Positions 1 to 64,000 of a stretch of DNA of 64,000 bases are shown piece by piece (within the stretch, counting starts at the first letter, position 1; each line of letters starts with the position of its first letter). Location of the stretch: the NCBI GenBank assembly GCA_020726505.1, contig JAHLEZ010000014.1, positions 372,001-436,000 of the forward strand, written 5' to 3'. A program made the translations under genes and the position numbers. Under the pieces are notes generated by a model. That model saw nothing but the letters and a program-made list of their open reading frames with translations. It searched no databases and was not told where the DNA came from. The DNA is from Leptodontidium sp. MPI-SDFR-AT-0119 (Eukaryota; Ascomycota; Leotiomycetes; Helotiales; Leptodontidiaceae).

Positions 1-1
1 T

Positions 2-616
2 GATCGGTCAAGGGATATGAGGGACAAGGAGATTGTGTATCGACGACCGAAGGTTTGGAGGGCGCCGAGTTGGAGCTGGGCTGCTGTTGAAGGGCCCGTG
101 ACGTACATTCCGCTGAGGCACTTTCGCAGCTGTTTGGAGATCATGCAGGTTACTACTGTTCCCAGCACTTTGGATCCGTACGGAAAGATTGAAGAGGACA
201 GTGGCAAGCTTGTTGTCAGAGGACGAGTCGTGCATGGCTTTTCTGTCAAAGTTGAGGAAATGCAGGAGGGCGATACTTATGAGGGGTACATAGCGGGGAA
301 GAGGTATGCTCTTTGGCGCGGAGAACATACTCGGACAATTTTACCAGATGATGGTGTGAATGAGATGAACATAGCTGGGGTCGAGAAACTTTCGGGCAAA
401 GTTACCTGTCTGTTGGTGGGTGTGGTGGAGCTGCCCGGAGCCGGTCGCGAAGATTTCTTTCTGGTTTTGAAGAAGGGTACTGGGGACCTGAATATGTATG
501 TGAGAATCGGGGTTTCGCTGCGTCGATATCTGCACCACAGAGCAAACGAGAGCAACGACGACTCTGTGGATGGTCTGTTCAGAAGTGCGGTCGAGGAGGA
601 AATTACTATATGTTAG
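2..616 (+). CDS. HET-domain protein, C-terminal part (5' end outside window)
   Basis: The reading frame is open from the left edge (it reads DRSRDM before the first Met at 17) and stops at 614-616, so this is the 3' part of a longer gene. The segment APSWSWAAVEGPVTY near the start is the Trp-rich block found after the HET domain in fungal heterokaryon-incompatibility proteins, and the tail (GVVELPG, then a DFFLVLK stretch) also fits the end of that family. HET proteins trigger cell death after fusion of incompatible strains. The HET domain itself is not in the window, so the family call rests on the C-terminal blocks. No intron is needed in the visible part. Confidence 0.75.
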   Translation, partial: DRSRDMRDKEIVYRRPKVWRAPSWSWAAVEGPVTYIPLRHFRSCLEIMQVTTVPSTLDPYGKIEEDSGKLVVRGRVVHGFSVKVEEMQEGDTYEGYIAGKRYALWRGEHTRTILPDDGVNEMNIAGVEKLSGKVTCLLVGVVELPGAGREDFFLVLKKGTGDLNMYVRIGVSLRRYLHHRANESNDDSVDGLFRSAVEEEITIC

Positions 617-810
617 AATGTCTAAGCTGCAGAAATTGAATTGTTTGGGTGTTCTCTTCGAGTTGGTCAAACTTAGTCGAGGGACAGGGAAGTTTGATTG
701 ACTGTTGGCCATCGTTCAAGACTTTGGATTTCGGGCTCGTGGTGGGGTCGTTCGTGTATGTGAAGACATCACCAGCCCATGAGCACCGACGCTGCACAAG
801 AACTACATCT

Positions 811-2166
811 TCAGTTGCCATCGCAAGCTCTTGCGTATACAGTAGCCATCAACTTGTGGTATGCAGCCTCATCATCCTCTCTCCCGGTAATCGACCTGTC
901 CACAATTGGAATCACCCAGTCTTCGTCTTCTTCGACCGACTTCATGAACCCTTGAATATCATACCACGCGCCTATCGTATTGTTGAAAGCCATATAATGC
1001 TCTTTATGCATCCCAACCACCGCAAACGCCTCATCTGTCATCTCGGAGCAGTGATTCCGGGAGAACGAGTAGTGTTCGGGGTCGTCAGTTGGGAGCAAAC
1101 AATAAAGTCGAGTATAGTCGTGCTGGCCATTCTTCAAATTCTGAATCCCGAATGTAAACTCTTTCAGGTGTTTGAGTCCTTGCTCGATCTTGCCAAAGAG
1201 CTGAGACCATTGCATGCCAAACTCCCACTGATATTGGGGCTCAGGATCACCCCACGGTACTGGTTTGTAATGAAGCGGGTACTTCTCATCGTCCAGCTCG
1301 CAGTATGTGAAGAAATAGTTCACGATCGAGCATGTATCCAGGACTAGACGCTCCAATGTGCTGTGGGATAAAATCCATTCCAACTGCCACTCATGTGTGA
1401 TCATGTAATTACCCAATTTCAATTTCTTGAGATTCGGGAAATGAAGATCGCGCAATCTCAATTGTCTATCGTATCCCCAGCAGCGATTGACATGAATGGT
1501 TAGAGAAGTGAGGTTGGACTGTGCAGGAGTGAGCCACAGAGTGATCTCTGGTACGAAATCGCACCTCCAAAGAGTGAAATCACATTTAACACTCATGCGC
1601 AGTTCAGATATACGTCCAAGGATGGTATGGAAGGCTGGTGAGCTTGTGAGACCACTGTCGTATAAATATTGCCCAATATTCACAAATGAAAGCGAGCGAA
1701 GATGCGAATGCTCGACACTGCTCAATGTTTCAAGCAAAGCAGTGAATCTCCTAGCACTGCCTTTGCTCGAATCAGCCGTGCGGCGATAAGGAATCAACCC
1801 CTCCTCATCCTCACCTGGTGCCCTGCCCCAGTATGACGTGACGTCGCGAAGGTTTGGGAAACGGCCCATCAGCACAATGATCCTTTCGTCTCTGTTCTTG
1901 AGATCCAAGTCACCAGGCGAGCCATAATATCTTGTTTCTTCCTCTGTATGGAGCTGGAAACTAGTCACTTCTGTGGAGAGGCAGGAGGCGAGAATATGTT
2001 GGACTTTTTGGACATGGGCCTCGGAGAACGTGACTTCAAGCTCAGAGAAGAGCCGTCGTGTGGCTGGCTTTCCGAGAGCTTTGCAGACAAGTCGTAGGCT
2101 CGGAAGGCTCTCCTTACCAACATTACTAACAATCAAGTCCTTGAGCTCTGCAGGTAGGAGGTCCAT
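811..2166 (-). CDS. F-box / leucine-rich-repeat-like protein
   Basis: A 451-residue single-exon protein starting at ATG 2166. Residues 1-40 (LPAELKDLIVSNV, then SLRLVCKALGKPATRRLFS) look like a short fungal F-box, which would bind Skp1 in an SCF ubiquitin ligase. The middle has irregular LRR-like segments (LTSLTIHV, FPNLKKLKLGNY, STLERLVLD) that would recognise a substrate. The C-terminus is acidic (SVEEDEDW, GREDDEAAYHKL). Its substrate cannot be read from sequence. A decayed copy lies directly upstream at 2533-3930 on the same strand, so the pair is a tandem duplication of which this copy stayed intact. Confidence 0.8.
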   Translation of the reverse strand: MDLLPAELKDLIVSNVGKESLPSLRLVCKALGKPATRRLFSELEVTFSEAHVQKVQHILASCLSTEVTSFQLHTEEETRYYGSPGDLDLKNRDERIIVLMGRFPNLRDVTSYWGRAPGEDEEGLIPYRRTADSSKGSARRFTALLETLSSVEHSHLRSLSFVNIGQYLYDSGLTSSPAFHTILGRISELRMSVKCDFTLWRCDFVPEITLWLTPAQSNLTSLTIHVNRCWGYDRQLRLRDLHFPNLKKLKLGNYMITHEWQLEWILSHSTLERLVLDTCSIVNYFFTYCELDDEKYPLHYKPVPWGDPEPQYQWEFGMQWSQLFGKIEQGLKHLKEFTFGIQNLKNGQHDYTRLYCLLPTDDPEHYSFSRNHCSEMTDEAFAVVGMHKEHYMAFNNTIGAWYDIQGFMKSVEEDEDWVIPIVDRSITGREDDEAAYHKLMATVYARACDGN

Positions 2167-2532
2167 GTTGAACAGCGTCGGACTGGAGAGGCACGTCCAG
2201 TGCGACTATACGACAATCGTGGACGGCTGGGGGGCTTGTCGGACAGGTGGTTCTCGATATAGTGGTTAGAGCTTCCTTAGCAATTGAAGATACCCGTGTG
2301 TAAGAAGACCCAGGAATGCGCTCTTATTGATGTGGGATTAAAGTTGATGAATTTCGACCGAAACTGGTCACCTGGCGGTGAGCATTCTTACTAGACCGAG
2401 CTTTACTTCGTTAGCGCCAGCAATCAGGATCGAGAACAGAGACTCACGTGGAAGGCGGCAGGGTCATATTAAATATGTCTGAGTTAACAATTTTCGGCAA
2501 GAATTGCGACATCTCGAAGAGCTGAATAAGAG

Positions 2533-3930
2533 CTATGCTCTTGCTCTCACGGTCATCATCAATTTCTCGTACGCAGCCTTATCTTCAAGATCGGCCTGGA
2601 TCCTGAGCTGTTCATCACTCTCGGTCCCGCTTTGCACTGGATTCTGACCATTTATCTTTTTCCTATTTTCGCTCCATCTCCCTATTCTCTCACTTCACTT
2701 CCCCTCACCATCCAAATAATCTTGGACGCTAATCCATGGTGTCGGTTTCGTCCCCTTGTGAAACGCGATGTAATTTCTGTCATGAGAACCCATTCCCAAC
2801 TTTGCGAGACCAACCGTGTCGAAATTTCTGCCTGCATCCCAATCTCCAGCACCAAATTGGAACAGCCTCGGCTTTGGTGGCCTCACTTCAGTCTAGTTGA
2901 ATAAATTGGACCAGCGGAGAGGATGCTGCCTTGATGAAATGTGACCAGCACTCTGGAGGGCTGGATGTGTCCAGTAGCCTTCTGAATCGATTGGTCCATA
3001 TGCTTGAGCATAGCTCACTATTGAGCATCTATCCATAATGAGGACTTGAAGAGTAGTGTGTGAACAGATCCAATCCAGTTGCCAGCCGTGTGAGAACGTG
3101 TACAGCCCAAGCCCCAGTTTCCTCAGGTTGGGGAAATGCACAGAGCGCAAGTCGTATTTCGGTATATAGCCCCATAAGACATCAGCGTGAAGGGTGAGGC
3201 TCGTGAGGTTTGGCTGCGCAGGCCTCAGCCACGTCTCAGCCAGCTCATCAAAGAAACCGTACATCTCCAGGATTGACCAAGATTCTTCTGGGATAACAAT
3301 ACAATTTTCAAGCGGAGCTCAGAGATACGGCACAGTACCGAGGCGAAGTTCTCGAGAGATGTGGGGGCTCTATTATTGTAGTTCTGAAGGTTCTTGATTG
3401 AGAGAGACCTTAACTTGTGGATTGGGTTGTGCTGGTCGTTCAACGTGGCGAACAATCTCGACAAAATTTTGTATCGGAACCGAATTGTGTTTGCATGCAT
3501 CATCGGGAAATGAGTTCCAGGTCTGGGTCTGACCACAGCGCAGGATGTAGAAAATTCGACGGCCACATCACGAAGGTCGGGAAATGCATTGATGCATCTG
3601 CTTGCATCTTGGAATTGCGGTAGTGGCCTGGCTATTCTGGTACCCCGGTAGCGACGGAGGTGGTAGTGATTGTTCGGGTCCAAGCAGGTGGTAAATTTGA
3701 CACTGGTGACATCTTTCGAACGGCAAGGAGATGTGAGGATGGACTGTAAATTATCCAGGGGGTTTTTTTCTTCTCAAGCTTTGTCACTTGGAGCCAAGAA
3801 AACAACTCTCGAGTAGCTGGTTCGTAGAGAGACTTGGCTGTAAGACGAAGATTCACCAAATCCGAGCTAGCTAGGTGTTTTTGTTGCGATGAGATCCTTG
3901 AGTTCGCGAGATAGAAACTCCACGATAGTA
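2533..3930 (-). pseudogene. Decayed tandem copy of the F-box/LRR gene
   Basis: Collinear similarity to the neighbouring gene at 811-2166 is spread over several frames. From the 5' end: SRELKDLI matches the F-box start (about 3880-3915), then a frame change to LVNLRLTAKSLYEPATRELF; INAFPDLRDV and LENFASVLCRISELRL at 3300-3600; LRPAQPNLTSLTLHADVLWG and FPNLRKLGLG at 2900-3250; HDRNYIAF and ISVQDYLDGEG at 2695-2790; and EDKAAYEKLMMTVRARA, ending in a stop at 2533-2535. Each block aligns in order with the intact gene, so this is one gene broken by several frameshifts rather than several small genes. Introns could explain one or two of the frame changes but not all. Confidence 0.8.
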
Positions 3931-5091
3931 CGGGCAGCGCAGCCTTGCTGAACGGTCTGAACGGTCTGAAATAGGGGCTAGGTACAAGCGAGAGGAGCGG
4001 AATGTAAAAAATGCCTGGAGACTGGAGAATTATCGATAGCAGGTCAAAATTTTCAAAAATTCCCAAGACCATAACTCCAACAGCTCGGAAAATGGAGATA
4101 AACTCGTCCACCCCGCCAACAGGGTAGTCTTGGCGTCGGCGGTAATTTCACGTGATATCATGCACCTCGCCGCATTTCCAGGCTTGCCGGGCTGGTGCAA
4201 GGATGAAGGATCGAATTCTCCAGCATTTCCAACATCGTCCGGCCGGTTGTAGTCTGTTTGTTCTCGTCTCGACATACGTAAAGACCCCTTGCCTCTATCA
4301 TCTGGAATTGGGAATGTAATGAAAGCAGAACACACCCTCTCTGCAGAGGGAAAAGATCGCAGCTTTGCGATATATCCCACGCCCAGCATTGTTGACCCAC
4401 AGCTGGGCCTCGGTCGTGGCTCTCACATACGACTCCAGCGCTTCAACATGCAGCCAGCGCAAGTCATCACGACTCGAGGTGCTCATGCTGCGTTGTCTCG
4501 ACAACTGTCTTGCATTGATAGGACGGGAGGACGGAAAATTAATGCACTGGCATATGGTTCGTGAGCCCGGGCGCCGACGAGATGCGTTGTACTGCACATC
4601 GCCAGCACCTGACTGCCCGATACCACGTCTCGCGGATCCTCGGGCAGCAGAGAATCCTCCTCACTGGCTGCCTGACTCAAGACATGATGCTGGCGATCAC
4701 GAACTTATCACATCACTCAATGATCTTCGCCGGTGGAGACATATTCGCTTGCCGGATCCATAGAGGGAGCATTGGTTGTGTATAAAAGTCCGGATTGGGT
4801 GGTTTTTGACGCCCGACGATGCAAAATTTCACATCTCAGCCCGGATAAACTGGCGGCCCGGGTCGACTACAACAATTCCACCCCCACAGCACCTCACCGA
4901 CTCTCCTACGTGAAATGAGGGTTTTCCCAAAAGAAGATTCCATCACACACACTTTATTATTCACAACGCATAAAGTTGTGTTGCTCCCGCATCAGGTGAG
5001 GTGTGGATAGCTAGGGCAGGTAATGCAACCATAAGAACTCGCAGAGTTTTTCTTTCTTCCCCCCTTCTTTTCCTACCACATATTAAGACGC
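3931..5091. other. Intergenic region with the promoter of the repeat-protein gene
   Basis: No convincing gene. A short tandem duplication (ctgaacggt twice) lies at 3956-3973. A TATA-like tataaaag is at about 4781, and a C/T-rich tract (about 5049-5076) lies just before the ATG at 5092, as in many expressed fungal promoters. The overlapping open frames at 4030-4920 show no recognisable domain. Confidence 0.5.
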
Positions 5092-7908
5092 ATGTCTTCG
5101 CTATTGACCCTCTTCTACGTCCTCCTAGCATCATCCCTCACAGTGATGTCTTCTACTTCTGTGCTCTCACGCCTACGGGCAAAACTCTCCAGTCAGCCCC
5201 AACTGTTGGAAGGCCCCAAGTCCGGAACCCAGCAAGCACAGGATCGAGATGCCCTCCAGAAGTCAATATCAGATGCCGTAGCGGCTGCCCTCAACAACGA
5301 AGAGTTCACCAAAGCAGTTGCCAATCATCTGGCTATTCAGCTTCAACCCTCCCTCAAGGCTGCCCTGGATATCTCTGCCGTCGAGTCAAAACTCCTCGCA
5401 TCAAACGAAGAACTCTCCCAGAGAATCAACGAAACCACTACACAAACGACGTCCAAGATCTCCGAACTCTCGACACTCGTTGATACCTCAAACACCACAA
5501 CCACCGAGAAGCTATCGGCCCTCGATGGAGCTGTCACGAAAATCACCGACTCGCTGGTGGAGTTAGGAAACAACATCAAGGTGGTTCAGGAACAAGTTGC
5601 ATCTCCGGATACTTCTTTGTTGACTACACAAGGACAAAAATTGGATACAATCTCTACCGGACTGCAAACTCTGCCTTCTCAGTTGGAGAAGCTTGATACT
5701 ATCACTGCAGAGTTGGCTATTATCAAAGAGAATGCCGAGACTGTTGCTTCATTGAAGTCCATTTCTTCTGAGCTTGCTTCGGTCAAGACGGATCTTGAGG
5801 CTAGCACTAGCACTGGATTCTCCGGATTGAACACCCAAGTCGGTACTATCATCACTGCCATTGAATCTCAGAACTCCACATTGTCCGAGATCAAGGCCGC
5901 AGACTCAACTCCCGCCGTTGCTAGTCTCGAATCACAAATCGCTGCTCTCTCGACTGCCGTCTCTGGTCTCAAGAGTTCCGATGTCACCCCAGAAATTCTC
6001 GCCGCCGTCAAGTCATCAAACGAATCGCATGCTTCCCACGCCAAGGCATTGGCTGATATCCCAACTTCCATCGGCGAGATCAAGACCGTCGTTTCCACAC
6101 CAGCTCCTCTCCCTGAGAAGGTTGACCTATCATCTCTCGAATCCTCAATTCAAAGCCTTACCGCCACTGTTTCTGAGATCAAGACTGCCGTCGAGACACC
6201 TGCACCTGCCGCTGAAAAGACTGACCTTACTCCTCTCCAGACTTCGGTTGATAAGCTTGTCTCGACCCTGGATGGACACACTGGTACTCTTGGTGAAATC
6301 AAGTCTGTTGTTGCTGTCCCAGCTCCAGCAGCTGAGAAGGCCGATCTCTCCGGATTGGAAACATCAGTTGAGAAGCTCTCTGCCACCCTCGCTGAGATCA
6401 AGGCCGCTGTTGAGAAGGAAGTACCAGCTGCTGAGAAGGTTGACCTTGCTCCACTCACCACCACTCTCGACGCACACACCACCCACTTGTCAGAGATCAA
6501 GTCCGTCATTTCAGCTCCAGCCGCTGTTGCTGAGAAGACCGACCTGTCAAGCTTGGAGGCATCTATCGAGAAGTTGTCGGCATCTCTTGCTGAGATTAAG
6601 ACTGTCGTCGAGAAGGAAGCCCCGGCCGCCGAGAAGGTTGATTTCTCTCCTTTGGTTTCCACTCTGGATTCCCATACTGCCCACTTGACTGAGATCAAGG
6701 GTCTTGTTGCTACACCTGCCGCTGCCCCTGCTGTTGAGAAGACCGATCTTTCCGGACTCGAGTCATCAGTTGAGAAGCTCTCCGCTACTCTTGAATCCCA
6801 CACTGGCCACCTCACCGATATCAAGGGCGTCGTTGCTGTCCCAGCACCAGCTAGTGAGAAGGTTGATACCTCTGCCATCGAGAGCTCCATCAGCAAAATC
6901 CAAGCTCTTGTTGAAGCTTTCCCAGCCAGCATCAAGGATGACGAGATTCTTGCATCCGTCGCATCAATCAAGGCAATCGTTGAAGCTATCCCCGCTCCCG
7001 TTGCCGGGCAAGCTGTCAAGGACGACGAGATTCTATCATCTTGCGCTGCCATCAAGACTCTGATCGAGGGCCTCCCAGCACCATCTGCGCCAGTTGCTGG
7101 CAAGGATGACGAGATTCTTGCTTCAGTTGCCTCTGTGAAGGCTTTGGTCGAGGCTATCCCAGCTCCAGTTGCAGCAAAGGAGTTCAGCGATGTTGAGATT
7201 CTCGCGGCTATCAAGGCCATCCCAGCACCAATTGCACCAAAAGACATCAAGGATGATGAGATCTTGGCCTCCGTCCAATCCGTCAAGGCATTGGTCGAGG
7301 GCCTGCCAGCACCAGCTGCTCCAATCGCAGGCAAAGATGACGAGATCCTCGCAGCGATCAAGGCCATCCCAGTGCCAGCTGCACAAGTGCCAGGCAAGGA
7401 TGACGAGATCCTGACATCCATCGCTTCCGTCGAGTCCCTTGTTAAGGCACTCCCTGCACCAGCCGCCGCAGTCCCAAGCAAGGACGACGAGATCCTCTCT
7501 TCTATCGCCTCAGTCGAGTCGCTTGTCAAGTCTCTTCCCGCACCAGTTGCACCAAAGGACATCAAGGATGAGGAGATCCTCGCATCCATCGCCTCGGTCT
7601 CGACACTCGTCCAGGCTATCCCAACCACCTCACCAGCCGACAAGTCCGAGGAGATCATTACCGAGATCAAGAGCGTGAAGGTCGTCGCTGAGGAGACCAA
7701 GAAGGAGGCTGCTGCTCTTACCACCATCATCAGCTCTGGTCTCGACAAGGAGATCTTGAGCGAGGTCAAGATCGTTAAGGGTCTGGTTGAGAAGCAGAAG
7801 AGCGCTGTTGCAGTTGCTGATGTTGGAACTAACGACAAGGGCGCTCCTGTCAAGGAGAATGGAAATGGTGTCAAGGTTGACGCGGTTGAGATCGAGTCTG
7901 AGGCTTAG
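5092..7908 (+). CDS. Large repetitive, probably coiled-coil protein
   Basis: A single-exon frame of 938 residues. The first residues (MSSLLTLFYVLLASSLTVM) could be a signal peptide or membrane anchor. A second in-frame ATG at 5146 (MSSTSVLSRL) would give a protein without it, and the sequence does not decide between them. Residues about 20-330 are rich in Ser, Thr, Glu, Leu and Ile with heptad-like spacing. Residues about 340-600 hold long repeats around EKTDLSSLEASIEKLSASL followed by EIK and Pro/Ala linkers. Residues about 610-840 hold shorter repeats around KDDEILASVASVKALVEAIP. The C-terminus is Lys/Glu-rich. I do not recognise the family; the composition suggests an elongated scaffold or surface protein. 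No Cys-rich or catalytic motif is visible. Confidence 0.8.
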   Translation: MSSLLTLFYVLLASSLTVMSSTSVLSRLRAKLSSQPQLLEGPKSGTQQAQDRDALQKSISDAVAAALNNEEFTKAVANHLAIQLQPSLKAALDISAVESKLLASNEELSQRINETTTQTTSKISELSTLVDTSNTTTTEKLSALDGAVTKITDSLVELGNNIKVVQEQVASPDTSLLTTQGQKLDTISTGLQTLPSQLEKLDTITAELAIIKENAETVASLKSISSELASVKTDLEASTSTGFSGLNTQVGTIITAIESQNSTLSEIKAADSTPAVASLESQIAALSTAVSGLKSSDVTPEILAAVKSSNESHASHAKALADIPTSIGEIKTVVSTPAPLPEKVDLSSLESSIQSLTATVSEIKTAVETPAPAAEKTDLTPLQTSVDKLVSTLDGHTGTLGEIKSVVAVPAPAAEKADLSGLETSVEKLSATLAEIKAAVEKEVPAAEKVDLAPLTTTLDAHTTHLSEIKSVISAPAAVAEKTDLSSLEASIEKLSASLAEIKTVVEKEAPAAEKVDFSPLVSTLDSHTAHLTEIKGLVATPAAAPAVEKTDLSGLESSVEKLSATLESHTGHLTDIKGVVAVPAPASEKVDTSAIESSISKIQALVEAFPASIKDDEILASVASIKAIVEAIPAPVAGQAVKDDEILSSCAAIKTLIEGLPAPSAPVAGKDDEILASVASVKALVEAIPAPVAAKEFSDVEILAAIKAIPAPIAPKDIKDDEILASVQSVKALVEGLPAPAAPIAGKDDEILAAIKAIPVPAAQVPGKDDEILTSIASVESLVKALPAPAAAVPSKDDEILSSIASVESLVKSLPAPVAPKDIKDEEILASIASVSTLVQAIPTTSPADKSEEIITEIKSVKVVAEETKKEAAALTTIISSGLDKEILSEVKIVKGLVEKQKSAVAVADVGTNDKGAPVKENGNGVKVDAVEIESEA
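6100..6870 (+). repeat. Protein-coding repeat array A (long units)
   Basis: In-frame tandem units of about 40-60 codons. Each has Glu-Lys-x-Asp-Leu, a Ser/Leu helix, an optional HTxHLxEIK segment, and a Pro/Ala-rich linker ending in Ala-Glu-Lys. Unit lengths differ because the HTxHL segment is present in only some of them. Confidence 0.8.
6922..7620 (+). repeat. Protein-coding repeat array B (short units)
   Basis: About ten units of 20-28 codons with a core Lys-Asp-Asp-Glu-Ile-Leu, then a Ser/Val helix and a Pro-Ala-Pro linker. Some units are shortened (AAIKAIPAP), which suggests growth by unequal exchange. The array follows array A without a break in frame. Confidence 0.8.
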
Positions 7909-8488
7909 ATCTCCCGTTCGATTTTCTCTTTTCCAATGTGCAATGAAATCTCAGGGGAAGATGTACGATGCTCGGCGGAGGATGTAATGGACAATGCGGG
8001 GTGGTTTTACTTTGATTGACACGAAAAGCAAAGATGGTATGAGATGAGATGAAAGAGTGTACTGTTTTTTGTATTCCAGCGTACTTTGTTCTATACCCTA
8101 TGATTCGATGCCAGGCCTGGTCGAGCAAGCTAGAAATGCTTGGGCTCGATTGCTTTGGTGCGCTTAGAGGCTCTTTCTCCGTTAGGGAGAGAAAATGCTA
8201 TTCGTTGATTCTTTTCGCCTTTGACGTCTAATTCTCCTAGTTAAGAAGGTGTAGTGCTTCCACAAACTCATCCTGCGAATGTAGACTTTCTCATACGAAG
8301 CATTAGAACTTGATTCCCATCCTGGCGCAAGCGGACAAGGGAGTGTCAAGCGGGCAGGCAACTTGGGCATTCTCGTGGTTGACTCGCCGTATCTCGCAAC
8401 TCATTGACGAATTGATGGGCAGAATCATAAACATGGTTGAAAGGCCACTTTACATCCACATCACCACTTCTTCATCGACCCATGAATG
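7909..8488. other. Intergenic region between two convergent genes
   Basis: Holds the 3' flanks of the repeat-protein gene (+) and the CxxC protein gene (-). I see no gene, RNA or repeat in it. Confidence 0.5.
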
Positions 8489-10153
8489 TTAAAACTTCAG
8501 AGTTTCACTTCCATTGTCAAAGTTCCTGGCATTTCCTGGCCGAACGCTCTGGAAGGAGGTGTGAGTCTCTTCCCCGTTGCAAAATAGGCAAGGTTCCCAT
8601 TGGCCCAATCCAACATCAAACCATCCAGTGCCATTGTAACAATTCGTGCACCTCCGATTTAATTCTGTTATGCCGCAGTGAAAACAACATTTTCTCCGTT
8701 GGGAATCCATATGAGGAAGGCCGGAGCGGCATTCATTGCAAGGCTGGAAAACACTTCGGTGCCTGTCAAATCCAACCGCATGAGGGGCGCTGGAGCCCAA
8801 GTTGTTGAAAGATGCAGCTGCAGTTGCCGCCATAGCTATCACCGATGCCGACCGCGATATATCTCTGGTTCCGTTTGGAGCAAGGTCAGGGCTAAACCCA
8901 GTAAACGCAGAAGAGGTGTTTGCCTGAAAGAAATCAAACCCATCGTTCATAACATCCATGGCGGTGCCAAGCCCCTTGGACACCATTGTTGAGACTGCTG
9001 GCAGAACTACATCCTTGGGATCTACTTCGTGGTTCAAATGGTCTTGGGGGCGCAAGTGAGTATCATCGCCACTGGGGAAGAGCAACTCGCTGACGGAAAG
9101 TCGATTTAGCCTGGGATCTGATTGAGATGTTGGATCCCGTACTGAACGTGATGCATCTTGAAAATCAACGTCGGTCTGTTCTCCAGCCATACCGCCAGGA
9201 TTTAAACGAGAGAGTCCGGTGGGCGAAACGTTATAACGCCTCTTCGGAATTACTGCCGGTGTTGGCAATGGGCTAGTAGGAAGACCTTTTTCGATCAGGG
9301 AATCGGTAGTTTTTGCTACCTCCTCCCACTCAGTTCTTCCAGAATCTACCTGACGCTGATAGAAATTTTTGACCTACTCGTAAATGTTAGATAGCAGGTT
9401 TCATTGTGTATCGACAATACAAGTGTGTAGTGACTGGAACGGGCGTACCATGATATGTGTTTTTGATGTCATCCACTTCGCAATACCATGCCAGTTGGTA
9501 CCGGAATGTGCCAGGAGGGCTGGAGGGTCAGTCTGTTCTGGAACACTCCAATAAGAAGAGGTCTGCTGCAAAAGCTGATTGTCTTGTTTGGGCTCAGGAA
9601 GTGGTGGTGGCGGCGGCGATGGTGATTGTGTTACTGGAACTACAGGGCAACTCGATGGAGACATCTCGTAGCGGGTACCAGAGGGACTGCGTGGTGCATA
9701 AGTCTCGATCCGTCCTATCCCCGTAAGGGAGGGGTAAGACGGAGATACTAAAGCCCTTGCAACAGATGACGGAGAGGTTTCCAAGGATTCCCCGAGTTGC
9801 TCGTTAGTCGTATTTTTGGTGACAGCGAACTTGCTCAAGCATTTCCCCGTACCCCGTTCTTCTGGGCTCAAGAGCCTTTCCCACTCTGGCTCTGTGATAG
9901 CCAGCTGCATGTCATCGTATGCAATAACAGCGTTTTTGATAGCGCATTGTCGATCCTCCTCCCAGTCATAGTCATATTCCCATGCGTCCAGTTTCCACCA
10001 TTCCCGTGACAACCACCACAAGCCAGAGTCATTCTGCACCGCAACCGACTTAACGAGCCTGGAGGCACGAGTCTGTGGTCTACAGGCGGTTTCGCGAGGC
10101 ACTTTCAGGCTTAGAAAATACAAAGTAGGCGAGTTCACGCTTAAATATATCAA
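8489..10153 (-). CDS. CxxC zinc-binding protein, 5' end unresolved
   Basis: Two exons join in frame: 9449-10153 and 8489-9373, with a 75-bp intron 9374-9448 (GTACGC donor, CTAAC branch, TAG acceptor). The C-terminal third has four CxxC pairs (CNEC, CFHC, CTNC followed by NGTG, CLFC), spaced like a DnaJ-type or ribbon zinc module. The centre is Pro/Ser-rich with a PPPPPLPEP run. The N-terminal part contains a Trp/acidic block (WWKLDAWEYDYDWEEDR, AYDDMQLAITEPEWERLL). The frame opens upstream without an ATG, so a first exon, a later Met or an annotation error must be considered; 10153 is only the limit of the open frame. It lies 103 bp downstream of the NACHT gene on the same strand. Function unknown. 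Confidence 0.55.
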
Positions 10154-10256
10154 CGAACGCTTAATCGTTTTGCTTTATTATTGAAATACACGATAAAGAA
10201 GAAGTATATCTGTCTTTCTATTAACTAGATTTTTGAATTGTTATTTTGCGTAAGAA

Positions 10257-13200
10257 TTATTGTTTTTCATTTGGCTGTGAAATGCTGCCCCCCAGCGCAC
10301 AGATCTGTGCCTCCAGGCTCGTAATATTCTTCAACAAAAGGTCATAGCGGGTGTTAGGAAGCTTGTCCTTGAGGTCTTCTACGCTAAGGGGATCGACGGC
10401 AAGGAGGTGGATGATATCTCTTCGGGTCGTTTCTGCCTTCTTCTTGACTTCCTGGTGCTCAGAGTACATATATCGATCGAAGGTGCTATAGACCGGACCC
10501 TCGAGAGTATTTGGTTGATTGCAATTTGTACAAGGGCGTGACACATCTGTGATCGCATGCGAGCAATTCTGGCAAGTCGCGATCTCTAGCATGTACCCAT
10601 CGCAGGGAAAGTGCTCTCGTACGAAATGGGTATGTAACTTCTCGATGGTGATGAAAGGACTGATATGACATCTCCCTCCCAAATGTCCGCATCGGAAGTG
10701 TGAACCTCGCTGCATGCCTATGACAAATGGTTGTCCGTCTTGGTAAGATGCATAAGGGTCTGACGTTAATTTCTGCAATTGTTTAGGCGTTGACTCCTTG
10801 GGGCTTCCCTGCTCTGGAGCCTGTTGTCCTGTGCCTTCTCTAGAACGTGGCGAATCCATACGCACATCTGAAACTTTCGATTCCGGCATATAATTTCGAG
10901 TAGGCTGCCGAACCTCTCCTTCGCGATCATCATTACTTGACGATGGATTCTGTTTTCGACGTCCTTGGGGTCCTTGGACTTGCACAAGTTGAAGCTGGCC
11001 AGCGTCGTCTGTCGTTACTATTGGTCGGATCTCATGGTCCGAAGATTCGAAGGAACTAGAGGCTCTGATAGTCTTGGTTTCTTTTGATCGATGTTTGAGA
11101 GAAGGCAGTTGTATTTTCTTCGGAGGACGTTTATTTGCCTTTTGCTGCCGTTGGAGTCGCTGCCGATCCGTTGCAGAGTGCCGGTCTAGTATTAACGATC
11201 GCGGTTTGCAATCAGCACAAGAATGGTCGAATTCCTCTCTTGAGGCATCTTCAACCTGTCCAGGGTAATAGCATTCAATATGTTGCCATGCATCACACTT
11301 TTCGCAGTAGATAGTGTTTCCGTCATCATCACTGTAATCGCAAATGCACTTGATAGTGTAGGGCTCTTCCTCCACAGAGTCGATGATGGGCCGCTCATTC
11401 ATTGCGTCGGAGACTATCAGAAACTGCGACTCTTGCGAGGATCTGATACCCCCTTTTGAATGGCCGAGCATCAAATCGACTACTGGCTCTGAGTGAAAAG
11501 AACGACGAGATGAGCGAGGTGAGTATGACACGTCGGAAAGGCTATCGATATACTCTACAACTTCTGTTGAAGACACAAGAAGCTCGGCGGGCGTAGCCAG
11601 AGATATTTTTCGAGACGTGGGCTCATCCCGTCGTAGCGACGTGCTAGATTCTATCGACCTCTTATCCGCACGTAGCGATGGCAGAGGATGAAGGCCACTG
11701 ATGAGCTCGGACAGGCTAGAAGTCGTCACATCAAGAGATTGGTGATATTGCTTATTGTGTCGATTCAAGGCCCCTCTTTTAGCAAATCCGGAAGTGAAAT
11801 TGATACATTCAGGGAAATCGCATCGAAATTGTCTCTTGTGGGCTGCCTCGTGTGTATCCCGTTGAGTCGAGCTGTCGAAACCGTCAACTGCCCTTGCACA
11901 TTGAAGATAGCGGCAAGTAAATGCCCCAAGCCCATAAGTATCCGAAAAAAGCTGAAGGGTTTGATGATCTATCGTAGGGAGCAGACGCCAGGAGCTTCGG
12001 TCTAGAAGAGACTCCAGAATGATTTGGTAATTGTGACCTAGTGTGCTGAAGTATGTTGAATCCGAGTCGCAGTCTTGATGTGAAATGTCTGAAAGTTGTC
12101 AGGTTCGTGAACGAACGAAAAAGAAAACGCCAGGAATGCCTGCCTTCAATCGATTTCTCGAAGTCATCAACCTCATTCGTCGCTTCTGCCTTATTTCTGG
12201 AGCTTCTAGCGTTCAAAATGAGAGATTGAACTTTGGGGAGCTGATCCAAAGCGTGCAAACCTTTTACATCATCCGCGTTGGTAATTTCTGCGGCTTGTGG
12301 CCCAACTGAGACTGCAGGGGGTTTCTGATATCCTACCAGTGTAATCAACTGAGCGACAAGCGATCGAGGAATTGGCTTGCTAGTAGAACTGCAATACGTA
12401 AGTAGGTGGTCGCTCCAGTACCGATTGGCGTATGGAAGTAGTCCATGAAGGCCTGTGGCGACGGCGGCGGCTTGTTGCCCTCTGGTCGAGCGATTCGGAA
12501 GTAAAGAGTAAGCGGTATTAAGATATGCCACACAAGAGAAGCTGATGTGTAGATGAGCTTCAGAGGAATTCAGGAAAGGGCTTCCACCTTGGGCTCCACT
12601 TTTGAGTATAAATCTGCGGTTTGTTAACCTCTGAGAAAAGCACAGCGTGAAATTTAGAGGTGTACTCTTTTGCAGAAAAGTGGACAAATTCAAGGATATT
12701 CGATGACCCATACTCAATTAGGGGCCGACAGAGATTCAGTACTTCAGGGTCCATTTTCGGGCGAGCATCGAATGAAGAATTTTCGGGTCTGAATGATATG
12801 CCATCTACCAATTCGTAGACTTTCAGTGGTCTTTGTGAGCATGCCATCCACTCTAGAATGCTGATAGCAAGAGCGGCGGCCGGTTCCTGCACAATCCTGT
12901 CGAGTATCCGTCCATATCTGGGAGGAAATTAGCTCGCTAGACATTGTTGGGCTTCGATTAAGAACTGACGCTGCTTCCAAGCCCTTTGGCAAACTTTTTG
13001 AACTCTTTTCCAGGTCCCAATCGCTGTAACAACTCCGGAGCACCTCTACCACGAGATGAACCCAAAGAAACATCCCTGCGAGTATAAGCATGAGGAATGT
13101 GAGATCAGGCGGAGTACCTTACCACCAGCGTTCTTGATCAGCTCCAACTCGATGCTCTCTCGCAATTCTGGGTTAGAAGTCTTGACTTTCTGCATCTTGT

Positions 13201-14722
13201 ATTTGATGAAGCTTTTTATATCCAGATTCACTTCTGCGCGACCATCCAGTACTACACAGGGCTTCCTGGCGAGTTGTTTAGCGAGGCTGACCTCCCTTCG
13301 ACTCGAGAAGAGGATCTTGCAATTGGGGTTGTTGGCTAAGCAGACAGTTTGCAGTTCCTTGAGGAGCAACTTTTGAGCTTCCTTCGAAGTCTCGTCGACA
13401 CCGTCGAGAATAATCCTAGTGGAACATGACGCTGCGAGCATCTTTGGAAGAAGAGCCCTGAGTTGTACCAAACCGCATGTTTTGTGGAAGAACTCGTTGG
13501 AGATGAGTGAAGCTAGGTCCGGATGTTGCCGAAGGAGCTGCAGAGCGAAAGTTCTCAGGACGAGGTTGCAAGAATCATGTATGTCTTGACTTGTGCAAAA
13601 ATAGTAAAGTGTGTCAATGGCTTCAGTTTCCAGCAACCTGCCCACAATATACGAAGACATCACGCTCTTACCTGGCGGTGTTGTTAGTCGTAAGAAGGCT
13701 CTGAGTGAGAGGGAGGGGGGCGGGGGAGCCGTACCTGCTCCAGGTTTTCCACTTAGCCAGACAATATTATCTTTCCCGTCTGATTTCATCCAAGCCTTCA
13801 ATTCTGGCTGTTCCATAATCCACCCACAAGTTTCGTCGTGCCGTCGACGACAGAGTCGTTCAAGGCGCATTCCCTGGCCATCATCATCGACTGACAACCA
13901 AGCTACTGATTGCTGGAATTGTAAATTTGTCAAAATTGACTCGTTCTGTTCAATCAGGAGAAGTGACTGCTTTTGTCGTTGCTCAATCTCCTCTTGGGCT
14001 CGGATCCTTGCCTCCTTAGACTCGAGGATATCAATCGAAACCGCCTCCCGGTCAATGAAATCTCGCTGCTTCCTGAGACCGTCGATGATGCCCGCGAATC
14101 TTGTTCCGAAGTCTTTCCAGAGTGATTGAAATAGAACATGCCATGCCCTTCTTTTGAGGAACTTGTACGCTCGCTGATGAAACTCGAGAATGCCGTTGTA
14201 AACCGATGCAAGGACGGAATGAAAGGCTGGGTTGTCCTTAAATGCTTGCTCGTAGCGATCAAATCTAGGCAGGGCAGCACCTATCTCTTCATAGGCTCCG
14301 AGAAGTGCTTCAAATACATCACGATGATGGCTTGCAATCTGTATTTTAAATAAGTAGCCATCCGCAAAGTAGGGTTCGTAGGTACTACCTGCAACATCAG
14401 CTTGATAGGGGCCTATTTTATATCAGCATTTTCATGGACAGGCAGAAGTAGTAGAGTCACAAACCCAAATGTACGGCATGTATGGAGTCCCGTTGCATAG
14501 AACTTCGATAACCTTCGAGTATTTCTCTAGACCTCTCAAGAAAGGCTCGATCCGACGCAAATTCTGCGCAGACTGACTCTGTCGGTGTTTATTATCAATC
14601 TCTCGCACCGCCCGCCAAACGTCTGCAAGCTCCGTGGACGCAAAATCGTAGGCATCATCCTCTGAAACTGATTGCTTCAGCCTCTTGAAGGCATCTGCAA
14701 TAGTAGTGACGGGGGCAGTCAT
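10257..14722 (-). CDS. NACHT NTPase with C2H2 fingers and a PHD finger (NLR-like)
   Basis: Eight exons, all phases consistent: 14465-14722, 14389-14412, 13735-14338, 13123-13671, 12970-13075, 12666-12917, 12129-12613, 10257-12088 (1369 residues). Residues 1-94 (ELADVWRAVREI, VIEVLCNGTPYMPYIW) match the N-terminal domain of many fungal NACHT proteins (DUF7708-like). A helical region follows (YKFLKRRAWHVLFQSLWKDF). P-loop GKPGAGKS at about 291-298 is rebuilt across intron 13672-13734; Walker B IILDGVDE is near 382; GMFLWVHLV and VHFSAKEFI are standard markers. Two C2H2 fingers lie at about 816-873 (FTCRYLQC, FRCDFPEC with their His pairs), a Cys4-His-Cys3 PHD finger at about 1004-1050 (CICDYS, CEKCDAWQHIEC, CADC), then a further C/H cluster (FRCGHLGGRC, HFVREHF, CQNC, CTNC). 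NACHT proteins oligomerise on ligand binding; the zinc modules suggest nucleic-acid or histone binding. Intron 12089-12128 is only 40 bp; a 55-bp alternative ending at 12074 also keeps frame. Confidence 0.85.
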
Positions 14723-15035
14723 GACGCAAAAAGAGGTGCTCGAGTGCTATGAAAAGAAGAATAAAAGAAGAACCTAACTGAACCATCGTAGATTGAGATA
14801 TTTTGCTTCTGAGAACGAGGCTGCGGCGAGCTGCTGCACTGGTACTGTAGGCTCCCTGCAAGGCGTCCTTTCAGCTGCCGGTTCATCGACATCCTGCCAT
14901 GTGTGGGACTTGCATTGGGGCCGCGCAAGATCTCGAGGATGGTGGTGCCCATCATTCTCTTCAACACATCACAATCGGAGACAATTGTCCATCCCATCAG
15001 GAACAACAAGTCGATGAATATCCGGACGCCGCCGC
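14723..15035. promoter_or_regulatory. Divergent promoter shared by NACHT and SNF2 genes
   Basis: The ATGs of the minus-strand NACHT gene (14722) and plus-strand SNF2 gene (15036) are 313 bp apart, with no other gene between. Both transcripts must start here unless a distal non-coding exon exists. No clear TATA box is seen. Confidence 0.55.
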
Positions 15036-18000
15036 ATGGCAATGATGCCTCATTGTGGTGATTCTTGGGAAGATGTGGGGTTTGACGGCAACAGTGGCAT
15101 TGATGGGCGGAACAGCAAGCGCAGGCGACTAAACCCCAGCATTCCTCACCCAGGCTGCCCACCACCACCAAAGTACATTTCCACGACATATAACTGCATC
15201 TCTGTACAAAGCCTTGTAAACACATCACACAGTCATAATGCCTCAATACCGCCAGAGCAGAGCTTCGGACTGGCCGCCAGCGTTAGAGCTGGGAATTCTA
15301 GCGAGGTCAATTCTGGGGACAGCCTGCCCGAGGAACCCTCGACACTCCACCAGGAGTGTTGCTATGGCATGGTGAGCAAGCTTTCACTTCCTCCCTTTGA
15401 ATGTATCTAATACGATCTGGAATAGCTGCCGAATATTCGTGTGAGACTTTCTGCTGGCGTTCTCGAGTCTACAAAGCACCTCCCCGTCCTCTTCGAATCC
15501 TTAGGCACAATACGGCTAGAAGACAGCAGCAGACCCGAAACGTTTCAAATCGAAAGCCCAACCCATATATCCGCCTTGAATCAAATATTAGCTGCGAAAG
15601 AGATCTCCATACAGCCATATTGCAGTGTCAGGACGCCAGCTCCAGCTAGACAGCAACATTTGAAAGGGAAGCGGGGTGGGAGATTTCAACAATCATGGAC
15701 ACTGAACGTCATTATATATGGACCTCAAGAGCTCGAAGGGGCTATCGGCCAATTCTTGTCTCAGCAGAAGATGTACCTCCAAGATCCTCTGCACTGTGAC
15801 CGTAGTGTACCATATCGGAACCCACACATAATACCGCCAGAGAATGGAGAGGTGTTGATGACAGACTCAATAGACTCTCACTCTGCGAACTTAGAAATTG
15901 AACGCCTAGAAGCTGGGCCCGACCTTCTCTCTCAATTGATGAGTGATGCAGTGCCTCTGCCAGAAACCCAGCCTTCTGACATTGTAAAGACCGCTTTATT
16001 CTGGTTTGTCTTCCCGTCTCTCTACTTTCACGTTCGAACCAAGGCTACCTTACTAACTTAAGTCCCAGCCATCAGAAGCAGGCACTAACTTTCATGCTTC
16101 GTCGTGAGCAGGGTTGGCAGATGGATGGCCCAGGTGACATATGGACATCAAATATGGATTTCTTGGGTCGAACCAGGTGAGCCAAATCAGCTAAACCCCA
16201 TGACCTCTCTCTAACACCCACGCCCCCAAGATACAGGAATAATGTCAGTGAAACATATCAGGCTGAGCCTCCAGCCCCTTTCAAAGGAGGTCTCCTTGCA
16301 GATGATATGGGACTGGGAAAGACTCTTAGTATGATATCCGTCATTGCCAGCAACCAGATCCCCAAAAGCTTCCCTTCCCCTCCAATGACCCCCGAGCCGA
16401 TTGATAGTGCCGGTGTTAAAACTACACTCCTGATAGTTCCACTTGCTCGTATGTGATCTTGGCCCATTGATCAGCCGTTGGAACTAACATATTGGCAGTC
16501 ATTCAGTCTTGGGAGGAACAATTTAAGCTGTATGTACTCTCCGCATGTCACTAACCATTCACTTCTGGCCGTTGTTGTCTTGACGTTGTGCCAGAAATCG
16601 TACCTAGTAGCTAAACTTCTTTGCTAGACATCTCAGGAAAGATTCCCTAAAAGTCCATGTGTTTCATGGGCAGAATCGGAAAACTGTGGACTTTCTCACT
16701 ACCTTCGATGTAGTCATCACAACCTTCCATACCATCTCGTCTATCTGGAGGAAGTGGAAAGAAAGGCCAAGCCATTCCAAATCAATATTCTCGGTCATTT
16801 GGCATCGTGTTGTTCTCGATGAAGGTAATCAAATCTCGATCCTGAAGTGGCTTAGGTCTGACCATTTCTACAGCTCACATCATTCAAAACTCGCAAAATC
16901 ACCTTGCACAATCATGTTGTGCTCTGCGGTCGACCCATAGATGGGCCATAACCGGAACGCCTATCCAGAATAAGCTATCGGATTTTGCCAGCATTGTGAC
17001 CTTCCTCCAAGTCCACCCTTATTCGGACCAGGTCACATTCGACGAGGAGATTTCAAAACCTTGGCGACGTGATGATTCATTAGGATTTTTAAGACTGAAG
17101 ACTCTAGTCCGTGCCATCACAATTGCCCGGACCAAAGCAGTAGTTCATCTTCCTCCCAGGGAAGATTTCATCCATCACATGAACTTCACCTCGAACGAAC
17201 GTCAGATATATGAAGATGCCAAGAGACATACAGTAACATTACTTCGAAATGCAGCCTCCTCATCCTTTGAAACCCGGACAACCGTGAATGCACTCCAGCG
17301 CCTTAATGTCCTTCGTCTGATATGCAGTCATGGCCTTCTTTCGCAGTCATACCTCGCAATGCAGACCCCAGGCCAGAGCACGCCTTGCACGGACACTCAA
17401 ACCCCATTCGGGAACTCATTCAGCAGTGATACTTTGGAGGAACTCTTCGACGGGTCTTATTCTTGTGTACAGTGTGGTTCTACTATGATCGACGATCTCG
17501 TAGGAGGTTCTCAACGACGCAAGCAAGGCGTGCCACCCAATTCCGAGATTAGCCTCTCAACCCTCTGTCTCGAATGCAGACCACAGCCAGTACATTGCGG
17601 ATTCGGACGGCAGGATCTTGCTATGGGCGATCTTGATATTCCCGACAGCCCGATGAGCACGGGATTGTCACCAACCCCCGAGGTTTGTCAAGACTACACT
17701 ATTATGTCCATGCCGACCAAGATCAAAGAGCTCGCAGCAGATCTAGTCTCTCACGGATCAAATGAAAAGAGGTGAGTTTACCTTTGAAGTCTCTGAATTG
17801 GCGGCCGACTAATGTGATACAGTGTCGTCTTTTCTTACTGGACATACACTCTTGACTTGGTTCAAACGGCGCTTGATGACAGTGGGATTGAGTACGCTCG
17901 TTTCGACGGAAAGATGTCCCCAGCAAAACGGACCCAGGCTCTCCGCTCTTTCCAGAGAGACCCTTCCATCCGTGTGATACTTGTTTCAATCACATGTGGC

Positions 18001-18442
18001 GGCGCTGGGTAAGGACTTCTCACATTTCTTTGAGCGGAAACTACTAACACCACATAGACTCGATCTCACAGCAGCATCCCGCGCCTACCTCATGGAACCA
18101 CACTGGAACCCCATGATCGAAGAGCAAGCCCTATGCCGCGTGCATCGCGTAGGCCAGAAAAGAAGCGTGACGACTATCCGATACTTGATGCGAGATTCTT
18201 TCGAAGAGGTAAGCCGACCGCCAGACAAACTTCACTTCCATAATGAGCAGAGCTAATACCCGCTTAGCAAGTCGTCGAGATCCAGAAACGGAAGAAACTT
18301 CTCGCTAAAGTGACATTTGGCCAGGATCCTCTTGAAGAGAGCGGGATCGGGATGAGTACTTTACAGGTTTGCCGCCCGTTGTCGGGGTATGTTCGGGTAT
18401 GTCGGCTAACTCATGTAGTATCTGAAATCGGTTCTCGAGTAA
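15036..18442 (+). CDS. SNF2-family (Rad5/HLTF-type) DNA-dependent ATPase
   Basis: Eleven exons, all in phase: 15036-15371, 15426-16003, 16069-16176, 16231-16448, 16499-16529, 16628-16824, 16874-17771, 17823-18008, 18058-18208, 18268-18366, 18419-18442 (941 residues). An early KRRRL may be a nuclear signal. Motif I GGLLADDMGLGKT is at about 360-372, a DEAH box near 489 is rebuilt by the intron 16825-16873, THRWAITGTPIQNK follows, and the second lobe has VVFSYWTYTLD, RVILVSITCGGAG, LMEPHWNP and CRVHRVGQKRSV. Between the lobes, where Rad5/HLTF proteins carry a RING finger, only two CxxC pairs are visible (CVQC, CLEC, about 686-725), so ubiquitin-ligase activity is doubtful. The family translocates on DNA and remodels chromatin or stalled forks. 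It is divergent from the NACHT gene across 313 bp. Confidence 0.88.
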
Positions 18443-18883
18443 AATAAGCTCACTGGCCTTTTATTGTGGATGTGAAGTCTTCGCCTGATTGAGCTCGACA
18501 GAGCTGAGGTCGCAGAGGTCGAGGGTTCTTATCGATACACTGATCGCGGCAGAAGAGCCATGAAGTAAGAGCACCCAGAAGTTGGTACAAGCAATGTAGC
18601 TGGGAAAAATTATACTTCTGGTGCAAATGAGCTCATCCTCTTTTTCCAACCCGTATTCATACTTAAAATAGTCCTGATTGTACCCAATCCTTCTCTCAAT
18701 CGACCAAAACTTATGGTTTACTACGAGGCCCACTTCACACCATGATTTACTCTTACTCCGGCAGTCTCCAACGCTCACTTTTCATCAATCCGCCAGAAGG
18801 CTTTTGTGTCCTCATCCTCGTCATCGGAAGGAGAAGGGATGAGCAAGCTCCGAAGATAGAGAGCATTCTCACTCGTACAGATC
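18443..18883. other. Intergenic region between convergent genes
   Basis: Lies between the 3' ends of the SNF2 gene (+) and the Zn2Cys6-like gene (-). Nothing recognisable seen. Confidence 0.5.
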
Positions 18884-20464
18884 CTATTCTGCCCAGGTAT
18901 ATTGATCAATTGGCTCTAGTATGTGGTTTTCATACACTTGCCTGCTAGGACGTAAAATGGACTCGCTGAGCCAAATCGATGCCGCTTCCAATCCTCGAGC
19001 GGCCCGCTCAGCCCAAATCTCTTTGGTCGGCTCTGGATTCAGCTCTGCCCAACCCTCCTCGGTCGGCTCCGGATCGAGTCCATAGATGCATTCTATTTGG
19101 TCAGCCATGTAATTCCAGACTCTTATAGTGACAAAAATCCGAAACTCACGAAGTCTTCTTATAGCGCAACGTCCACATGTAGGATAACTCTGATCGCAAG
19201 GTTCGTCCCGCGAGCATCGAAGACAAGCCAACATCATGTCATGTATCTTGGCTTGTTTTCTAAGTGCAGCCTCGGGGCTCTCGCTTCTGGTCGAGCGAGT
19301 TCTCTTTTTATTGTTCTTTGCTATCATTGCGGTGTGTCCAAAAGAAGTCATCTGTCCTGTACCGCCTTGATAATCAGAGAGCGGAACCTGGTTGAAGCGG
19401 CCCCATCTCCCTAACCATAGGCCAACAAGTGTTGGTGACAAGTCTGGCCAGGTTTGAAGCTCATCCTTAACGACATATTCCAATCCAATGAAGTGCTTCA
19501 ACGGATCATCATTTCGTCTGAAAGCGATCTCAATTATGCCGGCGTTTTCGATCGTTGGCCCCAAGGACGTAGCCGCCAGAATGTATTTGCGAGGGTACTG
19601 CACATGTTCTGTCAGATACTCAGACCCTCGAACTCCGGGCCGCCTTGGAGCTGGAACGTAAATCCTTGATACGGGTTCCCACCGAGGAAGACACTGCTCC
19701 CATGCTTCCCCTGGCACAGTCTCCCCTTCCCGTGCGCTGGATCGGCCAGCAGCGATGAATTTGATACTGGGATCAAGGTTGAGCCAAGGGGTGGAGTAGC
19801 GGTGCACTGTACGCCCCAGAGACTCCAGACACTCATCCGGCAGTCCGGGACCTCGAAACCCAATTTCGATAATACCGACATGTTTCCTACTTCCACCCGT
19901 TCTCATGGAGCAAAGCTCATACTTCTCTGGGAATTTGATCACCTCTCGAGGCTTGCTGTATGTACCGACGTCCGTGACTTTGGTAACACCGCTGCCATTG
20001 CTATGCTCAGGGTTTTCGTTTCTAGTCTTATCTTCAAGTTGCGGCCCAAAATGTGCAAGAGGATGTATCCGAGAGGTTTGCTGTTCGTTCTCTCCAGGCT
20101 GGCTGTTTGTGCCGATGTTCGTGTCTTTGGTACCATCGCTGATATTACCGGGCTCGAGGTTCTGATTTCCATTCTTTCCTTCACGAGTGGGTCTCAAAAT
20201 CGACGGAGGATGTCTTCGAGCGGCTTGCTGTTCGTCTTGCTGGGTGGCAAACGAAGGCAACGATAGGCCGATCGGTGCGTCAGGTGTCTCGGGCTTTGGT
20301 CGTGCGCTTTCATATTCCGGGCTCAAATGTCTCTTCGCATTTCTATCGTCTGCGAGAACATCCTCTTGATCTCCTCCAGAAACAGTTTCCGAGGGGTGGT
20401 CAATGTCTGCAGTTTTGATAGGCGTGTCGCGCTGGTTGCAGATACCCTCTAGGTTGCTAGACAT
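18884..20464 (-). CDS. Protein with C-terminal Zn2Cys6-like cluster and duplicated modules
   Basis: Two exons, 19150-20464 and 18884-19092, with a 57-bp intron (GTGAGT donor, CTGAC branch, AATAG acceptor); 507 residues from ATG 20464 (MSSNLEG). Splicing completes a six-Cys cluster: ACLRC, DEPC, TCGRC, and the sixth Cys in LQCIYG formed across the junction, as in fungal Zn2Cys6 DNA-binding domains. In most such factors this domain is N-terminal; here it is near the C-terminus. The N-terminal half holds two copies of a roughly 48-residue hydrophilic unit (EQQAARRHPPSILRP; EQQTSRIHPLAHFGP). The middle has two related domains marked GIIEIGFRG and GIIEIAFRR, each followed by a Trp-x-x-Leu-x-Pro segment. 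PEPTEEGWAE is also duplicated near the end. Function unknown. Confidence 0.75.
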   Translation of the reverse strand: MSSNLEGICNQRDTPIKTADIDHPSETVSGGDQEDVLADDRNAKRHLSPEYESARPKPETPDAPIGLSLPSFATQQDEQQAARRHPPSILRPTREGKNGNQNLEPGNISDGTKDTNIGTNSQPGENEQQTSRIHPLAHFGPQLEDKTRNENPEHSNGSGVTKVTDVGTYSKPREVIKFPEKYELCSMRTGGSRKHVGIIEIGFRGPGLPDECLESLGRTVHRYSTPWLNLDPSIKFIAAGRSSAREGETVPGEAWEQCLPRWEPVSRIYVPAPRRPGVRGSEYLTEHVQYPRKYILAATSLGPTIENAGIIEIAFRRNDDPLKHFIGLEYVVKDELQTWPDLSPTLVGLWLGRWGRFNQVPLSDYQGGTGQMTSFGHTAMIAKNNKKRTRSTRSESPEAALRKQAKIHDMMLACLRCSRDEPCDQSYPTCGRCAIRRLREFRIFVTIRVWNYMADQIECIYGLDPEPTEEGWAELNPEPTKEIWAERAARGLEAASIWLSESILRPSRQVYENHILEPIDQYTWAE

Positions 20465-20800
20465 CTTGAGCGTGTGTCTATGGCCAGGAATGAATGTTGT
20501 GATGCCGAGATCGAACGCTAGAAATGCATTGTCGTGAAAGATGTTGCTTGGTGTTGAGAGATTGGACGGCGGATGTTGACTGATAAGCGAGGCAGGAGCA
20601 ACTTCTTCGGGCCTCACCTGTTCCTTCCCAGAACAATTTCGGATACAACCGTATTCTCATATGAATACCCTGAAACTGCTAGGTAGATAAGTGAAAAGTA
20701 TAGCAAGTACAATTGAAAAGTAACTTGCCCAAGTAGGAAGAATGTTCGTCAAAGTTCATTCCAAGTTTTGGCCATTCCTACCGCATTTCATCGCGACTTC

Positions 20801-23043
20801 TTAGTCGCTTTTTATAGCACTATCGCCACGTTCCCTAAGTAGTGCAAAAAGAGCATCCTTATCTTTCTCTAACCCAAATGTGGCGGCCAAATTCAAGTCC
20901 AGTGCCGTTTGTTCCTCGTGCTTTGACTTTATCGTTGCGTCAGCACCGTATTTGATCAACAAACTGGCCATGGATTTGTTTCTTTTATGAGCTGCCCAAT
21001 GTAAAGCAGTCCACCCATCATATGGCGTTCTTGCGTTAATATCAAACCCTCCGTCTAGCAAGTGCTGCACGACTGCTATGTTGCCATTCCTTACAGCCGA
21101 GAACATAAGACCAAGTCCATCCACATCCTCTGTCTTCTTGGCAGGTCTTTGACTGGCAAGTTGACTTGAAGAACTCTGCGATCGGCCATTCAGTTGGTCG
21201 TTGAGATAATCCATGTTCCATCGGTGAGTAAGTGCTATTGAGCCCCCTTTCCTCGTGTTGTCCCATGGTCTCGAATTAGACTCATTGATCTCCTGAATAA
21301 GCAGCGTAATCAAGTCGTCAGTCTTTTTAATATCCCCATCCGAAGCCGAAGTGGAATTATTTTCGAATTTGATTTTGCCATCAATTGGCAGGTTCGAGCG
21401 AACCATTTTCGACAGCTTTAAACGCTCAGAGATAGCATAAGACGACCATGGTTGATCATAGTTGCTGCTGTTCAGCTTATGGGCAGTGGGAGTATCCGGA
21501 AGCTTCGTAACATATATCCTGATATTCTTAAAGCACCTCCTCTCTTTCCTCATAAATTCATACAGGTTGCTTATCAACCCCATTTCGGAGATCGCTCGTG
21601 TTCCAAGCACAGAGTCAGGAATGATTTCTGGCGGTCTGACAGGCCTGGGTAGTGCATTTGTCCTTCCAAACCACGCAAGACAATTTGTGCTAGGAGGGGT
21701 TAACGTGCATTCCTTGAATTTGACGGTTCTTACCAAGTTTTCCCGGGTCGCCGTGCTGTTGTAAAGCTTGACCGCGGACATCCTAGACGAGGGCACACAT
21801 CCACTTCACCGTATTGTCCAAGGATAATAGCCATTACGATACTCGCCCCCGGTAAGAGAAATTCTAATCCCGGTTCTCGAACCACGCATTTGCCAGTTCT
21901 ATCATCTATTAATTCGTACTCGCCAGAGAGAACCTTCCTTCGTCCTGGACCATTGAGAAACCGTGCGAAAATGACTGCATCTACCATCTGCGCATACATT
22001 ATTAAATGTCAATTTGTTTAACCCAATTTGGTCTTAACAAGGATAAGAAGGGCAATAAATACCGGCCAGTCAAATTCGGATGGAATGGGAATTATTCGGC
22101 CGAGAGCATCTTCGAACTTGACAGGAGCTTGTGCCCAGGTGTGTTCGATGTCCGGTGATGGCCCTTGAACTTGAGCCTTGATTAATACGCTTATTATATT
22201 CATATTAAAAGACCTGTTTAATATTAGCAGATTCTCATTCCCGAAGACGGGATCTTACCAGACTTTATTCGCCAGATCGATTAAAGTGTCCAGGCGTGGT
22301 ATTAATTCACTGGAGTTATGTTAGTTATTAATCGAGCCTTCAAAAGCTCTTCGCCCAAATGTAACCGCCAAGCATGGGATTCACGAGTTGACAGACCTGG
22401 TAACGAGTCCGATAAGCATGTGGAGAACAGAGCCCATATCCAAAACTGATCGCCCTTGTTCCTTTACATCGGCGTGCACATTGAGAATTTTCTGTTGAGT
22501 CTGATCAAACCCGTCTTTCAGGATTGCTTTGGTAGTCTCAGCCTCCTCCAGAATCGTTGAAGCAGTGGCACTATACTGGTGTCAATTCTCGAAATTCAAG
22601 AGTAAACGGTCCACAACTCACAGCCCCTCAACAATCAGTCGCATATTCAGGCTGTTTGTATGAGCTACCAAGTATGTCCTAAACTCTTGCACCTCGCTCT
22701 TCATTAACAATTCCCATTGAATCTTCTTGGTACTGTCCATCATTCGTCCGCGTGACATTCCTCTTTCGAGACTTGTCTCATATTTCTGCAACCTATCTCT
22801 AAATTCCTGCAACACATATTGGCTGTTCAACGCGGCGACTTTGATAGCATTGATAGCAGGAGTTTGAGCCGAAATCCCTTTGAGGTGTTCGATCCTGGTG
22901 AGAGCCGACTGTAGGCCAGAAAGCTCTAGTTGGACTTCCTGGTAGGCTGATGCTGAGCCACCACAGGCTTTGAGACTCGAGACAATTCCCTTTATTAGCA
23001 CGCTCACGGCAATGAAGTCGCCAACACCGAATCCGAAGGACAT
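20801..23043 (-). CDS. Helical N-domain / ubiquitin-like (ULD) / ankyrin protein
   Basis: Six exons, phases consistent: 22622-23043, 22397-22570, 22259-22309, 22063-22213, 21734-21987, 20801-21644 (631 residues). The start MSFGFGVGDFIAVSVLIKGI is the stereotyped beginning of the helical N-terminal domain of fungal NLR-like and ankyrin proteins. Next comes a ubiquitin-like domain of the ULD_2 type (VKFEDALGRIIPIPSEFDW, VLSGEYELIDD, LLPGASIVMAII) ending in CPRLGCP. After a linker come two to three C-terminal ankyrin repeats (GLMFSAVRNGNIAVVQHLL, GWTALHWAAHKRNKSMASLL). No NACHT or NB-ARC ATPase is present, so it resembles an adaptor or sensor lacking an engine. Proteins of this build are expanded in fungi, but their activity is not well established. 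Confidence 0.8.
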
Positions 23044-24129
23044 ACTATCCGGTCTTGAAACTTGGTGTTCGTAGACGGCTTTTCACAATACAGAACATAA
23101 ATTATATCCGTAGTCGGAATTTCAGGTTCATTATCAATTTGAACTTGAAGAAGTCGAAGAGAAATATCGCCCAGTTTAAGTGAAATATTGAAGTGGCAGT
23201 GCTCAACTTTCATATTCGGCGTCACCTAGGCTGTGCTGAGCTAGTGACACTGTCGCTGCACAGCCCAGTAGACAGTGGCAAGTACCTTCCAATCACACAA
23301 CAGTATTGTTCAACTGCAACATGCAAGGTGCTCTGGAAGGCTTCGTACGATATTTCTCTGAAGCCGAGCCACCCAGCCATTTCCAAGAACATTATTGAAG
23401 GACCCCAATTGGATAAGTCGCAGTAAGGTGGATATTCCTCGCTTAAATTTCACCGGCTTCCAATGTCACAGCACGAGGGCTACGGCATCCTCCTAACTTA
23501 CGGTAACCGTTTTGTTTGGATCCAAGGGAAAGGGGGGAGGCCTTTTCGGGCCCCTCGTTAAAAGTTGATGATTTCTGGGAAGGCTAGTCCTGGCGCACCG
23601 CGTCACGTAAGGGTGAGCCTAGCCTGAGCCGAAGATGAGCCTAGCCTGAGCCGAGCCGGAGCAAAGGCGGCGCTGCTCACGTGAGACATCAGGTTGGGAA
23701 AAGCAAACATTCCGGTGGGGGAACAAGTTGGCCAGATGTTTACACAGGTTCAACGTAGTCATAGATTTCGTGTCTAGGAAGGATCATATATCCTAATTAT
23801 ACCATTTGCCCGGATCTCAGCGTTCGAGAATGTCGAAGTAGAACTAGTCAACCCATCTGAACGTTTTGCAACAGCAGGTCGGTCGGTCCTATGCCAAGAG
23901 AGGACGGCCAATCACTGATACGTGACTAGCACCCTGGGTGGTGGTATGTGCCGCCTTCCGACATCTTGTGCTCCCACCTGCAGACTCCCCAGGCATAGGA
24001 CGAAGTGTGTATACGCTCGCGCTCAAATCATTTTTGCTCCTCACTCCACGTCAACGAAAGTACGTACCCTCCCTTCAGCCAATTGCAGCACTGACAATAC
24101 CAGGGGAATGATCACGTTACCAGAAACCG
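23044..24129. other. Intergenic region with a short tandem repeat
   Basis: No gene recognised. It contains two copies of the 19-bp unit tgagcctagcctgagccga at 23614-23632 and 23636-23654, followed by a partial copy. Confidence 0.5.
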
Positions 24130-24986
24130 GTGCAACCATCAAAAATTACTGCTTCAAATATAACCTTAAACATTCCATTCATCCTCTCCCAATGGCGCAA
24201 AACTGCACTGTGTTGGTCCCCAGCCTTCAAAAGGAGATAATGTCCTCATTTCTTCCATGGCGGGGGCTACAACATTGGCGCCAGTCCAGGCCACGTCGCC
24301 TTCTCTTTGAAATGTGCGAAAAAGGCAAATGCCTCACTAGCAATGCTAGAATACACCCTCGCTCCAACAGGGATTACCCAACACAACTCCATCAAGCAAT
24401 CTCAGCTCTCAGAAGTGTGCTGCAAGTCACACCACTCTCAAGAATCAGCACCGCAGGCGACTCAGCAGGTGGCCACCTCTCCGCTGGTCTCCTCTCCTAC
24501 CTAATCCATCCATTGGAAGATGTTGAACCGATTCAACTAAAAGAGAAATTAGGAGGAATATGCTTCATCTGTCCCTTCTTGAGTTTTGACTACAACAAAA
24601 AAAAGCTATATCTCCAATGCGGAAAAGGATTACCTCTATATCTTCAGTTATAGAAACGCTAATTTCAAACCCCCTGGTCTCTCAGATGCTGAAGCGATGA
24701 AGGATCCGTATTTGAGTCCTGGTGGGGTGGTGGAAGGGAGCTCCGGTTGAGAGGATCATGGTTACGGTTGGGGAGTGGGAGGTTTTTTATTTTTATTTTT
24801 TATTTTTTTAATCATATTGCGGCGTTTGGGGAGAGGTTGAAAGAAGAGGCGGAGGGGAAGATGGATGCTGTGGTGGGAGGGAGGGAAGCGCATGTTGCTG
24901 CTATTGCAGATTTGGGGATGGGATTGAAGGAGGGGGAGACAGCGGAGGCGATTATGAGGTGGATGAATGAGGGGGTGAGGGCTTGA
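24130..24986 (+). pseudogene. Broken alpha/beta-hydrolase (HSL/fold-3 esterase)
   Basis: Pieces of one esterase lie in order but in different frames: NGAKLH and PSKGDNVLI near 24195-24255; oxyanion-hole HGGGYNIGASPGHVAF at about 24258-24305; EYTLAPTG at 24350-24372; DYPTQLHQAISALR, then the nucleophile motif GDSAGGHL near 24460; CPFLSFDY; DYLYIFSYRNANF and SDAEAMKDPYLSP at 24630-24725; MVTVGEW and HIAAFGERLKEEA to the stop at about 24985. At least three frame changes, without intron signals to explain them, make it a pseudogene. A T-rich low-complexity stretch (24783-24812) sits inside the C-terminal domain and may be an insertion. Live relatives hydrolyse short-chain esters. Confidence 0.75.
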
Positions 24987-25135
24987 GTGGTCTGCCCTTT
25001 TCATCTTTTCCACCGAGATGGACTTTGAGTTCGGCGAGATCTCTTCAGAAGTTCTAGAATGAACTGTACTTCAGCATTGTGATCCAGTAGGCAAAAGTAA
25101 AGATAGATTGTAGTTATACTCGAGTATGTGATAAT

Positions 25136-28012
25136 CTACTGTAAATATATCTCTTTCCAGACTGCATTCCCTGCATCCTTCAACTCACACAGCAACTCCT
25201 CACTCACTTCCCCAATACCAATTCTCTCCATCAACATGCCATTTGTTTCGTCAAAATCAGTTCCGTTTCCGAATTCATCCCCCGTCTTTCCCAGCAGCAA
25301 GACACCGCAAAATGTATTCCCCCACGCGTCGTCCGCATCCGCACCCGGGTCCCATGGCCAAACCGGTACTATGGTTTCACCTGATGAATCTGGATTGGTC
25401 GCAATCTTCTCAGTAGACTTGGCATTCGTTAGCAGTGTCGGTCTCTTCTTGGCCCTCCTGTCTGCTGCAGATACAAACGTCCTTCTGCTGTCGCGGTGAT
25501 CTAGATCCAAGTAAGCATCGAATTATGTAGCAAAACTCTCTATCCCAAGCATATTAGGCCATTGTCGTCCTCACATTCCATTTCTTGGTCATTGTCGCGC
25601 TAACATGAGGGGTACAAATCTTACCGGAAGAGAATTGAGCCTCATACGCCGCGGCTGACCGCGTAATGACATCCATGTCAATATCTGGGCCACGCTTCCC
25701 GATGAACTTTTTCCGCGTTCTCCAATTGCCTACGACTGGACCGGAGACAACTGCCACATCCATCGACACCCGTCCTTTCTCACCAGCAGCGACCTTTTCA
25801 GCGCACAACTGAGCAAGGCGATTGTGTGAGGCTTTGGTGCAAAGCCACGCCAGCCCGAGAAGTTTGTCCGAGGCGTCAAAGAGATATACATAGCGTGAAG
25901 ATGGGCAAGTTTTATCTTCCATACTATCCCCTCGACCTTCTGGTCTTGGTTGATCGTTCTCAAGTTCTACTGGACCTAGAGTGGAGATGTAGACACGGGC
26001 AACGATTGTCCGGAAGTAGAGAGCATGATTGATTGGAAGGGAATGAAGACTCTGAGGAATAACGGGGTTGATCTCATTCGGCGCAGAGCGTGTGAAGCGT
26101 TGAACCACAGATTTCAGGGGCTCTAGATCTCTGTTCCGAGGATCGAAGGAGATATCTCTGTGTAGGTCCACCTCTGGAAAATCCGGCTGCTGAGTCTCGA
26201 TGCAGCCGGCCCTTTGCCGCTTCTGTTCCCAATCCTGCTCTCGATTATGTGCCAACTCTGACGCCACATCGTGCACAAGTCGGAAGACGCTCGATTCGCT
26301 GTCGTAGATGTAGAACGCCAAGAAGAACATGCCTGCAAGCCAAGCATGCTCAGGGGCGTAGTAAGTTCGGACTCGAGCCTCCTTCAGCCACGCAGGTCCC
26401 TTTGGAATCCCCGACTGAGACCTACGAATTCTGCCTTTCCATCCTGCCCAAGACCAGCTTGGCAAGCCACCCCTCCTCTCCAAGTACTCTTCAGGGTTCC
26501 ACAAGATATCGAGACCAAATGTGTTGTTTGGAATTCCGAATGTTGAGCCAAGTTGGACGTCAGAGCGGAACAAGTTTATCACCCCGGCAAAAGCGTTGAG
26601 AATATCACTGTCGAAGGAGAGCTTTCGCTTTGTGTACTCCTCAATATACTGCATGAATGACTGGTGCAGCTCGATTGAGAGTTGATCTTGGAGAGGTGGC
26701 TGCCATTCTTGGGGACCGAGCCTCATGAAAGTCTGGAAGATGGTGGTGTGGCTGCGGACGAGGTCTTCTCGGTAGCTTTCGTTGCGGCATATCAGTGTCA
26801 CTTGTCCGTTGATGAATATTAGTTTCCGTCGCGCGGAGAAGAACTCTTGGTAGCTAAGTAAGTTAGTGGAAGGTTCATCTATCACAAAGATGTTGTGATC
26901 ATATATAGGCGACAAAGCAAATCCACTCACGTCCATCCTCTTGCTGCCCAAGGGCTTCGAAGCACCGCCTCCAAGTTATGCGGCATGATCAGTTCAAGAT
27001 CTGGGGCAATTCTTGCGATATTCTGTTTCCGATGAATTGAGCCAGGTCGTACTCCACCCAGCTCGCAGGATGCATCTCCCCAGCCACAGCTGAAGAGCGT
27101 GAGAAATGCGTTCTCATACACAATATTCATTCTAGGGATGATCTTGGCCTTCTCTTCAGTGCTGTCTTGCAAAACGCAAAGACGATCTATCCACAAGTAT
27201 CTCTGATGGATCATCCTTGTGAACATCATAGCATCTTGAATTACCCGAGGGAGTTCCTTGGAGTGATTTGTCAAGCCATTGAATCGACTGATTTCTGGCA
27301 AGTTCTTATGCGTAGCTTGAAACGGGCTCCTCTCTTGACCCCAAACATAACTCAGAGCACAAAACTCCGCACCTTTAGGCAGCATTGCCAGACAATTATT
27401 CTCGACGTCGATGACCCGAAGATGAGGGGAAAGTTCCTCAAACTGTGCACTCTGAGTATGCCGGCATGGGCCTGCATGGGATCTCTGGCATTCATCGATC
27501 CAGCTCTTGACCTCTGTGCCATCAATGCAAGACTCTTTGATCTTCTTTCCAGTGAAGAACCCATGGTAGCGTTCTAAATCTGATACAACAGGTAGGAGGT
27601 CCACAATTGGCATCCCTGCTTCTCGTTTGGCGTTCGCGGTTGCCAGCACGATCTGTAGCATCTTATAGTTTTTCTCTCCATTCAGATTGTGGCCTCGATG
27701 CCGTTTGATTCGGATCTTGCATTGCACTTCGGGTTCTCTGCTTTCGCTTGCGTATTGCTCTTCCACCGCTTGGCAAACCAGCTGGCACAGAGCACAGCTA
27801 GTCTCTTTCTTGATGTCCGAGAAAAGACCTGTCGAGAGCTCCGTAATCGTTGAATAGTCGCATTGGCCATTGCAATCCGTTCCGTGTGCGTGGTGACTGG
27901 GCTCAGAGTCTGCGCATCCAGTCCCAGAATGCTTATGAGTGCTGACGGTTTGAGATGCAAACGATTCTGCGGTGAGCCCAAAAGAGATACATTTTGCACA
28001 CAGTTTTGACAT
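25136..28012 (-). CDS. HET-domain (heterokaryon incompatibility) protein
   Basis: Exons 26931-28012, 25625-26853 and 25136-25500 give 891 residues. HET blocks are clear: FCALSYVWGQ, RYLWIDRLCVLQDS, MNIVYENAFLTL, and RGWTYQEFFSARR, whose Thr codon is split by the 77-bp intron 26854-26930; GLPSWSWAGWKG follows. The N-terminus has Cys pairs (LCAKC, CALCQLVC). Intron 25501-25624 (GTAAGA donor, CTAG acceptor) keeps frame and adds a tail ending NAVWKEIYLQ. If it is not removed, translation stops at 25554 with 793 residues, so two C-termini are possible. In this family the domain triggers programmed cell death when partner alleles differ. Confidence 0.85.
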
Positions 28013-29326
28013 ACTCTCAATCTATCGCAAAATTCTTTCAGATGTAGCCCAATCAGTTCAGACTGAGGCACATGAAGATGTCGTTTCTCCCCTTGTCATC
28101 GCTTGCTAGTGTTAGCGTATTTCGGGATTACAAAATAAGTTCGTCCAATTGATGGCATTGACTATGATGATTAGGTATAAGTTATGCTCTAAAACAGCCT
28201 GAAATCTCTGCCTTTTAGCTCCCACAGCTTACTCAGCAGAAAAAGAACCCTATGTTCTAACCGCGCGAGCGCGGCGCCCCATTTCAGCCATCAGCTTTTC
28301 AGCCACTCATATCTCATTTATCTACGGCTGGGCGTTTCAGAATATCTTCGGCCTCATGCCAGGAACACTTCATAAAACCTCTGATAATCATAAATCACAC
28401 AAAACTTATAACTTATCACGTGCTAATAAAATATTGTGTGTGGGTTTTTTTTTTTTTTTTTTTAATATTTTTTTTCAATTGTCTGAATTAAATAAAGTAC
28501 TCTGCAAAATCTATATTCAATAATTATACTTGGTATATATCTAAACACAAACCAACTCAACAGCCACTTCTGGCAGTCAGGTTTACAATAAAGAGTAGAG
28601 AGTGGAACGAGTGTTCTGCGGGCTGGAGGAGCATCCAGGCTAGCGTCAAATTTAGACGGAAAGAAAGGAAGCTTATAAGCGTATTTGGACTTTCGAGCTA
28701 AACCCTTACAGATGAAATGACTTCTTTGACGGCGCGAAGAGAAAGATCACCACTCTAGGATAATGTTCGTTCGTATAAGTATATTATGCTACGTGCCTCT
28801 ACAGGAATTTTCTCAGACTCTAGTATTCACGCGACAGATACAACACCCTCCTCATGGTGTGAGTCAATCACCTCAATAAAATCCTAAACCCCAAACTATC
28901 CATGGCAGTCCTCCAATCAACACCACCTCAGGATCCAACTTCCTCAACCCCCAGTACTCCTCAAAAATATTCCGTGCTTTTTGACGCGCCGTACTCCGTC
29001 TCATCACGCGCTGAATCCCCCTTTTCGCCCACCCCCGAAAGAATGACTCAGATTTTCAGAGGGTCATGAAAGTCGAAATTAAAGCTATGGACCTGATTTC
29101 AAACGAACAGATGAAGAGGTCAGCGTGATTAGAAATGAGTTCAGCGCCGGGTCTGTTTGCGAAAAATGAGGAAATGGATATAAAAGGACAGAGAGAGCTA
29201 CCTCTCCTACTTCCCTGACTATTTCATGTCCCGAGCAAGTTTCTATTCAACTCATTTCGACAAGCAAGTTCTCTCACTTCCAATCGTACCGCCCATTCAA
29301 TAGTATTTCAACCTACACTCTCAAGT
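28013..29326. other. Intergenic region
   Basis: AT-rich, with a T19 run at 28445-28463 and further T-rich sequence after it. A TATA-like tataaaagg near 29179 precedes the decayed SDR gene. No gene seen. Confidence 0.5.
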
Positions 29327-29970
29327 ATGCCTTCGTATGGAGTGGTTGGAGCCTCTCGCGGCCTAGGGGTGAGTTTCTCATGCAGAAGACTGATGGACAA
29401 TTACGAATGGTTACGCCAGCTCAGCAGTGACCCAGCAAACACTGTCATCGGACTCGTGCGGACCCCAATGGACACCGAAAAGCGACTGGTTTCAGACTCG
29501 ATCCAAAATGTGCACATCGTCAAAGCTGACATGGCCGACAACGACTCCCTCATCGCCGCTGCAGCCCAAGTCGAAAAGTACACTGGTAGATCGGTAGACT
29601 ACCTGATCATCAATGGTATCTACGCAAGCCCAGATCTGACATTCACCTTCCCAACCGAGTTCAAGGGAAGAAGAAGAGTTGACGAGCTCGATGATACAGA
29701 GTCTAAAAGTCAATGTCCTTGGTGTTATCTTCACGATCAACGCGTTCTTGCCTTTGGTGCCCAGAAGCAGTATCAAGAAATCGCAGTTATCTCAAGTGGC
29801 CTTGGGGATAGAGGCCATGCTGAGAAGAGTGACATGTCGTGGTGTGTAAAGAACGGTTCGATTAAGGCTGCGTTGAATACGATTGTGGCGAGATACGCTG
29901 CGGAATTGAAGAGTGAGGGGATCGTTGTTTTTGCGTTGAGTCCCGGATTGGTTGATACCATGAGAGTCTG
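29327..29970 (+). pseudogene. Decayed short-chain dehydrogenase/reductase
   Basis: The open frame gives 214 residues and looks intact at first: cofactor motif GASRGLG, NTVIGLVR, VDYLIINGIY, IAVISSGLGD, and KAALNTIVARYAAELKSEGI. From about 29667 to 29780, however, the expected SDR sequence lies in the +1 frame (LTSSMIQSLKVNVLGVIFT, NAFLPLV), so a one-base gain followed by a one-base loss has replaced about 38 residues by unrelated sequence. The catalytic Tyr-x-x-x-Lys reads Asn-Gly-Ser-Ile-Lys (29851-29865). The C-terminus stops soon after SPGLVDTM. A GTGAGT just after GASRGLG may be an intron donor, but no matching acceptor is obvious. It cannot be an active SDR as written. Confidence 0.7.
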
Positions 29971-30561
29971 ACTCTAATCTCACTTTCGCTAGTTCCGTTT
30001 TAGTCTCTGGACCTGAGCTGCTGCTGCTTTAACCAGAGCTAAGGGTGAACAACCTGAGCCGGGGGTGAGCATACCTGAGCAGAGCCTAAGTACAGCATAA
30101 GTGTCCTGACAGGGGCCTGTACGGCGGTGTCTTTATGGATGCAAACTTGGATTGATGTCTATAAGTATAACTGCAATACATGCAATCTAACAATTTTGTT
30201 CAATAGAAGTTTGAATTCAGATAATGCTTCTCTGTGTTGGCAATTTCACCGTATCCATTAGCCATTCCCCTATTGGCTGTGTCGACCTTGCCGATCGATT
30301 ATCACATGTCGGGCTCGGATAACGAAACGCATCCACGTCAGGAGGAAAATGCAATCCAGTCCAATCCAATAGCCAGTCCGCTATCAACATACAAGCTCAA
30401 CAAAACACCCTTCAGATTCTGCATGTCGCCACGTAGAATAATGCTTAACCACTCGACAACTCGACCCTCTACAGCCGTCACGAAATACCGCAATCGAATG
30501 GAATCTGCACGAAGATACGAAGGAATCTACAGCCCAAAGAATATACACTTCGAAAGACGTG
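29971..30561. other. Intergenic region upstream of the lipase gene
   Basis: Contains CTGAGC-rich imperfect repeats at about 30010-30095, similar in style to those at 23614. An open frame at 30234-30575 has no recognisable domain and overlaps the lipase start, so it is treated as leader sequence. Confidence 0.45.
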
Positions 30562-33500
30562 ATGGAGCAGGATGAAGACAAGACGAAGGGACAAGACCTT
30601 GAACTACAAGCCGCATCTTTTCCAGCACCAGCAGCCGAAGCATCAACCCTCCTCCCAGCATCCATCGCGAATGTCGTGAGTCTGGTAACAAGATCCAGTT
30701 CTCTTTACCTCCGCCTCGGCACCTTCATCGGTGGACTTGCTCTGGACGGCGCACGAGTAACGACTTTGACCGGGCTGGAATTAAGTAGGGCGGTGATCGA
30801 AGGTATACTACACCGAGCTGGACGTGATGTATCTCTGCGGAGTACTGGAGAGTTGGGCAAGGTCGAGGCGGATGGAATATTGGAACGAAGCATAGGGACC
30901 CTACATTCCACGATCACGAACATATCTTTCGCTGCTTCGACAGGCTTCTATTTCTCGTCTGCAGCATTACACGGGGCGGGGGATTTGTCCCAACAGCTGT
31001 TGGCTACATTGGACAGTATATTGGGTAGCACAGACTCTAGCAGGGCAATTGCCAGTATTGTTACGCTTATCCGGCGGGAATTTCAGAATCCAGCCACTGG
31101 ACAAGAAGGAGAGAGAGTTGGTGTTGCGGATCTGTTGCTGGGAATCTGTGGACTGGCCCTATTGCAGAGATGGTGCAAGAAAATAACAGATGCCGAGGGT
31201 AGTGGAGATGTGGTGATTTGGGATGTGGTGGTTCTGGATGATGGAAGGAGAGCGGATGTCGTTAGGAAAGATGACCCACATGCCGAGAAGAGTTTGATCA
31301 GAGCCAATTCTATGTCTTTCGTCACCCCCGGTGGCGATCAAGTTGTGGAGACTATTGAGAGAGAGGGGAGGCTTCAGGATGATTCTGAGGATGATCTGCC
31401 GGAGATCAATCTCAAGCAAAGGATCATGAAGTCATTACCATCAGACGCTTCTGTGTCAATTACTACGGAGACGACAACTACCAAGACTATTACAGTCGAA
31501 ATTACTGGCGCTCAACCCCCGGACCTGTCACCACCGCCTGGCGTTGAAATTGTGGAGGAAAACGCTCACCACGCTGGGGAGGTGAACCCTAGTGGCGGCA
31601 TATTGACGAACGAGCAAAATGCCAGCCTGTTGATTCCGCGATACAGGGTTGTTTATCGAATTGTTCGCAACAGATTACGGGGAACCAATATCGAATCGAA
31701 AGGGGAATTTGATGTTGAGAATGCCGTAAAAGACAGCGACGACGAAACACAAATTGAGAGTACCAAAGCCATCGAAGGTCCTCCTGTTGTCATGTCACCG
31801 CTGTCCTCTCCTGAAGTTCCTCCACCACCCCCAAGAAAAGACACACAAAGAAAGGTGTCTACGGACAGCACGAACACGGACAGTCCTTCGCGATCGATTG
31901 CTTCGGGTGACGAAAGACCTCTTGGCTTCTCGTCGATACCTGTTGCCAAACCCTCGGACCAAATTGCCAACCAGAAGCGAACTCGAAAGCCGATGAGCTC
32001 TGCATCTTCCATCTCCGATGTGCCTCCTTCAAAGAAAGTAGCGACAAAACCTCCACTCTCGAAGAAGCCGAAGCCCGAACGGCCACAGGTGAAACCTAAC
32101 GAGAAGAAGGGATCCTTCCGAAATGCTCTCAAGAAAGGATCTGGCACAACACTCTCGAGTCTTTGGAATAAGGATACTGCAGCTGATCCTTCGGCCTCCA
32201 AAACACCGGCGCCAAAGCCGGCATGGGGAGGTTTAGGACCATCAGCAGCGACGAAGTCACACCTTCCAGTTCCTCAACGGAATTCCAGCATCGTACCTGC
32301 AAGGGAAGCGCCTCGGCCACCCCAACGAGGAAATCCAAACTATTTCTCTTCCCGAGATCTTGGACTCATGCAGCCAGCTGACCTGCAAAGAAGCCCATCA
32401 AGAGCAAGTTACTACTCGATTCATGAAAGTCGGAGGGATTCGATAGTTTCTCAGACCGACACTTATTCGATACATTCAGCTGAGACTCGGCCTGGTTCAC
32501 CAACAGCTTTTAGAACACATCTCAGAGCTCAGAGTAATCTAGTCCGAGCGAGGTCCGAGAAGAATATCGTCAAGCAGCCCGTTTCTCCAGCAATCCACCA
32601 CAGGAGGTCAAAAAGCGTCGTTCCGAGTATCTACACCCTCAAAACAAACAATTCGGCTACTTCGCTTGTTATTGCGAACCAGCCACGGCGTAGCGCCTTC
32701 GAGAACTCAGAGACTATTGAAGCTCTGATGCATACGGGATTTATTGATGGATTGTTTCCACAACATCATATTGTTCGGAATATCACACGATTCGTACGAT
32801 TTGCTTCTGCATCATATGGCGCCAGCTTCCTTCGAGTAATGGGGATCGTCACGTCCAAAGGTCCAACGGCCAAGGAGATTGAAACATCGCATCATCACGA
32901 ACATCATTCGTTTTCAACACACACCCAACTGCCACCGTCAACCATTCTGTTGTCGTCTTTTGTTGATCCGCAGGGTGGTACGGATGCAACAGGAAACACA
33001 AATACTGGTGTCCCGATGGTACATTTCGTGTCGCTAGACCACGAGTCTAGGGCTGTTGTACTTACGTGCCGTGGCACACTTGGCTTCGAAGATGTCCTGA
33101 CAGATTTGACTTGCGATTACGATGAGCTTACCTACCGAGGCAAAGCTTACAAGGTCCATAAAGGGATACATGCTTCAGCACGCCGGCTTCTCGACGGTGG
33201 CGGTGGTCGGGTCATGGCAACGATCGCAGCAGCTTTGGAAGAGTTCCCAGAGTATGGTCTTGTAATGTGTGGACATTCTCTTGGTGGCGGGGTTACAGCA
33301 ATACTTGCCATACTAATATCGGAGCCATCCGCAGACCCGTTATCAACTGCTTTCTTCACGGCGTCTGATTACTCAGCGCCCCAATTTCTCCTCACATCAT
33401 CACAAGGAGAAAAGAGTACCGGCCCTTCAAGGATTCGCCTGCCGGCGGGACGTCCAATTCATGTCTACGCTTATGGTCCTCCAGCAACTGTATCGCCTTC

Positions 33501-34035
33501 TCTTCGCCTTGTCACTCGAGGCCTGATCACGACAATTGTCAATGGCCAAGACCTTGTTCCATACCTCTCCCTTGGCGTCCTTCACGATCTTCAGGCTGTA
33601 GCACTGGCATTCAAGACCGACGACTCTGGTGCCAAGGGGGAAGTCAGGAAACGAGTCTGGCAAGGCATCACGGGAACATTCATGGACAAGTGGTATGCTA
33701 ACCGCCCTCCGGGAATGAATACCGAGGAGGATGATCAATGGGCATACTCCGCTCTGAAAGCCTTGCGTGCTTCTATGCTCTCAGCGAAACTTCTCCCTCC
33801 TGGTGAAGTGTTCGTTGTGGAGACCATGCCAGTCCTCCAGCGCGATGCATTTGTGGCTGAAGAGAGTGAAGGCGGAGGACTCGGTAGACCTGCAACGAGA
33901 AGTGTCTTGAAATATGTGAAGGATGTAGAGAAGAGGTTTGGCGAAGTGAGATTTGGTGGAAGTATGCTTCTTGATCACAGTCCTGGGAGATATGAGATGA
34001 GCTTGGGAGCATTGGGTAAGGGCATTTTGGGATAG
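30562..34035 (+). CDS. Large class 3 lipase (diacylglycerol-lipase-like)
   Basis: A single exon of 1157 residues from ATG 30562. The C-terminal third is a class 3 lipase: VVLTCRGTLGFEDVLTDL with the substrate-side TCRGT near 835, the nucleophile elbow CGHSLGGG with Ser at about 906, HVYAYGPPATVSP, and TTIVNGQDLVPYLSLG, which contains the usual active-site Asp region. The N-terminal third contains hydrophobic stretches (LYLRLGTFIGGLALDG, GVADLLLGICGLALLQ) that may contact membranes. A long low-complexity Ser/Pro/Lys linker (about 400-720) lies between them. This build fits the fungal sn-1-specific diacylglycerol lipase-like proteins. Substrate and location are inferred from the family. Confidence 0.87.
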   Translation: MEQDEDKTKGQDLELQAASFPAPAAEASTLLPASIANVVSLVTRSSSLYLRLGTFIGGLALDGARVTTLTGLELSRAVIEGILHRAGRDVSLRSTGELGKVEADGILERSIGTLHSTITNISFAASTGFYFSSAALHGAGDLSQQLLATLDSILGSTDSSRAIASIVTLIRREFQNPATGQEGERVGVADLLLGICGLALLQRWCKKITDAEGSGDVVIWDVVVLDDGRRADVVRKDDPHAEKSLIRANSMSFVTPGGDQVVETIEREGRLQDDSEDDLPEINLKQRIMKSLPSDASVSITTETTTTKTITVEITGAQPPDLSPPPGVEIVEENAHHAGEVNPSGGILTNEQNASLLIPRYRVVYRIVRNRLRGTNIESKGEFDVENAVKDSDDETQIESTKAIEGPPVVMSPLSSPEVPPPPPRKDTQRKVSTDSTNTDSPSRSIASGDERPLGFSSIPVAKPSDQIANQKRTRKPMSSASSISDVPPSKKVATKPPLSKKPKPERPQVKPNEKKGSFRNALKKGSGTTLSSLWNKDTAADPSASKTPAPKPAWGGLGPSAATKSHLPVPQRNSSIVPAREAPRPPQRGNPNYFSSRDLGLMQPADLQRSPSRASYYSIHESRRDSIVSQTDTYSIHSAETRPGSPTAFRTHLRAQSNLVRARSEKNIVKQPVSPAIHHRRSKSVVPSIYTLKTNNSATSLVIANQPRRSAFENSETIEALMHTGFIDGLFPQHHIVRNITRFVRFASASYGASFLRVMGIVTSKGPTAKEIETSHHHEHHSFSTHTQLPPSTILLSSFVDPQGGTDATGNTNTGVPMVHFVSLDHESRAVVLTCRGTLGFEDVLTDLTCDYDELTYRGKAYKVHKGIHASARRLLDGGGGRVMATIAAALEEFPEYGLVMCGHSLGGGVTAILAILISEPSADPLSTAFFTASDYSAPQFLLTSSQGEKSTGPSRIRLPAGRPIHVYAYGPPATVSPSLRLVTRGLITTIVNGQDLVPYLSLGVLHDLQAVALAFKTDDSGAKGEVRKRVWQGITGTFMDKWYANRPPGMNTEEDDQWAYSALKALRASMLSAKLLPPGEVFVVETMPVLQRDAFVAEESEGGGLGRPATRSVLKYVKDVEKRFGEVRFGGSMLLDHSPGRYEMSLGALGKGILG

Positions 34036-34252
34036 AGTAGAGGAACATAGCATTTGATACCAGCAGCTGGAGTTTCGAAATTCACCCGATACTTGCTTGT
34101 ATCTCAGAATATATATATATATTTGCTTTCAATCGTCTTTGGTCTAGCGACCTTTATTTTCTACTCGTTCAAGTCTTATACTGCATTTCCTGCACACTAA
34201 GATATATTTTCTCGTACATCACAATTTTTCAGACCAAAATTAGCATTGGCAT

Positions 34253-36277
34253 TCATTTCCGTGTTTCACTCTCAGCTGGAACACTAGTGCCACTTCTCGA
34301 CGCACACCTCAGTTTCCGCCAGTGCATAAACTTCGAGGCAGGGCAATACTTTCTCTTCCTGTTATTATTGACCGGAACTCCAGCAACTTCCACCTCGCTC
34401 ACAACGCTCCCCGATTTCCCTTCCACCAACGTTCCGCTCCCGCTTGCTGAATCTCTCGACCGCTGGTACGCATCCAACTCCATCAAAGCACTCCTGTACT
34501 CCACCGCAGCAAGTTGAACTTTCGTTCTCTCTCTTTCCGCTCTCTCATCTCTCAGGGCTCTCCTCAAGATCTTTCCTGTGGGGTTTCTTGGAATAGCATT
34601 AACAAATTCTACCTCTTCGACATTCTTGTACCTCGCCAACCTCATTCCAAGGAACTCTTTTACGGAATTCTGGTTGACATTTTCATTCGCGCCCTTCACA
34701 ACGAACGCCAGCGGTACCTCTCCACACCCGTCCTTTGCCGGTGAGGCAATCACACCTGCATCCTGAATGCCTGGGTGTTCTAGTAATGCTGCTTCGATCT
34801 CTGCTGGACTGACTTGCCATCCACGCACTTTGATTAGGTCTTTCGTCCTGTCGATCACGTACCAATTCCCGTCCTGGACATATCCCACATCGCCAGTGCG
34901 GATCCATCCATCTGAGGTCCGGGCTTCGGCGGTTGCGGAGGCATTTTTGAGATACCCTTTCATGGCGTGCGGTGTGAAGATTTGGATTTCTCCTGTCACA
35001 CGATCTTTCTGTACCACGGATCCGGATGTATCTACAAGCCTGGGATGGTCTGTCAGTCCACAACTTCAATAGCGATGCTATGAACTTGTCTGAGGTCAGG
35101 GCAGAGAACAAACCTCAATATCGTCCCATGAATAGCTTGCCCAACACTCCCACTTCCGTCACTCTCCTTCTTCGCCCAACATGTCGCCCACCCCGTCTCA
35201 GTCATCCCATACACTTGCACGATTCTCGCTTCACGGCGCATAACTCCATATAATTGCCTCTGCATCCCCTCACTCGCACACGAGCCGCCTACAAATACCG
35301 TCCTTAGAGGGTTCAACTCACCTCCAAGATATTTCGACAGCGTCATCATGATGGGTGGCACGACGATCGTATGCGTGATGCTAAATTTCTCAATCGCAGC
35401 TACAAAGGCAGCTTCTTCGAATCGCGGCATGATGTACGCTGGGGTACCGGTGCGTAAAGGAACGGCATGTTGGAGCGGTATGGTGAAGACGTGGAAAGGT
35501 GGAAGTGCGATGAGGCTTTTCATCCCACCGCTCGCCTCATTCTCCCGACCTTTGATCTGAAATTGGTTCCGAATCAAACTCTCGACAAACTGACCCTGCG
35601 AAATCAAATACCCATGGCCAATGACAGCGGCTTTCGGGAGACCAGACGTGCCGCTGGTACTCACGTATGCCGCGTCTCTCTCCTCTCCCCCACTTCTTAC
35701 CCAATCCATTTCTCCATGATGCAATAACTTCTCCCAACTCTGTTGCTCGAGCGATATATCCTCACCTGCGGAATTGAGGACGAAGATGTTGCTAGGCGGG
35801 ATCTCGCACTCTTCTGCTGCAGAGAGAGAGACCGAGAGAGATTTGAGAGATGTGAGGATGTAGCTAGCTCCTGTAATGCGAAGGTGGTGGGAGAGTTCGC
35901 GGGCTGTGTAGCCGGGATTTGCGCCTGTGAAGCGGAAGTTGGAACCGATTATTGAGAGGTAAAGGGCTGTGTAGTTTATCTAAGGTTTATTAGTTTGGTT
36001 GTTCGGATGAGGGCACGGCTTGGGATGTGTGCTTACATCGTTCAGACTGACGACACAGATACAACTATCTTTCTCGATGGCATGAGCATTGAAGCCTGCT
36101 ATTAGTTTCCGGACGAGAGTGCGTGTTTGAGTGAAAGAAAGTGATCGTGAGGGATTGCTGGGGTCGATGTATAGCTAAGTGATATGAGATTTTTGTTCCA
36201 GTTCCTCCGGATTGATGGCTTACAGGTTTATTCTCATCCTGTGGTGGGTTTGCGAAAGTCCACGAGACGAGATCCAT
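34253..36277 (-). CDS. AMP-binding acyl-CoA ligase (4-coumarate-CoA ligase-like)
   Basis: Four exons, phases consistent: 36224-36277, 36037-36174, 35114-35979, 34253-35039 (614 residues). It activates a carboxylic acid with ATP to an acyl-AMP, then transfers it to CoA. Visible motifs are the AMP-binding STSGTSGLPKAAV at about 170-182, VQVYGMTETG, GWIRTGDVGYV near 395, DRTKDLIKVRGWQVSP, and the catalytic-Lys segment PTGKILRR near 504. A tail of about 80 residues after the conserved core, Ser/Gly- and Arg/Lys-rich, is unusual. The C-terminus (SETRK) is not a peroxisomal SKL signal. The acid substrate cannot be told; aromatic or medium-chain acids are typical of the family. Confidence 0.87.
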
Positions 36278-37093
36278 GATGTTTCAATACAGCGGTCTCT
36301 TGGCCTCAACCTCGAGAAAAAGATGAGAACTAATGGACTGTTAATGCATTTAAGTGCGAAGTTACATTAGGTCAACAGTAACTGACTCGAGCAAATCTCT
36401 GTCTCCGCCGAAAAAGACGGGAAACCTCCATTCTATAATCATAAATCCGGTGTTACAAAGCCTTGATTCCGTCAAGCTTATTCGTCAGTCCGCCCCAGTC
36501 TCACATGGACCAGTTTCGTGTTTCTGATTGCTGGCCGTGGACCATTTGGAATCTCTCGCCTGTGGCTGCCGTCGAATTCCAAATACTGCATCTGTGCCAC
36601 AGCAGACTCACGTGCAATTCCAGTTAGCTTCGAATCATGCATCCCGATACGAAATCGGGTCAAACATCCTTCATCGTTATCTACTTCTAGCTATCTTTCA
36701 GTTTCCTATCGCAACGCGAAGTATTGTGGTCATGAGTTCTGGTTGTGGTTGGGTTGCTGGAGCCGTATACGCTAGTCACTTACTCGGTCGTTGCGCAACA
36801 CTTCGAGCTTGAAAGACGCCTGCGCTATGCAGGATGCATGTTTTGCCGGTTATGGAACTAAGTTCTCGAGGAATTGATCCTAATATTCGTCCAATTAGAC
36901 AGCCAAGCACGTATCGTCCCCACCCAGATCAGCGCCACCTCGTTGTCGTCCCACGTCTGTGCCACTTCCCACATGCCATGATTTTGACTTTTCCAGAACA
37001 AAGCAAATGTAGTCTGTTGGTATTTTAGATTTGTGTCACGACCCAGCTATCCAGCACCCAAGACTCCTGCAACTTTAAACGACTTTCAGGCTA
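36278..37093. other. Intergenic region
   Basis: Upstream side of the acyl-CoA ligase gene. Nothing convincing besides its promoter is seen. Confidence 0.45.
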
Positions 37094-37503
37094 ATCGTCA
37101 GCACGCCTTCGGTGGGCTTCCTGTTATCGCTTTCGCTCTCGCTCTCAGTCAGAATAAGCGAATGCGGATCGGGAGCGAATGCGGATTGATTTTTTGCGCG
37201 CAAAATCGCATCAGATTTCTTAAAAATCTCGACTTTAATTACAAATAACTTAACAACGAAAGTAAATATAGTTATAAAAAATTAATAAGTATGTACAGAA
37301 GTCCTTAATTATTAACTATATTAATTTTTTATATATACTTATTTTGTTATGTTGAGTTTTATTTGTATTTTTACATTTTTCTCACCAAAAATTACCAAAG
37401 ATTTGCGCAGTCCAAATTTTAAATCGTCGAAAATCCGCATTCGCTTATTCTGACTGAGAGCGAAAGCGATAACAGGAAGCCTACCGGACGGCGAGCTGAC
37501 GAT
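37094..37503. mobile_element. MITE with long terminal inverted repeats and TA flanks
   Basis: A 410-bp element. Its left end (37094-37169) and the reverse complement of its right end (about 37433-37503) match over more than 70 bp, starting atcgtcag and sharing ttcctgttatcgctttcgct and agtcagaataagcgaatgcg. The left copy has one extra gctctc unit. It is flanked by TA on both sides (37092-37093, 37504-37505), the target duplication of Tc1/mariner-type transposons. The AT-rich centre has no open frame, so it is non-autonomous. Confidence 0.85.
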
Positions 37504-38872
37504 TAATGGAAACCGAATTGTTAGTTCCGTGCCACACTCAAACTTCAACATTATCTCGCACGTCAAATCCTTCCACGACTACCAGGAGCAGAAATAGACA
37601 TCGGTTATAGAGTTTTTGCAAAGAAGCTGTGCCGTATTATCGCTTTGGACTTTATTTGCATCATCTCATGGCCGGCGGCGAGCGCTTACGAGTTGCTTAC
37701 AAGCTCCTACCGTGTTCACGCGCCTGCATACGGCCCGGTCTGACGTGCGTACTGTACATAGCTAGATGCATCCAAGATGCTAGGACAGGACGCAAGCGCC
37801 AATCGCATCTACACGCAATATGACACCGCGGTGGAGGTGATTGTATTTTCGTTCGATCCACGGCTGAGTTCTGCGGTTTTTGTTAGATATGTTGGTATGT
37901 TGGGTCTCAGATTCTGTGTGACGAAAGAAGCATCCCAGCTGGCGGTTTGGTCGGATCCAGGAATTCATGGGTTGAAGACCTAGTTCTTCAAGTGAGACTT
38001 GGGGGGTGGGATGGCATGCATCCTGCGAGGCATATGCAGCCGGAAGATCTAAAAGCAATTCTGGTCAGCTAGACCCCAAGTGCCCTTTCGTTCATTTGAT
38101 TTGACGTGCCTGCAGTGAATCCATTGGTTCGTTTCTCAACGTCAGATGGCGCTTGGAAAAGGCATTGATCCGAAAAGCATCGCTAGCTCTGCTTTAGCTA
38201 CGGGGGCGGGTCAAGGAGTGGTACAGACTTGCATATGCGGCCTTGAATCTTATCTTTTTGGGCAAGTCTGAATGATGTTGACATGTTGATCGTCAAATCC
38301 TGCCGCTCTGCCATTTGCAAGTGTTCAGATAGAGAAAGGCGAAGGCCGAGCTCGCCGACTACTTCCAATGAGATTTTAATATCAAGAAACTCTCTCTATT
38401 CGTTTCTCCCATATGCACGAACTACTGCCTCATTGTCAGACGGCTCAGCTGCATGCATTATCTGCAATGGATGATGAGCCGGGGCCCCTCAGACGAGGCT
38501 TATCCTTCCTTTGAATCCTTTCCCAGCAGGACCGCCAGGATCACATTGTGCGAGAGACAAAGTCTAGTCATTCATCTGTTCAAGACCCAGTTTTTCAATA
38601 TTTACGTATATGTAAGGGATGAAACAAATCTCCAAGCACACTGAGTTGTCTCGTTCGAACGCATGTTATCCACTCAGCTTGCTTCTCCTTTGTCGGGCGA
38701 AGGTATGGCCGCTCAAGGCACAATCTCCGATGTGCACTTTGGAGCTATGACATGTTGAATCGAAGAGCCAGAGCTTTGCCGTTTTCATTCTTCCATTCGT
38801 CCATTCTATTTGAAATATGTATTCCCACATTCCATGTCAAGCTGTCGGGCGACACTCCTCCAGATAACCAAC
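37504..38872. other. Intergenic region
   Basis: No gene recognised. The small open frames here lack domains and plausible codon patterns. The right part is promoter of the TmpA-like gene. Confidence 0.45.
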
Positions 38873-40381
38873 ATGAGCTCCATTGTCCAGCCTGAACCAA
38901 CATTAGTTTTCCCAGCTTTGCATGATGCCTCTCCAGTCTCACAGTACTCCCCAACGGTCGGTAACCCTCCCCCGCAGGCAAGAATCACAAGTTGCTCCAG
39001 CTTCAGTGACCAGAAGTTGACCCCGCTGCCACCCAAAACCCACCCTCGACTATTCCGGCATGCAAGATATACATTCCTCAACGTATATCGACGGCTCTTT
39101 AGTATTGTATTCACTTTGAACGTCGTGGGAGTCGGGATACTGTTTTGGAGATATGATGGAGACTACAACTCAGTGTTCCTGGGACATCTGGCCACGGCAG
39201 CTGCGGCGAACATTATGGTTGCCCTGTTAGCGAGACAGGATTATATTGTTAACGCCATGTTTAGGTACTTTTACCCAAATATTCTCTCAGATCTTCATGT
39301 CTAACTCTCTAGAATCTGTTGGTCAGTTCCATTGTCTGCACCGCTTCGCCTACGCCGTATACTCACCAAAGTATATGAATATGGTGGTGTGCACAGTGGT
39401 GCTGCTGCGTCATCGGTAGTTTGGTTCGCACTCTTCACCGGCATCCTCACGAAAGAATTCGTCAATCGTGGGCTTTTAAGAAGTCCAGCCGTCATGACAA
39501 CAACCTACATCCTTCTGGTACTTCTCATCTGTATCGTCATTACAGCATATCCTCGTTTCCGATTCTCGTCTCACAATACTTTCGAAAACTTCCATCGATG
39601 GGGAGGCTGGTTTGCACTCGCAATCTTTTGGGCTGAACTGGTGCTCTTCATACACGCCCAAACATCTCATATTGGACCTGCTTTAGTGAGACAACCAGCA
39701 TTATACTTCCTGCTGATCTCATCACTTCATGCTATCTTACCTTGGCTTCGCCTTCACAAACTTCACATCACTCCCGAGAAGCTGTCCAACCACGCCATCC
39801 GACTTCACTTCAGCGATCCAGTGCCCTTGTTTGTTGGCCTTCGTATCTCAGATGCACCTCTCAAAGAATGGCATTCTTTTGCTTGTATACCCGCTCGCTC
39901 CGGTCCAGGTGGCTCGGTACTCGTCTCTAACGCAGGTGACTGGACGAAGAAAACAATTCAAAATCCAAAGCCATATTACTGGGTGAAAGGCGTACCCGTC
40001 ACCGGTGTCCTATGCATGGCTCGTGTATTCCAAAAGGTCATTGTTGTCACAACGGGCAGTGGCATCGGCCCTTGTCTTGCTGTCATTCAAGACATTCCCA
40101 GTCGTGGCACTAGTTGCCGAGTCGTCTGGTCAACCCCGAGTCCGCTGCAGACCTATGGCGACGAGATATGTGATGCGGTCAAAGCTGTCGATAGAGAAGC
40201 CATCATTATCGACACGAGAAAAGATGGAAGACCAGATTTAGTTGCGATAGCTTGGGATTTGTACTGTAGAGAGGAAGCCGAGGCTGTGTTTGTTATCAGC
40301 AATCCGAAGTTGACGAGGAAGGTGGTTTATGGGCTGGAGACAAGGGGCGTTCCAGCGTTTGGGCCAATATGGGACTCCTAA
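38873..40381 (+). CDS. Polytopic membrane flavoprotein, TmpA-like
   Basis: Two exons, 38873-39264 and 39313-40381, with a 48-bp intron splitting an Arg codon; 486 residues from ATG 38873 (an in-frame ATG at 38834 is an alternative). Several hydrophobic segments follow a Pro-rich cytosolic start: FSIVFTLNVVGVGILFW, LGHLATAAAANIMVALLA, VVWFALFTGIL, TTYILLVLLICIVITAY, WFALAIFWAELVLFIH and LYFLLISSLHAIL. The second half resembles a ferredoxin-reductase-type NAD/FAD module (LHFSDPVPLFVGLRIS, VIVVTTGSGIGPCLAVI, AVFVISNPKLT). This matches my recollection of the Aspergillus TmpA membrane protein linked to conidiation signalling. His residues such as FHRWGGW may bind haem, but the ferric-reductase pattern is incomplete. 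Confidence 0.75.
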
Positions 40382-40826
40382 GTCCAATTTCAAAAATCCA
40401 AAGCTTCCCTAAATCAAGTTCGTCATAAGTGACGTTCTAAATTGTTTGGCTAGAGCCTTCCGGAGATTCCTGGGTAGGTAGGCCAGGAGCATTCAGTAAG
40501 CGAAGCGCTAAACAATTATATCAGTTCAGTCACCAATGCATTTGGTTGTCGACTGCCTGGTAGGTACTGACCACACGGAAATAGCAGTGAAAGGCTATTC
40601 CAGCCAGTTAAGTCACCAATGTATTCGATTCTCGACTGCTTAGGTACCGCACACACGGAAGTAACAGTATGGGGTAACATGCATAAAAGGCAGGACCCTC
40701 GACAGAACTCAAAATTAAACTCTTCACATCTTTGCAACCCTTTTATCGAGAACCCGCTAGCTTTTCGTAACCTCACTCATCAAACCAATACTCATCAAAC
40801 CAACACTCATCACTCCATCACTCATC
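40382..40826. other. Intergenic region, promoter of the broken F-box gene
   Basis: Contains two diverged copies of a segment reading gtcaccaatg(c/t)att(t/c)g followed by cgactgc, near 40528 and 40611, and actcatcaaaccaa repeats at about 40780-40825. No gene. Confidence 0.4.
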
Positions 40827-42426
40827 ATGGCTGTCGACGGCTCTGAAATGGTACTTTCAAGACCACCAACTACAATTTCCAGCTTGAGCAACGAGCTCAT
40901 TCTCATGATATTCGAAGAGGTGCGGCTTTCTGAGCTTGCTCTCGAAGATGAAAATATCAATGCGCGCAAGACTCTACCAGCCCTCAGGGTTGTGTGTAAG
41001 CGTTTCAATGGACTGGCTACTCCGATCCGGTACAGGAACTTCACACTCCAGACGGAGAGACCAATCAAGAAGAGAACGCCGCAACCCAAGATTGTCAGAA
41101 AACGTGTCGCGGAAGATGTCAAGCACTTCACACAACATATCACTGTCACCGGCAAGATCAATTGGCTTCATGTCGTGCACAACAATGGGTCGCTACCCAG
41201 ACTAAAATCAATCAGGTATGGGTTTTGGCTTTCTCCTAATTTTCGAGCTACTCGCTTACTTTTTTACCATCTAGTTGGAATTTTCACGCCGTTCCGAGAA
41301 CTGGGTCGAACAAAATCTCAGTGCAATTCCTGCATCAATTCTTCGCCCTGGAGTCACCGTTTCGGTATCTGGTACTGGGTACTACCACAAGATCATCTCT
41401 TTGATCCCTCCTGAGCATGTTTCCAAGTTGCATCTCGGGTACTGGCATCCAGGGCATACGTGAGATATGGACGCCCATGACGCGCTTGACTTGGAGTACA
41501 ATCCCAAATTCAAAGATTACATCATAGCCGCCAAGAACTTGGAGACTCTCAATTATGATCTCGGGAAGCTATCTCCGCCAAGGTTGGCAGGAGCCGCGCC
41601 GAACTTTCCCTCTTTTGTGGCTGAGAGAAAATGCCTGCTCTGAAGCATCTTGTCCTGACTGGATATCATTGGTTGCACACGGTCAAAGAAGTCAAGTCCA
41701 GTTGGAATTTCTCGAAGCTGGAGACTTTGGACATCACAGGTATGAACCACGATGATTTCTTCGGGGTCGTCGACGCCAAAATGTTTCCTCAGCTCCGCCA
41801 ATTGCGACTTGGAACATTTGCTTGTCGCGTGCCAGGTAATCGGAATAGGAAGAGGAAGCAGATTCGTCTCCACAATTTCCTGAGGGGCATGTCCCAATTG
41901 GAGGTTCTTTCTATGAACGCATATACCGAGGACTTCCCTCTCGATATCTTGATGGCAATGAAGAACTTGAAAGTCCTTGAGTTAACGCAGGCCATCTCAT
42001 TTTTCAGAGGAGGCGCTCCCACCCCACGATTGGATATGCACGATCTCGAAGAATTGCTTCAGTACCTTCCACAATTGATGCGCATACATATCGACTTCAA
42101 AACATGGCCTGGAAATGTAAGTTATAGAGTCCTTTCTCTCTCTTGATCTGGAGCTAATGCAGATATAGTTCAAACGCAGATTACTCGACATAGTTTCACA
42201 GTTCCCAGGACTCCGAAAAATTGAATTTAATAATCAGGGTGGTAATATGGATCCTTCCGAAGACTTGAATACCTTTACAGCTATGAGAAAACTCCCCAAT
42301 CTTCAGCGGGTTTATATTCACCACGGGCAGTATGTCAAGGCAGGTGGATCTGGATTGTATGACTGCGGGAATAAGCGATGGAAGAGACACACTTCTTCCC
42401 GGTGGGCTGTAGCGGGCAAGTCCTAG
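40827..42426 (+). pseudogene. F-box protein gene with internal stop and frameshifts
   Basis: Exon 1 (40827-41215) encodes ISSLSNELILMIFEEVRLSE, a good F-box, then LPALRVVCKRFNGLATPIRY. Two introns look normal: 41216-41274 and 42117-42168. After the first, the splice phase gives SWNFHAVPRTG, but the protein-like sequence soon moves to another frame (EQNLSAIPASILRPGVTV). That frame meets TGA at 41461-41463, directly followed in frame by DMDAHDALDLEYNPKFKDYI. A further one-base change near 41628 is needed to enter MPALKHLVLTGYHWL and LRQLRLGTF. The last exon reads FKRRLLDIVSQFPGLRKIEF and ends at 42426. At least three lesions argue for a pseudogene; sequencing error could account for one. Confidence 0.7.
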
Positions 42427-42895
42427 ATTGTAGTGTTCGCAGAAGTGAACGTTTTGTATTAGTAGCTCAGTATTCAAATTATTTTATGCATACGTCGTAC
42501 AGTTTTCTCGAGACCACACGTACTTGCTAGTAGGTAATGTCATTACTGTGCGGGGAGCTAGGCTAAGAGCTCACTAAGCTTACTGTGGCTTCCTCCAGGT
42601 TGTTACCCTGTATTAGACATAGAAATATCACTCGTTATTTTTAAGAACAAGCCTGTATCACTACAGCGAGGTTTCAAGAATACTGTATACACTACTGCGA
42701 ACACTGCTAGTTTGGACTACTAGATCTCATGTTGTGCAAGTTGTGTATGATGCAAGATGATTTTTTATTTACAGCACAGCTCGTCCGCAAAGTCCACCAC
42801 GAGAGAAAAGTCGACACCAGCAGCTATGTACAACACCAACCCTGGCCTAACCTTAGACACCTACTTTATCTTCGCTATTCATCTTTGTAGCCACT
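42427..42895. other. Intergenic region between convergent genes
   Basis: Lies between the 3' ends of the F-box pseudogene and the xylanase gene. Nothing recognised. Confidence 0.45.
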
Positions 42896-44267
42896 TCATG
42901 GAAGCGCAGCAGCAGTCTGAGCAGCAGGTACCGCCTCCCTAGGAGCCACAACCGGCGTCGGGGTAACAGTTGGCAAAGCACCCAACGTCGCAACAAGGGC
43001 ACTATATGCCGGCTTCGTCTGATACTGAGCATTGAACAACAACGGATTATTCGACGCTCTCCAACTATCCGGATCGCGGACTCCCCAGACTGTAGCACCC
43101 ACACAGTTCTTGATGTCGACGCAAGCTTTGATGGTCTGGACGTACTCTGCGGGAGCGGCGCCTACGATGTCGATCTCGGTGAGTGCGCATTCGGGAGCTG
43201 CGGCGCAGAGAGCGGCGAATGATGCGGGTACGTTCTTGGCTTCGCCGGCCATGAGATGGGCTTGTGCTCCTATGCCGTCGATGGGTACCCCCGCCGCGAT
43301 CCATTTCTTGACGTACTTGATCATGCCGGTTGTTTTGGCGTAGGTGGATCCTTTCTCGACCGTGCTGGGGGATTATCAGTGCCGTGAGTACGGAGGGGGG
43401 AGAGAAGAGACATACTTGTAGTCGTTGATGTATAGCTTGCAAGCAGGATCAGCCTTGCGGGCTGCTTCGAATGCGATACGGACGAAATCCTCGCCAAGAA
43501 CGCTGGAGAAGACAGAGCTTCGAAGACCACCTTGCTCGTCGAACATCTCATTGACGACGTCCTAAAGTCAAATCAGCCACCATCCTCGTTTCTGATATAT
43601 CGGTGCGTTCTTTCTTCATCACGAATAAGAGATTCCCTGAAGTCAACTTACCCACTGGAGAATCTTCCCCGCATATCTCCCAATTGTCTTGGTGACATGA
43701 GTCTCAATGACGGAAGTCAAAGTCGCCTTATCCCTAATATTCGACACCCAGCCCGGCAACTGCGAGTGCCAAACAGTGGTGTGTCCACGGATGATCTTGT
43801 TGTTGGTCACAGCCCAGTTGACCAAAGTATCCAGACCACCGAAGTTGAAGTTTCCTTTCGAGCTCTCGACTGTATCCCATTTCCCGCTACATCACCCATT
43901 ATCAATCAACTCTTCCATTCTCTCCAAAACCAAAACTGAAACTGTCGATGAGAGTGGAAGTGGAGGCCAAGAGTGGTACAAACCTATTCTCCGGAGTCAA
44001 CTGTCCAAAATCCGCCTTCAAAATCGCCGCATTCTGCGCATTATTCAACAATCCCGAATCAGCACACGTACCGAAATACAATTTCCCGATGCTCTTGAAG
44101 ATGGCGTCGAGACTCTTCTCCGATCGTGCTTGGCGGGGTTCGAGATTGTCGTCGCTGCTGCTCCGGCCGAGGAGTTCTTTCTCCCAGTCGATATCCCGGA
44201 TGGCTTGGAAGGGAGAGCCGAGGATGACTTGGGTGAAGAGGAGGACGGAAAAGATTGAGGTGCGCAT
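42896..44267 (-). CDS. Secreted GH10 endo-1,4-beta-xylanase
   Basis: Four exons, phases consistent: 43984-44267, 43652-43886, 43416-43561, 42896-43364 (377 residues). It starts with a signal peptide ([19 protein letters not shown]). GH10 markers in order: [13 protein letters not shown] (Ser split by an intron), [15 protein letters not shown], the acid/base Glu in WDVVNE (about 178, rebuilt by splicing), [16 protein letters not shown], the nucleophile Glu in ALTEIDI (about 284), and [12 protein letters not shown]. The enzyme would cut xylan in plant cell walls outside the cell. No carbohydrate-binding module is present; the tail is Pro/Ala/Thr-rich. Usual Met in the ENSMKW motif is Gly here, a mild oddity. 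Confidence 0.92.
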
Positions 44268-45895
44268 GTTGTCTGTTTGGACTTGGATTAGAGATTGTGA
44301 GAGTTGAAATTTGGGGGAGTGATGTGGGATCTTACCTGATGAGAAAGGGGTCACAAAGGAGAGTTCAGGAAGAAAAGAAGTACTTTTGGGGTTACGTGGA
44401 TATTTGTTCGGACAAGGGAACATGTATGTGTGTGCGGACTTGATATACTTATCCAAGTCAATAGATCCCATCCCATCCATCCACTGCACACTCCTCATGG
44501 CGGCATCTCAAAGCAAATAAGGCTGATCTCCCCACCCTCGTAAACTGTCCTCATCTTAGATCCTGCACCATGTACTTACTGCACAGGAGATTAATTCCAT
44601 CATTTTGATCATCATTCGGTCACCATTCGATCACAAGAACGGATGGAACCGACCCTCCGTCAGTGGGGGATATGATTGAAATTGATATTCATATCGCTGA
44701 GCATGGCTCAAACAGGCGAGAGAAGGATATCCAGATTCGGTTCGAGGGATTCTTTTATGCTAATTTGCAATTATTTGCGTGATTGGTGCGCGAGAACCGG
44801 ATGGGGGATGTTTGAGGAAAATTATCTAGGGATAGATTGAGGAGGCTCGGCACTCAGATCAGCCTCAAACGGATTGCGGGGAAGTGGAGGGTAGAGGGTG
44901 GAGGGCGGCGTGGTGTGGAGTAGAGTAGGGCCGTTTCAAGATCAGAGTGATGGTGGTTGGCATTTACGTCTATCTATTGTGGCTAAAGAGCGTGGAGTTA
45001 TTTGAATGGATTGTTGGTGTTTTAGGTCAGAGTGTGCGCTCAAAAAAACTCTGCACTGTATGTTATGAACATGACAGACCCCCTAAAATAAGCGAGATTC
45101 GAAAACATTCCGCAAACAAAACAAACACCTGCCAGCAATGGCCACTAGGGGGGGAGGGGGGGGAAGAAACCAAGATAATCTTGTCCTTACCCCTCAGGAG
45201 ATCGGGTAAAGTCACTCCCCAAGCGAGAGCAATATAAACACAAAGTCCAAGCAGTCATCTGCTCAACACTCGGCGCTGTTGGCAACTTTCCCAAACTACC
45301 TCATCCCGTACCGGTATATCAGAGCCTTTAATTATAACACAAGTCGGCACCAAGATCCAGCAATTCCAGTTGAAATATGAAGCGAGAGAGGCTTCTGACG
45401 GGTTATCTGCTGTGATAGCTTAGCTTAGGTGACGCGTTCTCGTTACCAGAGGCAAATCAAGTCAATTCACTTACGAAGGTGTGCCGCTGGGTAAATTATG
45501 GCTCACCGCTTTCAATCTGCACAAAATACTGCCGGCAGAACCGTGAGCCATAATTTACCCAATCACCTCACCTCTAAAGAAACGCGTATTAGGGAAAGAG
45601 CCAAGGTATTATTGTATTATTTAGAAGTGTTAAGGCTATGGCTAAGAATAGGGGTTCAAACTGAAAGCCCGTGCGATTACTTAGTATTATTAAGGAAGAG
45701 CCCTTTATAAGTCCCTTTAGAAGAGGTCTTACTTACGAGACTTATTAAATCTAAAGTTAAAGAAATATACTTGCAGGAGTGGGGTAGTGCTCCTCCTGGC
45801 ACGATTAGTCATGTTATTGTACTATTAAACCCCTCAAAGACGATCGATCACTACTAATGTAACAACAACCACAACATTGTCTCAGCTGCAACAAC
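44268..45895. other. Intergenic region with inverted repeat and transposon-like fragment
   Basis: The left part is xylanase promoter. At 45490-45560 lies an 18-bp perfect inverted repeat (see separate entry). From about 45565 to 45860 the sequence becomes AT-rich and codes for fragments such as RERAKVLLYYLEVLRLWLRI and LIKSKVKEIYLQEW, interrupted by a stop, in a style unlike nearby genes. It may be a transposon remnant of unknown type. Confidence 0.45.
45490..45560. repeat. 18-bp inverted repeat with 35-bp spacer
   Basis: The arm gggtaaattatggctcac (45490-45507) and its exact complement gtgagccataatttaccc (45543-45560) could form a hairpin or be the ends of a tiny palindromic element. It marks the edge of the AT-rich segment. 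Confidence 0.75.
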
Positions 45896-46815
45896 ATGGC
45901 TGGACTTAATGCTCTTGTCATCGGTCCTTGGCCGACCACATTGTTCCTTATGGTGTGCTAACTTTCCATCAGGTGCGAATCGTGGGCTCGGGCTCGGGCT
46001 TTTGAAGGTCTTCAAAGAGCAGGGATACAATGTTTTTGGTACCATTCGACCACAAACCAGACCTGATGCCTCCTTCAAAGATGTAAGCCAAATGCTTCCC
46101 ATGCTTAGAGCATTCATCTAGTCAGTATATTAATGAGCTCAGCTTGGAGAAACGGGTGCTACCATCATAGACCTCGACTACCTGGTGGAGGACACCATTG
46201 CTGCTGCCGCCAAAACCTTTGGAGAAGATCGAACCCTAGATATTCTAGTCAACTGTGGTGGCATTGGGATGGACCCCAAGTCGTGGCTGGATACTAGTGC
46301 AGAGCAGATGATATACAAGTACCGTGTCATGACCGTGGTAAGTTTCACCATCGAACATGTTGTCATTCTTCTCTCCTGCTCATCCATTCTTACAAGGGGC
46401 CATTCCTGGCGAGCAAGTACTTCCATCCCAATTTGAAGAAGAGCAAGTTTGCCAGGATCGTCAATATCACATCGGAGTGGGCATCTATAGCTGGTAAATA
46501 CATGGTTTTCCTTCATTCATGCGCTTTGCTAATAAAGGTGAAGCCAACGACGGCGGAACATACGTCAGCTACCGCGTTCCCAAAACGGCACTCAATTCAA
46601 TGAGTGTTGTTGTTGGAATCGAGCTCAAGGCGGCAAAAGAAAACATAGCTGTGCTTTGCATCGATCCTGGCGACGTCCCGACCAAGCTCAGTCATTGGCA
46701 GGGAGACATTAAGCTGGAGGATTCGGTGCGCGGCATGTATAACCAGATTGAAAAGGCCACCATTGAGGACTCTGGCTTGTTTGTGAACTGGGCAGGCCAC
46801 AGATGGCCCTACTGA
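45896..46815 (+). CDS. Short-chain dehydrogenase/reductase
   Basis: Five exons, phases consistent: 45896-45923, 45973-46082, 46143-46337, 46397-46493, 46538-46815 (235 residues). The cofactor motif IGANRGLGLGL is rebuilt across the first intron. LDILVNCGG replaces the common NNAG. RIVNITSEWAS carries the catalytic Ser region, and YRVPK supplies the Tyr and Lys. LCIDPGDVPTKL is the usual post-catalytic PG segment. All key residues are present, unlike in the decayed SDR at 29327. The substrate is unknown; a carbonyl- or sugar-alcohol-type reductase using NAD(P)H is expected. Introns are 44-60 bp. Confidence 0.87.
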
Positions 46816-47054
46816 TAGACTTGCCTCATGATGGGTAGAACCAGTTTCCTGGCTGCCAGGAACTCTACTACAGGTGACGTGACGGGCGGTCACATAATCA
46901 ATAGGGAAATGATCAATTCTACGTCGAACTATTAAAGCATCGATTTCTAAGTATTTGCTCCTCGTGATGACTCGTAGGTGAGGAAGATAAAATGAGCACA
47001 ATACTGCCCAATCCTCTCCACAATTCTGTCTCCCCCCCACCTAAGTTTGCTTTT

Positions 47055-48356
47055 TTATGCCCGACGTTCGAAAAACACAACTGAGGCGATTGCCAAGCCT
47101 TCAATACCAGCTCGTAGAGATGGCTCAATCTCAGGAGCGAACCTTGGATTATGATTGAAGGGCAAATCCCGGAGGGTACCATCCTTTTCAGCCTTGTCAT
47201 ACTCCGCTCTTGGGGTCACGCCATAGTTCCAGTAGACATATGGTACCGGCTTCTTGCCTGGTGGGTGTCCCAACAGAACGAAGTCATCTGCAGTGATGTC
47301 GAGGTCCATGAGAAGGGCCGTCTCAGCAGCCTTGTCGCCATAGAAGCTGTGCAAGGCTTCAGTGAACCTTACCGTTGCCTCGTTGTCGTTGTCAATCGGC
47401 GGACAGGTGGCGGCAGTCACGATGCGAGGACTCCTGGGAGAGTTCGCAGCTTGGCATTCACCTTCGATGATACGCTTGACTGCATTGACTGCAGTGAGTT
47501 GGATGTCCTTGTTGAAGGAACGGATGTCCACTTTGAAGTCTGCATATTCCGGTATAATGCTGGCGTCTGTCCCGCCGTGGAAGTTGCCACAGGTGACGAC
47601 ACAAGGCTCCTTGAAGTCGATTTCTCTCGCAACAACCATCTGCAGACGTGATATGATGCAACCACCCATTAAGATAGGATCAATACCTAGCTCGGGCGTT
47701 GATGAATGGGTACCCTTGCCGTAGACTCGAACGCTGAGTGAGTCGAGGAATCCAAGTACACGACCTGGTCGGGTCCCTATGGTGCCAGCCTTGGTGGGGA
47801 CGGCATGCTGGCCTAAAACGATGCCGGGCATAGGTATTTTGTCGAAGAGGCCATCGTCAATCATTGCCTTCGCACCAAGAAGTCGCTCCTCATTGGGTTG
47901 GAAGACGCAGATAAGGGTCCCAGACCACGCGTCTCTCACTTTCCGTAGCAAGTCTGCGGCACCTAATAAGCTGGTCATATGCATATCGTGGCCGCAACCA
48001 TGCATGACCCATTTGGTACAGCCGTCTGCATCCACCTGCTTCACCTTGCTTGCATATGGAAGCCCTGTGTTCTCTTTCATCGGCAAGGCGTCCAGTTCCG
48101 AGCGAAGCAGCACAGCCGTCCCATCTCCGTTGCGCAAGATGCCGATAACTCCATGGCCTCCGACATTTCTCTGTACATCGTAGCCTAGCGATTCGAGATG
48201 GCCAGCAACGACAGAGGCTGTTCGGGATTTCTGGCAAGGTAGCTCCGGGTGTTGGTGGAGGTCTTTGTAAAGTGTGCTATACTTCTCCAGGTCTGGGAAG
48301 GACTCCTCGAAGATATCCCGCCATTTGTCGAATGAGAGAGAGGCTTTTGCCTGCAT
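47055..48356 (-). CDS. M20-family metal-dependent amidohydrolase
   Basis: One exon. From ATG 48356 (MQAKASLSFD) it gives 433 residues; an upstream in-frame ATG at 48497 would add 47 Ser/Thr-rich residues that look like leader sequence. Family motifs: LHQHPELPCQ, GHGVIGIL, LRSELDALPM, metal ligands in HGCGHDMHMT, FQPNEERLLGA, GQHAVPTKAG, THSSTPELGIDP, and LGHPPGKKPVPYVYWNYG. This pattern is that of the hippurate/IAA-amino-acid hydrolase branch, which removes acyl groups from N-acyl amino acids. Glu-Glu after the FQPNE block and the Cys/His ligands are present, so an active enzyme is likely. Probably cytosolic. Confidence 0.88.
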   Translation of the reverse strand: MQAKASLSFDKWRDIFEESFPDLEKYSTLYKDLHQHPELPCQKSRTASVVAGHLESLGYDVQRNVGGHGVIGILRNGDGTAVLLRSELDALPMKENTGLPYASKVKQVDADGCTKWVMHGCGHDMHMTSLLGAADLLRKVRDAWSGTLICVFQPNEERLLGAKAMIDDGLFDKIPMPGIVLGQHAVPTKAGTIGTRPGRVLGFLDSLSVRVYGKGTHSSTPELGIDPILMGGCIISRLQMVVAREIDFKEPCVVTCGNFHGGTDASIIPEYADFKVDIRSFNKDIQLTAVNAVKRIIEGECQAANSPRSPRIVTAATCPPIDNDNEATVRFTEALHSFYGDKAAETALLMDLDITADDFVLLGHPPGKKPVPYVYWNYGVTPRAEYDKAEKDGTLRDLPFNHNPRFAPEIEPSLRAGIEGLAIASVVFFERRA

Positions 48357-48497
48357 GGCGGTGGTAGTGGTGGTGGTGTTGGTTGGTTGGCTGGGGCAGA
48401 AAGATGTGTGTGTAAAGCTAAAAGGTTTGATTGCTGGGGTCAGACAAAGATATGAAGCGGTTGATGGCTCGCTTGAACTGCTGTTTTGTAGGTTCAT

Positions 48498-48846
48498 GGA
48501 CGCAGTATAAATATAAGTTGACAGTCTTCTGTCGCGTTATTGATTGTCGGTAGTTTCGTACATGTTTGGAGTCCTCTGATTGGACCGTTCAACAGTCATG
48601 GCCACCTAGTTCTTGGGAATCACCTCCTACCTGTTGGTGCATTGGAACGATAAGGCTCATTTCATTCAGAACGCAGTAGTGACTTAGATTTGCTTTCCTC
48701 ATTTAGAGATCAACGTATTTTGGAAGTCATTTAATTTAATTTTAGTTTCCTCCTTTTTGCTCGTCCTCTGGAAAGTCGCAGAATCGCAGAATCTTCTTCC
48801 ACTATCGACTGGAAGTGGACCTTACTTACACCTACAATTGGATGTA
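48498..48846. other. Intergenic region
   Basis: Promoter side of the amidohydrolase gene. Ends at the TA target site of the mariner element. Confidence 0.45.
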
Positions 48847-50095
48847 CGAAAGGGGGTTTGCAATGGGTCTCGTCTACCCCCCTGATTTTACCCAGTTTTT
48901 ATGCTATTTATAGTAATGATTTACTATCTAGAAGGTCCTCCTTTTTTAAGTCTAACTTTTGCTATCCTCTTTGGCATCGTATCTATAAATCTATTAATCA
49001 ATTCAATAGAAATCTCGTTTTCCCAAATATCTGGAATAGCCGCTTTTAAGTCTTCGAGAACCTAGCCATCGTGAGGATTTTTATTCCTTAATTTTTGCTT
49101 TAAAACTCTCTAAATATTCTTAATTGGATTCAAATCTGGCGAGCAAGAAGGCTAGTTAATTGAGTATATGTGGCATTCTAATCGTACGGCGTTACAAAGT
49201 CCGTGATTCTGCTTTGTATCGGTTTTTCCGTGAACCCTACTATTATCTTCTACGCAAAAGAAGTCTCTTGGTTGCTCGAATATCTTTTTCAAAGGCCCTC
49301 GAAGAATTTGATTCGTATACTTCTTTTGATTAAACCCCTTCTCTTCTTCCTCGTACGAATAGAAGTATATCTTTGACTTATATCTATACCCAATTGCCGC
49401 CCACGCCATAAATGACTTATGGCCCGAGTGAAAGGTAAACTGAATACAGCTTAACCTTCGTCTTTCTCCTCGTGCTCGTAAGACTTTTCGTCTTCGAAGC
49501 AAATTAGTTCGAGTAATTGTCTCATCTGTAAACCTCTCTCTTCTCTAATATTCCTTCCCTTGGCCCCAATGTTCGATAGCAAAAGTCCAATGCTTGAGCT
49601 TATTAGCTTTCGAAATAAAAGGCTTGCAGTCAGGTGTATGATAATGATAACCAAATCGTTCAAAAGCTCGAAGTAATATTGTATCGTAGCAATCTAAGTG
49701 GAATTCCTCGCGGATTTGTTTTAAGGTAAGTACTCGACGATCGTACCGACCCGTAAACCAATTAATTATTTCTTGAATTCGTTCGTCAGGAATCTTCGGG
49801 AGAGCCCTAGGAGGCTTTGATTGTCGGTCTGGCTTGTTAAGGAAATATTGGGCTGAAGAGCGTGGGATACCGAGTTTACGTGCTGCTACACGTTGAGAGT
49901 AGCCTTCATCGAGTAGGGTCTTGAATCGCACGCGAGTTAGGGTCTCATGAGTCTAAGGTATTGTAATAATGTGTGTCCAATATAAATTAAAGAGGGAGAC
50001 TCATTAAATTGGTGTGAGGTGCTTTTATTTTACGAGCTTTGATGATGCTTACCACCTAGCAGGGGTGGACGAGACCCATTGCAAACCCCCTTTCG
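48847..50095 (-). mobile_element. Degenerate Tc1/mariner transposon
   Basis: A 1249-bp element bounded by TA dinucleotides (48845-48846, 50096-50097) and inverted ends starting cgaaagggggtttgcaatgg, matching for about 35 bp with one mismatch. The minus strand carries a broken transposase. The N-terminal helix-turn-helix part is at 49545-49931 (LDEGYSQRVAARKLGIPRSS). Downstream pieces in shifted frames include FEDEKSYE (first catalytic Asp), VEDNSRVHGK (second), and SPDLNPIKNI, where the third catalytic acid Glu is Lys. Stops stand where Trp is expected on both sides of that motif. These are TpG-to-TpA changes of the RIP kind. The transposase cannot act. Confidence 0.87.
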
Positions 50096-50242
50096 TACAT
50101 TACCCCTTAGGTATTTGGGAATGCCACCCTTTATGCGTCCCGCTTCTCCACATGTGAAAACCTCGCTTGCGCCAATGTAAATCTCTTGCCGTAACAAAAA
50201 CCGATCAAATCGCATCGCATTGAATTAACACGGTATCCCATC

Positions 50243-51939
50243 TCAAAGTGGCATATCACCCACGCCTCCCTTCCCAGCAACGACCTTAGCCCTCAAGGCA
50301 TCCCGAATCTCATCTTTACTCTTCCCCCTCCACTCCCCAAGACCTTTATTGCTCAGTGGCCAAAGCGGCTGGTTCAACCCAGCAGTCTCCATGAGATGCT
50401 CGTCGAATTTCGGGGCTGGGGTGCTCATCAAGGTATCCAGCTCTCTGCTGAGCTCAGCACAGTAGGCGTCAAGAGGGAGATCGTTGACGTCGTTTCCGAA
50501 GGGGTTCTCGAGTTCGTCGCCGATGGTTGCGATTCCGAGGATGATGTAGGCTGCGGCTATGGTGCCGGGGATGGTGACCCAGCCGAGGGCTTGGTAGAGT
50601 TGGAAGGGGAGGAGGTAGACGTAGAGGAGGACGACTTGGGAGATGAGGATGTTGTAGCCGATTGGGAGGGGGGTGGTGAGGACTCTTTCGGCGTTGCCGG
50701 CTGTGTCTGTCATGCCGGCGAGGGCGTTCACTTGGGGAAGTAGTTAGTAAGAGTAAGAATCCCTGCTCCCCCACCCCACCTCGCAATTGAGAATGTAGGG
50801 TTCGAAGAGCTAGAAAGCAGAGTAACTTACTGACTTGTCCACCTAGAACCGTAGATTTCATCTGTCCATTATTCTGCACCGTCTCAACATACGCGCTCAG
50901 GTACGCCATAATCTCCATCGGCAGATTTCCCAGCGGCTTATCAGAGCGCTTCATTTCCTTCCTAGGATTCGACATGGCGAATGGCAGACCGAGATGTTCT
51001 CCCACAGACTTCCATGGGGATTTGTGCTTATGCGCCAAGTGCTCCTCCTTGTGTGCGGCCTGTGCATATGTGTCGAGATGTGCGACTAGGCCTGCGATAT
51101 CGGGGTAATGCGCGTATGGCTCGAATCGGAGACGGTGCTTGAGAGCGACGGCGTAGGCGAGGATGAGGTTCATGGCTGTGACTTTTTGGAGGAGGTCATC
51201 GGTGCCTTGATCGCCTTCGCGCTCGGCGACGTGGACCCAGACGTAGCGGGCCAGGTTGCGGCATTGAATCATGAGTGTGCACCACGTCTTGCGACCTTCG
51301 GAGTATCTAAATCCACGTTAGGATTTTGGCTTGAAAGATTGATCGAGCTAGGTATGTACCGTTCATAAGCAGTTGAGCTTCTGAAAGAGAGCGAGAGACC
51401 AACGACGAAACCTAGGACTGTGAGGAGGAGTGTCGCAACCTCGACTGCGAATATGTCAGATTGGATCATGTAGATACATGGAATATGAGGAGGGGCGCTT
51501 ACGTGGATAAACGAATTTGGAGATGCAGGTAATACACGTCGCCCAAGCTCCAACGCCCAACACTGGGAGTACCATTCGAGGGAGAACACTGCCATGCATG
51601 CGCATGAAGTAGGGGAGTTTAGAATGCTTATCCAGATCACGAGGGCCTACCTAATTGACACACATTAGAATTCGAGTAGTTAACCGAAGTGCAATGGATG
51701 GCACGTACAAAGTAGTCGTCAAGATCCAGACTATCTGCCGAGACTCGACGTGGTGTACCAACTAGATCGCTGATGTTGGTGTTGAAGGTGGATTTGGTGA
51801 TTCTGGGTTTGGGCTGAATCTTGTCGTGTGCACCGTTTGTCTGATCAGTTGCATGCGATCCTCCTGCTGCTCCATGGCCACCTCCACCTCCTCCCGCAGC
51901 GGGGGCTCCACCAGCTGGTGCTGGCGCGTCGTCGGACAT
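50243..51939 (-). CDS. Bestrophin-type anion channel (UPF0187)
   Basis: Five exons, phases consistent: 51709-51939, 51503-51650, 51360-51444, 50831-51306, 50243-50730 (475 residues). The N-terminus is Gly/Ala/Pro-rich. The membrane core includes VLPVLGVGAWATCIT, ATLLLTVLGFVVGLSLSFRS with TAYERYSEGRKTW next, RVLTTPLPIGYNILISQVVL, and IAAAYIILGIATIGDELENP. The segment ENPFGNDVNDLPLDAYC is the hallmark of the bestrophin family. Members form pentameric chloride channels; in fungi their membrane and physiological role is little studied. The 3' end is only 147 bp from the mariner element. Confidence 0.9.
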
Positions 51940-54111
51940 GGTTGAGAGGCGATGTGTGCGTGTTCAGAAGAAGACGTGAGATGAGATGAGAGTGATCGAA
52001 TTGGACTCGTAGAGTCAAAGTTGAGATGATCTGGATGTAAGCGACAGCCTCTACCGAAGTAAACAAGAAGAAGAGAAGGGAAGGTGAGTGAGCAGATCAA
52101 GATGAAGATGAAGAAAAGAAAAGAACAAGCATTTAATCAAAAGCAAGGGGGGAGACGCGACTTTCCAGACCCCGGACTTTCAGCTGCCAAGCGAGAAAAC
52201 AAGTGACAGGGGCCACAATAAGGTTCATCCCGAAGTGGAAATGGGGGTCTTGGACGTTTCTTGGTGCCATCCAATCATTTCCATCGCCTGGAATCGCTTG
52301 GACTTCTGGCGCCAATTCATTGGTGTGAAACACGGGAAATTGCCAGATCAGGTAGGGGGGAAACGGTGGAAGGACAGGGCGAGGAAAGAAAGAGCGACTT
52401 TGGAAACGCCAAGAGGTGACTGCGCTGGTTGACACGGGTGGGGACAGAAGCGACAGAAGTCCGTCATCTTGCTCCAGTCATGTAGTGACACGATGAGGGA
52501 GACAGACTGCAGGAGATGAGGTGAGAATGGGAGTCCTGGATCGATGCATGTAAGCATGTACCTTTTGCTTGATTTATCTGTTATATACTCCTTGTATAGG
52601 GGGGATGTGTTGCGATTTTGCAGAAGCTGAGAAATGTCATGTTCAGCTACCAAATTCCGCCAAGGATATGGTCGCGTGCTCACGAATGAGGATATGTCCC
52701 TCGGGAAGTTGCGGCACATGGGTAGTCGGTATTACTGTACCACGAAGGAAGCAATCGATATTTATCCGGATCAAACTGTTCAATGGACTGGCACGAACTG
52801 GCATGAATTGATCTGATCCGATCCGATCTGTTTGGGGATGCGAACATGGATACGAAATCTCGTGTCCCGATCTGTGGGTTTTCTCAGGCCCCTCAATTCT
52901 TTTAGCGGAACCTAACTTCGCTTGTTGAGATTGACCATCCGAATCCAGATTATCCTGTAACCAGACGTTGAACAATCGTGCTGTTTGTTATATTCGACGT
53001 GACTTCTATCCACCCGATACGTGTCATGGTAATACACGCAATCGCAACTGAAGGCCGTGGTTTACGGTTGAGTTCGCCCGGGTAGATGTGGCTAATCAGA
53101 CATGTCGTTGATATTCGAGTGTGGATGGAGATCTGACTTGTGGGTTGACAATCCTCTTGTCTGAACGACACAACGATGTATCCGTGTTCATCGATGAAGC
53201 TCGAAGGTCGCCTTTCAGCGAGGCCGGCCTTGCGCCCAAGACTCCGGGGAGAATAGAATGCGCCCAAACAAGCTTCAGACCGCGACTGCTAAGGAGACAT
53301 GACGAGCTTGGCCATGGCGTGCTTACTGTTGATCTGAAAAGAGCTCTGGGTTCTGATAGAGAAGTCATCAAACGTGAGATCCGACCCAGATCCGGGTATC
53401 AAAAAATATGCCCAGGTGATGATTGCATAGGTACAGCTTGTCTTGCTTTAGAGAAGGTATAATCCTACTTAGATCCAGCTCACCTCCGATTTAAGTACGT
53501 CGAATGGAGAAATTGAAGGCTTTCGTCCGTGGGTTAACCCAATCTCTGCCTCCACGGCAGTGGCCCCCGGAGGGCCAGCGGAGCGTCACTCACATCACGT
53601 CACAGCATATCAACAAAGCTCTTGTGTCTTTCTTTCATGGGGGCAAGCCCCCAAACCCCCATTCTCGCTACGCTCGTAATGTTGTGAAGCATGTCTTAGG
53701 CTTCACTAGACTGATACCGGCTTGAGAGTGGGAAAAGAGAGAGAAGCTTAGAATTGAAGCTGTCTTTCGTACATCCAAGGCATGTCGATGAATGAATTAA
53801 CTCATGCTCTCCAGCCTTGACAGGACCGTTGACTCAGCGCACGAACACCCAAAGAAGGAAAACGATATAGAGTGAGGAAATAGCAGCACAAATGCCCAGA
53901 ATTCTCAAAGCACCTCAAGTCACGTGCTATCGGCCATCAAAATCGAGCCTAGCGCATTCATCCCTGTCATCCAACTCAAGCTCCACCACAATTTTCAGCC
54001 TCACCCCGCCACGAGCTCTCCAAGTCAACACAACTCCAATCTACCTAGTTCCCAACGCAACAGCAGAACCTCATACACACTGCAGATACGATCAAGAGCA
54101 GCCAATGTGAA
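51940..54111. other. Intergenic region
   Basis: No gene with a recognisable domain or codon pattern was found in over 2 kb. A G/C-rich patch with short palindromes (tggcccccggagggcca at about 53561; gggggcaagccccc near 53640) lies at 53540-53700. The left part is promoter of the bestrophin gene and the right part that of LSM7. Confidence 0.45.
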
Positions 54112-54761
54112 ATGTCAGAACGAGGTCATCAACGCGGTGGACGGGGTGGTGGTAGAGGTATATCTCCCTTTCTTCCTCTCTTTTCTCTCCCCTCCATTCC
54201 TCCTTCGCTACTCAATTCCCGCCCATCAACACCAAGCGAGAGATCAATACAAGCAGACCAGAAGCTAATCTACTCCCAGGTGAACACAGAGGCGGACGAG
54301 GCGGCGGAGGAAGAGGAGCCCACGCAGGAGGCGAGCGCGAAAGGCCAAAGAAGGAGAATATCCTCGACTTGGGGAAGTACATGGACAAGAAAATCACGGT
54401 GAAGTTTACTGGAGGACGGGAAGGTTCGTCTTCTTTTCCCTTTCTCTCCTCCCTACCCAAGTCTATACATGTTATACCATACCATATCATATCATACCAT
54501 TGCATTGAGTATGGTATTTGAAAATCAGGCGATCATGAAGCTGACGGGGATTGGAATGCAGTTACGGGCACACTCAAAGGCTACGATGCACTCATGAACC
54601 TTGTCCTCGACGACGTCGATGAGATCCTGCGTGACGATGAGGGAAATACAAGTACGAGAGCGCTGGGGCTTGTGGTTGCGAGAGGGACGCTGCTTGTGCT
54701 TGTTAGTCCAGTGGATGGAAGTGAGGAGATTGCGAATCCGTTCGTGCAGGCCGAGGAATGA
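54112..54761 (+). CDS. LSM7: U6 snRNA-associated Sm-like protein LSm7
   Basis: Three exons, 54112-54157, 54280-54423 and 54562-54761, with introns of 122 and 138 bp (129 residues). After a Gly/Arg-rich start (GGRGGGRG) the Sm1 motif reads KYMDKKITVKFTGGREVTGT, followed by LKGYDALMNLVLDDVDE, and Sm2 reads LGLVVARGTLLVLVSP. These are the signatures of LSm7, a subunit of the LSm2-8 ring on U6 snRNA in the nucleus and of the LSm1-7 ring in mRNA decay. Length and motif order fit the family. Gene structure is unambiguous because each splice keeps frame. Confidence 0.92.
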
Positions 54762-56129
54762 TGTTGAGGGGGGTATGGGATGGGATATGATGGGATAAGT
54801 TCGGCGAGATTGGGTTGCTGGATGAAGGGTTAGAGGGAGGAAGTGAAAGGGGTGGATATACCCGATTGATGACTGCTGCATGGAGATATGACTTCTGGGG
54901 ATGAGATATACTCTCTAAGGCGTAGGACCATGGGGTAGAAACGTGGTAGATTACCTATGATGGCGCATATGAAGTAGGTACCTACCTACACATCAAAATG
55001 CCACGAAACTTCGTCCAAGCGACGAACATATGCCATCGCTTCAGCTGCGATCCATCTTCTCTCATCTTCCTCCTTATCGGTTAACCCCATACTTACCAAG
55101 TTGGGTCCTCCTTCTATTCCCATCAGCTACTAAGTAACCGCATCAAAATATCGCCAATCATACTTCGCCAATCATATTCAACGACTCTCTCTTTCCCTCT
55201 ACATACAAGAGGGGTATGAGGAACCGGTCAAGGGGCAAGGTTTCCGCTAGCGTTAGTCTGTGATCTTCGGTTTTGCTTAATTAAATTATGCCTGCTTCTT
55301 GACTGACTCAAAAAAAAAAAAAACGCTTAATTGTCTTTGCCAACTTGTTTATGTATACTTCAATTTACGAACATCATACATAATTCTTGTAGAAGAAAGG
55401 TGCAAGTCTTTGAGTAAGGCTCGGTTGACGGACGGATGATAGATCAGGGTACGAGCGAGAAAGACCAGGTGCACTATCTAATAAGTCTTCATGTGTTACG
55501 AGTGTGATGAGATTGGATGCGCCTTGGAACCATGCTTCTCGGCAACACAATCCTCAAAACTGGTATTTGTTGCTTACCAGCTTGCGAGTGCCACAGTCCC
55601 TAGCAAGGCTGATTAAACGTCAATTTGACTTTGTAAAATCCCCATCTACATGCCCGCTTTGTAATACATAACGGGAGTAATTCTAGGTGTAGTGAGGTCT
55701 ATGCTCGCATGCCCATTCAAAGGTCATGCACAAGCTCGTTCTCAAAGACTGCTTGAAATTCTCCAGAAACCCACCACTTGAAACACCGAATCTTTCTCAG
55801 GGAATCATTCGCGCATAATGTATGCTTGCCTTTCGATCAAGATTTTTGTTTTTAAAAACAGCGATCTTCTTCCACATTAAGACCAAAAACAGGTATTCAG
55901 AGCACCCCATCGAGATCTCAAATCTCACTCCGACTGTTCTAAGTGTTCTTCCAAAATAACAAAACAGCCGAGAATCTCCTCCCAAAAAAAAAAAAAAAAA
56001 AAAAAAAAACCGGCGAACGCACACACACATGGGCAGAACAAGTTGCTGTGCAGCTCATATATCAAATATTACCATCCTAGCCCGAACCTGAAATTTCCCT
56101 AGCCCAAATCCCCAGAAAATCTCCCCAAC
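54762..56129. other. Intergenic region with poly-A tracts
   Basis: Contains an A-run near 55310-55323 and an A26 run at 55984-56009. No gene recognised. Confidence 0.45.
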
Positions 56130-56561
56130 ATGTGCACCGACTTCAAGACCACCTACAGAGAATGCGGCCACGAAATCAGGGAGCCATCATTTTGCTATGC
56201 CAAGCGGAATGTCTTCACACAGATCCACCTAGCCGCAGTGGCACGCGACGAAGAGAAGCCAAGACCCGAAGGCTATATGAGCAGAGAGGATGAGAGGTTT
56301 TACTACAGATACGAGGACTAGGATAGTATATGCTCCGTACGACCCTTGGCGGACGAGCCTTACTTTAAGGAAGGAGAATGCGACTATTGCATGACCGAAC
56401 GTGAGGCGCCGCCGTTTGAGCCCCATCTGCCATTCAAGGCCAAGCTGCCATTTGAGACCAAAATGGATGAGGAAAAGAAATCTGCTAAGGTTCCGAAGGC
56501 TGATGCTAAGAAGATGAAACTTATTGAGCAAAGGCCGCAGATAATGAGAGCTTTTCGTTGA
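56130..56561 (+). CDS. Small Cys-containing fungal protein
   Basis: The frame 56130-56561 has one stop (TAG, 56319-56321). Removing an 84-bp GT-AG interval, 56238-56321, which contains a TTTTACTAC branch-like sequence, keeps frame and gives 115 residues: MCTDFKTTYRECGHEI at the start, then SICSVRPLADEPYFKEGEC, DYC and a Lys-rich tail. The pattern CxH plus spaced Cys and a YFKEG-C-x-x-C end recalls a group of small, uncharacterised ascomycete proteins. A related broken gene lies at 57626-58021. If the intron is not real, this is a pseudogene with one stop. Confidence 0.55.
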
Positions 56562-57176
56562 ACATCATGCTGCTTGCATGCTTCTGTAAGTCTTAGGTTT
56601 AAGTTTTGGCACTGTTTTTATGAAATGACTCTCTTCTCTACTTGCTCGGGTATTGTGAATAATGATTTGTATTTTTCTGGTCGTAACGCTTGACTCAAGT
56701 GGGCTGCGCATCGCGCATCAGCTTGACACTATCAAGTACTAGCGGATTGGGACAATGCTTGGTTCTGGCTCACCTGAAACTCCTTTCTAGGCTGACATCC
56801 GGTGAGAATCACTTAAGCTTCAACTTACACACACAAAGGCAGCCTCTTTACCGGAAGTACTGCTAGGTAAACAGTATTGATTATTTAGAGCAATGATAAA
56901 GTTAGTGTTGAGTCAGTCATGTGTGCAGAGCGGATCGCACCATTGTGAGTTAGGTATTTGTTTATGTTTCTGGTTGTTAATGCTTATTTTAGTAATGACA
57001 TGAAAGTTTGTGTTATTTCTAGTTATTTTTAGCTAATAAATATATAGGAAGACGAGATCGATAAGAGAGGCAAAGAGCATTTATGCATCTTTGAGCATTA
57101 CAGTGTCTGAAGTACTCCGCTTGCGTGAGTCTAGCTATGGAATAGAGTCTTGAATCTTCAAGGAGGTTGAAGAACA
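56562..57176. other. Intergenic region
   Basis: AT-rich, without a recognised feature. Confidence 0.4.
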
Positions 57177-57480
57177 CCTCTCTTAAGGTACTCCTGAGCC
57201 ATCACTGTTGTATATTATGTCAAAGAAAACCATTCCCATTTCAAAGGAGGAGATATATAAAACAGCGTTTTAAACTTCTGTTTCGCAAACACAAATAATC
57301 TTTCATTCCTTTCTATTGTAAACAGCCCTCCCTTAAGAAACTCCTGAATTATTATTGTCGTATATCATGCCAAGAAAACCAGTCATATTTTAAGAGGAGA
57401 AGCATAAACCAAATCGCTTTTGTGTCTAAAACTTCTCTTTCTCAAAACACAAACCTATGTTCTTTTCTACTTTAAAACAG
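57177..57480. repeat. Two diverged tandem units of about 150 bp
   Basis: Units 57177-57325 and 57326-57480 share the order cctc-ccttaag, actcctgaa/g, ttgt-gtatat-atg-caa-gaaaacca, ttt-aa-aggag, cttct-tttc-caaa-cacaaa, ttctatt-ta-aacag. A third partial start (ccctgacttc) follows at 57481. It lies in the promoter of the second small-protein gene. Confidence 0.7.
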
Positions 57481-57625
57481 CCCTGACTTCAAAGTCCTCA
57501 CTTGCAAGCCGGATAGTACATAACTGAAACCCAAATATCTATATCCGTTTGAGTACCTTTGGTCAAATCCTCGACCTATCTACTGTGAGAAGACCCTTAC
57601 TCAAAACAAATACATAAACCCAAGA

Positions 57626-58021
57626 ATGTGCTGGTACGCTCCAACGATCCTAAGCTGCGGTTGCATCCTCGAGGACGAGAGAAACATGTGAAAAGCCCAA
57701 TGCGAGAAGGAGGACGCGCGCCTTGGAAGACTGCAGATTGCTGTCGATAAAGACGAAGCTACAGGACAGGGCAATGGGAGTGCTGAGACTATCAAAGCCC
57801 AGCAGACGCGGCGGAATTATTGCAAGATAATAATCCGCGCCGATGGTGACACCGAGTTTGTGACCAAAAGTTCTGGAGTCTGTGAATGGCATCGAGTTAA
57901 TCCAGGGATACCGAAACCTCCAGTAATTCCTAATCCAGAGATGCCGAAACCCCCAGTCATGCCTATTGCGCCGCCGAAAGAGAAGACAAATGAGAAACTT
58001 AAGAAGCCGGTTAAGAGTTAA
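57626..58021 (+). pseudogene. Second small Cys protein gene with an in-frame stop
   Basis: One frame runs from ATG 57626 (MCWYAPTILSCGCILEDERN) through TGA at 57689-57691 to KAQCEKEDARLGRLQIAVDK, RRNYCKIIIRADGDTEFV, a Pro-rich part (IPKPPVIPNPEMPKPP) and TAA at 58019-58021. It shares the start style and Cys layout of the gene at 56130. A 42-bp GT-AG interval (57689-57730) would remove the stop and keep frame but would also delete a Cys and is very short. I favour a pseudogene or a read-through case. Confidence 0.5.
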
Positions 58022-59129
58022 ATTCGCAAATCATCGATGAGGTTGTGTTTATATGCATTAGTTTTATTTATTAAATTCTGTTGATTTAAGCTCCAGTACT
58101 TCTTTAGTTGCCCTCGTTTGCTTTGTTGTTGTGAAATTTGTAGTCGAGTAAGATCCTGCAAAACACATTAGTGCCGCTTGCTACAGTGATGCTCCAGAGC
58201 AGCTTCCTCTATGCCTTCTTTACAGCTTTGCCAATTACCAATGTTGCATGAAAATGCCATATATGACCTTGTTTAGAAGATAACAAAGAGACGCAGTTTT
58301 AGAAGAAAACGTTTTGAACGACAAGGAGTATATTTGACCTGTAAAATTCCTATATTAAAGAAGATGCGATTATACCGTAGCTCAGATGTAAAAATTTATT
58401 GAGATCACTTATTACGAAGGAATTGATTTACATTATTGGAGCCAATTACCTACCAGCCTAGTACGCGCATTCGTGAGGGCTTCATTGTCTAATTCAAAGG
58501 AATGGCATCAAAGACAATGAGTAATATGCTTGAATCAAAGCATCAATAAATAATATAAGAACGGAAGAAAGGTATAAAATGCTTTGAAGGATTGTTTTCG
58601 TGTAAACAACTAAGCGCCAGAGTGATATAGCGAAGTCTTTTGGGACACTTGAAATAATTTCTTCTCATCCCACATTCTTGTGTCGATTCAGTCCCTTGGC
58701 TTACAGCTGGTTGTTTGTCCAGAATAATCACCTGCACGAAATCTGTTTCTGTTCGGAAAGGTGAGCAGGGCCGCTTTATCGGCTATGCTGGGTGAGCTAA
58801 GGTGAGTAGGGGTGAAGCGAGAACGTATATCTAATTAATAAATCGATCAATAACCTTAGACACCCCTTAACCTTACTTTACTACTATTACTAACTTCTCC
58901 CCCTCGTCGGCGAAGCTCTAACGAAAGAAGCGCCCCTTTATAGCTAAGCTTTATTAATATCCCTGTCTCTTCGGTCGAGACTCTTTTAAAGGAACTAAAT
59001 AGCTTTAAAGGCTTTAATTCGAAACAGGGGCGCGTGTTAAGTTATAGTAAAGTAGATTAACTACGAGAGAATATTTAGCTTTCTTTAGGATAGTTTATTA
59101 TTAGGGCAGAGAAGTACTTATCTGTCGAA
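58022..59129. other. AT-rich gene-free region
   Basis: From about 58790 the sequence becomes rich in TA and poor in CA/TG, marking the start of the RIP-like block. A short GGTGAGC-rich patch is at 58760-58815. No gene. Confidence 0.5.
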
Positions 59130-59312
59130 TGTTACGACAGGTGTTATGACAGGTATGCCTCGGCTAGGTCAGGGGTCCGAAACAGGTCCGACTCCCCTCC
59201 GACTCCCCTCTAACTCCTTATATATATGGCTCCCTCCTGTAGAGTAGCTCTATAGTTTTGTATTCTAAGTGTTAAGTCAACCTTCTGCGTCCAAGGCTCT
59301 TGTGTCGTTACA
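59130..59312. mobile_element. Solo LTR with 5-bp target duplication
   Basis: A 183-bp segment beginning tgttacgaca and ending tgtcgttaca, an imperfect inverted repeat with TG...CA ends. It is flanked by the identical 5-mer tcgaa at 59125-59129 and 59313-59317. Inside lie a tatatatatgg promoter-like motif and a C/T-rich region, as in LTRs. No internal retroelement region adjoins it, so it fits a solo LTR left by recombination. Confidence 0.8.
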
Positions 59313-59878
59313 TCGAATAGGCTAAGGTATTAAGGCTTATTATTAACTTATTATAAGGGCAAGTCAATAAGGCGGCAAGACTAAGTGAAATATAACGCTT
59401 TATAATAAAGGGGTATTAGTCTTTTGTGGTGCAGAAGTGGAGTAGAGCCTTGCGATCAACGTAGGGAGAATTGAAGTGATTGATTGTTCTCTAGAATATA
59501 TGAGGAAATCAGGGGAACACGTTGTTCCCCTGAAAGCGGTATACGCTGGCAGAATCTGAAACTAGTATAGCGCACAACTAACCGAGTATTAGCCCGTGCC
59601 TGTACGACACACCCCCTAGCCAAGTGACAATTATAAGCCACTAATATTATGATTGGCTGCTCTAAGCGAGAGCAAACACTAAACTAAATAATTAGGCCAT
59701 AACTATTCCTGTACTATTAGGTTAAACAAACAACCGTCCTATTTGAAGTGGCGTATCCCCCACTTAATTTTTGATCCTACAACTTCTCTATAACATATAC
59801 AGATCGACCTTTCGATTTACTAACTAATCAACTAATTAATAATCAATTAACTAATTAATAAATTAATTAATTAATACC
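59313..59878. other. AT-rich spacer with a near-palindrome
   Basis: Contains aggggaacacgttgttcccct at 59512-59532, which can fold into a hairpin, and TTAATT repeats at 59820-59876. No gene. Confidence 0.45.
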
Positions 59879-60816
59879 ATGGGTGTATTAATACGCTCTG
59901 CCAAGGCCGTTAAGGTTAATCGTTTAGCTGCTGTTATAAGTTATTAAGTTGATTTTTATTAAGCTAATCGTTGATTCTAGGGCTGTGTGTTAATTTGAAT
60001 ATTACTAACTGTAATAGGCGAAGAAGAAGAAGGATGCCAAGAAGGCTCCAAAGGCTGCTCCTACTCCAAAGAGAGCTACTGCGGCTGCTCGTGCTCGTGC
60101 TCCCCGGGTCAAGGGAGATAAGCGTTTAGTTATTTGTTTAAGTTATATTAATAGCGCCCTCTAAACCAAAAGCACCGGCGAGTACTTTAATATTATTAAT
60201 TAAGGTACTCGTTGTTTCGCCTACTCGTCAGGCCACTCCTACAAGGCTGCTCCCCCTACTACCTAGGCTCCTTTCCTCCTCTACTGTACTATACTCTTAA
60301 ACGACGTAAGTGAGAAGGTAAATTCCCTTGGTTGTTCTATTTTAGCGTGTAATTACTAACTGTTTTAGGAATTAAAGCGCCTAAGAGCTCCTGTTTTTAC
60401 TGCCCTCCAGGGTGAGGCTGCTGCTTCTGCTACTAATGGAGTAACCGGCTTAGGAGGAGGTGACGAGGAGGAGGAAGATGAGGGTAGTGCTGCTATTAAA
60501 GAGTCTAGTATATTATTTTATCTTGAATTTCCCGCGAAATTAAGGCTAAATCGATTGATTTCTTTTAAATAAAGAGAACTCCTTTAGTGCTCCGGAGGTT
60601 TATGTGCAGGTTACTGGAGAGTAACTTGCTACTGCTACTAGTGCTCTATTCTCTCTAGAGCCTGCTCGTGGACTTATTAGTATTAGTAGAGCTCCGGCTC
60701 TTACTCTTAAAGAAGAGGCTTCGGCCGCTCGTATTAACGAGCTTTGTAGTGTGATTAAAAGTGCCTTAGCTGTTCTAGCTAGGGAAGTTCGGGGCTTGCC
60801 ACTTAGAGATAATTAA
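59879..60816 (+). pseudogene. Decayed spliced gene of unknown family
   Basis: Protein-like segments on the plus strand alternate with intron-like, AT-rich stretches ending ACTAAC...TAG. They include AKKKKDAKKAPKAAPTPKRA at about 60020-60080, KRLRAPVFTALQGEAA followed by a GGGDEEEEDEG run at 60375-60490, and LTLKEEASAARINELCSVIK to VRGLPLRDN, ending at TAA 60814-60816. At least one stop (TAA at about 60622) breaks the last part. A basic, then acidic, then helical protein is suggested. I do not recognise it; it may belong to a transposon. Boundaries are rough. Confidence 0.4.
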
Positions 60817-61339
60817 GTTACTCTCTTTTTATAAGGCGAGGCTTAGGAACCTCTAAATAACTAAGTGTCCCTTTGTAATTTGCTTACGTTGCGTTACTTT
60901 TACTATAGAAATAAATAACCGTTAAGAGTAATTGACTCTTTTAAATGCCGTGAATTTCACCCCCGAGCTCAGTTGCTCTCGAAGTAAATTAAATAGTAAG
61001 AGAATTTATAAAGTAATAACAAATATATAAGAAAATACATTATGTATTCACAGGGTGAGCTCACAGTTAAACTACCCTTGTATAAAGGAAAGGTAAAGAA
61101 CGTGTGTAAAGACTTGCTTTAAAGTGAGGGCTCTATAGTAAGTTACTCTAATTAAGCACGAATATCCACTAAGTTAATAAGAGTAATAAAACTCTTAAAT
61201 TTTTGCCGAGAAAGGTTCTTTATAAGTCTATTAGCGGGTATATAACCCGTAGGCAAATATTCGACTAAAAAAGTGCCCTTTTAAAACTCCTGGCGCAACT
61301 ATATATTCTAAATATTAACGTGGCGTAATTTAGTAAAGA
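60817..61339. other. AT-rich repeat-derived sequence
   Basis: No frame or motif could be assigned. It may contain the 3' LTR side of the copia remnant on the minus strand. Confidence 0.35.
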
Positions 61340-64000
61340 TGTGTTGATTTTCCCTAACGATTAATTATATTATTTGTTAATTGTCACAGAAGATCCTTCA
61401 AATTTCCCCTAACTTAAGACGTAGCTCTTAAAAGAAACGCTACAAAGCCATAATCTCCTTAGCCGTGCGCTTAACGCCTAAAAGCTTAGCCTGTATAGTC
61501 GAAGTGGTGACTATATCTTGTAAGGCCGCTCTCTATAAGATTAAACCTTTAAAAAGTATTATAATATAACTATTAAAAAAACGCTTAATATTGAAATTGT
61601 TTATAAATAAAGTATTTGAAGCTATAATAAGCTGAGAGTCGCGTAGCTTGTAACTATAAGTGATCGCCAAAAATCGGGTTCTAAAGAAGTAACGAATAGT
61701 CTAATTAACTGCCGCAAAGTACTCTAAAGAGGGGTTAGTTAAGAAGTGAGAAAGTCTTAAAGCTATAAATATAACGTCTACGCGCAACATAATTGCCGTG
61801 TAGAGCACTAAGCTAACCTTCTTTTAATACTCCTTAATTTAAACCGGGGTTACTTGCCCTTAATTCTTTAATAGCTTAACTTAAGGTAGTAGAGTACTTA
61901 GGCAATTTCCATTTATTAAGTCAAATCGTAGAGTAACCTTTTAAATATAAGTGTCGTGTACTAGAGAAATAGTCTTTACTTGACGATCTTTAATAACGTG
62001 AACACCTAAAAACCACTCTATTAGTTCTCCTCTAGTGAGCTCGTATACTGTATTCAAGCCGTTAATAATAAGTTGAGCGTCTTTAAGGGCTAAAGCGTGG
62101 TATAACACTTAAATATCGTTGACATAGAAAATAATAAAGACTAAACGTTACTCGTTTATAAAGATATAAAGCTCCTCCTTATAAGGGATTAACCTTAACT
62201 TTAACAAAGTTCTGGTAAAGTCTCCGTACTATAGTACTAGCGAGTCTCTGAGTCTATAAAGCGCACGATTAACCTCCACTACTATACCGTCTTATTTAAA
62301 TCCGTCTAGTAAGTAACAGCGTACGCGAGCACTCGATTCGCTCTGTTTAGCGTTAATAAAGGCGTTAACAATATCAAATTAAATCATCTCTAAATCAAAT
62401 TAAGCCGCTATTATTATAGCGGTCCTAAAAGAGCGAGCAGCCAAGGTAACTGTATATATTAAGAGAATTAACGTTTCGGGTTATAAGTCTCCCCTAACAA
62501 CAACTCGCGAGCGACACCTAGTCAAATACCTTAATGAATCGACTTTGGCGTAAAATACTTATTTTAATAGTATTAGTTATTTAGTAGCGAAGCTTTATTT
62601 AACGACTCTCTAGCAGTTGCGCGACTTTAAGTTAGTGATTTCCTTAATTACGTCGGCTCGGAAGTACTCTCCTAGAGGGTAATCCTTGAGGTCTCTCTAA
62701 TTTAATAGGTCCTTTAGTAATTAGGATTAGTGTATTCGTAAGAGATTAACTAGTTGTCGAATTTCGACATTTTTAAGAACAGACGCTAAAATAATAGCGT
62801 AGACTACACTCAAGTCTTTCCCGTCTCTTTATACTAGTTCTTAACTAGGCCAAAAGGTCCCTAGAAAGTCCTTTAAATGCTCACGGTTACTCGATAGGTT
62901 TAATGATTCTGTAATTAACTCTCTAACAGTTACTATATAGACGCTTCGATTCGGTTTCGTTATCTTACTACTAACTCGAGTCTTTCGACTGTCGCTAGTT
63001 ACTTGATCTTCTACCCTCTTCCTCTATAAAGGTTTAAGTAAGTTATTGTTAGTTAGGGCCGGAAGTAATAAGTATTACTTTATACTTAATTCTTCCCTTA
63101 AATCTAACGAATTAAGATACTCCTTATACTTTATTATTTAAGGCGGAGCTTCTAATTACTTAAGGCCGGCACCTTGAGTAAGTGCTCCCCGACGCTTGAG
63201 ACCGCGCTCTCAGTCGTATAGCCCTTAAAAGTATATAACAACTTGTAATATTAATTAGCGCTTAACTTTTATATCTCTTTCAAAGTTTAGTACGCTACGT
63301 AAGACATCTCTCTTAGTTGTGCTCTAAGACACTAACTGTCTTAATTTGTCGACTCGTTTTAAGACCTAATTAGGGTGCTCGTAAGTAAGAAGTCTAATAC
63401 TCTTCCTTAGTTGTTTTATCCCTGAGTTTTTACTAATAAGAGTTCTATTAATCCTAACTTTTCTAAGGGCAGTATTAGTTACTCTACCCCCGTAGTTAAA
63501 AGCTTAATTAAAGGCTGTGGCGCCCCTGAGGTTATAAACTCAGTAGTTTCTATAGAACTTATTACTTAACTTAGTTATTCCTTTTTTAAGGTAATACTTA
63601 TTATTAATTCTAGTATATTAAGTGCGCTTAGTCGATTAATTATATCGGTTCTAGCGTCCTGGGGTCCCTCCTCTTCTTCTAGTATTTTAATAAGATCTCT
63701 TAATATTAAGCGCGGCTAGCCGACCGCTCTCTCCACGTTTAGAGAGCCCGAATAAAAGAGGGATTCGTTAAAAGTAACGTTTTAAGTTACTATTACACGC
63801 TATAATTGAAGTACCCAGACCTTATATATGTTAGACGAGACGTATCTTACTAGGTATCTAAGGTGCGCTCTTAAGTTGACTTTAAATGCTCTCTTTTATT
63901 AAAGAGCCTCTTAGTCCTTAATTATAAGGTAGGCTCTACAGCCGTACGCCTATATATTACTCTAGTCAGGTCGTATATCGGTGTTAAGCTTCTAAATAAG
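61340..64000 (-). mobile_element. RIP-mutated Ty1/copia retrotransposon remnant
   Basis: Read on the minus strand, 62480 down to 61900 gives reverse-transcriptase sequence: TVTLAARSFRTAIIIAA, FDIVNAFINAK, EVNRALYRLRDSL, then FYVNDI at 62109-62129 (the catalytic YVDDI with Asp changed to Asn), and EWFLGVHVIKDRQVKTISLV. Further down, HFLTNPSLEYFAAVN and TIRYFFRTRFLAITYS, then FCDN followed by a stop near 61390, mark the RNase H end. Stops replace expected Gln (LEM-I-stop-FD, AVN-stop-TIRY, CDN-stop) and Trp (VL-stop-YG). The part beyond 62560 is probably integrase and gag but too eroded to assign. It may continue past the window. Confidence 0.8.

What the first reader, a model, noticed from the sequence alone, without database searches (positions are those of the whole stretch)
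10257..14722. NLR-like NACHT protein fused to C2H2 fingers, a PHD finger and a further Cys/His cluster
After splicing, one continuous 1369-residue frame joins a NACHT engine (P-loop GKPGAGKS, IILDGVDE) to two C2H2 fingers, a textbook Cys4-His-Cys3 PHD finger and another C/H-rich block. NACHT plus C2H2 is familiar in fungi; a PHD reader on the same chain is, to my knowledge, unusual. It suggests a receptor that reports to chromatin or senses altered nucleosomes.
Basis: partly seen in the sequence, partly recalled or inferred. Interest (0 to 1): 0.78.

Follow-up and report, generated by a model that had tools for sequence, protein, structure and literature searches.

The report
Fungal receptor carrying captured Set3 finger
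A fungal immune-type receptor carries a copy of the histone-reading finger of the chromatin regulator Set3, a fusion also seen in a few relatives, which suggests that such receptors watch over, or sit on, the cell's own chromatin machinery.

Summary
Confirmed: minus strand 14722-10257 encodes one spliced frame (7 introns; 1364-1373 residues by intron-7 donor) with DUF7708, NACHT, winged helix, two C2H2 fingers and a PHD finger; C2H2 and PHD share one uninterrupted exon. The 1364-residue version equals a GenBank protein of Leptodontidium sp. MPI-SDFR-AT-0119. New: the PHD segment is a copy of the N-terminus of Set3, a histone-deacetylase-complex subunit (72% identical to own SET3 over 116 residues; nearest solved structure yeast Set3; pocket residues kept; amino-acid change far below synonymous). 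NLRs of Lachnellula, Trichoderma velutinum and, degenerate, Peltula carry one too; several captures are likely, but tree tests do not prove it. Other relatives carry other chromatin or transcription domains there. The stop codon lies in a 268-bp MITE; beyond it the strand continues, collinear with a paralogue, into an ELL-like stretch and a SANT 36/40 identical to the probable own SNT1, a second Set3-complex subunit (Pfam sees neither). Most likely an NLR with integrated chromatin-regulator domains serving as bait or sensor; chromatin docking is a close rival. Function is untested and the gene may be truncated in this strain.

The parts
10257..14722 (-). NLR gene, eight exons: 14722-14465, 14412-14389, 14338-13735, 13671-13123, 13075-12970, 12917-12666, 12613-12144 (or 12129 or 12117), 12088-10257
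   Evidence: GC-donor version identical to GenBank P0001
14039..14542 (-). DUF7708 N-terminal helical domain (with introns 1 and 2 inside)
   Evidence: PF24809 55.4 bits; coordinates
13298..13834 (-). NACHT (NPHP3_N); P-loop GKPGAGKS 13750-13664 across intron 3, IILDGVDE 13414-13391
   Evidence: PF24883 110.5 bits
12592..12874 (-). winged-helix domain (GPIID_WHD), across intron 6
   Evidence: PF22939 31.4 bits
11742..11915 (-). pair of C2H2 fingers
   Evidence: 7 of 8 ligand columns invariant, the eighth at 90% or more, in 49 aligned relatives; coordinates
11097..11402 (-). segment copied from the SET3 N-terminus; PHD core 11348-11199
10509..10691 (-). further Cys/His block: C2H2-like unit plus CxxC...CxxC ribbon
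   Evidence: sequence by eye; no Pfam match above cut-off
10325..10424 (-). start of ELL-like stretch (RRDIIHLLAVDPLS...), cut by the MITE
   Evidence: weak match to paralogue L022 and orthologue P0121
10054..10321 (.). MITE, 268 bp, 25-bp inverted repeats, TAA duplications at 10051-10053 and 10322-10324; holds the stop codon of the annotated frame
9824..10021 (-). rest of ELL-like stretch
   Evidence: C6 match at 56% to P0121 tail; aligned to own ELL; Pfam silent
9233..9565 (-). SANT domain like the second one of the probable own SNT1, with an intron at 9448-9374
   Evidence: Pfam silent on the pieces
8489..9232 (-). open frame to stop with a Cys-rich end

Best explanation
It is a fungal NLR (STAND ATPase) with integrated domains. 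Shown by sequence: a DUF7708-NACHT-winged helix-C2H2 receptor carries, in its C-terminal part, a copy of the N-terminal segment of SET3 with its PHD finger; beyond a later MITE insertion the same strand carries an ELL-like stretch and a SANT like that of the probable own Snt1, another subunit of the Set3 histone-deacetylase complex. Inferred: the captured domains are an integrated sensor or bait. Something that binds or modifies the Set3 complex (a mycovirus or microbial effector, or a change in H3K4-methylated chromatin) engages the copy, which frees the NACHT engine to oligomerise and lets the N-terminal DUF7708 helical domain signal. In this strain the receptor probably ends just after the zinc block because of the MITE.
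For: Origin: 116 of the 120 listed hits have the PHD at residues 39-137, the SET3 layout; nearest solved structures are yeast Set3 5tdr and 5tdw; own SET3 is 72% identical over 116 residues; the SET3 start MTERP is echoed as MNERP. Retention: PHD core pN 0.036 against pS 0.741; over 79 codons pN 0.069, pS 0.570. Pocket Asp and Trp (PMC9399681, passages) are kept in P0001, P0002 and P0240. Recurrence: NLRs P0002 Lachnellula and P0240 Trichoderma, and P0152 Peltula, degenerate, whose best matches in this genome are SET3 and this gene. Linkers and post-PHD tails show no clear similarity between the three; a two-residue insert after KPR is shared with SET3 of its own group and absent from both NLR and SET3 of Lachnellula; five PHD-bearing tips need five changes on the NLR tree. 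Sensor position: relatives have WD40 (P0156, P0187) or ankyrin (P0170) after the same point. Second piece of one complex: SANT 36/40, intron at the same place.
Against: No functional or expression data. The AU test rejects neither one clade of the three NLR PHDs (p 0.434) nor Leptodontidium plus Lachnellula (p 0.537), and the PHD tree leaves this copy unresolved, not beside own SET3. Inserts of two residues also arose in other SET3s (P0047, P0055). Most tail domains found in relatives are nuclear, which fits an output role as well as a bait. The MITE may have made this copy useless. Pfam finds nothing in the pieces beyond the MITE, and own SNT1 is named from weak NCoR matches (E 0.0015-0.003) and layout. 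No factor attacking Set3 was sought. Fold prediction of the PHD failed.
Confidence: 0.55

Rival explanations
1. The PHD, C2H2 and SANT parts are outputs, not baits: the protein is a nuclear NLR that docks on H3K4-methylated chromatin through the Set3-type PHD and, once the NACHT engine fires, changes transcription, loosely like mammalian CIITA (recalled comparison).
For: Tail domains in relatives are mostly nuclear: KIX (P0128, P0196), PLU-1 plus PHD (P0122), SGF29 Tudor (P0194), bromodomain (P0171), Zn2Cys6 (P0240), Myb (P0169, P0173). The C2H2 pair is kept in 49 aligned relatives. Acidic DFDFDSFL-type tails: a motif in 25 of 82 tails, shuffles mean 7.4, maximum 17, and 0 of 30 control NLR ends, though relatedness inflates it. 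PHD pocket residues kept.
Against: WD40 and ankyrin repeats occupy the same place in P0156, P0187 and P0170, which points to the sensor side; tails change between close relatives, as for sensors; two domains from one complex at one locus suggest a target.
Confidence: 0.3
2. A recently broken gene: the MITE removed the ELL-SANT end and the remaining frame is a decaying remnant without present function.
For: MITE with target-site duplication in coding sequence; stop codon inside it; collinear frames on both sides when compared with P0121 and L022.
Against: 613 codons of exon 8 open up to the MITE; frames beyond it still open to 8489 with the SANT intron kept; strong constraint on the PHD over the long term. 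The MITE acting as an intron is not excluded.
Confidence: 0.12
3. Two neighbouring genes wrongly read as one.
For: Intron 7, just before the C2H2-PHD exon, has ambiguous donors.
Against: C2H2 and PHD share one exon, and the C2H2 pair belongs to the NACHT subfamily; GenBank has the same junction; P0002 and P0240 have the same order in other genomes.
Confidence: 0.03

Closest known systems
Set3 (yeast PHD structures 5tdr, 5tdw; human relative MLL5)
   Same: PHD finger and flanks: 72% over 116 residues to own SET3, up to 82% over 91 columns to another SET3; zinc ligands and Asp/Trp pocket residues kept
   Different: No SET domain; the segment sits behind a NACHT engine and two C2H2 fingers
Fungal NLRs with a putative integrated decoy: CHK-2 type kinase in Sordariales NLRs (PMC12258605, sections 14 and 20 read)
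   Same: C-terminal copy of a domain of a single-copy core gene behind NACHT
   Different: Domain from a chromatin regulator; found in several lineages; the word PHD is not in that paper's main text
DUF7708-NACHT-C2H2 relatives (Cadophora P0121, Lachnellula P0124, Botrytis P0132)
   Same: Same core: 68%, 53% and 48% identical over 93-98% of residues 1-905
   Different: Tails differ: ELL-like, none known, short acidic
Cadophora gregata P0059 (2174 residues, no NACHT)
   Same: Holds both a Set3-type PHD and an Snt1-like SANT (48/84 to SNT1)
   Different: C2H2 and RRM protein without an NLR engine

Membership tests
Fungal NLR (STAND NTPase, NACHT clade) | P-loop and Walker B of a NACHT module | tested here: met
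   NPHP3_N 110.5 bits, cut-off 24.8; motifs in frame
Fungal NLR (STAND NTPase, NACHT clade) | STAND core fold with winged helix | tested here: met
   GPIID_WHD 31.4 bits; the model of relative P0125, not of this protein, matches NRC4, CED-4 and Dark over about 247-610
Fungal NLR (STAND NTPase, NACHT clade) | canonical C-terminal repeats (WD40, ankyrin, TPR) | tested here: not met
   none by Pfam; a few subfamily members have WD40 or ankyrin, and most listed do not, so the feature is not obligatory for the subfamily
Fungal NLR (STAND NTPase, NACHT clade) | signal-induced oligomerisation and immune output | not testable with these tools
   -
Set3-type PHD finger | C4HC3 ligands and the CICDxxDDDGxTIxC..CD.WQH signature | tested here: met
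Set3-type PHD finger | nearest relatives are SET3 PHDs, not other PHDs | tested here: met
Set3-type PHD finger | binding of H3K4me2/3 | not testable with these tools
   pocket Asp and Trp kept
NLR with integrated decoy | domain duplicated from a host gene that is still present, fused to an NLR | tested here: met
   own SET3 on C56, copy in the NLR
NLR with integrated decoy | presence/absence variation among close relatives | tested here: met
   P0121 has no PHD though its tail runs on into the ELL-like stretch; the only other Set3-type PHD in this genome is SET3
NLR with integrated decoy | domain is the target of a pathogen factor | not testable with these tools
   -
PIF/Harbinger-type MITE (the inserted element) | terminal inverted repeats, 3-bp TAA/TTA duplication, many copies | tested here: met
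   the superfamily name is recalled, no transposase was sought

The most novel reading that the evidence does not exclude
A subfamily of fungal NLRs repeatedly captures pieces of the cell's own chromatin and RNA-polymerase-II regulators (Set3 PHD, Snt1-type SANT, ELL, KDM5, KIX, SGF29, bromodomain) and uses them as integrated baits or anchors: a guard system for the nuclear machinery, centred in this lineage on two subunits of the Set3 deacetylase complex.
Probability: 0.4. Interest if true: 0.85.

Novelty: new variant of a known kind. Interest (0 to 1): 0.62.

Why it matters
What fungal NLRs detect is mostly unknown. A domain traceable to one donor gene names a candidate target, the Set3 deacetylase complex. 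If the fusion is recurrent, and a second Set3-complex piece sits at the same locus, fungi may guard their chromatin regulators with integrated domains; that can be tested directly with histone peptides, pull-downs and deletion of the domain.

Tried and rejected
AlphaFold of the PHD segment (20 rows) gave mean pLDDT 48.6 and was not searched. Fold matches of P0125 cover mainly residues 247-609; the fold of the N-terminal DUF7708 domain stays open. Single origin of the NLR PHDs: not rejected for three (p 0.434) nor for Leptodontidium plus Lachnellula (p 0.537), although the Trichoderma copy groups with Trichoderma SET3 at 97/95. Idea that SANT domains of lichen-type NLRs also come from Snt1: of 15 proteins tried, 9 matched the pattern and score better with SNT1's second SANT (62-89) than its first (25-39), but a genome search with one of them (P0174) gave one weak hit, E 0.02, which is the SANT of L025, not SNT1; not claimed. 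Idea that the Cys/His block is DUF7896: no such match. Transactivation-type tails: excess over shuffles, inflated by relatedness; a lead only. MITE as an intron: possible splice sites were looked at by eye, none clearly kept the frame; not excluded. P0139's Q-rich tail looked like Med15 from memory; Pfam found nothing. Absence of a PHD in relatives rests partly on gene models that may be cut short: at L022 and L025 domains follow where the matching models P0138 and P0137 have ended; this genome was therefore also searched at DNA level. One search lists 8 of 2127 papers and says little.
Full report
What is there. The minus strand from 14722 to 10257 gives one frame after removal of seven short introns (47-63 bp; six GT-AG; for intron 7 a GC donor or two GT donors fit, giving 1364, 1369 or 1373 residues). 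The 1364-residue version is identical to GenBank's hypothetical protein BKA61DRAFT_612024 of Leptodontidium sp. MPI-SDFR-AT-0119, order Helotiales. Pfam places DUF7708, NPHP3_N (NACHT), a winged helix and a PHD finger. C2H2 fingers and PHD lie in one exon that is open for 613 codons, so the fusion is physical. In 49 aligned relatives seven of the eight C2H2 ligand columns are invariant and the eighth is at 90% or more: the paired C2H2 is part of the subfamily. A relative, P0125, was modelled well (mean pLDDT 82.9), and its core matches NLR resistosomes and apoptosome proteins.

Where the PHD comes from. A search scoring residues 790-1369, limited to proteins of about 753-2396 residues, listed 120 of 403 hits. 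Besides this protein, P0002, P0016 and P0059, all 116 others have the PHD at residues 39-137, the layout of SET3, and many are named SET-domain or SET3-related proteins. The nearest solved structures are the yeast Set3 PHD, 5tdr and 5tdw. The genome's own SET3 lies elsewhere (C56, 995-codon frame with PHD and SET just under their Pfam cut-offs); a search with a related SET3 N-terminus finds it (96%), this gene (72% over 116 residues), and two weak matches at 37% and 31%, although the genome has at least 17 PHD matches. The copy begins MNERP, like the SET3 start MTERP, and ends in KRPPKK where SET3 has KRPPSKSHKKK. Between the copy and own SET3 the PHD core shows 5 nonsynonymous differences in 139.7 sites but 21 synonymous in 28.3; over 79 codons, 13 in 189.7 against 27 in 47.3. 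Part of this constraint belongs to the SET3 branch, but an unconstrained copy should show far more amino-acid change. The pocket Asp and Trp known from structures (PMC9399681, passages) are kept here and in P0002 and P0240; P0152 has lost the Trp.

How often. Among the 117 NACHT proteins a PHD pattern occurs in three, P0001, P0002 and P0122; P0122 is of KDM5 type (PLU-1 246 bits, then PHD). Pfam, run on 20 of the 117, adds a weak one in P0152 (PHD_5 23.4 bits, cut-off 27). A search for a Set3-type PHD in proteins of about 1196-3804 residues scored 15 candidates and returned 12: three NLRs (this one, Lachnellula suecica P0002, Trichoderma velutinum P0240), P0059, P0236, and seven others whose PHD looks SET3-type, three of them with a SET domain. 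On the NLR tree the five PHD-bearing tips need five changes, with the caution that some relatives' models may be short. The PHD tree joins the Trichoderma copy with Trichoderma SET3 (97/95) but leaves this copy unresolved, and the AU test rejects a single origin neither for three (p 0.434) nor for the two helotialean copies (p 0.537). The junctions speak for separate events: linkers and tails around the PHD show no clear similarity among the three (best pairwise E 0.006 over 21 residues), and a two-residue insert follows the species group rather than the receptor, though such inserts arose elsewhere too. I take several captures as likely, not proven.

What else the tail held. The stop codon of the annotated frame lies in a 268-bp element, 10054-10321, with 25-bp inverted repeats, at least 39 other long matches in the genome (102-282 bp, 70-95% identity) and a TAA duplication; 7 of 7 other copies fetched have TAA or TTA on both sides. 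This is a MITE, by its duplication probably PIF/Harbinger-like (recalled). About the last 20 residues of the annotated protein are encoded by it. Before it the frame reads RRDIIHLLAVDPLS; after it the strand continues with an ELL-like stretch and a SANT. The order C2H2, ELL-like occurs uninterrupted, without a PHD, in the near orthologue P0121 (68% over 93% of residues 1-905), and C2H2, ELL-like, SANT in the paralogue L022. Pfam finds nothing in the two pieces beyond the MITE; their identity rests on the genome's own genes: an ELL (PF10390 25.4 bits, cut-off 22.9) and a 2050-codon frame, read through an intron, that I call SNT1 from its layout and its nearest structures NCoR1 and NCoR2 (E 0.0015-0.003). 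The SANT copy is 36/40 identical to the second SANT there, and the intron after its ATG codon sits at the same place in SNT1, in this gene and in L022, so it was copied as DNA. The paralogue L025 has two SANT copies. FgSnt1 is a Set3-complex subunit with two SANT domains (PMC9728937, passages). The locus thus drew on two subunits of one complex. Cadophora P0059, without NACHT, carries both pieces as well.

What the subfamily shows. Tails of relatives contain KIX (P0128, P0196; below cut-off in P0171), PLU-1 with PHD (P0122), SGF29 Tudor (P0194), bromodomain (P0171), Zn2Cys6 (P0240), Myb with DUF7896 (P0169, P0173), but also WD40 (P0156, P0187), ankyrin (P0170) and, below cut-off, WW (P0161). 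Apart from the last three the list is nuclear.

How it may work. Shown: an NLR engine, a copied and constrained Set3 PHD, further pieces of transcription regulators on the same strand, a MITE that ends the frame. Inferred: the tail is the sensor side, since canonical sensor repeats take its place in a few relatives, and the copies serve as bait for factors acting on the Set3 complex or as a reader of H3K4-methylated chromatin. The opposite reading, a chromatin-docked output, is nearly as good. In this strain the ELL-SANT end is probably lost or separately expressed.

What is known. PMC12258605 (sections 14 and 20 and passages read; [quoted passage not shown] its main text does not contain PHD. 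The main texts of PMC9815663 and PMC4986451 contain neither PHD, zinc finger nor C2H2. In the listings I saw no paper on such a fusion; one search showed only 8 of 2127. Supplementary tables could not be read, so an entry there is possible. The plant survey PMC12787737 does not contain PHD in its main text either.

Noticed in passing
window 5035-7908 (+) and L025:1771-3193: The gene beside the NLR encodes a 957-codon coiled-coil repeat protein; its close paralogue in the genome is a broken copy on C36, split between 82357-82898 and the flank of the NLR paralogue L025, so receptor and coiled-coil gene were apparently duplicated together.
   Followed up: partly
L022 and L025 (G000 C14 and C36): NLR paralogues followed on the same strand by DUF7896 and SANT pieces, and in L022 an ELL-like stretch, beyond where the matching GenBank models seem to end.
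   Followed up: partly
L024 (G000 C8:426000-435900): A relative of Cadophora P0059 with an Snt1-like SANT but no NACHT found.
   Followed up: no
P0125, P0132, P0141, P0142: Short acidic tails with DFDFDSFL-type motifs after the C2H2 fingers of helotialean relatives.
   Followed up: partly
P0236 (1606 residues, unnamed source): Set3-type PHD in a long protein in which Pfam finds no other domain.
   Followed up: no
P0241, P0242: SET3-type PHD annotated in one protein with an amino-acid permease; possibly annotation fusions.
   Followed up: no
window 16846-17775 (+): SNF2-related ATPase frame near the NLR.
   Followed up: no
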